From positions 4,405,001-4,469,000 of the forward strand of contig NZ_CP039740.1 of the NCBI RefSeq assembly GCF_005153485.1: a DNA stretch of 64,000 nucleotides, written 5' to 3'. Source of the DNA: Pseudolabrys sp. FHR47. GTDB taxonomy: Bacteria > Pseudomonadota > Alphaproteobacteria > Rhizobiales > Xanthobacteraceae. Positions 1 through 64,000 of the stretch are shown here, one piece after another. The translations under genes were made by a program, and so were the position numbers. How positions within the stretch are numbered: position 1 is the first letter of the stretch; every line of letters starts with the position of its first letter. Under the pieces are notes generated by a model. It had not been told where the DNA came from. It saw only the letters and a program-made list of their open reading frames with translations, and made no database searches.

Positions 1-1267
1 TGACATCGAGCGTGAACGACGACGGCGCCTTGGAGCCACGGGCCAACAGATAAATGTCGGAAGATGTCGACGTCATGTTGAAGGCAAAGACCTTCTGCAC
101 GTCGGCGAGATTATTGTTCAGAGCGTTTTGCAACGTCGTCGAGTCGATTTCGAGTTCGTTGTCGCTATTGAAGCTGATGCCGATGCTGCCGAGCGACTCT
201 CCGTCGATCATCGTATTGAGATCCTGCTGAAGCAGAATATCGATCGATCGCAAGGTCGCATCGCCGAACAGAACTGCATCCGACGAGGCTGTTCCGTCCG
301 ACGCGGTAGCGCTCTGGGTCGCGACAAAGTCGCGCAACGCATTGTAGGATGTGACGAAATCGCTGATCGCGGTCTGGATATCGGTGAGATTCTCCGCGAC
401 CTGAACCGATACCGACGTATCGGTCGGAGTTGTCGCGTAAAGATGGAAGGTTACGCCATCGAGCACATCCGATATGTCATTGGTGTCGCGCGTGATTTGT
501 ACGCCATCGAGCGTGATGATGGCTTTCTGCGACGCCTGGATTTCATCGGCGAAAGCTCCGGACGAATCGGTCACGCCGATATTGGTGAGAACGTCGTCGC
601 CTGACGTTGTACTGGTCGTGATGGTCTTGCCGGTATCGCTGGTCGACAAGACGAGCCGATACTCGCTGTCGGATACTTTCAGAAGAGTCGCTTTCACGCC
701 GGTGGTCGAAGTCGCGTCATTGATCTCGTCGGCAAGATCACTTAGCGACATATCGCTGGTCACGTCGATGCTGGCGCTGGTGCCATCCTCGGTACCGATT
801 GTGAAGACCCCGGTGTAGCCAAGATCGTCCGACGAACTGGCGACCGCGCCGCTCGACACTTTTTGAGCGGTGGCCACCTGGTTGATTTCGAGATCGTAGG
901 TGCCGGTCTGGGTGCCGCTGTCGACGTCAACCGACACCACGGAACTCGCCGTAACGTCGCCGTTCGCCGTCAGATAGCCGGCGCGGGCAGCGAAAACATT
1001 GACGCTCTGGTTCGATATGCCCGACGGATTACTGAGCGCCTTGGCCTTGGTCGTCAGATCCTGCAGCAGAGTCTGCAGGCTTTGATAACTCGAAATTTTC
1101 GTTTCGTTACTGGTTATTTTGGTGTCGATCGAGTCGGCCTTGTCCAGCTTGGTCTGAACCATGGCCTCAATCAGACCGTCCCAATCGACGGTCGAACTGG
1201 CCGCGCTCGTGCTGGAGGAGCTGGTCGTGTACGAAGTCGTCGATGTCGTGCTCGACACGGTCGCCAT
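1..1267 (-). CDS. fliD: Flagellar hook-associated protein 2 (FliD, filament cap), partial: C-terminus cut by window edge
   Basis: FliD forms the cap at the flagellar tip under which flagellin subunits fold into the filament. The minus frame opens at ATG 1267 and stays open for 422 codons to the window start, so the stop lies outside. The N-terminus is Ser/Thr-rich (MATVSSTTSTTSY), followed by the family's N-terminal motif VDWDGLIEAMVQTKLDKADS and a coiled stretch (SYQSLQTLLQDLTTKAKALS) typical of the D0/D1 region. The central part is Ser/Thr/Asp-rich with repeated beta-like segments, as in the variable domains. It lies 58 bases downstream of the flagellin gene on the same strand, with a perfect hairpin between them. 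The identification rests on the N-terminal motif and the flagellin neighbour. Which residues are missing at the C-terminus cannot be seen. Confidence 0.85.
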   Translation of the reverse strand, partial: MATVSSTTSTTSYTTSSSSTSAASSTVDWDGLIEAMVQTKLDKADSIDTKITSNETKISSYQSLQTLLQDLTTKAKALSNPSGISNQSVNVFAARAGYLTANGDVTASSVVSVDVDSGTQTGTYDLEINQVATAQKVSSGAVASSSDDLGYTGVFTIGTEDGTSASIDVTSDMSLSDLADEINDATSTTGVKATLLKVSDSEYRLVLSTSDTGKTITTSTTSGDDVLTNIGVTDSSGAFADEIQASQKAIITLDGVQITRDTNDISDVLDGVTFHLYATTPTDTSVSVQVAENLTDIQTAISDFVTSYNALRDFVATQSATASDGTASSDAVLFGDATLRSIDILLQQDLNTMIDGESLGSIGISFNSDNELEIDSTTLQNALNNNLADVQKVFAFNMTSTSSDIYLLARGSKAPSSFTLDV

Positions 1268-1288
1268 AATGCTGCCCCGCTGAATTGT

Positions 1289-1315
1289 CCGGGTCGGCGG
1301 CGAACGCCGACCCGG
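1289..1315 (-). terminator. Intercistronic hairpin between flagellin and fliD
   Basis: Perfect 11-bp inverted repeat (CCGGGTCGGCG at 1289-1299 and its complement at 1305-1315) with a 5-base loop. It sits just after the flagellin stop and before the fliD start. No T-run follows on the minus strand. It may therefore be a partial terminator, or a hairpin that stabilises the abundant flagellin mRNA and lowers fliD expression, rather than a strong intrinsic terminator. Confidence 0.45.
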
Positions 1316-1325
1316 CACTTCACTC

Positions 1326-2150
1326 TTACTGCAGCAGGCTCAGAAGGTACTGCGGCATCTGGTTCGCCGACGCCGCCGCGGCGACCGCGGCCTGGGTCTT
1401 CACTTCCGCCGACGACAGCTTCGCCTGCTCAGCCGCAACGTCGACGTCGGAGATTGACGACTTCGCCGCACTCAGATTTTCTTCCGAAGTCGATATCTGG
1501 TTGGAACGGAATTCGAACCGCGACTCCTGCGCACCGATCTTGGCGCGGGCGGACGAGACCGTGCTGACCGCCGTATCGATAGCGGTGATCGCCGCGTCGC
1601 CGCCACTCTGGGTGCTGATGTCGAGAGAGCCAACACCCAGCGAAGTGGTGCTGAGATTATCGATCTTGATATCGATCGTATCCGCCGCGTCGGTACCGAC
1701 AAGTACACTCACGCCGGAGGAGAAGCTGCTGGTGCCATCGAGAAGGCTGACGCCGTTGTAGCGAGTGCCCGTCGCGATGCCGTCGATTTCGTCCTGCAGC
1801 TGTGCGAATTCGTCGTTGAGATAGGTGCGCTCGGTGTCGGTCACCGTGCCTGAGGACGACTGCGACGCCAGCGACTTCATACGCGTGAGGATTTCGCTGA
1901 TGTTGGACGCGCCGCCGTCGGCGGTCTGCAGCACTGCGGTCGCCTGGGTGGCATTGGTCGATGCCTGCTGCAGCGAGGTGATGTCGGAGGAAATCTTCGC
2001 GGCGATGGCAAGGCCGGCGGCGTCGTCCGACGCCTTGGTAATACGCGAGCCGCTGGCGATCTTGGCGAGAGACGACGACTGCGACGAGGCGTTCTGATTG
2101 AGGTAACGAACGGCGGTATCGGCCGCGGTGTTCGTGGAAATGACAGGCAT
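1326..2150 (-). CDS. fliC: Flagellin (short, 274 aa)
   Basis: Structural subunit of the flagellar filament, exported by the flagellar type III system. The N-terminus has the flagellin D0/D1 signature: VRYLNQNASSQSSSLAKIAS, then SGSRITKASDDAAGLAIA at about residues 32-49. The C-terminal D0/D1 helix has RFEFRSNQISTSEENLSAA and SDVDVAAEQAKLSSAEVKTQ and ends NQMPQYLLSLLQ. At 274 residues it is close to the minimal flagellin, with only a small central variable part rich in Ser/Thr, the usual O-glycosylation acceptors. An AAGGAG Shine-Dalgarno sequence lies about 8 bases before ATG. The fliD gene follows downstream and an ECF sigma factor gene lies upstream on the same strand. No convincing sigma-28 promoter was found by eye. 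Confidence 0.93.
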   Translation of the reverse strand: MPVISTNTAADTAVRYLNQNASSQSSSLAKIASGSRITKASDDAAGLAIAAKISSDITSLQQASTNATQATAVLQTADGGASNISEILTRMKSLASQSSSGTVTDTERTYLNDEFAQLQDEIDGIATGTRYNGVSLLDGTSSFSSGVSVLVGTDAADTIDIKIDNLSTTSLGVGSLDISTQSGGDAAITAIDTAVSTVSSARAKIGAQESRFEFRSNQISTSEENLSAAKSSISDVDVAAEQAKLSSAEVKTQAAVAAAASANQMPQYLLSLLQ

Positions 2151-2291
2151 TGCAGCGCTCCTTGAGTTATTAGGGCCCTCCGTCCCGCACTACGCAAGGA
2201 CCGAGCAGACGCGGAACGACCGCCGTCTGCAAACTTGAACGGCGCATTGCGAAATCACGGGCGAAGTTTTTTCGGAACGAGTTTCTTATGT

Positions 2292-2972
2292 TTAATCGTT
2301 GGTAAACGAGTCACGAATATCGTTCTCGGACCGGCGCAGGAGGTCTCGCAGCTTCTGACGGCCGCGCTTCAGCAAAGACTCGACAGCCTGCACTGTCGTT
2401 TGCATCACGTCGGCGATCTCGCCGTTGCCCATTCCCTCGTTGTAGGAGAGGATCAGCGCGATGCGCTGCTGCTCGGGCAGACGCGACATCGCCGTCTCCA
2501 GCATGCTGGCGACTTCGGTCTTCTGCAGATCGGCGAGCGGCAACGGCTTTTCGTCCGGCACTTCCGGCACCTGCTCGATATCCTCACTGCGCGGCATGCG
2601 GCGGATATCGATGCAGCGATTGGTGACGACCCGGTACAGCCAGGTCGAGAACTTGGCGCGCCCGGGTTCCCAGCGACCACGGTGCAGCCAGACCTTCAGC
2701 AGCGTGTCCTGCACGATGTCTTCGGCATCGGCGCGATTGTTGAGAATGCGCAGGGCGAGAGCATAGGCGCGGTCGATGTGACGCTCGACCAGCATGCGAA
2801 ATGCGTTCTGGTCGTTGGCCGCGATCCGCTCCAACAGGAGATCGTCGGAATCTGACGTCAGGGGGCCCTCCATTACGCGCCCGACCGTCCCCGACGATGC
2901 AGCACTCGACCCGAAATCCGCGGCCCCGACAAGGGCGCCTGCTGATCCGAGGCTTATACTAACTTGGTTCAT
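2292..2972 (-). CDS. ECF-family RNA polymerase sigma factor
   Basis: 226-residue extracytoplasmic-function sigma factor that would redirect RNA polymerase to a stress or envelope regulon. Region 2 is visible as FRMLVERHIDRAYALALRIL, then DAEDIVQDTLLKVWLHRGRW and KFSTWLYRVVTNRCIDIRRM. Region 4 is a helix-turn-helix, MSRLPEQQRIALILSYNEGM then GEIADVMQTTVQAVESLLKR. The ATG at 2972 is chosen because GGAGA lies 5 bases upstream; a shorter start at 2873 (MEGPLTSDSDD) would remove a low-complexity Ser/Ala/Gly-rich leader. No anti-sigma factor gene adjoins it, which is unusual for many ECF groups. The flagellin gene follows on the same strand after 141 bases. Whether the two are linked functionally is unknown. 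Confidence 0.85.
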   Translation of the reverse strand: MNQVSISLGSAGALVGAADFGSSAASSGTVGRVMEGPLTSDSDDLLLERIAANDQNAFRMLVERHIDRAYALALRILNNRADAEDIVQDTLLKVWLHRGRWEPGRAKFSTWLYRVVTNRCIDIRRMPRSEDIEQVPEVPDEKPLPLADLQKTEVASMLETAMSRLPEQQRIALILSYNEGMGNGEIADVMQTTVQAVESLLKRGRQKLRDLLRRSENDIRDSFTND

Positions 2973-3105
2973 CTGCGTCTCCGGAGAGGCCTGCGATCAA
3001 GGCCTGTACGCGATACAAACTCTGGCCTTCATTCCTTACACGGAGGGGCTTTAAAGATCAGGCGGCCTATTTTTCATTTTTGTAAGATTTTTCATATACT
3101 TAGTC

Positions 3106-3143
3106 GGCATTTTTTGCCGCCTGGAGCTGGGCATTTTTTGCCG
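3106..3143. repeat. Two tandem copies of a 14-bp partly palindromic element (possible operator)
   Basis: GGCATTTTTTGCCG occurs at 3106-3119 and again at 3130-3143, 24 bases apart. Each copy contains the dyad GGCA-N5-TGCC around a T-tract. They lie in the 261-base divergent region between the ECF sigma gene (start 2972, minus) and the HAD gene (start 3234, plus), an AT-richer island within GC-rich surroundings. The layout resembles tandem protein-binding sites controlling one or both genes. This is inference from the repeat alone. No other long feature was seen in this gap. Confidence 0.45.
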
Positions 3144-3233
3144 GGACGGTTGCCGGCGACCGCGCCTGTCGGCGGGAATTCCGATGTATCCTTTTACCGC
3201 GCCTGAGAATGCCGGCCGGCGCGTACAACAGAC

Positions 3234-5717
3234 ATGCAGACCGCATTCACGGCGGCGGCCGCCGGGGGGCCGCTCGATGACGCCTATGACCGCATCCCGC
3301 GCCTCACGACATGCTCGTTCGACATCTTCGACACATTCCTTTTTCGCCGCACGACGACTCCGGAAGGAGTCTATGAACTGACGGCGCGTTTGCTCGCCAG
3401 CCGTCGCAGCACGGCTCTGCCGGTCGAGTCTTTCGTTCAGCATCGCATTCTTGCAGAGGCCAAAGTCCGGCGGGAGGCCGGCGAAGCACGCGATTCCGCG
3501 GAAGTCAGCATCGAAGATATCTATGCGCGCTTCCCGGTACGGCTCTTTGGCTTTGTCGGCGATGAAATCGGGACACTGATCGATGCCGAGTTCGAAGCCG
3601 AGCTTGCACTCTGCTTTGTCAACCCCGATATGCTGCGCCTGTTCGACGCGATGAAGCGTGCCGGCGTCAAGGTCGGCTTCCTCTCCGACACTTATTGGCA
3701 CAAGCATCATATTCATCGGCTTCTGATCTCCTGCCAGCCTGACCTCGCCTACGACTTCCTTTACGTGTCGAGCGAAAGCAGTACAGGCAAGGCCGAGCGT
3801 CTGTTCCCTCTCTTTATCAAAGGCGAGGGCGTTCACACCGCCACCGCGCTTCATATCGGCGACAACGAAGCTTCGGATATCAAAGGCGGACAGCGCGCCG
3901 GCCTCGAAACCTTGCACTACGCTCAGGCATCCGAGACCTTGCGGTCCGGTTTCGACACCGAAAGCTTTGCGTTCAAGACTTTCTGCGGTCAGGACCGGCA
4001 AAGCACACGGCTGGATGGCGGTTTGCGCAGCCTGCGACGCGCCGTCGACAAGCGATTGCCCGCCGCTCATGTAAATCATGAGTACGGCCGCCGCGTGCTA
4101 GGCCCGGTGATGGCGGGCTTCGACCGCTTCGTCAGCCAAAATATCGAAGCTCTTGCGAAGCAGCAGGGACGCAAGGTCGCCACCGCCTATCTCGGCCGCG
4201 ACGGTTTCCTGCCCTGGCGGATCGCGGCCCAACGCGGTGAATTGGATGCGCATTATGTCGAGATCAATCGGCGCGTGAGCCTGATCGCCTCGGCGACATC
4301 GGCGGATCAGCTTTCGAGGTTGTTCACCTCGATCCGGGAGATCAATGCGACGGCTGCCAAGGCCATGCTCAAGTTCAAGCCCGCACTGATCGACCGCATC
4401 TTCGAGAAGCACGGCAAGCCGACAATGACGGGCAAACGCTTCTCAGCCGCGCTTGCGGCGCATTTCAGATCGGATGATATCGCCTCGCATGCCGCGGCCA
4501 TGCGCGAGCAGATGCTCGTCTACCTGCGGCACGCCATCCCCAACTTCGATGATGTCACCGACCTGGTGCTGGTCGATCTTGGCTATTCGGCGACGGTGCA
4601 GAAATGTCTGCGTCAGGTCTTCGATCTCGCCGGGATAACGACGCGCCTGCACGGCCTCTATCTTCTGACCCTCGATGACGCGGTCGATGCGCCGTCCGGC
4701 GACGACACCATCACCGGCTTCATCTCCGACCTCGTCGTCACGCCGCATGCCAAGCGCGCGCTTCTGCGCAATATTGCCGTGCTCGAGCAAATGTGCGCGG
4801 CGCCGGAAGGCTCGGTACGCGACTATTCGAACGGTAAGGTGGAGCATGAACGTGATCCACGATCTGCGCCGCACCTTGCCTTATGCGCGGACATCCAGTC
4901 GGGCGCCCTCGCATTCGCCCAGTGCCTCGCCGAAACCCTCGATAGCCATCGTCTTGATCCATTCGCCGACGGTCTCGTCGCGTCGTCTTGGTGCGCTGCT
5001 CTACTCGCCCGCATGCTCCTGTTGCCGTCCGCGGAAGAGCTGAGGTTGCTGGCGGCGCTGAAACATGACGTCAATCTCGGCACCCAGGCGCTTGCGCCGA
5101 TGACCGACACGGCCCTGGTAAACTCCGTCAGGTCGTCACGCGGGCTCGGCATGGCCATGAGCCTCGCCGAGCTGCCGATGTGGCTCGGCGGCAGCATGGC
5201 CGATATCTCGCCGCTCAACGGAATTCTCTACGGCATGTTTGGCGCGGGCCATCTGCCGCCGACGCTACTGGCCGGTCAGGCCATCGGTCAAATCGATGTC
5301 GCCTTGATTGCCGGCCAGAACGCACGGCCAGTCCGTGTCAACATCTATCGCAGCGTCGATGGCCGCGTCCGCCTGCAAGTGCCGACGCTGAATACCATGG
5401 CGCTGTCGGCCATTGCCATTTCGATCGGCCAGATCGCGGCGAGCGGTACCGTGACGAGCGCTACGCTCATGTCCGGGCAGGATGCACGCACCGCGTTGGC
5501 ATCAGCCAATGCGCGGCGCATGCCGGACGAAGCATTGAGCTTCGCCGGCGTCTCGCATGCCGGCAAGGCCTTCAACGCCGCCGACCCCGATAGGTCCTAT
5601 CTCATCATCAACCTGCCGGCGTCACAGCAACCTGTCGGCGTTCTTTGTATCGAGTTTGACGTCGGGGAAACCGCCGATTCGGCTCAAGCCAACACAAATC
5701 GACACGCCGCCGCATGA
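3234..5717 (+). CDS. HAD-superfamily hydrolase-like protein (COG5610-type), 827 aa
   Basis: Large protein with an N-terminal HAD domain (about residues 25-235) and a long C-terminal part of unknown function. HAD motifs are visible: motif I SFDIFDTFLFR with nucleophile D30 and D33-T34; motif II FLSDTYW at 149-155; Lys186 in STGKAERLF as the motif III candidate; and motif IV HIGDNEASDIKGG at 207-219. The middle part carries YLGRDGFLPWRIA and DLVLVDLGYSATVQ, sequences I associate with HAD-like proteins found in surface-glycan clusters (COG5610). The stop overlaps the next gene's start by 4 bases (ATGA), so the two are translationally coupled. Substrate is unknown. A role in glycan or nucleotide-sugar metabolism is inferred from the neighbour. 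No strong Shine-Dalgarno precedes ATG 3234, so the start is moderately sure. Confidence 0.7.
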   Translation: MQTAFTAAAAGGPLDDAYDRIPRLTTCSFDIFDTFLFRRTTTPEGVYELTARLLASRRSTALPVESFVQHRILAEAKVRREAGEARDSAEVSIEDIYARFPVRLFGFVGDEIGTLIDAEFEAELALCFVNPDMLRLFDAMKRAGVKVGFLSDTYWHKHHIHRLLISCQPDLAYDFLYVSSESSTGKAERLFPLFIKGEGVHTATALHIGDNEASDIKGGQRAGLETLHYAQASETLRSGFDTESFAFKTFCGQDRQSTRLDGGLRSLRRAVDKRLPAAHVNHEYGRRVLGPVMAGFDRFVSQNIEALAKQQGRKVATAYLGRDGFLPWRIAAQRGELDAHYVEINRRVSLIASATSADQLSRLFTSIREINATAAKAMLKFKPALIDRIFEKHGKPTMTGKRFSAALAAHFRSDDIASHAAAMREQMLVYLRHAIPNFDDVTDLVLVDLGYSATVQKCLRQVFDLAGITTRLHGLYLLTLDDAVDAPSGDDTITGFISDLVVTPHAKRALLRNIAVLEQMCAAPEGSVRDYSNGKVEHERDPRSAPHLALCADIQSGALAFAQCLAETLDSHRLDPFADGLVASSWCAALLARMLLLPSAEELRLLAALKHDVNLGTQALAPMTDTALVNSVRSSRGLGMAMSLAELPMWLGGSMADISPLNGILYGMFGAGHLPPTLLAGQAIGQIDVALIAGQNARPVRVNIYRSVDGRVRLQVPTLNTMALSAIAISIGQIAASGTVTSATLMSGQDARTALASANARRMPDEALSFAGVSHAGKAFNAADPDRSYLIINLPASQQPVGVLCIEFDVGETADSAQANTNRHAAA

Positions 5718-7132
5718 CCGATGATCTCTATCAACTCGTCCACCGGCACGCCATCAAGCTCGGGACGGGACAGATCGATATTCTCAGGAACCAGATCGGC
5801 GACGGCTCCGCAACCCGCTGGACACCCGGCACCAGCCTCGTCGAAGCCTCCATTGTCCTGCTCGATGAGGCACCTGCCGGAATTGCCGTGGACCTTCTTC
5901 TCCGCGCGCTGCCGGCTGAGGCGGTCGTCGTGATTCCGTTCGGCGAGAACCCGCAATTCGACGCGGTCAAGCATCACCTGCATTGCCATGGCACGCTCGG
6001 CGCATCGGGCGTCGATGCTCCGCACCTGGTGTGGTGGGGCGGACGAAAGCCAGCGAAGGCAGGCAAACTCGGCGACGGGCTGCGCAACGCCCATATCGTC
6101 TCCTGCGTGCGGCGGCATACGCATGAGGAGCGTAACGCACTGGACCTTTGCAGAGCGCTGGCGACGCTTGGCGTCTCCTACAGCTTCGATCTCAGCGAAA
6201 CGCATGTCTATTGCGACGATCGCTCTGTCATCCGTAGTGAGAGCCTGCTTCGAGCTTGGCAGGCCAGCGAGAAGCCATTGATTTGGCTTGATCCTATCGG
6301 CAATTTCGATCTGTCGACGATCGAGCCGTCGTTCGACCGCGCTGACTTTGCCGCGATTTACGAGCCGGAACACGGCTTCTCGACCGCCATGCTCTACTTC
6401 GGGCGTTCGGCGGCAGCGCACGATTTGCTGGTTCACTGGAATAAGTTATGCGCCGAGTTTCCCTATCTTCCGACGAGCTTCGTTCTCGACACCGCCTGGG
6501 CGATGATCTCCGCGCAAAGACCCCTGGTGACACGCTGGCTTTCGGCACGGAATTGCCAACCGCTGCTGGCGGAAGCACGCAAGCAGCCAGTCGCACCGAG
6601 TCTGGTCGTGCAGGGGGAGGTCGAGTGTCGCAGTGCCGGCTTTAGATCCGCCCGTCGCGCGGGACGCGCGGGCGCGCCCGAACCGCAATGCATCGCCAAG
6701 GCCCGCTTTTCCGGCGGCGCTCCGCTGACCTTTGTCACGGTGGCCGACGGTTATCCTGCTCGCAGCATCGCGTCCTTGATCGAGGCGGTTTTTGACGCTT
6801 TCGATCGTGACCAAGGCGCCTTCGGGTCGCTCGCTACCGTTGTTTGCCGGGACATCCGCGAAATGGCGGAGACCATCAACGCCGCCGGGGATTCATTTAT
6901 TCTCCATGCGCGCCCAGACACGCCGATCGAGCCGACCTTATTCGCACAATTGTCGCGTTTCGGTCCGAGCGACCGCATCTCTTACTTCGGCACGAAAACT
7001 TGCGAGGCGACGATGACCCAAACGGGACAGGACATCGTCCTGACGCGATCGACGATCGCATTCGGCCGCGCGCAGCATTTTTTCGGCACCAAAGCCAAGG
7101 TCGCCAAGCAAGTGCTTCGGCAGGTAAAATAA
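5714..7132 (+). CDS. Conserved-type protein of unknown function, possible GT-A-fold glycosyltransferase
   Basis: 472 residues, start overlapping the HAD gene's stop (ATGA), so the pair forms an operon. I do not recognise it as a named family. The segment LIWLDPIGNFDLS (about residue 193), followed by FSTAMLYFGRSAAAHDLLVH and later SFVLDTAWAMIS, resembles the acceptor-side pattern of some GT-A nucleotide-sugar transferases, where a D-containing strand is followed by 'N/STG-F..W' and a 'DQ/D' helix. No clear DXD motif is present. A basic hinge rich in Arg/Ala/Gly (about residues 312-326) separates this from a C-terminal region (about 335-470). Function is therefore unassigned; glycosyltransferase is a weak inference. 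Its position beside a HAD protein and near flagellin genes fits surface or flagellar glycan work. Confidence 0.5.
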   Translation: MTDDLYQLVHRHAIKLGTGQIDILRNQIGDGSATRWTPGTSLVEASIVLLDEAPAGIAVDLLLRALPAEAVVVIPFGENPQFDAVKHHLHCHGTLGASGVDAPHLVWWGGRKPAKAGKLGDGLRNAHIVSCVRRHTHEERNALDLCRALATLGVSYSFDLSETHVYCDDRSVIRSESLLRAWQASEKPLIWLDPIGNFDLSTIEPSFDRADFAAIYEPEHGFSTAMLYFGRSAAAHDLLVHWNKLCAEFPYLPTSFVLDTAWAMISAQRPLVTRWLSARNCQPLLAEARKQPVAPSLVVQGEVECRSAGFRSARRAGRAGAPEPQCIAKARFSGGAPLTFVTVADGYPARSIASLIEAVFDAFDRDQGAFGSLATVVCRDIREMAETINAAGDSFILHARPDTPIEPTLFAQLSRFGPSDRISYFGTKTCEATMTQTGQDIVLTRSTIAFGRAQHFFGTKAKVAKQVLRQVK

Positions 7133-7498
7133 GGTCTCCCGGCCCGGCAGCATTAAGTCTCCGTCTCGACATCGAGACTGTCATTAAGCATGGTTTGGCG
7201 GAGGGCTGTCCGCTCCTGACCGATTTTCGACAGGTGCGGGGCAGTGAACTGAGCAGCAGTGAACTTAAGCTTAGCCTCGGCGATATCCTTGGTCTTAAGG
7301 CTGCCTTTTCGTCGGGCCCTGCCTGCTTTGTCTTCCGCGCCAACTTGCGTAGCCAAGAGACGTGAATCCCCTAGATGTTTCAAATGTGCACGTCGGCAAA
7401 GTCAGCAGAGTCCTAGGTCCCAACCCTGCGTAGAGCTCGGGCGGATGAATAATCCTTAGGCAAAATATCTATATAAAACAATGACTTAATGGTAAAAT
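7133..7498. other. 366-base gap with no supported gene
   Basis: The stretch between the possible glycosyltransferase and the tRNA-Ser gene holds only short open frames without family similarity or good ribosome sites. The part next to the tRNA (about 7455-7498) is AT-rich, as expected for the 3' flank of the minus-strand tRNA. No repeat of the tRNA 3' end, integrase or insertion sequence was seen. Confidence 0.5.
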
Positions 7499-7588
7499 TG
7501 GCGGAGAGGGAGGGATTCGAACCCCCGATACGGTTGCCCGTATGCCGCATTTCGAGTGCGGTGCTTTCAACCGCTCAGCCACCTCTCC
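7499..7588 (-). tRNA. tRNA-Ser (anticodon CGA)
   Basis: On the minus strand the acceptor stem GGAGAGG (7588-7582) pairs with CCTCTCC (7509-7503), followed by discriminator G and an encoded CCA (7501-7499). The anticodon stem-loop reads CCGCA-CTCGAAA-TGCGG, giving anticodon CGA, which decodes UCG. The long variable arm (CATACGGGCAACCGTA) is typical of a class II tRNA, and the T-arm carries GGTTCGAATCC. Length is 90 nt including CCA. Confidence 0.96.
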
Positions 7589-7739
7589 GGAACCCTGACC
7601 TTCGGTCATGAATCGGGCTGACGCCCTCGTCACGACGGCCCGGCCGGGCCGGGGCTATCTAGCCAACATGGCCGGGACAAACAAGGGGCGGCAGGGTATA
7701 TGGGCAGGGGGGCTTAAGAGAACCGTCCGCGCAAGGGAC

Positions 7740-9302
7740 ATGCCGACTGCCATTTCGCTAACCAGCCTGCGCCGGGAATTGCGGAGCCTCCTGTTAACGC
7801 TGGGCCTCGTCGGCATCGCGACGGTGTTCGCCCTCGGCGTCATCTGGTACCTCGGGCTGACCCGCGTCTCCATTATCTACCTTGTTCCAGTCCTCATCGC
7901 GGCTCTTCGCTGGGGCCTGGTGGCGGCGCTGTTCGCGTCGGCCTGCGGCGTAGCCGCTAACGCCTTCCTTGTCCTTCCACCACTCTTTTCGTTCCGAATC
8001 GACAGTTCGCATGACCTCGTCAGCCTCCTGATTCAAGCTATCGTCGCCGTGACGGTGAGCCAGCTCGCGAGCCGCCTCAAACGGGAACTCGAGCATTCGC
8101 GCCAGCGCGAGATCGACCTGCGCGACCTTTACGACTTCTCGCGGCGCATCGCCGTCGCCTTCGACGTCGCCGAAATCCAGGCAGCAATCGAGGATCACCT
8201 CACCACGGTCATTCAGCGCGAGGTGCTCCTTTTCGCCAGCGCACGCGACGCGGCGATCGCCGCCGAAAAACGTGCCGGCGCAACCGTACCGCAACATGTC
8301 TATGCCCGGATCGCGGCCATCGACGCGTCGGATGCCGAAGGCAAAACGAATCCCGCCGCCGCCAGCGTCATGGCCGGCGATGAAGAAATTTGGCTGGTAC
8401 GGGCGGTTTCGCCCAAGAGTCCCGAATTCGGCGTCGTCGCCGTCAATCTCGGGCATCCGTCTCAGGGCAATATTGATGACATGCGGGTCCGCGTCGACGC
8501 CGTGCTCGCCGATGCCACCGCCACGCTCGACCGCCTCGGCATCGCTCAGGCGATCAACGAAGCACGCATGCGCGCGGAAACCGACCAATTGCGCGATGCG
8601 CTGATCGGGTCGGTGAGCCACGAACTGCGCACACCGCTCGCCTCGATCCTGGGCGCCGCCACCGTTCTGAGCACCGCCCCGGCGCTGGCCGCCGAGCCGA
8701 AACTGCGGGCGTTGGCGCTGGACGTGCGCTCCGAGGCGGAACGGCTCAACAGCGAGATCCAGAATCTCATCGACGCCACGCGCATTTCCAGCGATACCGT
8801 CAAGCCGCGCATGGAATGGGCCGACCCCGCAGACATTCTCGACACCGCGCTGGAAAGTTGCCGGAAAAGGCTGGCCCAGCACAAACTCACGCTCAACCTG
8901 CCGCAGGATCTGCCCCTCATTCACGTCGACCCGGTGCTGGTGAAGCAAGCGCTCGTGCAAGTGTTCGACAATGCCGCGAAATATTCGCCGCCCGGTTCGA
9001 CCATCACGGTGGCGGCGCGCGCCCGCGACGGCCGCATGATTCTCAATGTCAGCGACGAAGGCGCGGGTCTCACCGCGGCCGAGCTACCGCGCATCTGGGA
9101 TCGCTTCGCGCGCGGCGGGCGGACAGCAACGGAGACCAGCGGTTCGGGGCTCGGCCTCTGGATCGCAAGATCCTTTATCGACGCCAATGGCGGTAAAATG
9201 AACGCTGTCAGCGACGGCCTTGGCCGAGGCACGACGATGGCGATCGAATTGCCGGTGGCTCAGGCCGCCGTCTATCCAACGGAAAGCGACCGCGATGAGT
9301 GA
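7740..9302 (+). CDS. Sensor histidine kinase with KdpD-like (DUF4118) membrane domain
   Basis: Membrane sensor kinase that autophosphorylates on His and passes phosphate to the adjacent regulator. About four hydrophobic segments form a KdpD-type DUF4118 domain (LLLTLGLVGIATVFALGVIW, IIYLVPVLIAALRWGLVAAL, FASACGVAANAFLVLPPLF, LVSLLIQAIVAVTV). A GAF-like region follows, then the HisKA motif SVSHELRTPLASILGA (phospho-acceptor His) and the HATPase boxes NAAKYSPPGS, DEGAG and GSGLGLWIARS. It lacks the N-terminal KdpD sensor and Usp domains of the potassium kinase KdpD, and no kdpFABC genes are near. The start at ATG 7740 gives 520 aa; the frame is open to 7608, but the extra 44 residues look non-conserved. 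Its last 8 bases overlap the response regulator start. Confidence 0.85.
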   Translation: MPTAISLTSLRRELRSLLLTLGLVGIATVFALGVIWYLGLTRVSIIYLVPVLIAALRWGLVAALFASACGVAANAFLVLPPLFSFRIDSSHDLVSLLIQAIVAVTVSQLASRLKRELEHSRQREIDLRDLYDFSRRIAVAFDVAEIQAAIEDHLTTVIQREVLLFASARDAAIAAEKRAGATVPQHVYARIAAIDASDAEGKTNPAAASVMAGDEEIWLVRAVSPKSPEFGVVAVNLGHPSQGNIDDMRVRVDAVLADATATLDRLGIAQAINEARMRAETDQLRDALIGSVSHELRTPLASILGAATVLSTAPALAAEPKLRALALDVRSEAERLNSEIQNLIDATRISSDTVKPRMEWADPADILDTALESCRKRLAQHKLTLNLPQDLPLIHVDPVLVKQALVQVFDNAAKYSPPGSTITVAARARDGRMILNVSDEGAGLTAAELPRIWDRFARGGRTATETSGSGLGLWIARSFIDANGGKMNAVSDGLGRGTTMAIELPVAQAAVYPTESDRDE

Positions 9303-10029
9303 AGTTTCGCCTATCGTACTGATTGTCGACGACGAGGTTCAGATCCGCCGCTTCCTGCGCACCGGCTTTGAACTCAACGGCTTTGTCGTACACGAGTCCG
9401 GTACCGGCGCCGAGGCGATCCGCGCCGCGGCGATGCGGCCGATCGATATCGTGATCGTCGATCTTGGGCTCCCCGACATGGATGGCGCCGAGGTGGTCAC
9501 ACGCCTGCGTTCCTGGTCGACAGTGCCGATCATCGTGCTGTCGGTGCGCTCGGCCGAAACGCAGAAGGTGCAACTCCTCGAAATGGGCGCCGACGATTAC
9601 GTGGTGAAGCCCTTCGGCATCGCCGAGTTGCTCGCCCGCGTGCGCGTTGCGCTGCGCCGGCAGTCACGCGCGGCGTCCGGCGAGCCGTCGGTGACAATTG
9701 GGCCACTGACCATCGATCTCGCTGCGCGCACCGTGACCCTCAACGGACAGCGCCTGACGCTGACGCCGAAGGAATATCGCTTGCTCCAGGTGCTGGCGCA
9801 GCATGCCGGTAACGTGGTTACCCATCAGCATCTGCTGAAGGAAGTGTGGGGCTCGGTCCATGTTCAGGACACACATTACCTGCGCATCTTCGTGCGCAAG
9901 CTGCGGCAGAAGATCGAGCCAACGCCGGATTCGCCGAAAATCCTGGTGACCGAGCTGGGCGTCGGCTACCGGCTGGCGCATGCCGCCGAGGCGGAGAACG
10001 GAGCGGCGGCCCCGGTGACGGCGGGGTGA
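9295..10029 (+). CDS. Response regulator, OmpR/KdpE type
   Basis: Two-domain DNA-binding response regulator (244 aa) paired with the upstream kinase. The receiver domain starts VLIVDDEVQIRRFL (acidic Asp pair), with the phospho-acceptor Asp in IVIVDLGLPDMDG, the switch Ser in VLSVRSAE and the conserved Lys in DDYVVKPFGIAELL. The C-terminal winged helix has LTPKEYRLLQVLAQHAGNVV and HYLRIFVRKLRQKIE, as in KdpE. ATG 9295 lies inside the end of the kinase gene, so the two are translationally coupled. Sequence character is KdpE-like, but no potassium transport genes lie nearby. The target genes are unknown, and calling it kdpE would overstate the evidence. Confidence 0.88.
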   Translation: MSEVSPIVLIVDDEVQIRRFLRTGFELNGFVVHESGTGAEAIRAAAMRPIDIVIVDLGLPDMDGAEVVTRLRSWSTVPIIVLSVRSAETQKVQLLEMGADDYVVKPFGIAELLARVRVALRRQSRAASGEPSVTIGPLTIDLAARTVTLNGQRLTLTPKEYRLLQVLAQHAGNVVTHQHLLKEVWGSVHVQDTHYLRIFVRKLRQKIEPTPDSPKILVTELGVGYRLAHAAEAENGAAAPVTAG

Positions 10030-10095
10030 GAGATAGCCGCACTCCCACCGTGCTATTTCAAGCGTCTAGGCGCCGGGGATTTGCGTTGCTGCGCT

Positions 10096-10626
10096 TCAGG
10101 TTTTGATCGCCCGCCGCACGACCTCCATCTTGATCAGCATGCGCGGCTCGTGACCCGGCAGGTCGACAAACCCAAGCTCCCGATACAGTTTGGCCGCGCG
10201 CTCGTTGAGCGCATCGAGCACAATGAAATGCGCGCCGATCTGATCGGCGACCACGACGCAGCGCTTGAAAGCATCCGCAAGCAACAGCTTTCCAAGCCCA
10301 TTGCCCTGCTGGTCGCGAGCTACCGCTACAACTGACAAATAGATTGCCGGGATCGTCGGATAGGACGGCAGCTTCCTGCGCTGATCTGGCGGGAGAGTAG
10401 TGGCGTCGATCGCATGTGAGTTGAGAGCGTAAAAGCCGGCTATGCCGGGGCCCGCATCGAGGCAGGCGACATAGACCCGAGTGTGGTCATCGTCCTGTTG
10501 CCGCGCCGCCATGCTCTTGAGAAAATTATCGAGGCGCTCCTCGCCGCACGAAAAAGCCGCCCGATCGTGCTTCTTGCGATCGAGCGGCTCGATGCGGATG
10601 CGCGCGAGGAAAGCGCGATCGATCAT
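10096..10626 (-). CDS. GNAT-family acetyltransferase, probable toxin of a TacAT/AtaT-like toxin-antitoxin pair
   Basis: 176-residue GNAT protein. The acetyl-CoA binding pyrophosphate loop is VARDQQGNGLGKLLLADAF (Q/RxxGxG/A at about residues 106-124), and the C-terminal strand IVLDALNERAAKLYRELGF is typical. The N-terminal FSCGEERLDNFLKSMAARQQ matches the GNAT toxins that acetylate charged aminoacyl-tRNAs and block translation (TacT/AtaT/ItaT). Its start overlaps the stop of the upstream DUF1778 gene by 4 bases (ATGA), the standard arrangement for this toxin-antitoxin class. The tRNA target cannot be read from sequence. A non-toxic acetyltransferase is possible, but the gene pair argues against it. 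Confidence 0.82.
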   Translation of the reverse strand: MIDRAFLARIRIEPLDRKKHDRAAFSCGEERLDNFLKSMAARQQDDDHTRVYVACLDAGPGIAGFYALNSHAIDATTLPPDQRRKLPSYPTIPAIYLSVVAVARDQQGNGLGKLLLADAFKRCVVVADQIGAHFIVLDALNERAAKLYRELGFVDLPGHEPRMLIKMEVVRRAIKT

Positions 10627-10925
10627 TTCGGCTTCGCGACCTCGGCATGGAGCGTCATCAGGTCCGTCAGGCTCTCACTCGGCTCGGTTGCTTCCAGAGC
10701 TGCGACGAAAGCGGCGTGCGCCGACGGCTGCAGGGCCGTGACTTCGTAATCACGAAGCGTATCCCGCGCCGCCTTCGCTGCCGCTGCCACCGTGAACTCG
10801 GAGGCGTTCACACCAAGCAGGCTGGCCGCCTTCTCGATGAGGTCCTTGGCTTCCTGCGTGGTCCGCTGCTCCATCCGCGCGGACTTCAGGCCGCGGACGC
10901 TTTGATCTGCTCTGTACGGCAGCAT
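10623..10925 (-). CDS. DUF1778 (ribbon-helix-helix) antitoxin
   Basis: 100-residue partner of the GNAT gene. SARMEQRTTQEAKDLIEKAA followed by SLLGVNASEFTVAAAAKAAR is the N-terminal RHH region of DUF1778 antitoxins, which binds DNA and represses the operon. The C-terminal part (about residues 65-100) would wrap the toxin and block its acetyl-CoA site. ATG 10925 has a GGAGAAG Shine-Dalgarno 4 bases upstream, which decides the start. A perfect 8-bp inverted repeat, the likely operator, lies 20-41 bases upstream. Confidence 0.82.
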   Translation of the reverse strand: MLPYRADQSVRGLKSARMEQRTTQEAKDLIEKAASLLGVNASEFTVAAAAKAARDTLRDYEVTALQPSAHAAFVAALEATEPSESLTDLMTLHAEVAKPK

Positions 10926-10944
10926 GTGACTTCTCCTGCGTCAA

Positions 10945-10966
10945 ATGTACGGCAATTTCCGTACAT
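10945..10966. promoter_or_regulatory. Operator palindrome of the GNAT/DUF1778 toxin-antitoxin operon
   Basis: ATGTACGG-CAATTT-CCGTACAT: perfect 8-bp arms at 10945-10952 and 10959-10966 with a 6-base spacer. It is placed just upstream of the antitoxin ribosome site on the minus strand. RHH antitoxins of this class bind such palindromes and autoregulate. Assignment is inferred from position and symmetry. Confidence 0.7.
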
Positions 10967-11056
10967 ATCAAGCCGCGATGCCGGATTTTGACGATGCTCG
11001 ACTGCTCAGGCCCGCCCCTGCCGACGTCGGCAACAAGCCCAAACCCGCCTGTTTCC

Positions 11057-11116
11057 TTGACATTTGCCGGCTTTCCCCGGCATAAAGCCGCCGGAATGCG
11101 AGCCTTTTAGGCTCGC
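11057..11116 (+). promoter_or_regulatory. Putative rplU-rpmA promoter with leader hairpin
   Basis: TTGACA at 11057-11062 and CATAAA at 11081-11086 are spaced by 18 bases, a plausible sigma-70 promoter. At the expected start of the transcript is a perfect hairpin: GCGAGCCT (11098-11105), loop TTT, AGGCTCGC (11109-11116). It could be a leader structure for ribosomal-protein feedback, but no known L21 leader motif was recognised. Confidence 0.4.
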
Positions 11117-11230
11117 ACCTTTGTTCGAGGGCACAAGCCCTTGATTACAAACAACAAACCAGACTGACAAGAAGCCGGTCCGGGGCCGCTTGGCCTTGAG
11201 GCGCGGGTTTGAACACGAAGGAAAAAAACG

Positions 11231-11683
11231 ATGTTCGCAGTCATCAAGGCCGGCGGTAAGCAGTACCGCGTTGTGGCTGAAGATGTGATCCGGATCGACC
11301 GCCAGGCGGGCGAACCGGGCGATGTGATTGAATTTGGCGAAGTTTTGCTGGTCGGCGGCGACAACCCGCAGGTCGGCGCGCCGACCGTGTCGGGCGCCAC
11401 CGTGGCCGGCGTGGTACTGAGCCACGAGCGCGGCGACAAGGTCATCGCGTTCAAGAAGCGCCGCCGCAAGAATTCGCGCCGCAAGCGCGGCTTCCGTCAC
11501 GAATTCTCGGTGATCCGCATCACCGAAATCCTGACCGACGGCAAGAAGCCGTCCAAGACGCCGCCGGAGCGCCCCAAGCGGGTCGCCAAGCCGAAGCCGG
11601 AAGCGGCCGAAGGCGCTGAAGGCGAAAAGAAAGCGGCGAAAAAGCCCGCCGCCCGCAAGAAGGCCGCCAAATCTGCCGCGTAA
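11231..11683 (+). CDS. rplU: 50S ribosomal protein L21
   Basis: Binds 23S rRNA in the large subunit. The sequence begins MFAVIKAGGKQYRV, the family signature, and contains FGEVLLVGGD and the basic loop FKKRRRKNSRRKRGFRHEFS before the conserved RITEILT end. The core is about 102 residues. Beyond it is a Lys/Ala/Pro-rich tail of nearly 50 residues (KKAAKKPAARKKAAKSAA at the end), as seen in Rhizobiales L21. GAAGGA precedes ATG by about 8 bases. It is followed by rpmA after 91 bases, the usual order. Confidence 0.97.
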   Translation: MFAVIKAGGKQYRVVAEDVIRIDRQAGEPGDVIEFGEVLLVGGDNPQVGAPTVSGATVAGVVLSHERGDKVIAFKKRRRKNSRRKRGFRHEFSVIRITEILTDGKKPSKTPPERPKRVAKPKPEAAEGAEGEKKAAKKPAARKKAAKSAA

Positions 11684-11774
11684 GCGGCAGGCTGATGCCT
11701 TAGGTAAGAAATAGTGACGTGATTCCGACAAGGAATCGGTGTAGCAAGTAACGGAATTCGAGAGAGCTTTAGTT

Positions 11775-12047
11775 ATGGCGCACAAGAAAGCAGGCGGTTC
11801 ATCCCGCAACGGTCGCGACTCTGACGGTCGCCGCCTTGGTCTGAAGAAGTCCGGTGGTCAGCTCGCGACCGCCGGCAACATCATTGCGCGTCAGCGCGGC
11901 ACCGTGTGGCATCCCGGCCGTAATGTAGGCATGGGCAAGGATCACACGCTGTTCGCACTCGTCGATGGAAAAGTTCAGTTCGCTACCAAAGCCAAAGGCC
12001 GCACGTACATTTCGGTTGTCCCGACGATGGAAGCAGCGGCTGAATAA
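11775..12047 (+). CDS. rpmA: 50S ribosomal protein L27
   Basis: 90-residue large-subunit protein near the peptidyl-transferase centre. The N-terminus [20 protein letters not shown] and [20 protein letters not shown] are diagnostic. Full length, with no N-terminal cleavage extension of the Firmicutes type. Hairpins lie directly downstream (12070-12161) before the next gene. Confidence 0.97.
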
Positions 12048-12069
12048 ACGGTAGACCAAATATCGAGGT

Positions 12070-12161
12070 CTGCCGGTCACCAAGTCAAACCGGCAGGGCT
12101 CATAGGGCTCTGAGAGGGGGAGACGGGTGAACCGGCTCCCCCTCTTCGCATTTCAGAGCCC
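12070..12161. repeat. Two hairpins downstream of rpmA
   Basis: First, CTGCCGGT (12070-12077) with ACCGGCAG (12089-12096), 8-bp stem and 11-base loop. Second, a nested structure: outer GGGCTCTGA (12105-12113) with TCAGAGCCC (12153-12161), and inner AGAGGGGGAG (12113-12122) with CTCCCCCTCT (12136-12145). Neither has a T-run. They may act as terminators or processing sites for the rplU-rpmA message. Confidence 0.5.
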
Positions 12162-12196
12162 GGGGCTGGCCTGGGTTCGAAACTGGAGCCTGAGCC

Positions 12197-12793
12197 ATGA
12201 CCCTGCTGGAAGAAATACCAAGCGAGAGCTTTCGCGAAGCGAGTATCCCCGTCCTCGAGACCGAGCGGCTGACTATGCGCGCGCCGCGTCTCGCGGACGC
12301 TAAAGCAGTATCGATGCTCGCAGCCGACCGTCGTATTGCCGAAAATACCGCGCGTATTCCGCATCCGTACCGTCTGGCGGATGCCGAGAATTTCATTACC
12401 GGTGCCAACAAGCCCGGCGGCGAATGCGTCTATCTCATTACCCGCGCCAAGACGGTGATCGGCGCCTGCGGGATCGCGCAGCAGGATGGCGCGATTGAGA
12501 TCGGTTACTGGCTTGGCGTCGAGCACTGGGGCAAGGGCTACGCCACCGAGGCGGTGCACGCGCTCGTCGATTACGCATTCACCGATCTAGGGCACACGGC
12601 GCTGCATGCCGGCGCACGCGTGACCAATCCGGCCTCGCGCCGGGTGCTGGAAAAGTGCGGCTTTCAGTGGACCGGCGTCGGGCTCTACCGGATCCATTCG
12701 ATCAAGTCGTCGGCGCCGATCGACCGCTTCCGGCTCGATCACGGCATCTGGTCCGCGCTCAAGGGCTGGGCGCCGATGAAGCGCGTCTCGTGA
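12197..12793 (+). CDS. GNAT-family N-acetyltransferase (RimJ/RimL type)
   Basis: 198-residue acetyltransferase related to the RimJ/RimL group that acetylates N-termini of ribosomal proteins or small molecules. It begins the fold with PVLETERLTMRAPRLADAKA, has the acetyl-CoA loop YWLGVEHWGKGYATEAV (about residues 115-131) and the late motif TNPASRRVLEKCGFQWTG. A GNAT gene between rpmA and obgE is a common feature of Rhizobiales, which supports it as the native neighbour rather than an insertion. Substrate not determinable. Confidence 0.85.
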   Translation: MTLLEEIPSESFREASIPVLETERLTMRAPRLADAKAVSMLAADRRIAENTARIPHPYRLADAENFITGANKPGGECVYLITRAKTVIGACGIAQQDGAIEIGYWLGVEHWGKGYATEAVHALVDYAFTDLGHTALHAGARVTNPASRRVLEKCGFQWTGVGLYRIHSIKSSAPIDRFRLDHGIWSALKGWAPMKRVS

Positions 12794-12811
12794 GGGTGGG
12801 AAGGTGATGTC

Positions 12812-13453
12812 ATGTATCAGCCTCCCCACTTTCGCGAGGATCGGCTCGACGTTCAGCACGCGCTGATCGCGGCGCACCCGCTCGGCCTCCTGATCACGTC
12901 AGGACCGGGCGGACTGCAAGCCAATCCGATCCCCTTCCTGATCGATGCCGCGGCGTCGGAGCGCGGCACATTACGTGCGCACTTAGCGCGCGCGAACCCG
13001 CAGCTTGGCGAGCTCGCCGCGGCTTCCGAATGTCTGGCCGTGTTCCAGGGCCCGCAGCATTACATCAGCCCGTCGCTCTATCCGACCAAACGCGAGACGG
13101 GCAAAGTCGTGCCGACCTGGAACTACATCACGGTGCATGCCTGGGGTGCGCCGCGCGTGATCGATGATGCCGACTGGCTCCGTCGGCAGATCGACGCGCT
13201 GACGCGGCATAATGAACGGCCGCAGGCGGCGCCGTGGAACGTTTCCGACGCGCCGGATGCTTTCATCGCAGCGCAGATCAAAGGCATTGTCGGGGTCGAA
13301 ATCCCGATCACGCGCCTCGAAGGCAAATGGAAGGTCAGCCAGAACCGGCCGGCCGTGGATCAAAGCGGCGTTATCAATGGGCTTCGTGGCCTTGGCGACG
13401 ATGCCGACCTGATGGCCCGCGAAGTAGCCGCGCGGGGCAAGGCCGCGATCTAA
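12812..13453 (+). CDS. PaiB-like FMN-binding negative transcriptional regulator
   Basis: 213-residue member of the FMN-binding split-barrel PaiB family, first described as a repressor of sporulation and protease genes in Bacillus; in proteobacteria its role is unclear. Signature stretches: MYQPPHFRE at the start, NPIPFLIDA, VFQGPQHYISPSLYPTK, VPTWNYITVHAWG, and the C-terminal LEGKWKVSQNRP. The gene starts 19 bases after the GNAT gene and is probably co-transcribed. PaiA, the usual partner, is itself an acetyltransferase, so the GNAT-PaiB pairing is suggestive, though the GNAT here looks RimJ-like. Confidence 0.85.
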   Translation: MYQPPHFREDRLDVQHALIAAHPLGLLITSGPGGLQANPIPFLIDAAASERGTLRAHLARANPQLGELAAASECLAVFQGPQHYISPSLYPTKRETGKVVPTWNYITVHAWGAPRVIDDADWLRRQIDALTRHNERPQAAPWNVSDAPDAFIAAQIKGIVGVEIPITRLEGKWKVSQNRPAVDQSGVINGLRGLGDDADLMAREVAARGKAAI

Positions 13454-13461
13454 AAATTCCT

Positions 13462-13530
13462 GTAGCCCGGGTGAAGCGCAGCGGAACCCGGGACAGACCA
13501 CCCGGATTTCGCTGCGCTCATCCGGGCTAC
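13462..13530. repeat. Intergenic palindromic repeat (GTAGCCCGG family)
   Basis: Imperfect inverted repeat: GTAGCCCGGGTGAAGCGCAG at 13462 mirrors CTGCGCTCATCCGGGCTAC ending 13530, with further CCCGG pairing inside. It lies between the PaiB-like and RidA-like genes. This class of dispersed palindrome is frequent in Bradyrhizobium relatives. Confidence 0.75.
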
Positions 13531-13551
13531 GAACAACAACGAAGGCATTCC

Positions 13552-13943
13552 ATGCAACGCACACTCGTCTCGTCCGGCGCCATTTTTGAAACGCAGATCG
13601 GCTTCTCGCGCGCGGTGCGCGTCGGGCAGCACATCGCGGTGTCCGGCACCGCGCCGATCGCGCCCGGCGGCGGCGTTGCCTGCCCCGGCGATCTTTACGG
13701 CCAGACCTTGCGTTGTCTCGCGATTATCGAGAAAGCCATCAACGACGCCGGCGGCAAGCGCGAGCACGTCATCCGCACGCGCATCTTTCTCAAGGAGATG
13801 TCGAACTGGCAGGAGGCCGGCCGCGCCCACGGCGAATTCTTCCGCGATATCCGCCCGGCCTCGACCATGATCCAGATCGTGCAGGCTATCGATCCCGGCT
13901 GGCTGGTCGAGATCGAGGCGGACGCCATCGTGCCTGACGAAAG

Positions 13944-13947
<4 letters not shown>
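13552..13947 (+). CDS. RidA/YjgF-family protein
   Basis: 131-residue member of the Rid family, whose archetype RidA hydrolyses reactive enamine/imine intermediates made by PLP enzymes. The fold is visible as FSRAVRVGQHIAVSGTAPIA, QTLRCLAIIEKAINDAGG, HVIRTRIFLKEMSNW and RPASTMIQIVQAI, ending VEIEADAIVP. The otherwise conserved catalytic-type Arg near the end (S/R-x-x-V) is replaced by the STMIQI context, as in some Rid subfamilies, so deaminase activity is unproven. ATG 13552 follows a palindromic repeat. The stop overlaps the end of a convergent transporter gene by 4 bases. Confidence 0.85.
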
Positions 13948-16047
<2,100 letters not shown>

Positions 16048-16206
16048 CCGTCCTTGATGGCTGCACGCCTCACGCCGCAATCGTGGCGGCAAGGTGATTC
16101 AGAAACACCCGGAAAAGAAATTCCGGTACTAATCTTCCGGCAACTGGACTACTCAGTCTTCGGTTCCCGGCGCAGCGTCCGCGCGTTCAAAGTAAAAGTA
16201 CATCCG

Positions 16207-17076
16207 TTGAAATTCACAGCCGTCCAACCGGGAACACTGCGACGGCGTCCAATCGCCGTTCTGCTGCGCCCTGCGGTCTTGAGCCTGCTGATGGCCGGCT
16301 GCGCGGCGGCGCCGCTGACGGAGGGCGGCTCGCTCAGCTCCTACGCTGATCTGAAACCCGCGAATGGCCAGATCACCAAGTCGATGCTGCGTGTCGAGCG
16401 AGACGACGTGCTGGCTGCAAAAACGGCGAAGATCGTGCCAACGCGATTTTCGGAATCTGCGGCGCAGGTGAAATTCACCGACCAACAGCGCAAATTGATC
16501 GGCAATGCGATCGACCGCTCGCTCTGTCTCGGACTCAGCGAACGCTACAGCATCGTGCCGCCATGGGCGCCTGCCGATCTAACGGTGCATGCCGTCGTCA
16601 CCGACGCAAAAGTAACCGACAAAGTCGCCGCCGGCGCGTCCAAGGTGGTCGGTTTCATCCCCGCAGCCTTGAGCGTCGGCGTGCCGGTGCCGGTGCCGCG
16701 CATTCCCATCGGCCTCGGCAGCCTGTCGGTGGAAGCGGAGGCGCAAGGCCCGACCGGCGAGCAGAAGGCGGCCATGATCTGGGCGCGCGGCGCCAATTCG
16801 GTCACCGATAGGGCGCAAATATCGACCGCCGCGGACGCCTACAATCTGGCGTCGTCGTTCGGCAGCGATTTCAGCCAGCTTCTCGTCACCGGCAAAAGTC
16901 CGTTCGATGAGGTGTCGCTGCCCTCCATGCAGAAAATAGGCGCGGCGTTAGGCACGAAACCAAAGAATTCCGTCTGTGAAATGTTCGGCAGAAGCCCCGG
17001 CATCAAGGGCATGGCTGGCAACGCTCTCGGCATGCCGCCGGAGTGGACCGACGACGGCGCGGCGGAAACCAAATAA
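16207..17076 (+). CDS. Putative DUF3313-like outer-membrane lipoprotein
   Basis: Probable lipoprotein: a basic segment (LRRRPIAVLLRPAVLSLL) leads to the lipobox MAGC, so mature protein would start at Cys. The rest, with YADLKPANGQITKSMLRVER near the N-terminus and a domain of about 230 residues containing GSLSVEAEAQGPTGEQKAA, fits the DUF3313 type of unknown function. The open frame reaches ATG 16054, but that places the lipobox about 80 residues in, too far for a signal peptide. A TTG at 16207 puts it at residue 32 and is chosen here. No strong ribosome site supports either start. It is convergent with the SDR gene. Confidence 0.65.
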   Translation: MKFTAVQPGTLRRRPIAVLLRPAVLSLLMAGCAAAPLTEGGSLSSYADLKPANGQITKSMLRVERDDVLAAKTAKIVPTRFSESAAQVKFTDQQRKLIGNAIDRSLCLGLSERYSIVPPWAPADLTVHAVVTDAKVTDKVAAGASKVVGFIPAALSVGVPVPVPRIPIGLGSLSVEAEAQGPTGEQKAAMIWARGANSVTDRAQISTAADAYNLASSFGSDFSQLLVTGKSPFDEVSLPSMQKIGAALGTKPKNSVCEMFGRSPGIKGMAGNALGMPPEWTDDGAAETK

Positions 17077-17102
17077 GTAAATTGGCGATCTGCGACCCGG
17101 AT

Positions 17103-17129
17103 CGACGCCCGGCACAAGACCGGGCGTCG
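17103..17129. repeat. Intergenic hairpin/REP between convergent genes
   Basis: Perfect 10-bp inverted repeat CGACGCCCGG (17103-17112) / CCGGGCGTCG (17120-17129), loop CACAAGA. It belongs to the GCCCGGCACAAG-CCGGGC repeat family seen also at 18941-19062 and 44166-44205. It could end transcription from both sides. Confidence 0.65.
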
Positions 17130-17153
17130 CAGTGTCCATCTTGATGCCGGGCC

Positions 17154-17891
17154 TTACGCCAGTCCGCCATTGGCGCGGATCGTCTGGCCGTTGACCCAGC
17201 CGCCATCCGGCCCAGCGAGGAACGACACCAGCCCCGCGATGTCGTCCGGCGTGCCGAGCCGTTCCATCGGCGCCGCTTTCGCGAACATGGCGAGCACCTC
17301 CGGCGAGCGACCCGCGAGCAGGTCGGTGCCCACCGGCCCTGGCGCGACAGAGTTCACCGCGATGTTCCGGCCGCGCATTTCCTTGGCGAGAATACCGGTC
17401 AGTGCTTCGACCGCCGCCTTGGTCGCGGTGTAGAGCCCGTAGGTCTCCAGCTTGGTCGCAACGACCGTGGTCGAGAAGGTGATCATGCGGCCGCCGTCGC
17501 GCATGTGCTTGGTCGCTTCGCGCAGAGCATTGAAGGTGCCCTTGAGATTGACGGCGACGATGCGGTCGAAGTCCGCGTCCGTCGCCTCGCCGATCGGCGC
17601 TGTCGGCAGGATGCCGGCACTCGTGACGAGGACATCGACCCCGCCGAAAGTGTGCTCCGCCGTATCGAACAGCGCGCGCATCGCGGCGGGGTCGCTGACA
17701 TCGCCCTGCACCGCGACCGCACGGCCGCCGGCCTTTTCGATCGCCTTGACGACGTCGTCGGCCGCTTTCGCGTTGCCGACATAGTTGATGACGACGGCAC
17801 AGCCGTCCGCGGCCAGCCGCCGGGAAATTGCCGCGCCGATGCCGCGCGAGCCACCGGTGACGATGGCGGTCTTAATCGTTGTCTGTGTCAT
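17154..17891 (-). CDS. Short-chain dehydrogenase/reductase (SDR, FabG-like)
   Basis: 245-residue NAD(P)-dependent oxidoreductase. Rossmann motif TGGSRGIGAAISRRLA (TGxxxGxG), strand with DVLVTSAGI (NNAG variant), catalytic Ser in MITFSTTVV and the YxxxK pair in LYTATKAAVEAL; the C-terminus GWVNGQTIRANGG is classical. Substrate unknown. It is divergently arranged with a LysR-type regulator across 117 bases carrying an 11-bp inverted repeat, so it is probably that regulator's target. ATG 17891 fits the family length. Confidence 0.9.
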   Translation of the reverse strand: MTQTTIKTAIVTGGSRGIGAAISRRLAADGCAVVINYVGNAKAADDVVKAIEKAGGRAVAVQGDVSDPAAMRALFDTAEHTFGGVDVLVTSAGILPTAPIGEATDADFDRIVAVNLKGTFNALREATKHMRDGGRMITFSTTVVATKLETYGLYTATKAAVEALTGILAKEMRGRNIAVNSVAPGPVGTDLLAGRSPEVLAMFAKAAPMERLGTPDDIAGLVSFLAGPDGGWVNGQTIRANGGLA

Positions 17892-17954
17892 GGGCCGTTC
17901 TCCTTGTGCGAAGGGGCGCACCGCCCCGATGCCGTCGGAGATAGGCCATCGGAT

Positions 17955-18005
17955 TGTTCGTATAATCTGCCTTGTTTCGGCATGACTATCCGGTTTATAC
18001 GAACA
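17955..18005. promoter_or_regulatory. Divergent SDR/LysR promoter region with 11-bp inverted repeat
   Basis: TGTTCGTATAA (17955-17965) and TTATACGAACA (17995-18005) are perfect inverted copies separated by 29 bases. The left arm overlaps a perfect TATAAT (17961-17966) facing the LysR gene; the right arm holds a TATA-like element facing the SDR gene. This is the expected place for the regulator to bind and control both genes. Assignment is inferred from position. Confidence 0.6.
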
Positions 18006-18008
18006 GTT

Positions 18009-18920
18009 ATGGACCGGCTGGACGCCATGCGGCTCTACACGCGCGTCGTCGAACGGCGCAGTTTTACAGGCGCCGCGCAGGATGTCGGCGTGCCGCGCTC
18101 CACCGTCACCGATGCGATCAAGGAGATCGAGGCCCGGCTCGGTGTACGGTTGCTGACCCGCACCACGCGCCATGTCAGCCCGACGCTCGAAGGCGAGGCC
18201 TATTATCGCCGCTGCCTCGCCATTCTCGCCGATGTCGAGAACGCCGAGAGCTCCTTTGGCGGCGTGAAGCCGCGCGGCGAACTGCGCATCGACGTGCACG
18301 GCTCGATGCTGCGCCGCGTATTGGTGCCGGAGCTGCCGCGCTTTCTGAAAACCTATCCCGATCTGCGCCTGCATATCGGCGAAGGCGACCGGCTGGTCGA
18401 TCTCGTCCGCGAAGGCATCGATTGCGTGATCCGCGCCGGAACCTTGCGCGACTCGGCCATGGTCGCACGGCAGATCGCGCTGATGGAGGAAGTGACCGTC
18501 GCCAGCCCCGCCTATCTTCGCGCGCACGGTACGCCGCGGAACCTTAGCGATCTCGACGGCCACCGCATGATCGGTTTCGTCTCGTCAGCCGCCGGGCACG
18601 TTCTGCCGCTCGAATTCATGGTCAAGGGCAAGCCCGAGACGGTGACGCTGCCGTCGACGATCGATGTCACCGGCGGCGAAACCGCCATGGCTTTGGCACG
18701 CCTTGGATTGGGTCTGGTGCAGACACCGCGCTACCACGTCACCCAAGATCTGAAGGCCGGCCGGCTGGTCGAAGTGCTGCCGAAAACTCCGCCGTCGCCG
18801 ACTCCGCTGTCGGTGCTCTACCCGCAGTCGCGCGGCCTATCGCCGCGCGTGCGCGTTTTCATCGACTGGGTGGTGAGCCTGTTTCCGCAGGGCAAGGTGC
18901 GCTCGCGCGTCGATAATTAA
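18009..18920 (+). CDS. LysR-family transcriptional regulator
   Basis: 303 residues. N-terminal winged helix-turn-helix: MDRLDAMRLYTRVVERRSFT, then AAQDVGVPRSTVTDAIKEIE and ARLGVRLLTRTTRHVSPTLE. The C-terminal effector-binding domain resembles the large group often annotated with DNA-binding of CrgA/DsdC-like LTTRs (RGELRIDVHGSMLRRVLVPE). Divergent from the SDR gene, which it probably controls. ATG 18009 begins the conserved HTH. The inducer is unknown. Confidence 0.9.
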   Translation: MDRLDAMRLYTRVVERRSFTGAAQDVGVPRSTVTDAIKEIEARLGVRLLTRTTRHVSPTLEGEAYYRRCLAILADVENAESSFGGVKPRGELRIDVHGSMLRRVLVPELPRFLKTYPDLRLHIGEGDRLVDLVREGIDCVIRAGTLRDSAMVARQIALMEEVTVASPAYLRAHGTPRNLSDLDGHRMIGFVSSAAGHVLPLEFMVKGKPETVTLPSTIDVTGGETAMALARLGLGLVQTPRYHVTQDLKAGRLVEVLPKTPPSPTPLSVLYPQSRGLSPRVRVFIDWVVSLFPQGKVRSRVDN

Positions 18921-18940
18921 CGACGGGCTGGCGGCCGTCA

Positions 18941-19062
18941 GTCATGGCCGGGCATAGCCGTTCGAAGAACGGCGTTCTTTCAGAACACCTATTGTCCCGG
19001 CCATACACGTCTTGATACATGGCAATGAAGACGTGGATGCCCGGCACAAGGTCGGGCATGAC
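18941..19062. repeat. Composite intergenic palindromic repeat upstream of the formaldehyde dehydrogenase gene
   Basis: Begins GTCATGGCCGGGC and ends GTCGGGCATGAC, with internal inverted pairs CCGTTCGAAGAACGG, GTTCTTTCAGAAC, CACGTCTT / AAGACGTG. It lies between the LysR gene and the class III alcohol dehydrogenase gene and is of the GCCCGGCACAAG repeat family. Confidence 0.65.
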
Positions 19063-19079
19063 GAGTAAATGGAGCCCCC

Positions 19080-20192
<1,113 letters not shown>

Positions 20193-20213
20193 GCTTTTGA
20201 AGCACGACAGAAC

Positions 20214-20240
20214 GCGCGGCCTCACCCATGGCCGCGCCTT
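20214..20240 (+). terminator. Probable terminator of the formaldehyde dehydrogenase gene
   Basis: 8-bp stem GCGCGGCC (20214-20221) / GGCCGCGC (20230-20237), 8-base loop, followed by CTTAAATAATATT. The T-run is poor but the flank is AT-rich. It lies 22 bases after the stop codon. Confidence 0.5.
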
Positions 20241-20455
20241 AAATAATATTCGTTTATACCGATAAACGCTTTCGATGGAACTGCGGCAAAGCCGCGGCAG
20301 ACATCGCCTTATTTCAAACCCGCGCGCATCCCAATATCGTCGCGATCGCATCGCATGAAGCGTTGCATCGGTGGGTAATTCTCGTTCTTTCAGAAAGAAA
20401 GCGCGCACTGCGCCTCCAGAAAGAGTCGCGGTGAGACGATTGGAGAAGAGCCGAC

Positions 20456-21487
20456 ATGCGGCAGCTATTTCTGCCAGCGTGCATCTGTCTGGTAACTTGG
20501 TCGGGCGCGACCAGTTCCGACGCCGGCCTGACGCTCGAAGAATTCACCAGCAAGCGTCAGGTGTCCGGAAACATCGCGATCCCACCGGAAGAAACCGCGA
20601 GCGCAGTCGTTGCGATTCCGCGCGAGGAGACGCAGCCGCCCGCGGCGGAGACTTCTGTGCCGGATCTCACCGAGCTTACCGCGCTCGCTCCCGATCTTGC
20701 CGCCGAATATCCGGTGCCGTCGGGTGTCGTGATCAATAATGGCATTCCCATCGGCATTCCGCTGCCGCCACGGCCGAAGCCAGTCGTCGACCGCAGCGAG
20801 GAAGAAGTCTGTCATGCGCTGACCACGGCGGCGCAGCAGAACGATGTGCCAGCGCCATTCTTCATCCGCCTGCTGTTTCAGGAAAGCCGCTTCCGGCCCG
20901 AAGTCGTCAGCCATGCCGGTGCTCAGGGCATCGCGCAGTTCATGCCGGAAACGGCCGATCAAATGGGTCTCGATAATCCGTACGATCCGGTTCAGGCCAT
21001 TGCCGCTTCGGCGCGCCTGCTGCGCGATCTCGTCAAGCAGTTCGGCAATCTCGGTCTCGCCGCAGCGGCCTACAATGCCGGGCCGAAACGCGTCGCCGAC
21101 TGGCTGGCCGCCAAGGGCAAATCGAAGCTGCCGGAAGAAACGCAAGGCTACGTCAAGACGATCACCGGCAAGCCGGTCGAGCATTGGAGCACGGCCGGCG
21201 CGCGTCATCCGGCGCAGAAGCTGCCGGAAGAAGCGCCATGCCAGAACGTCGCCGGCCTGCTGGCCGCGGCCGGCCCAGATGAATTGCCGCTGCCGGTGGC
21301 GTCCCCGCTGCGCGCGAACACCCGGGTTGCCGACGATAAACCCGCCGACAAGAAGCCGAAGCCAGCAAAGACCGCAAAGGCCGAGGACACGACAAGTCGT
21401 GGGCAGCCCAAGAAGGACCACGCTACGCCGACCGCAGCCACGGCCAAGCCAACCACGACGAAACGCGAGCGCATCGCACAACGTTGA
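20456..21487 (+). CDS. Lytic transglycosylase (SLT domain)
   Basis: 343-residue secreted or periplasmic enzyme that cleaves peptidoglycan between MurNAc and GlcNAc. The N-terminal hydrophobic stretch (LFLPACICLVTWSGATS) looks like a signal peptide. The SLT domain spans about residues 115-235: catalytic Glu143 in FQESRFRPE, then AGAQGIAQFMPETA, and AAAAYNAGPKRV. A Pro-rich linker precedes it and a Lys/Ala/Thr-rich, probably disordered tail of about 100 residues follows. The gene stands alone between formaldehyde dehydrogenase and an exported hydrolase. Confidence 0.9.
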   Translation: MRQLFLPACICLVTWSGATSSDAGLTLEEFTSKRQVSGNIAIPPEETASAVVAIPREETQPPAAETSVPDLTELTALAPDLAAEYPVPSGVVINNGIPIGIPLPPRPKPVVDRSEEEVCHALTTAAQQNDVPAPFFIRLLFQESRFRPEVVSHAGAQGIAQFMPETADQMGLDNPYDPVQAIAASARLLRDLVKQFGNLGLAAAAYNAGPKRVADWLAAKGKSKLPEETQGYVKTITGKPVEHWSTAGARHPAQKLPEEAPCQNVAGLLAAAGPDELPLPVASPLRANTRVADDKPADKKPKPAKTAKAEDTTSRGQPKKDHATPTAATAKPTTTKRERIAQR

Positions 21488-21575
21488 AGACCTTCCGGCC
21501 GGGACCCGCATTGCGCTAGGCTTCGTACTCAGCGCCGTCAGAGCGCGACGAACGAAGCCGTCTGGGAGGACACCC

Positions 21576-22640
21576 ATGAAGCTCATGAAAGCCATGGCCG
21601 CGCTCGCTTTTGCGGCCGCCATCACGCCTGCGTTTGCCGCCGACTATCCCGCCCCGAAACAAGGCGAATGGATCGCCAAGGACTTCAAGTTTCACACCGG
21701 CGAGGTGATGAAGGAACTGAAGCTCGCTTACACCACCATCGGCGATCCGAAAGGCCAGCCGGTCCTGGTGCTGCATGGCACCGGCGGCTCGGCGCAAAGC
21801 ATGCTCGGCGCCGGATTTGCCGGCGAGCTGTTCGGCCCCGGCCAGGCACTCGACGCCAGCAAATATTACATCATCATTCCCGACGCGCTCGGCGCCGGCA
21901 AATCGGCAAAGCCTTCGGACGGACTACGCGCCAAATTCCCGCGTTACAATTACGACGACATGGTCACGGCGCAGTATCTGTTGTTGAAAGAAGGCCTCGG
22001 CATCAAGCATCTGCGCCTCGTCATCGGCAATTCGATGGGCGGCATGCACACCTGGATATGGACGACCAAATATCCGGGCTACATGGATGCGGCAGTGCCG
22101 ATGGCCTCGCAACCGACACCGATGGCGTCGCGCAACTGGATGATGCGGCGCATGCTGATCGAAACCATCAAGGCTGACCCGACCTACAAGAATGGCGACT
22201 ACACCGAGCAGCCGCCGATGCTCAAGATCGCCAATGTGTTCTTCGGCATCGGCACCAATGGCGGCACTTTGCGCTATCAGGCACTGGCGCCGACCAACGC
22301 CAAGGCCGAGGAGTTCGTTAACAAGGCGCTGGCCGCGCCGATGAAGGCCGATGCCAACGACTTCCTCTACCAATGGGGCTCATCACAGGACTTCGACGTG
22401 TCAAAGGACCTCGACAAGATCGAAGCGCAGGTGCTGGTCATCAACTCGGCCGATGACGAACGCAACCCGGCCGAGACCGGCATCCTCGATCAGGCCATGA
22501 AGCGCGTGAAGAACGGCAAGGTCTATCTGATTCCGGCCAGCACCGAGACGCGCGGCCACGGCACCACCGGCAGCATGGCCAAGCTCTACAAGGATGCGGT
22601 GGCGGACCTGCTCAAGACCGCGCCCCAGCGCGGCATGTAA
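21576..22640 (+). CDS. Exported alpha/beta hydrolase, MetX-like (homoserine acetyltransferase fold)
   Basis: 354 residues with a clear signal peptide (MKLMKAMAALAFAAAITPA, cleavage after AFA). Alpha/beta hydrolase elements: oxyanion-side strand VLVLHGTGGSAQSML, nucleophile elbow VIGNSMGGMHTWIW (Ser of GNSMGG), acidic residue in INSADDERNPAETG and the late His in ETRGHGTTG. The elbow and overall layout resemble MetX acyltransferases, but a periplasmic location rules out methionine synthesis as the obvious role. It is more likely an uncharacterised esterase or hydrolase. GGGAGG lies close upstream of ATG 21576, which settles the start. Confidence 0.8.
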   Translation: MKLMKAMAALAFAAAITPAFAADYPAPKQGEWIAKDFKFHTGEVMKELKLAYTTIGDPKGQPVLVLHGTGGSAQSMLGAGFAGELFGPGQALDASKYYIIIPDALGAGKSAKPSDGLRAKFPRYNYDDMVTAQYLLLKEGLGIKHLRLVIGNSMGGMHTWIWTTKYPGYMDAAVPMASQPTPMASRNWMMRRMLIETIKADPTYKNGDYTEQPPMLKIANVFFGIGTNGGTLRYQALAPTNAKAEEFVNKALAAPMKADANDFLYQWGSSQDFDVSKDLDKIEAQVLVINSADDERNPAETGILDQAMKRVKNGKVYLIPASTETRGHGTTGSMAKLYKDAVADLLKTAPQRGM

Positions 22641-22655
22641 GAACGACGGCGCCGC

Positions 22656-23252
22656 TTACTTCTCGCACAAGCGGCGCGGGCCTTCACTCGGCTGGTAGGT
22701 GCAATCGGACGCGGTGAAGGAGATGTAAGCGCTGGTGCAGGCGGCGATATTGCAGGTCGCCTGCGCGCGGATATCCGATCGCGGCGCGCTGGCCGCGGCC
22801 GGCGGCGTACCGCGCGTGCAGAGCCGGCGCGGCCCGTCACTCGGTTGATAGGTGCAATCGGACGCGGTGAACGAACGATAGGCGCGCTCGCACGCCTGGA
22901 TATCGCACAGCGGCGCGGCCGCCGTGGCCGGCGCGACGGGCTCCGGCACGACAAGCGGCGTAGGTTCTGGCGCGACGGCGGCAACAACCGGAGTCGGCTG
23001 AACAGGTGGCGTCGGCGCGGCGGCGACCGGTGCAGACGACACAGCCTTGCCCGCTGTCTCGGCCGGCGGGCTCGCCGGTGTGACGACGTCCACCGGTTTA
23101 GTCACGGCCTGCTGCACGGCCGGCGGGGCGGCCGCGCGCAACTGGTATGGACTCGCCGGCATCGGCGTCATCGGCGCCGACATCCACTCGACGCCGAACA
23201 CGACGCTGCCCGCCGAGATCGCGAGAACGATGAATGCCACGAGATACTTCAT
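22656..23252 (-). CDS. BA14K-like repeat protein with proline/alanine linker, secreted or membrane-anchored
   Basis: 198 residues. N-terminal hydrophobic segment (MKYLVAFIVLAISAGSVVFG) followed by a Pro/Ala/Val-rich linker to about residue 110. The C-terminus has two near-identical units: CDIQACERAYRSFTASDCTY then QPSDGPRRLC, and CNIAACTSAYISFTASDCTY then QPSEGPRRLC, each with four Cys. This pattern is like the BA14K family of rhizobial and Brucella surface proteins (C..AYRSY..........G.RRLC), but with extra Cys and duplicated. Function unknown; a role at the cell surface is likely. Divergent from the MacA-like gene, convergent with the hydrolase gene. Confidence 0.7.
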   Translation of the reverse strand: MKYLVAFIVLAISAGSVVFGVEWMSAPMTPMPASPYQLRAAAPPAVQQAVTKPVDVVTPASPPAETAGKAVSSAPVAAAPTPPVQPTPVVAAVAPEPTPLVVPEPVAPATAAAPLCDIQACERAYRSFTASDCTYQPSDGPRRLCTRGTPPAAASAPRSDIRAQATCNIAACTSAYISFTASDCTYQPSEGPRRLCEK

Positions 23253-23479
23253 AGAGCCGCCGCGCCCAACCGGGCCAGGATGGAATTGTTTCTGAAATAT
23301 AGTGAGACCGGGGCCTGGTTGAAAGAGGTGATTTCCTAAGAAAATCAGTGGCTTTTGCGGGAACTTGGGCGCCTGGCGCGGAACGGCGAGCCGTATAAAC
23401 CAGGATACAGACTGTTACGCAGTCGCCATGCCGTTGACCAATATCAACACACTCCAACCGCGATCGAACACAATAAACA

Positions 23480-24790
23480 ATGGCATTGGCCCGAACGACA
23501 AACACCCCGATGACCAAGCCCCTCGATCCCAAGGAACACCTCGATATCCAGGCCGTGCTCGGCCTCGATTCCGCGCCCGCGTCACGCTGGGCGAAGTATC
23601 GCAAGCCGCTGCTGACAGCGGCCGGCCTCGCCGCGCTCGCGCTTCTGGGGGCGTATTGGATGTTCGGCGGAAACGACAGCGGTGTGACTTACGTCACCGA
23701 ACCGGTCACGCGCGGCAACCTGACGGTCATCGTCACCGCCACCGGATCGGTGCAGCCGACCAAGAAGGTCGACGTTTCAAGCGAACTGTCCGGCACAATC
23801 CGCAACGTCTTGGTCGACTACAATTCGCCGGTGAAGGCCGGCCAGCTGCTGGCCGAACTCGACACCACCAAGCTTTCGGCAACGCTCAACAGCTCGCGCG
23901 CCAAACTCGCTGCCGCCAAGGCGAAAGTTGCCGAGGCGGAAGTGACCGTCCAAGAGAAAGAGCGCAACTATGCCCGCAACAAGGCGCTGATGCCTGACCG
24001 GGCAATCTCGCAGAAGGACCACGATCAGGCCGTCGCCGAGCGCGACCGCGCCATCACCTCGCTGGAAAGCGCGCGCGCCGACGTCACCGTCGCGGAAGCG
24101 GACGTCCAGGTCGACGAAACGAACCTGAGGAAGGCCTCGATCATTTCACCGACCAACGGCGTGGTGCTGACGCGCAGCATCGATCCGGGTTCGACCGTTG
24201 CCGCCTCGCTGTCCGCGCCGACCTTGTTCACCATTGCCGAAGACCTGCGGAAGATGGAGGTCCGCGTCGATGTCGACGAAGCCGACGTGGGCCAGGTGCA
24301 GGACGGCCAGATGGCCACCTTCAGCGTCGATGCTTTTCCCAATCGCAAGTTTCCCGCCCGCATCCGCTACACGCGCTACTCGTCCGAAACGACAAACAAT
24401 GTCGTCACCTACAAGGCCATCCTCGACGTCGACAATTCCGAGTTGCTGCTGCGGCCCGGCATGACGGCGACGGCCGAAATCAAGGTGAAGGAGGTTCAGG
24501 ACGCACTGCTCATCCCCAATGCGGCGCTGCGCTATTCGCCGCCGGCAACGACGGCGGCAACGGACAACCGCAGCCTGCTCAGCCGCATTCTGCCCGGACC
24601 GCCGCGCCTGCGCACCGCGACGCCGCGCGAGGAAGCCGGCCAGAACCGCACCGTCTGGGTGCTGCGCGATGGCACGGCGGTCGCACAACGCATCGCCATC
24701 GGCGCGAGCGACGGCAAACGCACCGAAGTGCTGAGCGGCGACCTGCAGGCGGGAGCGGCCATCATCCTCGACCAGTCGACGCGCAAGTGA
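23480..24790 (+). CDS. MacA-like periplasmic adaptor (membrane fusion protein, HlyD/RND type)
   Basis: 436 residues. One transmembrane anchor near residues 45-62 (LTAAGLAALALLGAYWMF), then the lipoyl/beta-barrel part (VTATGSVQPTKKVDVSSELS) interrupted by a long coiled-coil hairpin (LNSSRAKLAAAKAKVAEAEV to ARADVTVAEADVQVDETNL), then SIISPTNGVVLTRSIDPG and a C-terminal beta-barrel with ELLLRPGMTATAEIKVKEV. It would join an inner-membrane ABC exporter to an outer-membrane channel. The following two genes encode the ABC parts. ATG 23480 and ATG 23510 are both possible starts; neither has a strong ribosome site. Confidence 0.88.
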   Translation: MALARTTNTPMTKPLDPKEHLDIQAVLGLDSAPASRWAKYRKPLLTAAGLAALALLGAYWMFGGNDSGVTYVTEPVTRGNLTVIVTATGSVQPTKKVDVSSELSGTIRNVLVDYNSPVKAGQLLAELDTTKLSATLNSSRAKLAAAKAKVAEAEVTVQEKERNYARNKALMPDRAISQKDHDQAVAERDRAITSLESARADVTVAEADVQVDETNLRKASIISPTNGVVLTRSIDPGSTVAASLSAPTLFTIAEDLRKMEVRVDVDEADVGQVQDGQMATFSVDAFPNRKFPARIRYTRYSSETTNNVVTYKAILDVDNSELLLRPGMTATAEIKVKEVQDALLIPNAALRYSPPATTAATDNRSLLSRILPGPPRLRTATPREEAGQNRTVWVLRDGTAVAQRIAIGASDGKRTEVLSGDLQAGAAIILDQSTRK

Positions 24791-24803
24791 CGGGAGCGAG
24801 GCC

Positions 24804-25520
24804 GTGACCGACGCCGCGCCCTTGCCGCTCATCCGGTTTCGCTCGGTCAGCAAGATCTACGGCACCGGTACCGCGGCCGTGCACGCCCTCGATAATGTCG
24901 ACTTCACCATCGAGACCGGCGAGTTCGTTGCCATCATGGGCCCGTCCGGCTCGGGCAAGTCGACGGCCATGAACATTATCGGCTGCCTCGATACACCGAC
25001 CTCGGGCGATTACCTGCTCAAGGGTGTCGAGGTCGGACGGCTGGCGCACGATCAACGGGCTCTGATCCGCCGTCATTTGCTCGGCTTCGTGTTTCAGGGC
25101 TTCAATCTGCTCGCACGCACCACGGCGCTCGAGAACGTCGAACTGCCTCTGATCTATCGCGGTATGCCGTCGACCGAACGGCAGAAATTCGCGGCGCGCG
25201 CGCTCGAGCGCGTCGGCCTGTCCGGGCGCGGGCACCATACGTCCAACGAACTGTCCGGCGGCCAGCAGCAGCGCGTCGCCATCGCGCGCGCGATCGTCAC
25301 CGATCCGGCGGTGCTTCTCGCCGACGAGCCGACGGGCAACCTCGACACCAAGACCAGCCACGAGATCATGCGGCTCATCACCAGCCTCAACCGCGATCAG
25401 GGCATGACCGTGGTGATGGTGACGCACGAGACCGACATCGCCGCCTATGCGAGTCGCCTCCTGCGTTTCGTCGACGGCAAACTGGAGAGCGATACCGTCA
25501 ACAAGGATCGGGCCGCCTGA
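24804..25520 (+). CDS. ABC transporter ATP-binding protein (MacB-type ATPase)
   Basis: 238 residues, GTG start 14 bases after the adaptor stop. Complete ATPase: Walker [11 protein letters not shown]-loop [13 protein letters not shown], signature [14 protein letters not shown], Walker [13 protein letters not shown] and H-loop [10 protein letters not shown]. It matches the LolD/MacB-type clade and would drive the permease encoded next. In Enterobacteria MacB is a single polypeptide with fused ATPase and permease; here the two are separate. The export substrate is unknown (macrolide, peptide or lipid-like in relatives). Confidence 0.92.
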
Positions 25521-26725
25521 TGCTTGTCGAAGTCATCAGATTGGCGTTCCAGGCGATCAGCCGCAACCCGTTGCGGTCGTTCCTGACCGTGCTCGGCATT
25601 GTCATCGGCGTCGGAGCGGTGATCGCCATGGTGACTGTCGGCAACGGCACCACCGCCAAGGTCACCGCCGATCTCGCCAAGCTCGGCTCCAACCTCTTGT
25701 CGGTCAGCCCGGGGCAGCTGGGGCCGGGCCGCGCCAGTTCCGACGCCAAGGCCTTCAACTCACGCGACGTCGAGGTGATGAAGACTCAGCTCACCGGCAT
25801 CAAGGCCGTCGCGCCGGTCTCGCAGAAGTCCGTCACACTGGTTTACGGTTCCGAAAGCCGCACAACGCCGGTCACCGGAACCGACAACGATTATTTCATC
25901 ACCCAGGACTGGCAAATGATCTCTGGGCGCCAGTTCTTCGACACCGAGATTCGCGGCGGCCGTACCGCCTGCATCATCGGCACGACCGTTCGCGACAAGC
26001 TGTTCGGCCCGGTCGATCCGCTGAGCCGCAGCATCCGCGTCGGCAATGTGTCCTGCGAAATCATCGGACTGCTCGAGACCAAGGGCCAGTCGAGCTTCGG
26101 CACCGATCAAGACGATATCGTGTTGATGCCGCTCCGCACGTTCCAACGGCGCCTGGCCGGCAACACGGACATCAATCGCGTCATGGTATCGGCCAAGGAC
26201 GGCGTCGAGACCGCCAAGGTACAAGGAGACATCGCGCGCATCCTGCGCGAGCGGCGCAATATCGGCCCCGGCAAGGACGACGATTTCACAGTTCTCGACA
26301 TGAAGCAGATCGCTCAGACGACCGCGGGCACGACAGCCATGCTGACCGCGCTGCTTGGTGCGGTGGCGGCGGTGAGCCTTCTGGTCGGCGGCATCGGGAT
26401 CATGAACATCATGTTGGTGTCGGTGACCGAGCGCACCCGCGAGATCGGCATCCGGCTCGCCATCGGCGCGCTGGAACGGCAAGTGCTGTCGCAGTTCCTG
26501 GTCGAAGCGGTGGTGCTGTCCCTGTTCGGCGGCCTGATTGGCATCTTGCTCGGTCTGGGTCTGGCCTTTGCCGCCACGCGCGGCCTGCAGGTGCCGTTCA
26601 CCATCGACGGGCGCATCATCGTCGTCGCCTTCGCCTTTTCCGCGCTGGTGGGCATCGTCTTCGGCTACTTCCCGGCCCGCCGCGCGGCCCGGCTCGATCC
26701 GATCGAAGCGCTGCGGCACGAATAG
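25520..26725 (+). CDS. ABC transporter permease (MacB/FtsX type)
   Basis: 401-residue permease starting inside the previous stop codon (TGATG, 1-base overlap). Topology is typical of MacB: one N-terminal helix (FLTVLGIVIGVGAVIAMVTV), a large periplasmic MacB_PCD domain (about residues 45-270), and three C-terminal helices in the FtsX domain (ALLGAVAAVSLLVGGIGIMN, LFGGLIGILLGLGLAFAATR and VVAFAFSALVGIVFGYFPAR). NIMLVSVTERTREIGIRLAI is a family hallmark. Forms a tripartite exporter with the two upstream gene products. Confidence 0.92.
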   Translation: MLVEVIRLAFQAISRNPLRSFLTVLGIVIGVGAVIAMVTVGNGTTAKVTADLAKLGSNLLSVSPGQLGPGRASSDAKAFNSRDVEVMKTQLTGIKAVAPVSQKSVTLVYGSESRTTPVTGTDNDYFITQDWQMISGRQFFDTEIRGGRTACIIGTTVRDKLFGPVDPLSRSIRVGNVSCEIIGLLETKGQSSFGTDQDDIVLMPLRTFQRRLAGNTDINRVMVSAKDGVETAKVQGDIARILRERRNIGPGKDDDFTVLDMKQIAQTTAGTTAMLTALLGAVAAVSLLVGGIGIMNIMLVSVTERTREIGIRLAIGALERQVLSQFLVEAVVLSLFGGLIGILLGLGLAFAATRGLQVPFTIDGRIIVVAFAFSALVGIVFGYFPARRAARLDPIEALRHE

Positions 26726-26855
26726 GCCGGAGGCTCGCATTACTGCTGGAGCTTCGAATGTGGCAATACAGAGCCTTGACGACAGCTCCGGCGAATCTGC
26801 GTATTACCTTGTAGGTTCTGATGCCAACCAAATGTAAATTCTTGGCACAACTGAC

Positions 26856-29800
26856 ATGCGCTTCTTGCCTGACGGCCCTGACGTCCCGCCTGATCTGGTC
26901 TCTGCTCAGGAGAAAGGACAGACAATCTTTGTATGTGGCGCGGGTGTATCGCGCCGCGCTGGATTACCTTTGTTTCGTGGTTTGGTCGAAGGCGTTTACC
27001 AGCAGTTGGGCGAAGACTGGAACCTGCATCCAGCCGAACGCGAGGGGATGCAGACAGATGGCGCGCTGGAAGGCCAGTATGACCGCGTGCTGCGTTGCCT
27101 GGAGCGACGGTTAGCGGCTTCGGATGCACTGCGCAACCGTGGCATGCGTGAGCGCATTCGAACAGCGGTACGGCATGTCCTTGCGCCGCCCGCCAATGCC
27201 GATCTGGCCAATCACCTCGCATTGTTGGAGCTGTCGCGGGACGCGGAAGGCCGCAATCGGATTCTTACCACCAACTTCGATACGCTGTTTGAGAGAGCCT
27301 GGCATGACAAGCATCAGTCGGCGATTGCCACGCATGCCGGCATGGCCATGCCGCAGCCTAAAGTCGCGGCGTGTACGGGCGTCTTGCACCTTCATGGCCG
27401 GCTTGCCGACCCCATGCCGGAATTGGCGGCGTTTGATACCGACCTCGTGCTGACAAGCGCCGAGTTTGGCGACGCCTATCTCCGGTCTGGCTGGGCATCG
27501 CGTTACATCTATGATCTCGTGCGGGCCTATACGGTCGTGCTGGTTGGCTATCAGGCTGATGATCCGCCGATGCGGTACTTGCTTGAAGCACTGGAGGCAG
27601 ACCGCGAGCGCTATCCAGACTTGCAGAAAGTTTATGCCTTCGCTTCTTGCGAGCCCGGCCAGGAGGAACTGGTGCGCGCTCTTTGGGCCGCAAAGGCAGT
27701 CGAGCCCATTCTCTACACAGTCAACAATGACGATCACGACGCCCTTTATTCCAGCCTGCTGGAATGGCGGAACTATGCGGAGGACCCAACAGCTTGGCGT
27801 CGTGAACGCTTACGCCCTATCCTTGCCGCGCCGCCAAGCGCGACCAGCGATGAACGCAAACAGGAATGCACAAACCTGCTAGCTCACGGCGACGCCTGTC
27901 AATTGTTGGGGGAGCTGTCGCCGCCGGCCGAATGGCTTCCGGTTCTGATTGAGAAGCGCGTCTTCGACCGAGGCAAGGAACTGCCAGGCCAATGGATCGC
28001 AAAACGCATCAACGATCCGGCGATGATCCGCGCCGCCACTACGATCGCCGCATTTGACGAACAATTACGCTGGCATATCGGACAGGCGCTGGAACGCGAC
28101 CAGCAGCAGGTTTCGCCATTACGTGCTCGGGCGTGGCGTTTGATGCTGACGGCAAAGCGGCCACGCGCGGCAGATGTTCTGGATGATAGCTGGTATCAGG
28201 CCTCTCCCGCGATTAAGCGCGGTCAGGTGGATTTCGAAACGCGCCGTCTTGTCAGCCGAATTCTACGCCCCCGACTGACGATCGGCAAAGCCTGGCGCTG
28301 GGACCATGAGACCCGCGACCCTGATGCAGCGGAGGCGCTTCACGATCTCCTCAAGCTTGAATTTGATCCGGCGGAGCATCCTCCAGCCACCGAAATTCTT
28401 GCGGCGTGGCCTCAAGACATCGAACATGAGATTGCGCTATTTCAAATGCTGGACCGGGCGCTGCTCGACGCGATGGAGGAAGCGCAGGATATTGGGCTAC
28501 TGGACGGCTGGGATCGGATCAGCTTTGACGTGCCATCCGTAGCGGCGCACAGACAGAACGCACATCGCCACGGATTTTATCCGATTACCCGCGCGCTCGC
28601 GGACCTTTGGCTCCGCATCGTCGCGCGCGATGCCACCCGGGCGCGGGCGCTGGTTCAACTATGGACTAATTCAGCCCACTTGCTGCTTCGGCGATTGACG
28701 TTGTTTGCATATGAGCATGCGGCCTTCTCGCCATCGGAGGCCGCTATGGCCGTCATGAACCTCGACGAGAAAATGTTTTGGGGCAACGCCCGCGTCGAGA
28801 TCATGCGCCTTCTTGTGGCGCGCTGGTCGCAGTTCAGCGATCCAGATCGTGCGGCGATTGAAACACGCATACGGAACGGGGAGCCGCGCGATCTATTTCC
28901 TGCGGATGCATTTGAGAACGATGAGGAATGGCGCTCGGTTCATGACTCTTCCATATACAGACGCTTGAAACGGATAGAGCTTGCGGGCGGCACGCTTTCG
29001 CCTGAAAGCCAGAAGGTCATCGCGGAGATTGCGGCAAGGCATCCGGAATGGCAGCCGAGCCCGGGAGACCGCGACGACTTTCATGTCTGGCACGAGATGC
29101 GCTCGGGCCCCGACGGGGAACCGGGGCTGCTTGCGAAGATCGCGGACGACCGGCTGGTGCGGGAAGCCATGCGCCTCCAACGCGAAAGACATTTCGATCA
29201 GGGAGATGTTTGGCGGGTATTTTGCTCTGCTGATCCGGAGAGAGCCTTACGCGGCCTTCAACTGGAAGCAGCCGGCAATCAATGGGAGCCGGAAGCATGG
29301 CGTTATTTGATCTGGGCAGCGAACGAAAAAGGCGATGCTTCGTTCCAATTCACGCTGGCCGGTCTCTTGTTGCAAATGCCCGACGCCCCTTTATCCGAGC
29401 TTTTACCGGCAGCAACCTCCTGGCTGCAACGGCGGCGCGAGGTTCTGTCCGCCACCGAGAGCATAGAAAACCCACCACAATTTTTTCCGCTTTGGGATCG
29501 CTTTGCCGACCTCGTCTATCTGTCGTCGGACGATGCGTCTGAGAAAGATGAATTGGGCGACGATCTGCTGACGGAATCGCTCAACAGGCCAGGCGGCACG
29601 CTCGCATGGGCATTACTGGATGCGCTGGGTGCGATGAAACCCGACCGCAATGCAGGCTTTGGCGCGGCGCTATTAACACGGTTTGATCGGCTCGCCTCTG
29701 CCGGTGGTCGGGCCGGATTGCTGGCGCGGGTGTATCTCGCCCATTCATTGGCTTATCTCGACGCGGTAGACCCGAATTGGGTTCAGACACATTTTGAACC

Positions 29801-30563
29801 GAGGTTTGCCTGGGGACATCCCGAAGCGCTGCCGCTTTGGCGGTCCTTTGCCAACGACGGAGTTGGCTCTGCCCGGCTATTCAACGCCCTGAAGCCCGCG
29901 GCGCTCGCGGCTTTCGAACGTCAAGAGTTGTCCGACAATGAGTTTGAAGGCGTGATGTCGAACCTTCTGAGCGTCGCCCTCTGGCACCAACGCGGTGAAG
30001 CGCCGGAATATGAGCTCTCGGCGGCAGAAGTCAGGCGGGCGCTGACGGTGGGGCCGGCTTCGGCGCGCCGGAATGTCTCGTGGAACCTCTGGCGCATGAT
30101 GGGCAAGCCGGATCAGGAAGGCTCGGACGAGGAGGATGCCGGGACGGCCCCTATCGATAGGCCAACCCGGTGGCGGACGATAATTGGGCCGCTTTTCCAG
30201 AGTATATGGCCGCTGGACGCGCGACTGCGCTCAGAGAGCACGACACAAAATCTTGTCTTGATGGCGCTGGAAACAGAAGATGCGTTTCCAGAAGCAGTCG
30301 AGGCTATCCTGGACGTAATTGTGCCTTACGAGCTTTATCAGCTCTCGCATTCTTTACGCTTGGAGAGCAAACACAGCGAATTGGTCCGGCGATACCCTCT
30401 TTCGTTTGTAAGGCTGGCCAACGCGCTAATTGATCCCGCTGCGTTCCGCGTCCCAAGTGATCTCGCAGGCTTTCTGCAAGAATGTGCGGCCGCCGATCCG
30501 ACGGTGGTCAACGATCCGGCCTATGTCCGTCTCAACGGGTTGCGCCGGCAGCGCAATGCTTAG
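26856..30563 (+). CDS. SIR2-domain protein, probable stand-alone anti-phage NADase (DSR-like), 1235 aa
   Basis: Very long single gene. The N-terminal 300 residues form a SIR2 (SIR2_2-type) domain: FVCGAGVSRRAGLPLF at about 25-40 (NAD loop), TTNFD at 138-142 with Asn140, HLHGR at 178-182 with His180, and LVGYQADDPPMR at 229-240. These are the places where DSR2 and ThsA carry catalytic Asn and His. The remaining roughly 900 residues are helix-rich with no Walker A motif, so it is not a STAND ATPase. That layout matches the DSR1/DSR2 anti-phage proteins, in which the C-terminal region senses a phage protein and the SIR2 domain depletes NAD. Upstream in-frame stop at 26835-26837 makes ATG 26856 the first start. 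No partner gene is visible on either side, and GC is lower than in proB. Similarity to a characterised DSR cannot be proven here. Confidence 0.85.
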   Translation: MRFLPDGPDVPPDLVSAQEKGQTIFVCGAGVSRRAGLPLFRGLVEGVYQQLGEDWNLHPAEREGMQTDGALEGQYDRVLRCLERRLAASDALRNRGMRERIRTAVRHVLAPPANADLANHLALLELSRDAEGRNRILTTNFDTLFERAWHDKHQSAIATHAGMAMPQPKVAACTGVLHLHGRLADPMPELAAFDTDLVLTSAEFGDAYLRSGWASRYIYDLVRAYTVVLVGYQADDPPMRYLLEALEADRERYPDLQKVYAFASCEPGQEELVRALWAAKAVEPILYTVNNDDHDALYSSLLEWRNYAEDPTAWRRERLRPILAAPPSATSDERKQECTNLLAHGDACQLLGELSPPAEWLPVLIEKRVFDRGKELPGQWIAKRINDPAMIRAATTIAAFDEQLRWHIGQALERDQQQVSPLRARAWRLMLTAKRPRAADVLDDSWYQASPAIKRGQVDFETRRLVSRILRPRLTIGKAWRWDHETRDPDAAEALHDLLKLEFDPAEHPPATEILAAWPQDIEHEIALFQMLDRALLDAMEEAQDIGLLDGWDRISFDVPSVAAHRQNAHRHGFYPITRALADLWLRIVARDATRARALVQLWTNSAHLLLRRLTLFAYEHAAFSPSEAAMAVMNLDEKMFWGNARVEIMRLLVARWSQFSDPDRAAIETRIRNGEPRDLFPADAFENDEEWRSVHDSSIYRRLKRIELAGGTLSPESQKVIAEIAARHPEWQPSPGDRDDFHVWHEMRSGPDGEPGLLAKIADDRLVREAMRLQRERHFDQGDVWRVFCSADPERALRGLQLEAAGNQWEPEAWRYLIWAANEKGDASFQFTLAGLLLQMPDAPLSELLPAATSWLQRRREVLSATESIENPPQFFPLWDRFADLVYLSSDDASEKDELGDDLLTESLNRPGGTLAWALLDALGAMKPDRNAGFGAALLTRFDRLASAGGRAGLLARVYLAHSLAYLDAVDPNWVQTHFEPRFAWGHPEALPLWRSFANDGVGSARLFNALKPAALAAFERQELSDNEFEGVMSNLLSVALWHQRGEAPEYELSAAEVRRALTVGPASARRNVSWNLWRMMGKPDQEGSDEEDAGTAPIDRPTRWRTIIGPLFQSIWPLDARLRSESTTQNLVLMALETEDAFPEAVEAILDVIVPYELYQLSHSLRLESKHSELVRRYPLSFVRLANALIDPAAFRVPSDLAGFLQECAAADPTVVNDPAYVRLNGLRRQRNA

Positions 30564-30748
30564 ACCAATGGCTAGCGCGTCGATAGCGTTCATACGCCGT
30601 ATCCGCAAAGCGCCCGCTCACAACCAGAGCGTGGCGGACGGAGCCCTGCCTGGGATCGGCTAGGCTCCCGGATGATCGGGCACCCCTTACGGGCGCGGGA
30701 CACGGCGTGCTAGACACCCGGCGCAACCATTACGCCGCTGCCGGGACC

Positions 30749-31879
30749 ATGTCGAAAACGCCTGCCCTTACCGATTTCCGCCGCATCGTCATCAAGGTCG
30801 GCTCGTCGCTGCTGGTCGATTCCGAGGCCGGTGAGCTCAAGCGCGCGTGGCTGGCGTCGCTGGTCGATGACATTGCGAAATTGCATGGCGAGAAACGCGA
30901 CGTGCTGGTGGTTTCGTCAGGCGCCATCGCCTCGGCGCGCGCGACCTTGAAGCTGCCGCGCGGCGCGCTGCGTCTGGAGGAAGCGCAGGCCGCCGCCGCG
31001 GTCGGGCAGATTGCGCTGGCGCGCTCCTGGTCGGAGACCCTGAGCGCGCACAACATCACCGCCGGACAAATTCTGCTGACGCTCACCGACACCGAAGAGC
31101 GCCGCCGCTATCTCAATGCGCGCGAGACCATCGACAAGCTTCTGGAATGGCGCGTCGTGCCGGTGATCAACGAGAACGACACCGTCGCCACCAGCGAAAT
31201 CCGCTATGGCGACAATGACCGCCTCGCCGCGCGCGTCGCGACGATGGTGAGTGCTGACCTGCTGGTACTGCTGTCGGATATCGACGGCCTCTATGACAAG
31301 CCGCCGGCGCCGGGCAACGACGCCAAGCTCATTCCGGTGGTGCCGCGCATCACCGCCGAGATCGAAAGCATGGCCGGCGCCTCGGGCTCCGAATTGTCGC
31401 GCGGCGGCATGGTCACCAAGATCGAGGCCGGCAAGATCGCCACCACCGCCGGCGTCCACATGGTCATCGCCTCGGGCCGCGTCATGCATCCGCTCAAGGC
31501 TATTGCCGAGGGCGGGCCCTGCACCTGGTTCCTGACGCCGGCCAATCCGGTGACGTCGCGCAAGAAGTGGATCGCCGGCTCGCTCGAGCCGCATGGCGCG
31601 CTGCATATCGACGATGGCGCAGTGAAGGCATTGCGCAGCGGCAAGAGCCTGCTGCCGGCGGGCGTGAAAAAAATCGACGGCGCATTTCAGCGCGGCGACG
31701 CTGTGATCTTGCGCGGCCCCGATGGCGCCGAAGTCGGCCGCGGGCTGGTCGCCTACGATTTCGCCGACGCCGAGAAGATCATCGGCCGCTCATCGGCCGA
31801 CGTGCAGACCATCCTCGGCTTCACCGGCCGCACCGTGATGGTGCACCGGGACGACCTCGTGATGGGCGGCGGCCTCTAA
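30749..31879 (+). CDS. proB: Glutamate 5-kinase
   Basis: 376 residues; first step of proline synthesis, phosphorylating glutamate with ATP. The amino-acid-kinase domain shows [71 protein letters not shown] and SDIDGLYD with [15 protein letters not shown]-terminal PUA domain (about 275-376) is present, as in the long bacterial form. ATG 30749 is the family start; the frame is open to 30707. proA lies downstream on the same strand. Confidence 0.95.
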
Positions 31880-31916
31880 CGTCTCAATGTCCGCGCTTGC
31901 CCCCGGACGCGGTCAC

Positions 31917-32117
31917 TTAGTGTCCGCGCTTGCCCTTGATGCGGGAGCGGCGGCCGGCCGGGGCCGATTTCTGCGGCGCCGGTCGTTTCGGCAGGCGCAG
32001 CTTGGTGCCATCCGGGAATTCGATGAAGCGGGTCGGCACCTGGCCGGGCCGGCCCTCGATCACATATTTGGTGCCGACGGGAAAACGGGCCGGCAGGCGT
32101 TCGGTACTGGTCGGCAT
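31917..32117 (-). CDS. Small basic hypothetical protein (66 aa)
   Basis: Short gene lying opposite to proB and proA in their gap. The product (start MPTSTERLPARFPVGTKYVI, end SRIKGKRGH) has a compact segment GTKYVIEGRPGQ / TRFIEFPDGTKLRLP followed by a basic tail. GGAGG lies 6 bases before ATG 32117, which supports it as real and decides the start. I recognise no family. It looks like a conserved small cytosolic protein, possibly nucleic-acid binding because of its charge, which is only inference. Confidence 0.55.
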   Translation of the reverse strand: MPTSTERLPARFPVGTKYVIEGRPGQVPTRFIEFPDGTKLRLPKRPAPQKSAPAGRRSRIKGKRGH

Positions 32118-32411
32118 CGCATCCTCCATGCGCCAGGCCGGAAAACGCCACAAAAGGCCTGTGCGGTTGGTCAGGAACGTTGACGGATCAATATGTAGGG
32201 CCCTTGATGGGTTTCGCCGGGCGGCCGGTTATCCTCGCTATCCCCGGCATCCCCAGCCGCAAATGCAGTTCACGTCCTTTTCAGGCCCATCTCGCCGTAT
32301 CGGACTTGACGTGGTAGGAATGCCTCCCGCGCTCCCGACATGGGTATCGGGGTAGTTGAATTATCGCCGGGTTTGCTGCCGATGACCGCGCCTGCACGCG
32401 CCCTTGAGGGC

Positions 32412-33701
32412 ATGAAAGCCATTGACGGAACTGCCGATTCCGCCGGCCTCACGGAGCTGATGGCGGGTGTCGGCCGGGCCGCCCGCGCCGCCGCGCGCGC
32501 GCTCGCCCGCGCCCCGGCGGAGCAGAAAAATCGCGCCCTCACCGCCATGGCTGCGGCAATCCGCGCATCGAAGCCAGCGATCCTCGCCGCCAATGCCGAG
32601 GATATCGCCCAGGCCCGTAACAGCGGCATGACGGGGGCCATGCTCGACCGTCTCGCCCTCACCGAAAAGAACATCGAGGGTATCGCCGCCGGCATCGAGG
32701 TGGTGCGCGATCTGCCCGACCCCGTCGGCGCCGTGATGGATTCGTGGACGCGGCCGAACGGCCTGACCATCGAGCGCGTGCGCGAGCCGCTCGGCGTCGT
32801 CGGCATCATTTACGAGAGCCGCCCCAACGTCACCGCGGATGCCGGCGCGCTATGCTTGAAAGCCGGCAATGCCGCGATCCTGCGCGGCGGCTCGGACTCG
32901 ACGCATTCCAGCCGCGCCATCCATGCCTGTCTGGTGCAGGGCCTGCGCGACGCCAATCTGCCAGAGGCCGCCATTCAGCTCGTGCCGACGCGCGACCGCG
33001 CCGCGGTCGGCCTGATGCTGACCGGCCTCGACGGCAATCTCGACGTCATCGTGCCGCGCGGCGGCAAGGGCCTCGTCGCCCGCGTGCAGGCGGAAGCGCG
33101 GGTGCCGGTGTTCGCGCATCTGGAAGGCGTCAATCACGTCTATGTCGACAAGGCCGCCGACCTCGCCATGGCCAAATCCATCGTGCTCAATGCCAAGATG
33201 CGGCGCACCGGCGTCTGCGGCGCGGCGGAAACGCTGCTGGTCGATCGCGCCGCCGCTTCGACGCATCTCAAACCGCTGATCGACATGCTGATCGACGCCG
33301 GCTGCGAAATACGCGGCGACGATGCCGTGCAGGCCGCCGACAAGCGCGTGAAGCCCGCGAGCGACGACGACTGGAAGACCGAATATCTCGACGCCATCAT
33401 CACCGCCGGCGTGGTGAATGGCGTCGACGACGCGATCGATCACATCGAGCGTTACGGTTCGCATCACACCGACGCCATCGTTACCGCCGATCAGACCGCG
33501 GCCGACAAATTCCTCGCACAAGTGGATTCCGCCATCGTGCTGCACAACGCCTCGACGCAGTTCGCCGATGGCGGCGAGTTCGGCTTCGGCGCCGAGATCG
33601 GCATCGCCACCGGCCGCCTGCATGCGCGCGGCCCGGTCGGCGCCGAGCAACTCACGACATTCAAGTACCGCATCCGCGGCACCGGTCAGACGCGGCCGTG
33701 A
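32412..33701 (+). CDS. proA: Gamma-glutamyl phosphate reductase
   Basis: NADPH-dependent second enzyme of proline synthesis, making glutamate semialdehyde. Landmarks: [53 protein letters not shown], catalytic Cys in [13 protein letters not shown] and [20 protein letters not shown] at the end. ATG 32412 ([12 protein letters not shown]) gives the usual length of about 430 residues; in-frame ATGs at 32382 and 32340 are alternatives without better ribosome sites. nadD starts 4 bases after its stop. Confidence 0.95.
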
Positions 33702-33705
33702 CATC

Positions 33706-34413
33706 GTGAATTTGCCGCCGCCCGCGCAGCAGCGCTTGCCCAGCATCGAACGGATCATTCCGCCGCACGCTCCCGGCATGCGCATCGGCCTGTTCGGCGG
33801 CACGTTCGATCCGCCGCATCGCGCGCATTTCGATGCCTGCCTCCTGGCGATGAAGCGCCTCAAGCTCGATCGCGTCTGGTGGCTGGTGACGCCCGGCAAT
33901 CCGTTGAAGAACACGAGCGGCCTTGCGCCGCTCGCCGAACGCATGGTGGCGGCGCGCGAGCTTGCGGATCATCCGCGCATCGACATCACCGGCATCGAGG
34001 CCGTGATCAACACGCGCTATACCTTCGACACCATCGAATGGCTGATCGCGCGCTGCCCGCGTGTGCGCTTCGTCTGGATCATGGGCGCCGACAACCTGCG
34101 GCATTTCCACCGCTGGCAGAAATGGCGCGCCATCGCCGAGCTCATTCCCATTGTCGTGGTCGACCGGCCGGGGCCGAGCCTCTATGCCTCGAACAGCACG
34201 GCCGGCCAGGCGCTGGCGAAATTCCGTATCCCGGAAGAAGCGGCGGCCACGCTGCCGCAGCGCCGGGCGCCGGCATGGACTTACCTGCATGGCCTGAAAT
34301 CCACGCTGTCATCGACTGCCTTGCGCGCATTGCGCGACCAGTCCGAAGCGGAACCTCAGGCGAAAGATGAGCCGCTGACGACCAGCATGGCTTCCCGGAA
34401 ACGCGCGAAATAG
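33706..34413 (+). CDS. nadD: Nicotinate-nucleotide adenylyltransferase
   Basis: Adds AMP to nicotinate mononucleotide in NAD synthesis. Motifs: GLFGGTFDPPHRAHFDA (nucleotidyltransferase GxFDPxHxAH), WWLVTPGNPLK, RYTFDTIEWL, FVWIMGADNLRHFHRW and the C-terminal STLSSTALR. Relatives carry an N-terminal extension ending PPHAPGMRIGLFGG, which is present here only if translation starts at GTG 33706 (VNLPPPAQQ); ATG 33778 is a shorter option. GTG is preferred, with moderate certainty. Confidence 0.92.
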   Translation: MNLPPPAQQRLPSIERIIPPHAPGMRIGLFGGTFDPPHRAHFDACLLAMKRLKLDRVWWLVTPGNPLKNTSGLAPLAERMVAARELADHPRIDITGIEAVINTRYTFDTIEWLIARCPRVRFVWIMGADNLRHFHRWQKWRAIAELIPIVVVDRPGPSLYASNSTAGQALAKFRIPEEAAATLPQRRAPAWTYLHGLKSTLSSTALRALRDQSEAEPQAKDEPLTTSMASRKRAK

Positions 34414-34427
34414 TTAGTCTGACACCA

Positions 34428-34967
34428 ATGGCAAAAGCAAAGACCACCCGCACCAAACCGAAGTCCGCTGGCATGGCGAAGAAGTCCGCCGCCAGATCAG
34501 GCGCGAGCAAAACCGCGGGCAAGAAAAACACGGGCAAGAAGAGCGCCGCCAAATCAGGCGACAAGCTCAGCCCTCGCGCGCTGGCCAAAGCCTCGGTGAA
34601 ACCGTCCAAGCCGCCGGCGCCGAAGCCCGCCAAGCCGAAGGCGCCGAAGCTTGACGACAAGACGCTGAAGTCGATCCTGCACAGCCTCAACGAAATGAAG
34701 GCCGAGGACACGGTCGTGATCGACCTATCCGACAAGTCGTCGATCGGCGAGACCATGGTAGTGACCACCGGCCGCTCGAACGTGCATCTGCAGGCCATCG
34801 CCGACCGCGTCATCAAGGACCTGAAAGCCGCCGGCATGACGGGCATCGCCGTCGAAGGCCTGCGCCAGGGCGACTGGGTCGTCATCGATACCGGCAGTGT
34901 GCTGGTTCATGTCTTCCGCCCCGAAGTGCGCGCCTTCTACGGCATCGAGAACATGTGGAGCGCGTGA
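34428..34967 (+). CDS. rsfS: Ribosomal silencing factor RsfS with long basic N-terminal tail
   Basis: RsfS blocks joining of the ribosomal subunits in starvation by binding L14. The RsfS domain occupies about residues 75-179 (ILHSLNEMKAEDTVVIDLSD, MVVTTGRSNVHLQAIADRVI, DWVVIDTGSVLVHVFRPEVR, FYGIENMWSA). Ahead of it is an extra tail of about 75 residues, rich in Lys/Ala/Ser/Pro (GKKNTGKKSAAKSGD, PKPAKPKAPK), like the tail of histone H1. The stop of nadD is 15 bases away. The next gene, rlmH, is the usual neighbour. Confidence 0.92.
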   Translation: MAKAKTTRTKPKSAGMAKKSAARSGASKTAGKKNTGKKSAAKSGDKLSPRALAKASVKPSKPPAPKPAKPKAPKLDDKTLKSILHSLNEMKAEDTVVIDLSDKSSIGETMVVTTGRSNVHLQAIADRVIKDLKAAGMTGIAVEGLRQGDWVVIDTGSVLVHVFRPEVRAFYGIENMWSA

Positions 34968-34977
34968 GCGCCCCTTT

Positions 34978-35065
34978 CTGTCATCGTCCGCGAAAGCGGA
35001 CGATCCAGCTCTTTCCGAAATAGCCGCAGCGCTGGATCCTCCGCTTTCGCGGAGGATGACGACAG
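34978..35065. repeat. Intergenic palindromic repeat (GTCxTCCGCGAAAGCGG family)
   Basis: CTGTCATCGTCCGCGAAAGC at the left mirrors the right end GCTTTCGCGGAGGATGACGA, with GATCCAGC / GCTGGATC inside. It lies between rsfS and rlmH. Similar elements occur at 41229-41290, 58051-58133 and 63526-63610. Confidence 0.75.
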
Positions 35066-35087
35066 AGTTCGTGGTAGGCTCTGAACC

Positions 35088-35567
35088 ATGCGCATCATCG
35101 TCGCCGCCATTGGCCGCATGAAGGGCCCGGAAGCCGAACTCGCCGAGCGCTACGCCAAGCGCGCGACGCAGAGTGGCCGTGCCTTGGGCTGGAAATCGGT
35201 CGAAGTCATTGAGATCAAGGAAAGCCGCGCCGACGAAGCGATGAAGCGCATGCTCGAGGAGTCGATCGCGCTCGCCAATGTCATTCCGCAGGGCGCGGCG
35301 GTGGTGCTGCTCGACGAGAAAGGCGACGCGCTCGGCAGCCAGGCTTTCGCCACCGAGCTTGCGACCTGGCGCGAGAACAACAAGCCGGCCGTCGTCTTCA
35401 TGATCGGCGGCGCCGATGGATTGGCGGCAAGCCTGCGCGACAAGGCCGATCTGCGCCTGTCGTTCGGCAAGGCGACATGGCCGCATCAGCTCGTACGCGC
35501 GATGGTGCTGGAGCAGATCTATCGCGCGACGACGATACTGAGTGGGCATCCGTATCATCGGGTGTAG
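35088..35567 (+). CDS. rlmH: 23S rRNA (pseudouridine-1915-N3) methyltransferase RlmH
   Basis: 159-residue SPOUT methyltransferase acting on the ribosome's helix 69. Visible: MRIIVAAIGRMKGPEAELAE, VVLLDEKGDALGSQAFATEL, VFMIGGADGLAASLRDKA (SAM-binding knot) and the C-terminal LVRAMVLEQIYRATTILSGH. Length and end are typical (…HPYHRV). It follows rsfS across a palindromic repeat. Confidence 0.96.
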   Translation: MRIIVAAIGRMKGPEAELAERYAKRATQSGRALGWKSVEVIEIKESRADEAMKRMLEESIALANVIPQGAAVVLLDEKGDALGSQAFATELATWRENNKPAVVFMIGGADGLAASLRDKADLRLSFGKATWPHQLVRAMVLEQIYRATTILSGHPYHRV

Positions 35568-35686
35568 ATACGCATCCTGTGCCTTTGTCATGGCCGGGCT
35601 GATGACATTGAATGGACCCAATGCACCGGCAAAAGTGCCCGCAAAATGCACTTGCCGCTAATCCTCGCGGGCGTAACGTGGCTGCG

Positions 35687-37009
35687 ATGACAGCTTCACG
35701 CCGCGCCACTGATTCGCGCCGTCTGCGACGGGCGGCGTTCGGCTGCGCGCTTGCAATGATGCTGCCGGCCGGCGCGCTGGCACAGAACGCGACGCCGGCC
35801 GTCGACAAATCGCAGGCGCTCGATCAGCTCAAGGCGCGCGACCAGGAACTCGAGGCGGCGCGCGAGAAACAGCGCCAGTCCGCCGAAGCGGAAGCCGCGC
35901 TCAAGCGCGAGATCGAGGAACTCTCCGCCGACCGGCGCAAGCTGGCGCAGGACCTCATCGACACCGCGGCGCGCACGCGCGCCACCGAAGCCAAGATCGA
36001 AGCCACGCAGCAGCGTCTGGAACCGCTCGCCGCGCGCGAAGCAGCGGTGCGCAAGTCGATCGACGACCGCCGCGCTGTGATCGGCGAAGTGCTGGCGGCG
36101 CTGCAGCGAATCGGCCGCCGGCCGCCGCCGGCGCTGATCGCCAGCCCCGAGGACGCGCTGCAGGCGGTCCGCACCGCCATGGTGCTCGGCGCGGTCCTGC
36201 CCGACATGCGCGGCAAGGTCGATGCGCTGGCCGCCGACCTCGCCGAGCTGCTGAACCTGCGCAAAAACATTACCGCCGAAGGCGAGCGGCTGAAGGCCGA
36301 GATCGCCGCGCTCGACAAGGACCGCGCCCGTATCGCCGCGCTCACCGACGAGCGGCAGAAGCAGCAGGGCGAACGTGAAAAGGCGCTCGCGGCGGAGCGC
36401 GCCAGGGCCGCCGAACTCGCCCGCCAGACCGGCGATCTCAAGGATTTGATCGCCAAGCTGGAGGCCGGTCTCGACCCCGCCGTGCGCGAGGCCCGAGAGG
36501 CCGCGCGAAGCGACAGCAGACCTGCGTTGTCCGCATATCGCGATCCAGGCCGCCTCGCGCCGGCGATCGCCTTCGCCTCGCTGCGCGGTCAGGTTCCGAT
36601 GCCGGTTAACGGCGTCAAATTGCGCAATTTCGGTGCACCCGACGGTAACGGGGGAACGGAAAAAGGCCTCACGGTGGCGACCCGCGCCGGGGCCCAGGTC
36701 ACCGCGCCGGCCGACGGCTGGGTGGTCTATGCCGGCCCGTTCCGCTCCTATGGACAACTATTGATACTGAATGCCGGCGGTGGGTATCATATATTGCTTG
36801 CCGGGATGGATCGGATATCAGTCGATTTAGGGCAGTTCGTGCTGGCCGGAGAACCTGTGGCGGTCATGGGGTCCGGCTCTCATATCGCCGCAATTCTGGC
36901 GTCAGGTTCCAGCCAACCGGTGCTCTACATCGAGTTTCGTAAGAACGGGACCCCCGTTGATCCAGGCCCATGGTGGGCGGCTGGCGAAGGCGAAAAGGTT
37001 CGCGGATGA
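35687..37009 (+). CDS. EnvC/LytM-like murein hydrolase activator (degenerate M23 domain)
   Basis: 440 residues with a signal peptide (LRRAAFGCALAMMLPAGALA), a long coiled coil (about residues 30-270; QLKARDQELEAAREKQRQSA to RAAELARQTGDLKDLIAKLE) and a C-terminal M23/LytM domain starting around KLRNFGAPDGNGGTEKGLTV. The metal-binding HxxxD and HxH motifs are largely missing: the D position reads GLTV and only one His remains in GYHILLAG. So it is an activator of amidases such as AmiA/AmiC rather than an active peptidase. Start ATG 35687 gives a normal signal peptide; the frame is open to 35612. Its stop overlaps ctpA. Confidence 0.88.
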   Translation: MTASRRATDSRRLRRAAFGCALAMMLPAGALAQNATPAVDKSQALDQLKARDQELEAAREKQRQSAEAEAALKREIEELSADRRKLAQDLIDTAARTRATEAKIEATQQRLEPLAAREAAVRKSIDDRRAVIGEVLAALQRIGRRPPPALIASPEDALQAVRTAMVLGAVLPDMRGKVDALAADLAELLNLRKNITAEGERLKAEIAALDKDRARIAALTDERQKQQGEREKALAAERARAAELARQTGDLKDLIAKLEAGLDPAVREAREAARSDSRPALSAYRDPGRLAPAIAFASLRGQVPMPVNGVKLRNFGAPDGNGGTEKGLTVATRAGAQVTAPADGWVVYAGPFRSYGQLLILNAGGGYHILLAGMDRISVDLGQFVLAGEPVAVMGSGSHIAAILASGSSQPVLYIEFRKNGTPVDPGPWWAAGEGEKVRG

Positions 37010-38340
37010 TGCGCAAGACTTCCCTGATTCTGCTTGGTGCCGCGGCGGGTGCCGCGCTGACGCTGGTCGCTGTCCAGCCGCGAGCGGTCTTCTTCGGCTC
37101 CAGCGCCAGGGCGGCAGTGGCCGACACCTACAAGCAGCTCAATCTGTTCGGCGACGTGTTCGAGCGCGTCCGCGCCGACTATGTCGAGAAGCCGGACGAC
37201 ACCAAGCTGATCGAGAATGCCATCAACGGCATGCTCACCAATCTCGATCCGCATTCCAGCTACATGGACCCCAAGAGCTTCCGCGACATGCAGGTGCAGA
37301 CGCGCGGCGAGTTCGGCGGCCTTGGCATCGAAGTGACGATGGAAGACGGCCTGATCAAGGTGGTGGCGCCGATCGACGATACGCCTGCCGCCAAGGCCGG
37401 TGTGCTCGCCAACGATCTCATCACCAAGCTCGACGACGACCAGGTGCAGGGCCTCACCCTGAACCAGGCGGTCGAGAAGATGCGCGGTCCGGTCAACACC
37501 AAGATCCGCCTCACCATCATGCGCAAGGGCGCCGACAAGCCGCTCGAACTGACGCTGACGCGCGACATCATCCGCGTGCGCCCGGTCAAGACCGAGGTGA
37601 AGGGCGAGGATATCGGCTACATCCGCATGACCCAGTTCAACGAGCAGACCACCGACGGCCTGAAGAAGGGCATCGCCGACATCAAGTCGAAGATCGCCAG
37701 CGACAAGCTCAAGGGCTATGTGCTCGACCTGCGCAACAATCCGGGCGGCCTGCTCGATCAGGCGATCTCGGTTTCGGCGGCATTCCTCGACAAGGGCGAG
37801 ATCGTTTCGACCCGCGGCCGCAACGCCGAAGAGACGCAGCGCTTCAACGCCCGCGGCGGCGATCTCACCGGTCACAAGCCGGTCATCGTGCTGATCAATG
37901 GCGGCTCGGCCTCAGCGTCGGAAATTGTCGCCGGCGCGTTGCAGGACCACAAGCGCGCGACCGTGCTCGGCACGCGTTCGTTCGGCAAGGGCTCGGTGCA
38001 GACCATCATCCCGCTCGGCTCCGGCAACGGCGCGCTGCGGCTGACCACGGCGCGCTACTACACGCCGTCGGGCCGCTCGATCCAGGCCAAGGGCATCACC
38101 CCGGATATCGAGGTGCTGCAGGACGTGCCGGAAGATCAGAAGGCTCGAGACAGCAAGGGCGAGGCTTCGCTGCGCGGCCATCTCAAGGGCGACGAAGGCA
38201 AAGAACAGACCGGCTCGCAGTCTTTCATCCCGAAGGAAGAGAAGGACGACAAGGCCCTCAAGATGGCGGTCGACCTCCTGCGCGGCGTTCAGGTCAACTC
38301 GGCCTTCCCACCGAGCGCCAAAACGGCCATGCCGAACTAA
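37006..38340 (+). CDS. ctpA: C-terminal processing peptidase (S41, CtpA-like)
   Basis: 444-residue exported serine protease with signal peptide ([19 protein letters not shown]). Then the N-terminal part, a PDZ domain (about 95-185: GGLGIEVTMEDGLIKVVAPI, DDTPAAKAGVLANDLITKLD) and the S41 catalytic domain with YVLDLRNNPGGLLDQAIS, catalytic Ser in NGGSASASEIVAGALQD and Lys in GTRSFGKGSVQT. It processes envelope or secreted proteins and often works with LytM-type proteins. ATG 37006 overlaps the stop of the envC-like gene, so the two are co-translated. A strong hairpin terminator follows. Confidence 0.93.
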   Translation: MMRKTSLILLGAAAGAALTLVAVQPRAVFFGSSARAAVADTYKQLNLFGDVFERVRADYVEKPDDTKLIENAINGMLTNLDPHSSYMDPKSFRDMQVQTRGEFGGLGIEVTMEDGLIKVVAPIDDTPAAKAGVLANDLITKLDDDQVQGLTLNQAVEKMRGPVNTKIRLTIMRKGADKPLELTLTRDIIRVRPVKTEVKGEDIGYIRMTQFNEQTTDGLKKGIADIKSKIASDKLKGYVLDLRNNPGGLLDQAISVSAAFLDKGEIVSTRGRNAEETQRFNARGGDLTGHKPVIVLINGGSASASEIVAGALQDHKRATVLGTRSFGKGSVQTIIPLGSGNGALRLTTARYYTPSGRSIQAKGITPDIEVLQDVPEDQKARDSKGEASLRGHLKGDEGKEQTGSQSFIPKEEKDDKALKMAVDLLRGVQVNSAFPPSAKTAMPN

Positions 38341-38363
38341 AGCTCCGGCGACGGATCGGACCC

Positions 38364-38391
38364 AAAGGGCGGCCTCAGGGCCGCCCTTTTT
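38364..38391 (+). terminator. Intrinsic terminator after ctpA
   Basis: 11-bp perfect stem AAAGGGCGGCC (38364-38374) / GGCCGCCCTTT (38379-38389), loop TCAG, continuing TTTTTC. A typical rho-independent terminator closing the envC-ctpA operon. Confidence 0.88.
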
Positions 38392-38505
38392 CGTTGGCCG
38401 GCGCAGCGTCCCTAAACGACTGCGGTGCGTTAAGAATTGGCCTTTTCCCTGCGTGATAGACTGTGCCGATGATTCGCGAAGGCACCGCCGGCGAGGATAC
38501 GGGCC

Positions 38506-39798
38506 GTGGAATCGGATGATCTGAACACCCCGCTCGGCCAGGACAAACCCAAAAGCCGCCTGCCGAAGCTGCCCGTGCCGGCGCCGCAGCTATTGGCCGC
38601 CGTGCTGGCGCTCGGCGGTATTGTCGTCGCCGGCTGGGCCATGGTCGCGACCGACCCGCTCGGCGGCGAGCCGATGGCCGTGGTTTCGACCAAGCTCGGG
38701 CCCGCCGCGGATGGCGGAACCGCCAACGCCGGCCGCGAGCAGCCCCGCGTCGACGGGGCTGGCGGCACGGTCGCCCGCATTCCCGACGCCACCAAGCCGC
38801 CCGAGGGCGGCAGGACCGTCACCATTATCGATGGCTCCAGCGGCAAGCGTCAGGAAGTCGTCATTCCCGGTACCGGTGCGCCCGACAGCGCCGAGAATGC
38901 GATGGCCAAGGCGATCGACGGCAAAGGTTCGGACGGTAAGGGGGCCGACGGCAAGCGAGGCTCGGCCTCGCCGGCCCGGCCGGAGATCAAGGCCGATATC
39001 GATCCCGCCAAGCTCGCCGAGAAGGGCCGCTACGGCATCATTCCGAAGATCGGCCCCGACGGCGCCAGGCCGTCTGCGGTGTTCGCCCAAGCACGACCGC
39101 TATCGCCGGCGCTGAAAGACCGGCCGCGCATCGCCATCATACTCACCGGCATGGGCATCAGCGCCTCGGGCACGGCCGATGCGTTCACGCTGCCGGCGTC
39201 GGCGACGTTCGCGCTGGCGCCTTACGCGGTCGATGTCGCCCGCCTTGCGGAGCGCGCCCGCGACGAGGGCCACGAGGTGCTGCTGCAAGTGCCGATGGAG
39301 CCGTTCGAGTATCCCGACAACGACCCGGGTCCGCAGACGCTGCTGACATCGCTGACGCCGGAGCAGAACATCGACCGCCTGCACTGGCTGATGAGCCGCA
39401 TGCAAGGTTATGTCGGTGCCGTTAGTTTCATGGGCGCCCGCTTCCTCACCGCTGAGCCGGCGCTCGCGCCGGTGCTGAGCGAGACTGCCAAGCGCGGGCT
39501 GATCTTCGTCGATGGCGGCGCCTCGCAGCGCAGCGTCGCCGGCCAGCTCGCCACCGCACGCAATATGGCTTTCGCCAAAGCCGACATCGTCATCGACGCG
39601 GTGCCAACTCCGGTCGAGATCGAGCGGGCGCTGGCGCGGCTCGAAATTGTCGCGCGCGAGGGCGGCACCGCCGTCGGCATCGCTAATGCCCAGCCGGGAA
39701 CCATCACCCGCATCGCCGAATGGATGGCCAAAGTCGAAAGCCGCGGCTTCGTGCTGGTACCGATCTCGATGATCGTGGCGAAGACGAAGTCGTCTTGA
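38506..39798 (+). CDS. Divergent polysaccharide deacetylase family protein (YibQ-like)
   Basis: 430 residues starting at GTG 38506. One N-terminal membrane helix (LLAAVLALGGIVVAGWAMVA, about 26-45), a long disordered linker rich in Gly/Ala/Pro/Asp, and a C-terminal domain (about 200-430) of the divergent deacetylase fold: PRIAIILTGMGISASGTADA, HEVLLQVPMEPFEYPDND, VGAVSFMGARFLTAEPALAP. Family members lack the classical DHH metal site and their role in the periplasm is unclear. Often linked with envC and ctpA in proteobacteria, as here. Confidence 0.85.
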   Translation: MESDDLNTPLGQDKPKSRLPKLPVPAPQLLAAVLALGGIVVAGWAMVATDPLGGEPMAVVSTKLGPAADGGTANAGREQPRVDGAGGTVARIPDATKPPEGGRTVTIIDGSSGKRQEVVIPGTGAPDSAENAMAKAIDGKGSDGKGADGKRGSASPARPEIKADIDPAKLAEKGRYGIIPKIGPDGARPSAVFAQARPLSPALKDRPRIAIILTGMGISASGTADAFTLPASATFALAPYAVDVARLAERARDEGHEVLLQVPMEPFEYPDNDPGPQTLLTSLTPEQNIDRLHWLMSRMQGYVGAVSFMGARFLTAEPALAPVLSETAKRGLIFVDGGASQRSVAGQLATARNMAFAKADIVIDAVPTPVEIERALARLEIVAREGGTAVGIANAQPGTITRIAEWMAKVESRGFVLVPISMIVAKTKSS

Positions 39799-39830
39799 AC
39801 CCTCGCCGCGCCGGCGGCATATAGCGCGGC

Positions 39831-40346
39831 ATGACCGACATCTCGCAGACCGTCTACGACAACCTGCCCTACCGCCCCTGCGCCGGCATCATGGTGCTCA
39901 ACCGCGCCGGGCTGGTTTTCGTCGGCCGCCGCAAAGGTGGCCCCGAACATGTCGATGCCACCCACGTCTGGCAGATGCCGCAAGGCGGCATCGACGAAGG
40001 CGAGGATCCGTATCAAGGCGCGCTGCGTGAACTCTACGAAGAGACCAGCATCAAGTCGGTCGAGAAGCTCGACGAGATTGCCGACTGGCTCGCCTACGAC
40101 ATTCCGCGCGACATCGTTGGCGAAGCGTGGAAAGGCCGGTATCGCGGCCAGAAGCAGAAATGGTACGCGCTGCGTTTCACCGGCAACGATAGCGAGATCG
40201 ACATCGTCCATCCCGGCGGTGGCCATCACAAGCCGGAATTCATCGACTGGCGCTGGGTCGAGATGAAAGCGCTGCCCGACCTCGTGGTGCCGTTTAAACG
40301 GCCGATCTACGAGCAGGTGGTGGCGTCGTTTTCGCGCCTCGCGTGA
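39831..40346 (+). CDS. rppH: RNA pyrophosphohydrolase (Nudix)
   Basis: 171 residues. Removes pyrophosphate from 5'-triphosphate mRNA, opening it to RNase E. The Nudix box [20 protein letters not shown] (GX5EX7REUXEEXGU) is complete, and the RppH-specific segments [20 protein letters not shown] and [13 protein letters not shown] are present. It lies 32 bases after the deacetylase gene. Confidence 0.95.
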
Positions 40347-40447
40347 AGGTTTACGCGGACCGCCGGGGCATTACGCCGCACCATAAAGTCCTTTGAAAGC
40401 CCGGATCGGCTCTTAGCTCCTTCGCTGGTTTAAACGAGGGAGAACCG

Positions 40448-41221
40448 ATGTTCGACGCGAAAAGCCTGCTCGACCAGTTCATGGGTGGGCACAATCAGGG
40501 CGGCAATCAAGGCGGGCAAGGTCCGCAAGGTCTTGGCCGTGGCGCTTTCGGTCAGGGCGGCGGCGATCTGCTCCAGCAGGCCGGCAACATGCTCGGCGGG
40601 TTCGGCGGCGGCGCACTGACCGGCGGCCTTGCAGGACTGCTGCTCGGCTCCAAGGGCGGCCGCAAACTCGCCGGCAATGCGCTGGCCTATGGCGGCATGG
40701 CGGTCGCTGGTGCGCTCGCTTACCGCGCCTACCAGAATTACCAGGCCGGCAAGCAGGCCTCGCCCGCCGCCACCGCGCAAACGCCGCTTCTGCCGCCCCC
40801 CGCCGATACGCCGTTCAATCCGGTGCAGGAGGCCGACCAGCAGTCGCTGGCACGCAATCTTCTGCGCACCATGATTTCGGCGGCCAAGGCCGACGGGCAC
40901 ATCGACGCCGCCGAGCAGGCCAACATCTTCGCGCAGATGGACAAGATGAATGTCGGCGCCGAAGACAAGGTCTTCGTCATGGACGAATTGCGCGCGCCGC
41001 TCGACGTCGATGCGGTGGCGCGCTGCGCCCGCACGCCGGAGGAAGCCGCCGAGCTTTACACCGTGTCACTGCTGGCAATCGACGTCGATAACCCGTCCGA
41101 ACGCGCCTATCTCGCGCTGCTGGCGGCGCGTCTGAAGCTCGACGACAGACTGGTGGCGCATCTGCATGCGACGGTCGAGGGCGCGCTGGAGCCGGTGAAG
41201 CAGACGGTGGCTTCGGCCTAG
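40448..41221 (+). CDS. DUF533 / TerB-like protein (YebE-like)
   Basis: 257 residues. An N-terminal Gly/Gln-rich stretch (GGNQGGQGPQGLGRGAFG) leads to a glycine-rich hydrophobic segment (LGGFGGGALTGGLAGLLLGS) and LAGNALAYGGMAVAGALAYR, likely a membrane-associated helical hairpin. The C-terminal half is TerB-like, with NLLRTMISAAKADGHIDAAE (EF-like acidic loop) and LLAIDVDNPSERAYLALLAA. Function unknown; often called 'tellurite resistance TerB family' without evidence of tellurite resistance. It is convergent with the ATP synthase operon, with a hairpin terminator between. Confidence 0.85.
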   Translation: MFDAKSLLDQFMGGHNQGGNQGGQGPQGLGRGAFGQGGGDLLQQAGNMLGGFGGGALTGGLAGLLLGSKGGRKLAGNALAYGGMAVAGALAYRAYQNYQAGKQASPAATAQTPLLPPPADTPFNPVQEADQQSLARNLLRTMISAAKADGHIDAAEQANIFAQMDKMNVGAEDKVFVMDELRAPLDVDAVARCARTPEEAAELYTVSLLAIDVDNPSERAYLALLAARLKLDDRLVAHLHATVEGALEPVKQTVASA

Positions 41222-41228
41222 CGGGCCG

Positions 41229-41290
41229 CGTCATTGCCCGCGCAGGCGGGCAATCCAGCGCTGGATGCCCCGCCTTCGCGGGGCATGACG
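41229..41290. repeat. Intergenic palindromic repeat (GATCCAGCGCTGGAT family)
   Basis: CGTCATTGCCCGCGCAGGCG at the left and CCGCCTTCGCGGGGCATGAC at the right, with AATCCAGCGCTGGAT at the centre. It follows the DUF533 gene, just before the bidirectional terminator. Confidence 0.75.
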
Positions 41291-41300
41291 ATCGTCAGAC

Positions 41301-41334
41301 AAAAACGCCGCCGGATATCTCCGGCGGCGTTTTT
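41301..41334. terminator. Bidirectional intrinsic terminator between DUF533-like gene and atpC
   Basis: Perfect 15-bp stem AAAAACGCCGCCGGA (41301-41315) / TCCGGCGGCGTTTTT (41320-41334), loop TATC. With A-run on one side and T-run on the other, it works for both convergent transcripts: the DUF533-like gene (plus) and the atp operon (minus). Confidence 0.93.
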
Positions 41335-41353
41335 ATTTCAGATCGCGCGTCGC

Positions 41354-41761
41354 TCAGTGCGCGGCGGTGCCGGTCAGATGACGATCGACTTCCTTGAAGT
41401 GATCGAGCCGCGTGATGATCTTGTCGAGCTCGTTGCCGGATTCCATCTTGGTGGCTTGCTGCTCGAGCTCGGCGATGCGCGCGGCGATGACGGCGCGATC
41501 GAAGTCCTTCACCGCGTCGGCGGTGTCGGCGAGCACGGTGAGGCCCTTGTCCGAGACTTCGGCGAAGCCGCCGAGCACAACGATCTTCTGCGCATTGCCG
41601 CCGGCGACAACCGTCATGATACCGGGACGCAGCGTGGTCACCAGCGGCGCGTGCCCCTCCATCACGCCGAAGTCGCCTTCGGAGCCGGGAAGGTCAACCT
41701 GAGTCACCTCGCCGGAGAAGACGAGTTTTTCGGGCGACACGAGTTCGAAATGCAGAGCCAT
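41354..41761 (-). CDS. atpC: ATP synthase F1 subunit epsilon
   Basis: 135-residue rotor-stalk subunit that regulates ATP hydrolysis. N-terminal beta domain [40 protein letters not shown], ending in a C-terminal helical part. Last gene of the F1 operon, followed by the bidirectional terminator. Confidence 0.95.
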
Positions 41762-41789
41762 CGGCTTACGTTACCTTGAGCGGGTTGCC

Positions 41790-43244
<1,455 letters not shown>

Positions 43245-43258
43245 CTATTCGTGCGCGC

Positions 43259-44134
43259 TTAGAGCGCTTCGGCGCCGGAGATGATCTCGATGAGTTCTTT
43301 CGTGATCATGGCCTGACGCGTGCGGTTGTAGGTGATGGTCTGCTTGCGGATCATGTCGCCGGCGTTGCGGGTCGCGTTGTCCATCGCCGACATCTGCGCG
43401 CCGTAGAACGAAGCGTTGTTCTCGAGCAGCGCGCGGAAAATCTGGGTCGCCACGTAACGCGGCAGCAGTTCGCCGAGAATTTCCTCTTCCTCGGGTTCGT
43501 ATTCGTAGGGCGCAAGCGCCGCCGCCGGCTTCGACGCGTCGAACTTCGGCGGGATGATCTGCTGCGCTGTCGGGACCTGCGAGATCACCGATTTGAACTG
43601 CGCGTAGAACAGGGTCGCGATATCGAACTCGCCCTTCTCGAACATCGCCAGAACCTTGTCGGCGATCTGTGAAGCGTTCACGTAACCGAGCGTGCGCACG
43701 CCGCGCAGTTCCATGCGGTCGACGATGAGCTTCTCGTAGTTGCGGCGGAGCTGCTCGTAGCCCTTCTTGCCGACGGTCAGGATCTTGACCGTCTTGCCTT
43801 CGGACTGGAGGCGGTTGATGTGCTCGCGCGCCAGACGGACGATCGAGGAATTGAACGCACCGGCGAGGCCGCGCTCGCCGGTCGCGACGACAAGGAGGTG
43901 AACTTTGTCGGACCCGGTGCCGGCCAGCAGCTTCGGCGCCCCTTCGGCACCGGCCATGCCGGAGGCGATGTTGCCCAGCGCCAGGTCCATGCGTTCGGCA
44001 TAGGGCCGCGCGGCTTCCGCCGCCGCCTGCGCGCGGCGCAGCTTCGAGGCCGCGACCATCTGCATGGCCTTGGTGATCTTCTGCGTCGCCTTCGTCGCGG
44101 CGATGCGAACGCGCATGTCCTTGAGTGACGCCAT
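43259..44134 (-). CDS. atpG: ATP synthase F1 subunit gamma
   Basis: 291-residue central rotor shaft. N-terminal [20 protein letters not shown] then [19 protein letters not shown], and C-terminal [20 protein letters not shown], then [20 protein letters not shown]. Separated from atpA by 80 bases that hold a palindromic repeat. Confidence 0.97.
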
Positions 44135-44165
44135 GTCTCTTCGGCTCTCTCGGTCTCTTTTATTT

Positions 44166-44205
44166 CGTCATGCCCGGCCTTGTGCCGGGCATTCACGTCT
44201 TGCGT
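44166..44205. repeat. Palindromic repeat inside the atp operon (atpA-atpG gap)
   Basis: ATGCCCGGC (44170-44178) / GCCGGGCAT (44184-44192), loop CTTGT, flanked by CGTC and CACGTCTTGCGTTGG, the same family as at 18941-19062. It lies between atpA and atpG, so it is transcribed within the ATP synthase message. Confidence 0.75.
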
Positions 44206-44214
44206 TGGATCGCC

Positions 44215-46304
<2,090 letters not shown>

Positions 46305-46679
46305 GGTCACGCTCTCTCTTAGGACTTTAAACAAGCTCGACACCGTCGCCTAAAGGGGCGGCGCAAGCTATTGGAATTCAAGAGGGAATTCCGATCTCCG
46401 GGCCGCCCGGCAAACCCCCGCGGGCGGGCCTTGAAAATCGAGGGGTAGCTAACACAGCGATGGGGGGCGGTGCAACAAGGGGTATCCCGGAGACGGCCAA
46501 AGGTGCTGCGGCAAAACGCGGGACGCCGCGTCCGGACGGGGCAGGCCCTTCCCGCGATTGCAGGGCTGGCCTTCGCATTTACCCGCAGCGGGAACGGCCG
46601 AATCCATATATGGGCGAACGCTCTCGTATTGCCCCCGCAAGCACGACGCGACCCGGCCTCACCAGAAAGGGAAAAAATC
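46305..46679. promoter_or_regulatory. 375-base divergent region between atpH and an EamA gene; candidate atp promoter
   Basis: No gene is supported here. On the minus strand TTGCAC (46475-46470) and TTAGCT (46452-46447) are 17 bases apart, a weak but correctly spaced promoter for the atp operon. A small hairpin GGAATTC (46373-46379) / GAATTCC (46386-46392) lies in the atpH leader. Everything else is GC-rich sequence without recognised signals. Confidence 0.4.
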
Positions 46680-47588
46680 ATGCCTGACGGAACGTCGCGA
46701 GCAGCCGAAACCCGGGCCGCCCGCCTGTCCGTCATTCTGCTGGGCTTGTGCTGGGGGTTTCTGTGGGTCGCCACCGCGCTGGCGCTGCGGGACGTCGCGC
46801 CGTGGACGCTGCGCGCGATCGGCACAGGGCTCGGCGCCGCGACCTTGTTTGTCGCGGCCAAATTCGCCGGTTTCGATCTCGCCGTGCCGACGCGCGAACG
46901 TATCCACGTCGCGATCGGCGGCTTCTTCAACGTCGGCGCATTTCACATCCTGATGGCGTTTTCGCAGCTTCATGGCGCCACTTCACGCACCGTCATGCTC
47001 GCCTACACCATGCCGATCTGGACCGCGGGCTTGAGCGTGCTGCTGTTGCACGAACGGCTCGACCGCGTTCGCCTGCTCGCCCTCACGCTGTGCGCGGTCG
47101 GCGTCGGCACCCTGGTGTGGCCGTTGTTCGCGGACGGATTTTCCGCCTTCGTGCTTTATGCCGTCACCGGCGCCGTCGGTTGGGCTTTCGGAACCGTCTA
47201 CATGAAATGGCAGCGCGTGACGGTGCCGCCGCTGGCCAATGCCGCATGGCAGTTGCTGTCCGGCTTTTGCTTCCTGCTGGCCGGCACGCTGCTGTTCGAA
47301 GGCCTGCCGCGCCTGTGGCCGATCAGTTCGACCTCGGCCTTCGCCATTGTCTATATCGGCCTGTTCGGGGTCGGCCTCGCCCATTTCCTGTGGTGGACGA
47401 TCGTCGGGCGGCTATCGCCGCTGACGGCCTCGATCGGCGCGCTACTGGCGCCGGTGGTTGGCGTCACGGCCTCGATCGTCGTTCTCGGCGAGCGACCGAC
47501 CGGCGCCGACATTGTCGGTTTCGTGCTGATCTTTGCGGCCGCGGCTTGCGTGCTGGTGCCGGGCGGCAGCATCAAGGGCAAGGCCTGA
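46680..47588 (+). CDS. EamA-family (DMT) transporter
   Basis: 302 residues, about ten membrane helices in two repeats: LSVILLGLCWGFLWVATALA at the start, FVLYAVTGAVGWAFGTVYMK beginning the second, and LLAPVVGVTASIVVLGERPT (EamA repeat end with the conserved GE). Substrate unknown. AAAGGG lies upstream of ATG 46680. Divergent from the atp operon, followed by the SulP gene after 106 bases. Confidence 0.88.
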   Translation: MPDGTSRAAETRAARLSVILLGLCWGFLWVATALALRDVAPWTLRAIGTGLGAATLFVAAKFAGFDLAVPTRERIHVAIGGFFNVGAFHILMAFSQLHGATSRTVMLAYTMPIWTAGLSVLLLHERLDRVRLLALTLCAVGVGTLVWPLFADGFSAFVLYAVTGAVGWAFGTVYMKWQRVTVPPLANAAWQLLSGFCFLLAGTLLFEGLPRLWPISSTSAFAIVYIGLFGVGLAHFLWWTIVGRLSPLTASIGALLAPVVGVTASIVVLGERPTGADIVGFVLIFAAAACVLVPGGSIKGKA

Positions 47589-47694
47589 AACGTATAAAGG
47601 AATTATTGCCTATTTTTATTTACGAGCAATTTCGGAGTTGCGTTCAAGCCGTCCGAAGCGCGATGGTGACGGAGCTTTTCCAACAGAGTCCATC

Positions 47695-49371
47695 ATGTCT
47701 GGTCACTCACGCGCTGCTTCGCCGACTTTCGTTCAACTGTTCACGCCCAAACTGATCACGGTTTTGCGTGAGGGCTATGGCGGCCGCGACCTGCGCGCCG
47801 ACGCCATCGCCGGTCTGACGGTCGCGGTGGTGGCACTGCCGTTATCGATGGCGATTGCCATTGCCTCGGGCTTATCGCCGGAGCGCGGGCTCTACACCGC
47901 CATCGCCGGCGGTTTTTTCGTCTCCTTTCTCGGCGGCAGCCGCTTCCAGATCGGCGGCCCGGCCGGCGCCTTCATCGTTCTGATTGCCTCTATTGTCGAA
48001 CGCCACGGCTATGACGGGCTGGCGCTGGCGACGATTATAGCCGGCCTGATCCTGATCGCCGTCGCCCTGCTGCGCCTCGGCACCTACATCAAATACATAC
48101 CCATGCCGGTCACAGTCGGCTTCACTGCCGGCATCGCCGTCATCATCGCCGCGAGCCAGATCCGCGACGTGCTCGGCCTCGACATGGCGAAAGAGCCGTC
48201 CGAGTTGCTGCCCAAACTCGAAGCCATCGCCGGCGCGATCTCGACGATCAATTGGCAGACCCTCACCATCACCGCACTGGCACTGGCGATCATCCTTGTC
48301 CTGCGCCGCTACCGGCCGAGCTGGCCGGGCTTCCTGATCGCCATCGCCGTGACGGCGCTGATCTGCTTTGCCTTCCATCTCGATGTCGCGACCGTGACCT
48401 CACGCTTCGGCGAAATCCCGCGCACGCTGCCGGCGCCGTCGCTGCCGGCCTTCAGCATCGAGAAGCTGCAGGCGGTGCTGCCGGACGCCTTTGCCATCGC
48501 GCTACTCGGGGCCATCGAATCGCTATTGTCGGCCGTCGTCGCCGACGGCATGAGCGGCCGTCGCCACCGCTCCAATGCTGAACTCGGCGCGCAGGGCGTC
48601 GCCAATGTGGCGTCCATCGTGTTCGGCGGCATGTGCGTCACCGGCACCATCGCGCGCACCGCGACCAATATTCGTGCCGGCGCGCGCGGGCCGATATCGG
48701 GCATCTTTCACTGTGGCTATTTGCTGCTGTTCCTCGCCGTGGCGGCGCCGCTGGTCGGCTATATCCCGCTCGCAGCGCTGGGCGCCGTGTTGCTGATCGT
48801 GTCGTGGAATATGGCGGAGAAGGAGGAGTTCTGGTCGCTGCTGCGCACCTCGCGCGGCGACGCCGCTGTGCTGCTCGCGACATTCCTGCTCACGATTTTC
48901 GTCGATCTGATCACCGGCATCGCCGTCGGCGTGGTGCTGGGCTCGCTCCTGTTCCTGCACCGCATGGCCGAGTCGGTCGAGATCCAGGCGGGCGGGCTCG
49001 AAGACGTCGCCGATACGGCCGACAGAACCAAATACGATGCCGAGGCTGCCAGCGAGCGCGATGTGATGGTCTATCGCATCAGCGGCGCGTTCTTCTTCGG
49101 CGCCACCGCGCATGTACTGACGGCGCTGGAGCGTATCGGGAGCACGCCGAAACTGCTCATCCTCGACTTCACCGATGTGCCGCTGATCGACACCACGGCG
49201 GCGCGCTCGCTGCATGCCTTCGTCAAGAAGCTCGCCAGGAGCGGGGCGAACGTCTATTTCGCCGCCGCCAGGCAGAACGTGCGGCACGAACTCATTGCCG
49301 CGGGCTTGAAGCCGCCGCTGATGCGCTATGCCGCCAGCGTCGAAAGCGCCCGGAAGCTGTACGAGACTTAA
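47695..49371 (+). CDS. SulP-family anion transporter with C-terminal STAS domain
   Basis: 558 residues. About 12 membrane segments: DAIAGLTVAVVALPLSMAIA (SulP signature) and RGLYTAIAGGFFVSFLGGSR, then FQIGGPAGAFIVLIASIVE. C-terminal STAS domain (about 445-558) with VMVYRISGAFFFGATAHVL and LLILDFTDVPLIDTTAARSL, where the conserved Asp-Thr/Ser region binds regulators. Substrates are sulfate, bicarbonate or dicarboxylates in relatives; not decidable here. No carbonic anhydrase or sulfur genes lie beside it. Confidence 0.9.
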   Translation: MSGHSRAASPTFVQLFTPKLITVLREGYGGRDLRADAIAGLTVAVVALPLSMAIAIASGLSPERGLYTAIAGGFFVSFLGGSRFQIGGPAGAFIVLIASIVERHGYDGLALATIIAGLILIAVALLRLGTYIKYIPMPVTVGFTAGIAVIIAASQIRDVLGLDMAKEPSELLPKLEAIAGAISTINWQTLTITALALAIILVLRRYRPSWPGFLIAIAVTALICFAFHLDVATVTSRFGEIPRTLPAPSLPAFSIEKLQAVLPDAFAIALLGAIESLLSAVVADGMSGRRHRSNAELGAQGVANVASIVFGGMCVTGTIARTATNIRAGARGPISGIFHCGYLLLFLAVAAPLVGYIPLAALGAVLLIVSWNMAEKEEFWSLLRTSRGDAAVLLATFLLTIFVDLITGIAVGVVLGSLLFLHRMAESVEIQAGGLEDVADTADRTKYDAEAASERDVMVYRISGAFFFGATAHVLTALERIGSTPKLLILDFTDVPLIDTTAARSLHAFVKKLARSGANVYFAAARQNVRHELIAAGLKPPLMRYAASVESARKLYET

Positions 49372-49373
49372 TT

Positions 49374-49495
49374 GTCATTCCGGACGCGGCCATCAGCGCG
49401 TCTTTCGCGCTATGGCCGCGATCCGGAATCCATAACCCCGGTGCTGCGGAGTATGGGTTCCGGGCTCCCTCGCTTCGCTCGGTCCCCGGAATGAC
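49374..49495. repeat. Composite intergenic palindromic repeat
   Basis: Starts GTCATTCCGGACGCGGCCAT and ends GGTCCCCGGAATGAC. Internal pairs include GCGCGTCTTTCGCGC, GGCCGCGATCCGGAAT and CCCTCGCTTCGCTCGG. It lies between the SulP and the next EamA gene, in a gap of 314 bases otherwise without features. Confidence 0.75.
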
Positions 49496-49685
49496 CACCC
49501 GCCCTTAGTCGAATAGGCGAATTCAGCGGGCTGCCTTGCGCCGAACGCGAGGCCCGCGGCCTTTCCCGGTGCGGCCATCGCACTATCTGTCGCGTGAGAC
49601 CGCATCCGCGGCCGCAACAATCATCTCAAAGGGAACGTCCGCTCGTCCGCGCCGCCTGGCACGGGCGGCGGAGTATTTTTCGCCG

Positions 49686-50552
49686 ATGTTTTCAACCATA
49701 AACCCCAAGCTGTCCGCCGCCCTCGCTGCCGCTATCTGGGGCACCACCTATATTTTCGTCAGCACCGTACTGCCGCACAATCCGATCTTCACCGGCGCGG
49801 TGCGCGCGCTCGGCGGCGGCCTGCCGCTGCTCTTGTTCTACAACGAGCTGCCGCCGCGCGAATGGTGGGGCAAGGTGGCGCTGCTCGGCACGCTCAATTG
49901 CGGCATCGTCTTCGCCTTCCTGTTCATCGCCGCAGAGCGCCTGCCCGGCGGGGTCGCCGGCACGCTGCAATCGCTCGGGCCGATAATCACCGTGCTGATC
50001 GCCTGGCCGCTACTCGGCGAGCGGCCGACGTTGCTGCGGCTGACCAGTGTCGTGCTCGGCGCCATCGGCGTGATGATCTTGCTCACCGGCGGCCGGATCG
50101 TGCTCGATTTTATCGGCGCGGTCGCGGGCCTGATCGCCGCGGTGTCGCTGGCGCTGGGCGGCGTTCTGCTCAACCGCTGGGGCCGACCGATTCCGCTGCT
50201 CGAATTCACTGCTTGGCAGCTCGTCATCGGTGGCATCGAACTGGCGGCGCTGGCGGCCTTCATCGGCGACGTGCCCGCCTCGCTCGATATCACGAGCATT
50301 GCCGCCTATGCCTATGTCGCGCTCATCGGTACATCGCTGGCCTATGCACTCTGGTTTCATGGCGTCGACAGAGCCGGCGCGCCGGCGGTGGCACCATTCT
50401 TTCTGCTGATTCCAATGGTCGCCTTCGCGCTCGACGCCGTCATTCGTGGCTTCGTACCGACTTTAGTGCAATCGCTCGGTGCGGCAATCGTGCTCGGCAG
50501 CCTGAGCATCAATCAGTGGGCCGGCGAGCGTACAACGCGCGCAGCGCCGTGA
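49686..50552 (+). CDS. EamA-family (DMT) transporter
   Basis: 288-residue membrane protein with about ten helices (LSAALAAAIWGTTYIFVSTV, LLGTLNCGIVFAFLFIAAER, FIGAVAGLIAAVSLALGGVL, PFFLLIPMVAFALDAVIRG). Substrate unknown. It is not a close copy of the other two EamA genes in this window. The stop is 4 bases from the convergent end of priA. Confidence 0.88.
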   Translation: MFSTINPKLSAALAAAIWGTTYIFVSTVLPHNPIFTGAVRALGGGLPLLLFYNELPPREWWGKVALLGTLNCGIVFAFLFIAAERLPGGVAGTLQSLGPIITVLIAWPLLGERPTLLRLTSVVLGAIGVMILLTGGRIVLDFIGAVAGLIAAVSLALGGVLLNRWGRPIPLLEFTAWQLVIGGIELAALAAFIGDVPASLDITSIAAYAYVALIGTSLAYALWFHGVDRAGAPAVAPFFLLIPMVAFALDAVIRGFVPTLVQSLGAAIVLGSLSINQWAGERTTRAAP

Positions 50553-50556
50553 CGGG

Positions 50557-52734
50557 TCAATAAAAACTCATCGGATCGACATCGACGTCCATCTTGATGC
50601 TGCCGCGCGCCTTCGGCGCGACGTTCAGCCAGTCGCGCAAATAAGCCGACAGGTTGAATTCGCGCGGCGCCTTAACCAGCAGCCGGTAGCGATGGCGGCC
50701 GCGCACCACGGCGATGGGCGCCTCGGCGGGACCGAGCACGCGCACCGTCTCGTTGTAAGGTGCCGCCTTCGCCACGGCTTTCGCATAGCCTTCGGCGTCG
50801 TGTTTGTTGTCGGCGGAGACGACGATGCCGGCCAGCCGGCCGAACGGCGGATAGCCCGACGCTTCGCGCAGCGCGATTTCGGTCTCGTAGAATTTCTCGC
50901 GATCGCCGAGGATCAGCGCCTTCATCACCGGATGCTCCGGCTGATGCGTCTGCAAAAAGCCGACGCCGCGATTGTCCTCGCGGCCGGCGCGGCCGACCAC
51001 CTGATGCAGAAGCTGGAACGTCCGTTCGCTCGCGCGCGGATCGCCATTGCCCAATCCCAGATCGGCATCGATGATGCCGACCAGATTGAGCTTGGGGAAG
51101 TGATGGCCCTTCGCCACCAGTTGTGTGCCGACGATAATATCGAAACGGCCTTCGGCGACGTCGTCGAGTTCCTGCCGCAGCCGCTCCATCGACTCGACGA
51201 GGTCGCTCGACAGAATGAGAATGCGCGTGTCCGGAAACAGCTCGGCGGCTTCCTGCTCCAGCCGTTCGACGCCGGGGCCGACCGCGGTGAAGCTCTCGGT
51301 GGCGTGGCAGTTCGGGCACGCCTCCGGCGGCGGCATGTTGTAGCCGCAGTGATGACAGATCAGCCTTTTGCGGAAGCGATGATCGACCAGCCAGGCGTCG
51401 CAATTCGGGCATTGCAGGCGGAAGCCGCAGGCGCGGCATAGAGTGAGCGGCGCGAAACCGCGGCGGTTGAGGAACAGCAGCGCCTGATCGCCGCGCTCCA
51501 GCGTGTTATGGACGGCTTCGGCGAGACGCGGCGCGATGAAGCGGCCGCGCGGCGGGCCTTCGCGCGTGAGATCGATGGCCTCGACATGCGGCAACGACGC
51601 ACCGCCGAAACGTTCCGGCAGATGCAGGCGGCGATAGCGGCCCTTGCGGGCGTTGACTTCGGATTCGACCGAGGGAGTCGCGGAAGCGAGGACGACGGGG
51701 ATCTTCGCGATCGAGCCGCGCACCACCGCCATGTCGCGCGCATTGTAGCGGGCGCCGTCTTCCTGCTTGTAGGCCTGTTCGTGCTCTTCATCCACAACGA
51801 TAAGCCCGAGATCGGCGTAAGGCAGAAACAGCGCCGAGCGCGCACCGACGACTACCGAGACCTCGCCTTCCGCGACCGCCGCCCAGGTGCGCGCGCGCAG
51901 GCGCGGTGACAATTGCGAATGCCATTCGGCCGGCTTGGTGCCGAAGCGCGCGGTGAAGCGGTCGAGTGACTGGCCGGTGAGCGCGATTTCCGGCATCAAA
52001 ATGAGCGTCTGCCGGCCCTTGCGGATGTTCTCGGCCACCGCCTCGAAATAAACCTCCGTCTTGCCGGAGCCTGTGACGCCGTCGACCAGCGACACAACAT
52101 AACCGCCCTGATCGACCGTGGTGCGTAGCGCGTCCGCAGCGGCCAGTTGCCCGAGCGAGAAATCGGGCTGGCGGAAATCCGGATCGGGCTGGCGCGATAC
52201 TTTCTCCGGCGGCAGCACCACCGTTTCCAGCGTGCCCTCATCGACAAGACCGTCGATGACGCCGGTCGAGACGCCGGCCTCGCGCGCGGCATCGCCCTTG
52301 GCGCGCACCATGCCGTCTTCCAGCGCGCGCAGCACGCGTTGGCGCGCCACCGTCATGCGCTGCGGCGGCGGGCCGACGAGGCGGACGCCGACGCGCTCGC
52401 GCGCGGGCCCGAGATCATTGCCCATGCGCAGCGCCATGCGCAGCACCATGCCGCGCGAGGCCAGCGTGTAACCCGACACCCAGTCGATGAAGGTGCGCAG
52501 CTCGCTCTTCAGCGGCGGCACGTCGATCTTCGCCGCGATGTCCTTGAGGCGGTTGTGCAGGCCGGGCGCGGGATTGGGGTTTTCGGCCCAGACCACGCCC
52601 ACGGTCTCGCCGCGCCGTCCGAGCGGCACGGCGACGACATCGCCGGGCGCGACCTCCATCCCCGCCGACACCCGGTAGGAATAGGCCTGGTCGAGCGCCA
52701 CTGGCACCAGAACATCGACAATGCGCGTGGTCAT
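50557..52734 (-). CDS. priA: Primosomal protein N' (replication restart helicase PriA)
   Basis: 725-residue superfamily 2 helicase that reloads the replisome at stalled forks. N-terminal DNA-binding part (VDVLVPVALDQAYSYRVSAG), Walker A GVTGSGKTEVYFEAV, DEEH box LIVVDEEHEQAYKQEDG, zinc-binding cysteines in CRACGFRLQCPNC and CHHCGYNMPPPEACPNC, and helicase motifs IIVGTQLVAKGHHFPKL, VVGRAGRED. ATG 52734 is the family start; the frame is open upstream to 52956, opposite xerC. Divergent from xerC. Confidence 0.96.
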   Translation of the reverse strand: MTTRIVDVLVPVALDQAYSYRVSAGMEVAPGDVVAVPLGRRGETVGVVWAENPNPAPGLHNRLKDIAAKIDVPPLKSELRTFIDWVSGYTLASRGMVLRMALRMGNDLGPARERVGVRLVGPPPQRMTVARQRVLRALEDGMVRAKGDAAREAGVSTGVIDGLVDEGTLETVVLPPEKVSRQPDPDFRQPDFSLGQLAAADALRTTVDQGGYVVSLVDGVTGSGKTEVYFEAVAENIRKGRQTLILMPEIALTGQSLDRFTARFGTKPAEWHSQLSPRLRARTWAAVAEGEVSVVVGARSALFLPYADLGLIVVDEEHEQAYKQEDGARYNARDMAVVRGSIAKIPVVLASATPSVESEVNARKGRYRRLHLPERFGGASLPHVEAIDLTREGPPRGRFIAPRLAEAVHNTLERGDQALLFLNRRGFAPLTLCRACGFRLQCPNCDAWLVDHRFRKRLICHHCGYNMPPPEACPNCHATESFTAVGPGVERLEQEAAELFPDTRILILSSDLVESMERLRQELDDVAEGRFDIIVGTQLVAKGHHFPKLNLVGIIDADLGLGNGDPRASERTFQLLHQVVGRAGREDNRGVGFLQTHQPEHPVMKALILGDREKFYETEIALREASGYPPFGRLAGIVVSADNKHDAEGYAKAVAKAAPYNETVRVLGPAEAPIAVVRGRHRYRLLVKAPREFNLSAYLRDWLNVAPKARGSIKMDVDVDPMSFY

Positions 52735-52806
52735 AGAGGCGGGTCTAGGCCGATTCAGGGGCCAGAAGGAAGGTCTTAACCGGGCGCGCCTAGGCTCTTT
52801 GGCGCC

Positions 52807-53748
52807 ATGAGCCTCACGATCGCCATCGCCCCCGACGTCGCCGCCGAAATCGGCCGCTGGCGCGCCTATCTCGGCGCGGAACGGCGCATGTCGCCGAAGA
52901 CGCTGGAGGCCTATGAGCGCGATGTCGGCCAGTTCCTCGGCTTTCTGGCCGAGCACCTCGGCGGTCCGCCATCGCTGAAATCTCTGGCGAAAATCACCCC
53001 GGCCGATGTCCGCGCCTTCATGGCGGCGCGGCGGGCCGACGGCGCCGGCAATCGTACCTTGATGCGCTCACTGGCCGGAGCCCGCTCCTTCGTCCGCTTC
53101 CTTGAGCGCAACGGCAAAGGCAAAGTCGGCGCGCTCGCGGCCATCCGCGCGCCGAAGGCAGGCCGCACACTGCCCAAGCCGCTCGCCGCATCGGCCGCCA
53201 AACAGATGACCGACATCGATCTGCGCGCCGGCGAGGATCGCGAGACCTGGATCCTGGCGCGCGATGCCGCTGTGCTGGCGCTGCTTTATGGCTGCGGCCT
53301 GCGCATTTCGGAAGCGCTCGGCCTCAAGCGCGGCGACGCGAATGGCAAGGACGCGCTCACCGTTACCGGCAAAGGCAACAAGACGCGCATGGTGCCGGTG
53401 CTGCCTCAGGTCACCAAGGCCATCGCCGATTACCTCGCGATTTGTCCTTATGTGCAGCCACCGGAGGGCCCGCTGTTCGTTGGCGCCAAAGGCGGACCGC
53501 TCAGCCCGCGCATCGTGCAACTGGCAATGGCGACGCTGCGCGGCGCGCTCGGTCTGCCGGACACGGCAACGCCCCATGCCTTGCGCCATTCCTTCGCCAC
53601 GCATTTGCTGGCGCGCGGCGGCGACCTGCGTTCGATCCAGGAATTGCTCGGCCACGCCTCGCTGTCGACCACTCAGATTTACACCGCCGTCGACAGCGCC
53701 CGTCTGCTCGAAGTTTATGCCAGCGCCCATCCGCGGGCGTCATCGTAA
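52807..53748 (+). CDS. xerC: Tyrosine recombinase XerC
   Basis: 313-residue site-specific recombinase resolving chromosome dimers at dif with XerD. N-terminal core-binding domain ([20 protein letters not shown]); catalytic domain with Arg in [13 protein letters not shown], Lys in [11 protein letters not shown], HxxR in [17 protein letters not shown], His in [17 protein letters not shown] and Tyr in the same segment. No phage integrase features. Divergent from priA, a common alphaproteobacterial pairing. Confidence 0.95.
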
Positions 53749-53828
53749 TTTCATCGTCGACAACGCCGGCGCGCTCTTGCCGGCGCCCGCGCGGACGATC
53801 ATCGTCCTCCACCAAACAGGGGACGACC

Positions 53829-54446
53829 ATGGCGGGACCGCACGAAAACCTCGAACACGCCGAACACGCGGAGCACGCCTCCCACGGCGGCAACAAAAAG
53901 ATCGCGCTGCTGATATCGGTGCTGGCGCTGTTTCTCGCTTTCTCCGAGACGCTCGGCAAGGGCGCGCAGACCGAAAGCATTGGTCTCAACATCAAGGCGT
54001 CCGACACCTGGAATTTCTTTCAGGCCAAGACCATCCGGCAGACCGGCATCCGGACCGCCGCGGACAATCTCGCAGCGATCGCACCGTCGATCGACAAGCC
54101 GGAAATCAAGGCGGCGATGGAAAAGCAAATCGAGACCTGGCGTGCGACGGCAATGCGCTACGAATCCGATCCCAAGGAGAAGGATGGTCGCAAGGAACTG
54201 CGCGAACTGGCCTTGAATTACGAGCATCAGCGCGATTACCAGCTCGCGCGCTACCATCAGTTCGAACTGGGCTCGGCGGCGTTCCAGATCGGCATCGTGC
54301 TGGCCTCGGCCGAAGTCATCACCGGCATGGTCGTGCTCGGCTGGCTGTCGGGGCTGGTTGGGCTTGTCGGCGTTATCTTCTCGGCCTTCGGCCTGTGGGC
54401 GCCGCACGCGCTCGACTTCCTGCTGCACGCCAGCGGCGCGCACTGA
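53829..54446 (+). CDS. DUF4337-like membrane protein
   Basis: 205 residues. The N-terminus is His/Glu-rich (HENLEHAEHAEHASHGG), which could bind metal. Then a helix (IALLISVLALFLAFSETLGK), a helical soluble part (LNIKASDTWNFFQAKTIRQT, ETWRATAMRYESDPKEKDGR) and two or three C-terminal helices (FQIGIVLASAEVITGMVVLG, LVGLVGVIFSAFGLW). The pattern fits DUF4337, of unknown function. ATG 53829; the frame is open far upstream within xerC, but only this start fits the family. Confidence 0.8.
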   Translation: MAGPHENLEHAEHAEHASHGGNKKIALLISVLALFLAFSETLGKGAQTESIGLNIKASDTWNFFQAKTIRQTGIRTAADNLAAIAPSIDKPEIKAAMEKQIETWRATAMRYESDPKEKDGRKELRELALNYEHQRDYQLARYHQFELGSAAFQIGIVLASAEVITGMVVLGWLSGLVGLVGVIFSAFGLWAPHALDFLLHASGAH

Positions 54447-54449
54447 TCG

Positions 54450-54980
54450 TCAGGCGGCGCCGCGAAACGCTCTGCGCCGCAATCGCTTTAGCAGGCGCAG
54501 GAAGCCGCCGCGCTCGCCGCGGAGCATTGCGGCAATCTGCTTCATGCGGACGCGCACCGGTTCGGTGATGGCATGCGCCCAGGCGCGCACGCGCAGCACC
54601 CACTCATAGAGCGCGCGAAACCACGCCATCTGCAGCAGCTTGTCGCGCGTCACATCGAAGATGAAGGCGGTAACGCCAACGCCGATCAGCTTGGCGGCGA
54701 CAATGACAGCGACGGCCCAGAGCCAGTGCCGGGTTGCGAGGAAATAGACTTCGAGCAGCTTCAGCGGCATGACGACGAGAATGAGCGGCACGATAAACAC
54801 GATCAAGGTCGCCCAGGGCGGCAGCCGCTCAATCCCCCGCGCCAGCTTTTGCTTGAAGGCCAGCCACGGAATAAAGCCGACGATCCGCGCGACCACCGGC
54901 GACAAGTGGTCCCACAGCCATGCTTCCAGGAGGAACAGCAAGGCGAGGAAAACCCAGAGGGGGCGGAGCCAGCGGCGCAT
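54450..54980 (-). CDS. Conserved-type membrane protein of unknown function
   Basis: 176 residues with three hydrophobic stretches: LRPLWVFLALLFLLEAWLWD, WATLIVFIVPLILVVMPLKL and WLWAVAVIVAAKLIGVGVTA. A basic C-terminal tail follows (RVRMKQIAAMLRGERGG, LLKRLRRRAFRG). No family recognised. It is convergent with the DUF4337-like gene, whose stop lies 3 bases away. A real gene is supported by good membrane pattern and codon use like its neighbours. Confidence 0.7.
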   Translation of the reverse strand: MRRWLRPLWVFLALLFLLEAWLWDHLSPVVARIVGFIPWLAFKQKLARGIERLPPWATLIVFIVPLILVVMPLKLLEVYFLATRHWLWAVAVIVAAKLIGVGVTAFIFDVTRDKLLQMAWFRALYEWVLRVRAWAHAITEPVRVRMKQIAAMLRGERGGFLRLLKRLRRRAFRGAA

Positions 54981-55027
54981 CGGACTAATGTAGGAGGCCG
55001 AATAGCCGGATATAAGGCGTCAGTTCC

Positions 55028-55122
55028 GCCTCATCCTGAGGAGCGGTCGCAGACCGCGTCTCGAAGGATGGGGCGGCCACATGGTTCGAGACGCCGGGCT
55101 GCGCCCGGCTCCTCACCATGAG
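55028..55122. repeat. Intergenic palindromic repeat (CCTCATCCTGAGGAGC family)
   Basis: CCTCATCCTGAGGAGC at the left, GCTCCTCACCATGAGG at the right, with GCGTCTCGAAGGATG / TTCGAGACGC pairing inside. This type is common in Bradyrhizobium relatives. It lies between the membrane gene and lpd. Confidence 0.75.
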
Positions 55123-55132
55123 GCCGACCACC

Positions 55133-56533
55133 TCACATATGAATCGCGCGCTTGGCGACCGCCATGGCCGCTTCCTTCACCGCCTCGGGCAACGTCGGAT
55201 GGGCGTGGCAGGTGCGGGCGATGTCTTCCGCCGCGCCGCCGAATTCCATGACGATGGCGGCTTCGGCGATCATGTTGCCGGCATCCGAACCGATGATATG
55301 CACGCCGAGCACGCGGTCGGTTGTGGCGTCGGCAATGACCTTGACGAAGCCGTCGGTCTGCTGGTTCGCCTTGGCGCGGCCGTTCGCGGTGAACGGAAAC
55401 TTGCCGACGTTATAGGCGACGCCCGCGGCCTTGAGGTCTTCCTCGCTTTTGCCGACAGAGGCGATCTCCGGCATCGTGTAAACGACACCCGGGATGACGT
55501 CATAGTTCACGTGGCCAGCCTGGCCGACCAGCATCTCCGCGACCGCGACGCCTTCGTCCTCGGCCTTGTGCGCCAGCATCGGGCCGGCGATCACATCGCC
55601 AATGGCCCAGATGCCCGGCACGCTGGTCGCGTAGTAATGATCGGTGACGACGCGGCCGCGCTCGTCCATCTTCACGCCGAGCTCTTTCAACCCGAGGCCG
55701 TCGGTGTAAGGCACGCGGCCGGTCGAGACGAGGACGATATCGGCCTCAACGGTCTCCGCCTTGCCCTCGCCCTTCGCCGGCTCGATGGTCGCCTTCAGCG
55801 TCTTGCCGGACGAATCGACGCCGGTGACCTTGGACGACAGCTTGAACGCGATGCCCTGCTTCTCCAGCAGGCGCTGGCCTTGCTTGCGCACTTCGCCGTC
55901 CATGCCGGGCAAAATGCCGTCGAGGAATTCCACCACCGTGACCTTGGCGCCGAGACGGCGCCACACCGACCCCAGTTCGAGGCCAATGACGCCGGCGCCG
56001 ATGACCAGAAGATGCTTCGGCACCTCCGGCAGCGACAGCGCGCCGGTCGACGACACGATGCGCTTTTCGTCAATGTCGATGCCGCGCAGCTTCGCCACGT
56101 CGGAACCGGTGGCGATGACGATCGACTTGGTCTCCAGCGTCGTCACCTTGCCATCGGCGGCTTTTACCTCGACCTTGCCCGGCGCGACGATGCGGCCGAA
56201 GCCGTAATGGGTTTCGACCTTGTTCTTCTTGAACAGGAAGTCGACGCCCTTGACGTTGCCGTCGATGGCATCCTGCTTGAACTTGAGCATGGTCGGCAGA
56301 TCGAGCTTCGGGCTAGGCACGCCGATGCCCATCTTGGCGAAGGAGTGCCCGGCTTCCTCGAACAGCTCGGAGGCATGCAGCAGCGCCTTCGACGGGATGC
56401 AGCCGATGTTGAGGCAGGTGCCGCCGAGTGACTTTTTCTCGACCACCGCGGTTTTCAGGCCGAGTTGCGCCGCGCGAATGGCGCAGACATAGCCGCCGGG
56501 GCCGGAACCGATGACGATGAGATCGTAGGACAT
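55133..56533 (-). CDS. lpdA: Dihydrolipoamide dehydrogenase (E3)
   Basis: 466-residue flavoprotein re-oxidising lipoamide for 2-oxoglutarate (and pyruvate) dehydrogenase. FAD motif [20 protein letters not shown], redox disulfide [20 protein letters not shown] motif [20 protein letters not shown] and the C-terminal catalytic His-Glu in [16 protein letters not shown]. It completes the mdh-sucCDAB-lpd block. Confidence 0.97.
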
Positions 56534-56544
56534 AATAATTTTAC

Positions 56545-56778
56545 CTACCGCACTTTTCCTTCAAGAGCCGCTAACCGATCGAGAACGCTCTTGTCCGTGA
56601 GACTGATGACATACCACGTGATGAACCACCCCACGACGGGAATGAGGATCAAGAGCGTATAAGCGAAGCTCTTCCCTTTCCGGCGCGAAATCGGAACCAT
56701 AAAAGCAAAAACGATGAGGGTTAAAGTTGCGAACGGCAACAGAGACATGAAAATGTCAGGCTCAGAAACAGGCTGCAT
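56545..56778 (-). CDS. Small membrane protein (77 aa) between sucB and lpd
   Basis: Two hydrophobic helices, [19 protein letters not shown] and [20 protein letters not shown], around a basic loop (ISRRKGKS), ending in a charged helix ([13 protein letters not shown]). GGAGGGGG lies close before ATG 56778, which supports it strongly. It starts 21 bases after sucB and ends 11 bases before lpd, so it is in the same operon. No known function; its position suggests it is co-expressed with the 2-oxoglutarate dehydrogenase complex. Confidence 0.7.
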
Positions 56779-56799
56779 GCGCCCCCTCCGTTTCAGCTT

Positions 56800-58020
56800 T
56801 TACAAATCCAAAACCAGCCGCGCCGGATCCTCCAGGTTTTCCTTCACGCGCACCAGGAAGGTGACCGCCTCGCGGCCGTCGACGATGCGGTGATCGTAGG
56901 ACAGCGCCAGATACATCATCGGGCGCACCTCGATCTTGCCGCCGATGACCATCGGCCGCTCCTGGATCTTGTGCATGCCGAGAATGCCGGACTGCGGCGC
57001 ATTGAGGATCGGCGTCGACATCAGCGAGCCATAGACGCCGCCGTTCGAGATCGTGAAGGTGCCGCCCTGCATCTCGTCGATCTTGAGCTGGCCGTCGCGG
57101 GCGCGCTTGCCGAAATCGTTGATCTTCTTCTCGATGCCGGCGAGCGACATCATGTCGGCGTCGCGCACCACCGGAACGACGAGGCCCTTCTCGGTGCCGA
57201 CGGCAACGCCGATGTGATAGTAGTTCTTGTAGACCAAGTCAGTGCCGTCGATCTCGGCGTTGACTGCGGGAATGTCCTTCAGCGCGGCGATGCAGGCGCG
57301 CACGAAGAAGCCCATGAAGCCGAGCTTCACGCCGTGCTTCTTTTCGAACAGATCCTTGTACTGATTGCGCAGCGCCATCACCGTGGTCATGTCGACCTCG
57401 TTGAAGGTCGTGAGCATGGCGGCGGTGTTCTGCGCGTCCTTGAGGCGGCGCGCGATGGTCTGGCGCAGCTTGGTCATGCGCACGCGTTCTTCGCGCGAAG
57501 CATCGTCCGGCGCGGACGGCGCGCGCATCTGCACCGGCGTGGCGACCGGCGTCGGGGCGGAGGCGGCCTTCTCGATGGCGGCGAGCATGTCGCCCTTGGT
57601 CACCTGGTTCTTGAGGCCGGTGCCGGCGACGGTCGACGGATCGACGCCGCTTTCGGCAGCGAGCTTGCGCACCGACGGGGCCTGCGCCGTGTTGGTCGCG
57701 GCGGCGGGGGCACTGGCAGGGGCAGCCGCAGGCTTGGCCGGAGCCGCGGCGGGCGCGGCAGCGGGCGCAGCCTTGGCCGCACCAGCGCCGTCTTTGATGG
57801 TGCCGAGGATCGCACCGACACCGACGGTGTCGCCGTCCTTGGCGGCGATATCACCGAGCACGCCGGCGGCCGGCGCCGGCACTTCCAGCGTCACCTTGTC
57901 GGTCTCGAGCTCGACGAGCGGCTCGTCGACCGCGACGGCGTCGCCGGGCTTCTTGAACCACTTGCCGACGGTGGCTTCGGTCACCGATTCGCCCAGCGTG
58001 GGCACCTTGATGTCAGTCAT
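56800..58020 (-). CDS. sucB: Dihydrolipoyllysine succinyltransferase, E2 of 2-oxoglutarate dehydrogenase
   Basis: 406 residues. N-terminal lipoyl domain with the lipoylated Lys in [17 protein letters not shown], Ala/Pro-rich linker ([20 protein letters not shown]), E3-binding domain ([20 protein letters not shown]) and catalytic domain with the active-site [17 protein letters not shown] single lipoyl domain is usual for this complex. Also called odhB. Confidence 0.97.
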
Positions 58021-58050
58021 GATTGTTTCCGTTCAATGATCTTGTTTCGG

Positions 58051-58133
58051 CGTCATCATCCGCGAAAGCGGATGATCCAGCTCTTCCGGCAGAGAGCAGA
58101 AAGCGCTGGGTCTCCGCCTTCGCGGGGGCGACG
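58051..58133. repeat. Palindromic repeat between sucA and sucB
   Basis: CGTCATCATCCGCGAAAGCG at the left and TCCGCCTTCGCGGGGGCGAC at the right, with GATCCAGC and AAGCGCTGGGTC inside. Same family as 34978-35065 and 63526-63610. It is transcribed within the suc operon. Confidence 0.7.
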
Positions 58134-58140
58134 AAAATGA

Positions 58141-61098
58141 TTACCCCAGCGCCTCGTCGAGGAACTGCTTGAGCTGCGCGAGATGCTTCGACATCTGGCC
58201 GACCGCGGTCGACGCCGAGGCCGGACGGCCGGCATAGCGGGCGCGGCGGTGCTTGGCGTTGATCTGGTTGAGCACCCATTCAAGAAAGACGTCGACGAAG
58301 AACCAGGAGCCCATATTGCGCGGCTCTTCCTGGCACCAGACGATTTCAGCTTGCTTGAAGCGCGACAGCTCGGTGACCAGCGCCTTGGTCGGGAACGGAT
58401 AGAGCTGCTCGACGCGCAGGATGTAAATATCGTTGACGCCGCGCTTCTCGCGCTCCTCATAGAGGTCGTAATAGACCTTGCCCGAGCACAGCACGACGCG
58501 GCGGATCTTGTCGTCGGGCGCAAGCTTGATCTTCTCGCCGGGCAGCGACTGCGCGTCGTCCCACAGCAGGCGATGGAACGAAGTGCCGGCGTCCATCTCG
58601 GCGAGGTTCGAAATCGCACGCTTGTGGCGCAGCAAGCTCTTGGGCGTCATCAGGATCAGCGGCTTGCGGATCTCGCGCTTCAATTGCCGGCGCAGGATGT
58701 GGAAGTAATTGGCCGGCGTGCTGCAGTTGGCGACCTGCATGTTGTCTTCGGCGCACATCTGCAGATAGCGCTCGAGGCGCGCCGACGAATGCTCCGGCCC
58801 CTGCCCTTCATAGCCATGCGGCAACAGGCAGACGAGGCCCGACATGCGCAGCCACTTGCGTTCGGCCGAGGAGATGAACTGGTCGAATACGACCTGGGCG
58901 CCGTTCGCGAAATCGCCGAACTGCGCTTCCCACAAAGTCAGCGTGTTCGGCTCGGCGGTCGAATAGCCGTACTCGAAGCCGAGCACTGCTTCTTCCGACA
59001 GCATCGAGTTCATCACGTCGTACTTGGCTTGGCCGTCGCCGAGCTTGTTGAACGGCACGTAACGCTTCTCGGTGTCCTGATCGAACAGCACCGAATGACG
59101 TTGCGAGAAGGTGCCGCGCTCGGAGTCCTGACCCGACAGGCGGACCGGATGGCCTTCCTTGAGCAGCGAGCAGAAGGCGAGCGCTTCGGCGGTCGCCCAG
59201 TCGATACCCTCGCCCGTCTCGATCGCCTTGCCGCGATTGTCGAGGAAGCGCTGCACGGTGCGATGAACGTTGAAGTCCTTCGGCACCGTGGTGATCGCCT
59301 TGCCGATGGCGCGCAGCTCGGCGAGCGGAACGCCGGTATTGCCGCGGCGCGGATCGTCGGCATCCTGCGCCGGCTTGAGGCCCGACCAGCGGCCGTCGAG
59401 CCAATCGGCCTTGTTCGGCTTGTAGGCTTGGCCGGCTTCGAATTCGGCGTCGAGGCGCGAGCGCCAGTCGGCACGCATCTTGTCGATCTCGCCTTCGGTA
59501 ACGACGCCTTCGGCGATCAGCTTCTCGGAGTAGATTTCCAGCGTCGACTTACGCGAGCGAATGTTCTTGTACATCACCGGCTGTGTGAATGCCGGCTCGT
59601 CGCCTTCGTTGTGGCCGAAGCGACGATAGCACCACATGTCGATGACGACCGGGTGCTGGAACTTCATCCGGTATTCGGTCGCGACCTTGGCCGCGTAGAC
59701 CACCGCCTCCGGATCGTCGCCGTTCACGTGCAGGATCAGCGCGTCGATCATCTTGGCGACGTCGGACGGATAAGGCGACGAGCGCGAGTAACGCGGATAG
59801 GTCGTGAAGCCGATCTGGTTGTTGACGATGAAGTGAATGCTGCCGCCGGTGCGATAGCCCTTCAAGCCCGACAGGCCGAAGCATTCCGCCACGACGCCTT
59901 GGCCGGCGAAAGCCGCGTCGCCGTGAATCAGCAACGGCATCACCATGGTGCGATCTTCCGGCGTCGCGCCGTGCTGCTCCTGCTTGGCGCGCACCTTGCC
60001 GAGTGTCACCGGATCGACGATTTCGAGATGCGACGGGTTCGGCGTCAACGACAGATGCACCTTGTTGCCGTCGAACTCGCGGTCCGACGAAGCGCCGAGG
60101 TGGTACTTCACGTCGCCGGAGCCTTCGATGTCATCCGGCGTCGCCGAGCCGCCCTTGAATTCGTGGAACAGCACGCGGTGCGGCTTGCTCATCACCTGCG
60201 TGAGCACGTTGAGGCGGCCGCGATGCGGCATGCCCAGCACGATTTCCTTCACGCCGAGATTGCCGCCGCGCTTGATGATCTGTTCGAGCGCCGGGATCAG
60301 CGATTCACCGCCGTCGAGACCGAAGCGCTTGGTGCCGGTAAATTTGACGTCGAGGAACTTTTCGAAGCCTTCGGCTTCCACCAACTTGTTGAGGATGGCG
60401 CGCTTGCCCTCGCGGGTGAACTGGATTTCCTTGTCGCGGCCTTCGATGCGCTCCTGGATCCAGGCTTTCTGCGCCGGATTCGAGATGTGCATGAACTCGA
60501 CGCCGAGCGTCTGGCAATAGGTACGGCGAAGGATCGTGACGATCTCGCGCATCGACGCGAATTCGAGGCCGAGCACCTTGTCGAGGAAGATCTTGCGATC
60601 CATGTCGGCTTCGGTGAAGCCGTAGGACGCGGGCATCAGTTCTTCTTCGTTCGGCTCTTCCTGAATGTTGAGCGGATCGAGCTTGGCGTGGAAGTGGCCG
60701 CGCATGCGGTAGGCGCGGATCAGCATCAGCGCGTGGATGGAATCGCGCGTCGCCTGCATGACATCGGCGCTCGACAGGTCGACACCCTTGGCCTGCGCGG
60801 TCTTGGTAATCTTTTCGCCGAGCTTCTTTTCGGTCTCGGCCCACTGCCCGTCGAGCGCGGCGACCAGATCGCCGCTCGGCCGCGCCGGCCAGTTCGGCTT
60901 TTTCCAGGAGGCGCCCTGGGCCTGCTTCACCACATCTGGACCGTTGTCCTTGAGCGCCTCGAAGAAGGTGCGCCATTCGGCGTCGACCGAGTTCGGGTCT
61001 TTCTCGAACCGGGCCTGCAGGTCTTCGATATAGGCGGCGTTACCGCCATAGAGGAACGAGGTGTGGGCGAAGGCGGCGTTGGCGTCTTGGCGGGACAT
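58141..61098 (-). CDS. sucA: 2-oxoglutarate dehydrogenase E1 component
   Basis: 985-residue thiamine-diphosphate enzyme that decarboxylates 2-oxoglutarate. N-terminal FLYGGNAAYIEDLQARFEKD, HFHAKLDPLNIQ, IVLGMPHRGRLNVLTQVMSK, TPP site IHGDAAFAGQGVVAECFGLS, HFIVNNQIGFTT, and the C-terminal domain FFVDVFLEWVLNQINA. ATG 61098 (MSRQDANAAF) is the usual start; an open frame upstream to 61254 gives no conserved sequence. Leads the sucA-sucB-(small gene)-lpd run. Confidence 0.98.
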   Translation of the reverse strand: MSRQDANAAFAHTSFLYGGNAAYIEDLQARFEKDPNSVDAEWRTFFEALKDNGPDVVKQAQGASWKKPNWPARPSGDLVAALDGQWAETEKKLGEKITKTAQAKGVDLSSADVMQATRDSIHALMLIRAYRMRGHFHAKLDPLNIQEEPNEEELMPASYGFTEADMDRKIFLDKVLGLEFASMREIVTILRRTYCQTLGVEFMHISNPAQKAWIQERIEGRDKEIQFTREGKRAILNKLVEAEGFEKFLDVKFTGTKRFGLDGGESLIPALEQIIKRGGNLGVKEIVLGMPHRGRLNVLTQVMSKPHRVLFHEFKGGSATPDDIEGSGDVKYHLGASSDREFDGNKVHLSLTPNPSHLEIVDPVTLGKVRAKQEQHGATPEDRTMVMPLLIHGDAAFAGQGVVAECFGLSGLKGYRTGGSIHFIVNNQIGFTTYPRYSRSSPYPSDVAKMIDALILHVNGDDPEAVVYAAKVATEYRMKFQHPVVIDMWCYRRFGHNEGDEPAFTQPVMYKNIRSRKSTLEIYSEKLIAEGVVTEGEIDKMRADWRSRLDAEFEAGQAYKPNKADWLDGRWSGLKPAQDADDPRRGNTGVPLAELRAIGKAITTVPKDFNVHRTVQRFLDNRGKAIETGEGIDWATAEALAFCSLLKEGHPVRLSGQDSERGTFSQRHSVLFDQDTEKRYVPFNKLGDGQAKYDVMNSMLSEEAVLGFEYGYSTAEPNTLTLWEAQFGDFANGAQVVFDQFISSAERKWLRMSGLVCLLPHGYEGQGPEHSSARLERYLQMCAEDNMQVANCSTPANYFHILRRQLKREIRKPLILMTPKSLLRHKRAISNLAEMDAGTSFHRLLWDDAQSLPGEKIKLAPDDKIRRVVLCSGKVYYDLYEEREKRGVNDIYILRVEQLYPFPTKALVTELSRFKQAEIVWCQEEPRNMGSWFFVDVFLEWVLNQINAKHRRARYAGRPASASTAVGQMSKHLAQLKQFLDEALG

Positions 61099-61449
61099 GA
61101 GATCTGGGTCCTGGCGCGGCGCAATTGCCGCGCGATGTGCGTTTCCGGCGTGAGGCAATCCGGCAAAGAGCCCGGCGATCCCCAGCCGGACCGCAAGCTG
61201 CTCTGTCGGATTGGGCCGCTCCCGGGCATGACGCCCTAGGTCGGCGGACCTCACTCTTAAACCTATTTATGACGTAGTTAAGTCCAAAAAAGCATAGAAA
61301 TGAACTATAGTTCATTTTAACGGATACGCCGCAGAGGCCCGCACCAGGCCTAAGGCCAAAACTCAGGGCGCCGCTCCAAACGACAAGCGCCGCCGGCATC
61401 AGCCTGGCGGCGCTTGCATCTGGTTGGCTGTCTGCCTGACGGGGCCGGC
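61099..61449. promoter_or_regulatory. 351-base sucD-sucA gap with a perfect 20-bp palindrome (61298-61317)
   Basis: AAATGAACTATAGTTCATTT at 61298-61317 is perfectly self-complementary and sits in an AT-rich island about 200 bases upstream of the sucA start. It is a strong candidate binding site for a dimeric regulator; it does not fit the alphaproteobacterial LexA box (GTTC-N7-GTTC). The rest of the gap has no gene. It also contains a terminator-like hairpin, listed separately. Confidence 0.6.
61384..61416 (-). terminator. Hairpin downstream of sucD
   Basis: CAAGCGCCGCC (61384-61394) / GGCGGCGCTTG (61406-61416), 11-bp stem, with an inner GGC/GCC pair. On the minus strand it is followed by TCGTTTGG, so a weak intrinsic terminator or attenuator for sucCD is likely, which would make sucA start a separate or partly separate transcript. 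Confidence 0.55.
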
Positions 61450-62334
61450 TTAGCCCTTCAGCACTTCCACCAAAGTCTTGCCGATGCGCGCCGGCGACGG
61501 CGACACGCGAATGCCGGCGGCTTCCATCGCCGCGGTCTTCGACTTCGCATCGCCCTTGCCGCCGGAGATGATCGCGCCGGCATGACCCATGCGGCGGCCC
61601 GGAGGCGCGGTGACGCCGGCGATGAAGCCGACCATCGGCTTCTTGCGGCCCTTCTTGGCTTCGTCGATCAGGAACTGCGCGGCGTCTTCTTCGGCCGAAC
61701 CGCCGATTTCGCCGATCATGACGATCGAGGTGGTCTTGGGATCGGCAAGGAACATCTCCAGCACGTCGATGAACTCGGTGCCCTTGACCGGATCGCCGCC
61801 GATGCCGACCGCCGTGGTCTGGCCGAGGCCTTCGCGCGTCGTCTGGAACACCGCTTCATAAGTCAGCGTGCCGGAGCGCGACACGATGCCGACCGAACCG
61901 GTCGAGAAGATGTTGCCCGGCATGATGCCAATCTTGCATTCGCCGGAGGTCATAACGCCCGGGCAGTTCGGCCCGATGAGGCGCGACTTGGAGCCCGACA
62001 GCGCGCGCTTGACCTTGACCATGTCCATCACCGGAATGCCTTCGGTGATGCAGACAATGAGCGGGATCTCGGCCTGGATGGCCTCGCAGATCGCATCGGC
62101 CGCACCCGGCGGCGGCACGTAGATCACGGAGGCGTCGGCCCCCGTTTTCTCCTTAGCCTCGGCCACGGTGTCGAACACCGGCAGGTCGAGATGCGTCGAG
62201 CCGCCTTTGCCCGGCGAGGTGCCGCCGACCATCTTGGTGCCGTAGGCGATGGCCTGCTGCGAATGGAAGGTGCCGTTCTTGCCGGTGAAGCCTTGGCAGA
62301 TGACCTTGGTATTCTTGTCGATGAGGACGGACAT
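61450..62334 (-). CDS. sucD: Succinyl-CoA synthetase subunit alpha
   Basis: 294 residues; forms succinyl-CoA from succinate with nucleotide triphosphate through phospho-His. N-terminal [20 protein letters not shown] (CoA-binding), [20 protein letters not shown] and the active-site His in [15 protein letters not shown]. Start overlaps the sucC stop by one base, so translation is coupled. Confidence 0.97.
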
Positions 62335-63503
62335 TACGCAGCCTCCTTCACGGCCTTGACGATCTTCTGCGCGGCATCGTCCAGGTCGTCACCGGAGGTG
62401 ACGTTGAGGCCCGATTCCTTGATGATTTTCTTGCCGAGGTCGACGTTGGTGCCTTCGAGGCGCACGACCAGCGGCACCTTGAGACCCACTTCCTTCACCG
62501 CGGCGACAACGCCTTCGGCGATGACGTCGCACTTCATAATGCCGCCGAAGATGTTGACCAGGATGCCTTTCACGTTCGGATCGGAAGTGATGATCTTGAA
62601 CGCCGCGGTGACCTTCTCCTTGGTGGCCGAGCCGCCGACATCGAGGAAGTTCGCCGGCTCCATGCCGTAGAGCTTGATGATGTCCATCGACGCCATCGCA
62701 AGGCCGGCACCGTTGACCATGCAACCGATCTGGCCGTCGAGCGCGATGTAGTTGAGGTCGTATTTCGACGCCTCGACTTCCTTGTCGTCTTCTTCGGTGA
62801 TGTCGCGCAGCGCCATCACATCGGCGTGGCGATAGAGCGCGTTGTTGTCGAAATCGACCTTGGCGTCGAGGCAGATGATCTTGGCGTCCTTGGTCACGAC
62901 CAGCGGATTGATCTCCAGCATGGACATGTCCTTGGCGATGAACGCCGCATAGAGCTTGGGCAGAATATCGCCGATCTGCTTGGCGAGATCGCCGGTCAGC
63001 TTCAACGCCTGCGCAACGGCGCGCGAGTGATGCGGCATCAGGCCGGTCGCCGGATCGACCGAGAACGAAACGATCTTGTCGGGGGTGTCGTGCGCGACCT
63101 GCTCGATGTCCATGCCGCCTTCGGTCGAGACGACGAAGGCGACGCGCGAGGTTTCGCGATCGACCAGCGCGGAGAGATAGAACTCCTTATCGATGGCCGA
63201 GCCTTCTTCGATGTAGAGGCGGTTGACCTGCTTGCCCTTCGGGCCGGTCTGGTGCGTGACCAGGGTCGAGCCGAGAATGCGGGTCGCTTCCTTCTTCACG
63301 TCGTCGACGGTCTTGACGACCTTAACGCCGCCGGCCTTGCCGCGGCCGCCGGCATGGATCTGGGCCTTCACCACCCAGACCGGACCGCCAAGCTCATTGG
63401 CGGCTTTGATGGCCTCATCGACGGTGAAGGCGGGGATGCCGCGCGGCACCGGGACGCCGAATTCCTTCAGAACTGCTTTGGCTTGGTACTCGTGGATATT
63501 CAT
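62334..63503 (-). CDS. sucC: Succinyl-CoA synthetase subunit beta
   Basis: 389-residue ATP-grasp subunit. [20 protein letters not shown] at the start, [60 protein letters not shown] and [20 protein letters not shown]. Follows mdh after a palindromic repeat and overlaps sucD by one base. Confidence 0.97.
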
Positions 63504-63525
63504 CGGCTCTCCCCAACTCCCTAGG

Positions 63526-63610
63526 CTGTCATGCCCCGCGAAAGCGGGGCATCCAGTATTCCCGGTCTCGCAGCGATTACTGGATCGCCCGCTTGCGCGG
63601 GCGATGACAG
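63526..63610. repeat. Palindromic repeat between mdh and sucC
   Basis: CTGTCATGCCCCGCGAAAGC at the left, GCTTGCGCGGGCGATGACAG at the right, with GCATCCAGTA and TTACTGGATC pairing inside. Same family as 34978-35065, 41229-41290 and 58051-58133. Confidence 0.75.
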
Positions 63611-63617
63611 CAACGAG

Positions 63618-64000
<383 letters not shown>

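Follow-up and report, generated by a model that had tools for sequence, protein, structure and literature searches.

The window, i.e. the whole stretch of 64,000 nucleotides from Pseudolabrys sp. FHR47, contained a gene for a large SIR2 protein. As described in an earlier note on this DNA, the gene was preceded by a MacA/MacB-like transporter operon and followed by proB (names based on the translations). The following features were located.

23368..30747, unstranded: block of ~7.4 kb with the MacAB-like operon and the DSR1-like gene, missing in the nearest sister
23480..26725, + strand: MacA/MacB-like transporter operon, named from translations and regarded as separate from the system
26856..30563, + strand: DSR1-like SIR2 protein gene, intact, 1235 aa
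26856..27725, + strand: predicted N-terminal SIR2 NADase domain, ~residues 1-290 (Pfam SIR2_2 and the model of residues 1-1200)
27273..27275, + strand: N140 codon, aligned with the catalytic N133 of DSR2, invariant in 61/61 rows
27393..27395, + strand: H180 codon, aligned with the catalytic H171 of DSR2, invariant in 61/61 rows
27768..30560, + strand: C-terminal α-solenoid, residues 305-1235, presumed sensor (AlphaFold2 and the E. coli Dsr1 profile match)

The ORF started with ATG and had no internal stops. Pfam SIR2_2 matched residues 135-285 (E 2e-20), and in the model of residues 1-1200 strands and helices alternated between residues 23 and 288. All four SIR2 motifs were present (GAGVS at position 28, TTNFD at 138, HLHG at 178 and GYQADDPPMR at 231), with Asn at residue 140 and His at 180, so the SIR2 domain is complete, as had been claimed. 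The two residues were also invariant in a smaller alignment (19/19 rows). According to the accessible parts of two reports (PMC10973363, PMC11087589), the N133A/H171A mutant of DSR2 lost NAD+ cleavage.

The C-terminal region was predicted by AlphaFold2 with a mean pLDDT of 91.6 for residues 305-1235, as 57 helices of at least four residues and two short strands. No Walker-A pattern was found in the window protein, nor beyond residue 300 in any of the 83 family rows. The helix-rich ~900 residues without Walker A reported previously are thus a nearly all-helical region of 930 residues lacking this pattern. The top 43 PDB matches of the 1-1200 model were DSR2 chains, followed by Avs5, one more DSR2 chain, ThsA and a HAM-SIR2 protein. 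Whole-chain TM-scores against DSR2 were low (0.16-0.19 for the query), meaning that the fold match comes from the SIR2 domain and the general architecture. The C-terminal model on its own gave weak matches to general helical-repeat proteins only, and no DSR2 chain was among the 50 PDB matches listed for it. A STAND fold, or a known C-terminal fold tied to a non-defence role, either of which the earlier note had named as contrary evidence, was therefore not seen. Sequence and Foldseek searches returned no solved relative of the DSR1 C-terminal sensor beyond general helical repeats, and the accessible portions of the literature contained no DSR1 trigger or structure.

Both parts of the protein were homologous to DSR1. 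The window protein matched the PADLOC Dsr1 profile (E 7.9e-139) and the NCBIfam Dsr1 model NF041818 (E 2.3e-169, 565.6 bits), in two stretches each. The matched stretches of the Dsr1 model were 1-303 and 479-1261, and HMMER left window residues ~304-419 unaligned. The C-terminal profile matched Dsr1 from an E. coli plasmid with probability 100 (E 1.1e-65, 873 columns). The rows of this profile (A4) include two, L156 and L182, that belong to the Dsr1 clade; the PADLOC and NCBIfam matches are single-sequence comparisons and independent of it. SIR2 motifs and C-terminal homology place the predicted protein in the DSR1 superfamily, and the DSR-type assignment made earlier agrees with this and with the 43 DSR2 chains heading the fold matches. 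Nevertheless, at 565.6 bits the protein missed the equivalog cut-off of NF041818 (1400 bits), which E. coli Dsr1 passed with 1674.1 bits; its nearest relative (L109), L008 and L128 scored 526.7, 467.6 and 398.5 bits, respectively. In a 42-row tree, the Dsr1 rows formed a single clade (100/100), divided from the window protein by a 100/99 branch. Judged by sequence, the window gene thus belongs to a little-studied clade that is DSR1-like but separate from curated Dsr1. Of the proposed new subtype, what stands is a separate, well-supported clade below the Dsr1 cut-off, and nothing beyond that. This clade supplies a confident predicted model of the solenoid of a DSR1-type sensor.

The site upstream of proB was variable among sister genomes. 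The nearest sister had ~63 bases at the place of the 7.4 kb, and none of the ten sister proB loci had a DSR1-like match. The GC content was 59.7% in the gene, 63.7% in the window and 66.6% in proB; the lower GC noted previously from sampled lines therefore holds over the whole gene. The GC3 of the gene was 0.64, whereas the 41 called ORFs of 200 or more codons averaged 0.80 (SD 0.07). GC3 of the MacA/MacB-like operon was native-like (0.83-0.86), which confines the unusual composition to the SIR2 gene. In three further species of the genus, a permease with 82-83% identity lay on other contigs, with no DSR1-like gene within the 9-12 kb stretches around it. Moreover, the tree of DSR1-like proteins departed from organism relationships. 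The DSR1-like gene was gained recently and horizontally, and the acquisition by transfer suggested earlier is borne out by its absence from the sister loci, its composition and its tree. The only tRNA of the window was at 7499, with none near the insertion; no convincing repeats were seen at the block ends, and reading of the translations revealed no integrase in the ~7.4 kb block. We rejected a viral origin because 50,697 phage records gave no match and viral contigs had no hit to peptide patterns of the window protein, a search that reaches close relatives only.

A contig search with the single window protein returned nothing; the same search with alignment A2 gave 97 relatives, of which 80 were kept. 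Matches were also present in 71 plasmid records, 25 of them over 80% or more of the protein's length. Fused relatives compared in three pairs showed purifying selection (dN/dS 0.09-0.14), and between the window gene and its nearest relative synonymous sites were saturated. ORFs within 5 kb were clustered over 83 loci and named from annotated members. Among the 25 widest clusters listed, the leading ones were ABC ATPases (7/83), integrases (five loci) and the neighbours of a near-identical sphingomonad group (4-5), followed by RepC (four loci), RepA and RepB (three each) and a few unnamed clusters (three or four). As no neighbour family exceeded 7/83 loci, a fixed partner gene was rejected, and gene order fits a DSR1-like protein that may act alone. 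Seven PADLOC models, including AbiD, NYN and PDC candidates, matched at 1e-15 among 116 proteins encoded next to 13 relatives, with one or two members each; AbiJ_NTD4 was found in two of the 116. In the window, a PADLOC scan of 48 of the 53 called ORFs gave one match at 1e-10, to the mad3 model and of doubtful meaning. The gene lies outside any evident defence island.

In our interpretation, which we hold with considerable confidence, the window gene specifies a DSR1-like protein that acts on its own as both phage sensor and effector, and in which a phage protein bound by the solenoid would switch on the NADase. We infer NADase activity, a phage trigger and protection for this protein. At rest, oligomer and lid contacts would most likely keep the SIR2 domain inactive, and the 930-residue solenoid would survey the cell for a phage protein produced as infection proceeds. 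If DSR2 is a guide, the trigger might be a phage structural protein, e.g. a tail component. Its binding would release the SIR2 domain, NAD+ would be hydrolysed through N140 and H180, and the drop in NAD+ would halt phage growth, with the cell dying or surviving. The same sensor and NADase might instead stop the phage without killing the cell, through incomplete depletion of NAD+ or through some other product derived from NAD, an alternative that we take seriously but rate below even chances. The accessible text of a review (PMC10952713) describes DSR1 as inhibiting phage without cell death, in contrast to other SIR2 and TIR systems, and the C-terminus of the window protein groups with DSR1, not DSR2; however, its SIR2 motifs are those of NAD+-depleting enzymes. 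Of the single-gene abortive infection proposed in the earlier note, the single gene is retained, and abortive infection is a possible outcome that the review's account of DSR1 makes less certain.

It is unlikely that the gained gene is now idle, owing to weak expression or to the disappearance of the phage its sensor recognised. A low-GC foreign gene adjoining native genes and the same-genus copy G037, which has an internal stop and ends at a contig edge, would fit such a state, but the copy in the window has 1235 uninterrupted codons and keeps all catalytic residues. Even less probable, to the point of being hardly credible, is a sirtuin deacylase that has a housekeeping or regulatory role and carries an extended helical tail. 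CobB-type models did match weakly (E 0.0014 to 0.11), yet the best score was 17.7 bits against a 243-bit cut-off, the Dsr1 match spans both parts, and presence is patchy: besides its own genome, 4 of the other 99 relatives had any match, never whole-length in one piece.

In a related group of 11 loci, in Bradyrhizobium, Tardiphaga, Hyphomicrobium and other hosts, the same protein was encoded by separate genes, with borders at window residues ~325-330 and ~900. Three family genomes whose contigs equal those of L149, L144 and L157 in length were left out of the count of new loci. The parts and their order were those of the window protein, whose consecutive stretches were matched; the split genes of L147 and L153 matched consecutive stretches of Dsr1 too. 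The difference is that SIR2 had its own gene, and the solenoid was encoded by one gene (three loci) or two (eight loci). Frameshift artefacts were rejected since the borders coincide from one genus to another and all three genes gave dN/dS of 0.10-0.28 in pairs drawn from L147, L158 and L161; for L147 and L149, genes 2 and 3 were saturated. Decay was likewise rejected for the single stops in L122, L124 and L157, which fall at window residues 324-327, i.e. at the SIR2/solenoid joint, and are followed by a new ORF, making these loci the two-gene form. The first ORF of L157 lacks an exact HLHG and matched window residues 1-272 only. In the end-segment tree the split rows required two changes; one change sufficed in 34% of bootstrap trees. 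We think it probable that DSR1 immunity is modular, with fused and split builds of one machine, fixed joints at ~325-330 and 900, and a split NADase checked or recruited by its sensor subunit(s). The accessible literature described no natural multi-subunit DSR1-like operons, and if the modular reading is true, the split builds would amount to a multi-component SIR2 defence system that has so far gone undescribed. They also supply natural domain borders, and as separate proteins they permit direct tests of how they bind one another and phage proteins, which are hard with one 1235-residue chain.

Among known systems, ThsA of Thoeris shares a SIR2 domain with equivalent Asn and His (accessible part of PMC11087589). 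As far as PMC10973363 is accessible, ThsA has ~480 residues and a SLOG domain that senses a ThsB-made signal. The window protein has the 930-residue helical solenoid after SIR2 and no SLOG domain, and Thoeris was rejected; PADLOC ThsA matched residues 136-248 only (E 0.0007). Avs5 (AVAST type 5) also has a SIR2 effector and ranked 44, 45 and 47 among the fold matches, but it is a STAND NTPase (accessible part of PMC12931631); the missing Walker-A pattern and the nearly all-helical C-terminal model led us to reject it. A DUF4020 identity was dropped, with no match in Pfam and none in the literature search. DSR2 of Bacillus subtilis (PDB 8k98, 8w56 and others) was the best overall fold match and likewise joins a SIR2 NADase and a long helical C-terminal region within a single chain, of ~1000 residues compared to 1235. 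Membership was rejected, as the C-terminal comparison gave a probability of 0.1 with a single DSR2 relative from Priestia, which shares 69.8% identity with solved DSR2 over the SIR2 stretch; the E. coli Dsr1 comparison (probability 100) served as positive control. DSR1 agrees in being a single gene with N-terminal SIR2, the same catalytic pair and C-terminal homology nearly end to end, at identities to the E. coli plasmid example WP_053264524.1 of 21% (C-terminal region) and 39% (SIR2).

The DSR1-like gene is a single intact open reading frame, and its SIR2 domain (residues 1-290; Pfam SIR2_2 match, 2e-20) is complete, as the earlier note had claimed, with all four motifs located.

Window gene and SIR2 motifs of its protein
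26856-30563, + strand: DSR1-like SIR2 gene, single intact ORF, 1235 aa
Residue 28: GAGVS
Residue 138: TTNFD
Residue 178: HLHG
Residue 231: GYQADDPPMR

DSR2 residues N133 and H171 correspond to N140 and H180 of the window protein in the PDB profile alignment, with positions counted along the alignment, and both are invariant in 19/19 and 61/61 rows of two alignments. Beyond the SIR2 domain, a pattern search found no Walker A motif, in line with the same note, and a Pfam scan returned zero matches up to E 1. Judged from sequence, this is a real, recently gained, stand-alone DSR1-like gene with predicted NADase activity. The single-gene claim agrees with gene order: among clustered ORFs around the relatives, the most widespread neighbour family reached only 7 of 83 loci. 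Near 13 relatives (L109-L121), 163 ORFs were called and 116 of them scanned; the hits were to AbiD, NYN and PDC-candidate models and to AbiJ_NTD4, with one or two members each, as well as to integrase, resolvase and RepC domains. On three rhizobial plasmids (L009, L010, L121), the DSR1-like gene lies directly 3′ of repABC, as if travelling with the replication unit; L121 was assigned by similarity to the other two. Among 48 window proteins, a mad3 match (3e-32) was the single PADLOC match at 1e-10 and is probably unspecific.

The proposed acquisition by transfer is supported by the sister loci, by composition and by the tree. The DSR1-like gene was absent near proB from all ten loci fetched from sister genomes. 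In the nearest sister, G032 (proB 95% identical), 63 bases separate the equivalents of window 23368 and 30747. The preceding hypothetical gene lies <200 bases from proB in L082 and L083, about 4.3 kb precedes proB in five loci (L077-L081), including a GMC-oxidoreductase-like gene found by reading the ORFs of L077, L078 and L081, and about 7 kb lies ahead of proB in L084; that hypothetical gene was not found in L085. Window 23252-30749 before proB is a variable site in the genus, nearly empty in L076, L082 and L083, holding about 4.3 kb in L077-L081 and about 7 kb in L084, and in the window occupied by the transporter and DSR1-like gene. A small gene at window 22656-23252 has additional, diverged matches nearby in the sister-species loci L076, L078, L079, L081, L083 and L084, apparently tandem copies. 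The third-position GC of the window gene was 0.64 vs a mean of 0.80 (SD 0.07, 41 ORFs). Three other ORFs lay near or below 0.64; two of them run antisense over other called genes and may be spurious. The upstream MacAB-like operon may have moved independently of the DSR1-like gene, because its composition is native-like and 82-83% identical copies occur on other contigs in three species.

Any match to the window protein occurred in 5 of 100 genomes, own genome counted. Within the genus, 2 of 42 genomes besides its own had matches: G002 in the SIR2 part only (1.8e-4), and G037 at 25% identity over residues 379-1228, with one TAA, at a contig edge. The Dsr1 family was matched at 0.001 in 44 of 398 phylum-sample genomes, nine exceeding the cut-off. 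The 900-aa and BLAST filters retained 85 proteins from 80 genome loci and 24 others, and removal of L138 (1028 aa) and the duplicates L094 and L095 left a tree set of 82 plus the window protein. In a careful tree of 42 of these, NCBI-type Dsr1 rows formed one clade (100/100). A 100/99 branch separates the window protein from them; it belongs to a clade of ten rows (100/99) that a quick 83-row tree recovered at 99. Its members come from Acetobacteraceae, Lysobacteraceae, Rhizobiaceae, Roseomonadaceae, Geminicoccaceae, another Rhodospirillales bacterium and Myxococcus, and the nearest row is 62% identical to the window protein. Since the gene tree departs from organism relationships, it fits transfer.

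The unexpected part of the finding was the modular two- and three-gene build of relatives, seen among the 20 of 80 loci that were outside the trees.

Loci outside the trees
L144, L145, L147, L149, L153, L158, L160, L161: three-gene form
L122:10001-13597; L124:9905-13597; L157:9869-12797: two-gene form, all Bradyrhizobium
L132:9992-13581 (Altererythrobacter): two-gene split at ~residue 680, 4-base overlap
L138; L154: other dropped loci
L168, L176, L178, L180, L187, L188: SIR2 part or little more

The three-gene hosts are Bradyrhizobium, Tardiphaga, Hyphomicrobium, a Xanthobacteraceae and an Acetobacteraceae bacterium. Consecutive ORFs encode SIR2 (309-315 aa), a middle solenoid (575-579 aa) and an end solenoid (317-322 aa), equivalent to window residues 1-~330, ~327-896 and ~903 onward, with gene borders concordant across genera; in L145, near a contig end, only the first two ORFs are visible, the second short (471 aa). 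Taking the first start codon, the first junction was a 4-base overlap in 6/8 loci and an 8-base overlap in one, L144 also having ATGA there, and the second junction was an 8-base overlap in 4/7 loci. In L147 and L153, the successive genes align to successive stretches of the Dsr1 model. GAGxS, TTNFD and HLHGR are intact in all eight SIR2 proteins, and all three genes are under purifying selection in the measured pairs (among L147, L158 and L161; dN/dS 0.10-0.28 for every gene). The three-gene rows formed one group in the middle-segment (97/94) and SIR2-segment (99/92) trees; the weakly resolved end-segment tree required two changes.

In L122, L124 and L157, the SIR2 ORF stops at window residue 324-327, the L157 ORF matching to residue 272 only and missing an exact HLHG. 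A gap of 12 bases (37 in L157) precedes a single solenoid ORF of 888 aa (at least 622 aa in L157, ended by the contig end). With these rows added, all 11 split loci group together (91/96) beside a clade of fused rhizobial proteins, which points to a single separation of SIR2, with a later cut of the solenoid or a rejoining within it. For the multi-gene relatives, a search of family genomes, with matches in 3 of 295 other genomes, adds prevalence only, as those contigs were already counted. Literature searches limited to open PubMed Central papers listed neither a split DSR1 nor a mention of the window clade.

Modelled from the 61-row alignment, the C-terminal region (residues 305-1235) has 57 helices and two short strands, at a mean pLDDT of 91.6 and a pTM of 0.67. 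Where the earlier note had proposed structural comparison of this region, Foldseek against the PDB placed neither DSR2 nor a STAND protein among the best 50 matches; these were weak, to general helical-repeat proteins such as CAND1, transportin and SF3B1 (lowest E 3.4e-4, query TM no higher than 0.30). Viral models gave zero matches at 0.001. For the model of residues 1-1200 (pLDDT 88.4, pTM 0.59), ranks 1-43 were DSR2 chains (best E 1.4e-9, query TM 0.19), followed within the best 50 by Avs5, one further DSR2 chain, ThsA and a HAM-SIR2 protein. We read these matches as a DSR2-like overall architecture whose C-terminal solenoid is distinct. Variability in the ten-row clade peaks near residues 401-500, 851-900 and 1051-1100 (27-30% mean pair identity vs 89% at 201-250), stretches that are candidate trigger-facing parts.

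DSR2 detects infection through its C-terminal region, to which the tail tube protein binds, activating SIR2 (PMC10973363). By analogy, the solenoid would recognise a phage protein, after which SIR2 would cut NAD+. The abortive infection suggested earlier should not be presumed, since a review (PMC10952713) has DSR1 stopping phage without cell death.

The DSR-type assignment is supported by homology of both parts to Dsr1, which did not extend to the C-terminus of the one DSR2 relative compared. The window protein matched two PADLOC Dsr1 models (7.9e-139 and 8.5e-132) and NCBIfam Dsr1 (2.3e-169), the latter at 565.6 bits, missing the cut-off of 1400, in two stretches (SIR2 and the C-terminal part) that leave about residues 304-419 unaligned. 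The control, E. coli plasmid Dsr1, reached 1674.1 bits, and the relatives L109 (nearest), L008 and L128 scored 526.7, 467.6 and 398.5. The 61-row C-terminal profile A4 matched the E. coli Dsr1 C-terminus (probability 100, E 1.1e-65, 873 columns), a match that its two Dsr1-clade rows, L156 and L182, may favour; the single-protein matches to PADLOC and NCBIfam Dsr1 are independent of A4. Against the C-terminus of one DSR2 relative, A4 gave a probability of 0.1. A DSR2-like protein of Priestia megaterium (L192:4965-7916), 70% identical to solved DSR2 in its SIR2 stretch, had no DSR2-named hit in PADLOC 2.0.0 and none at all in NCBIfam 20.0 at 1e-5.

Because Dsr1 matches both parts, the cut-off is missed, and the E. 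coli Dsr1 example is 39% identical over SIR2 and 21% over the C-terminal region, the window protein is, by these profile comparisons, DSR1-like and outside the curated Dsr1 equivalog group. Of the new subtype once suggested, the separate branch outside that group is new; the DSR1-like kind of protein is already known.
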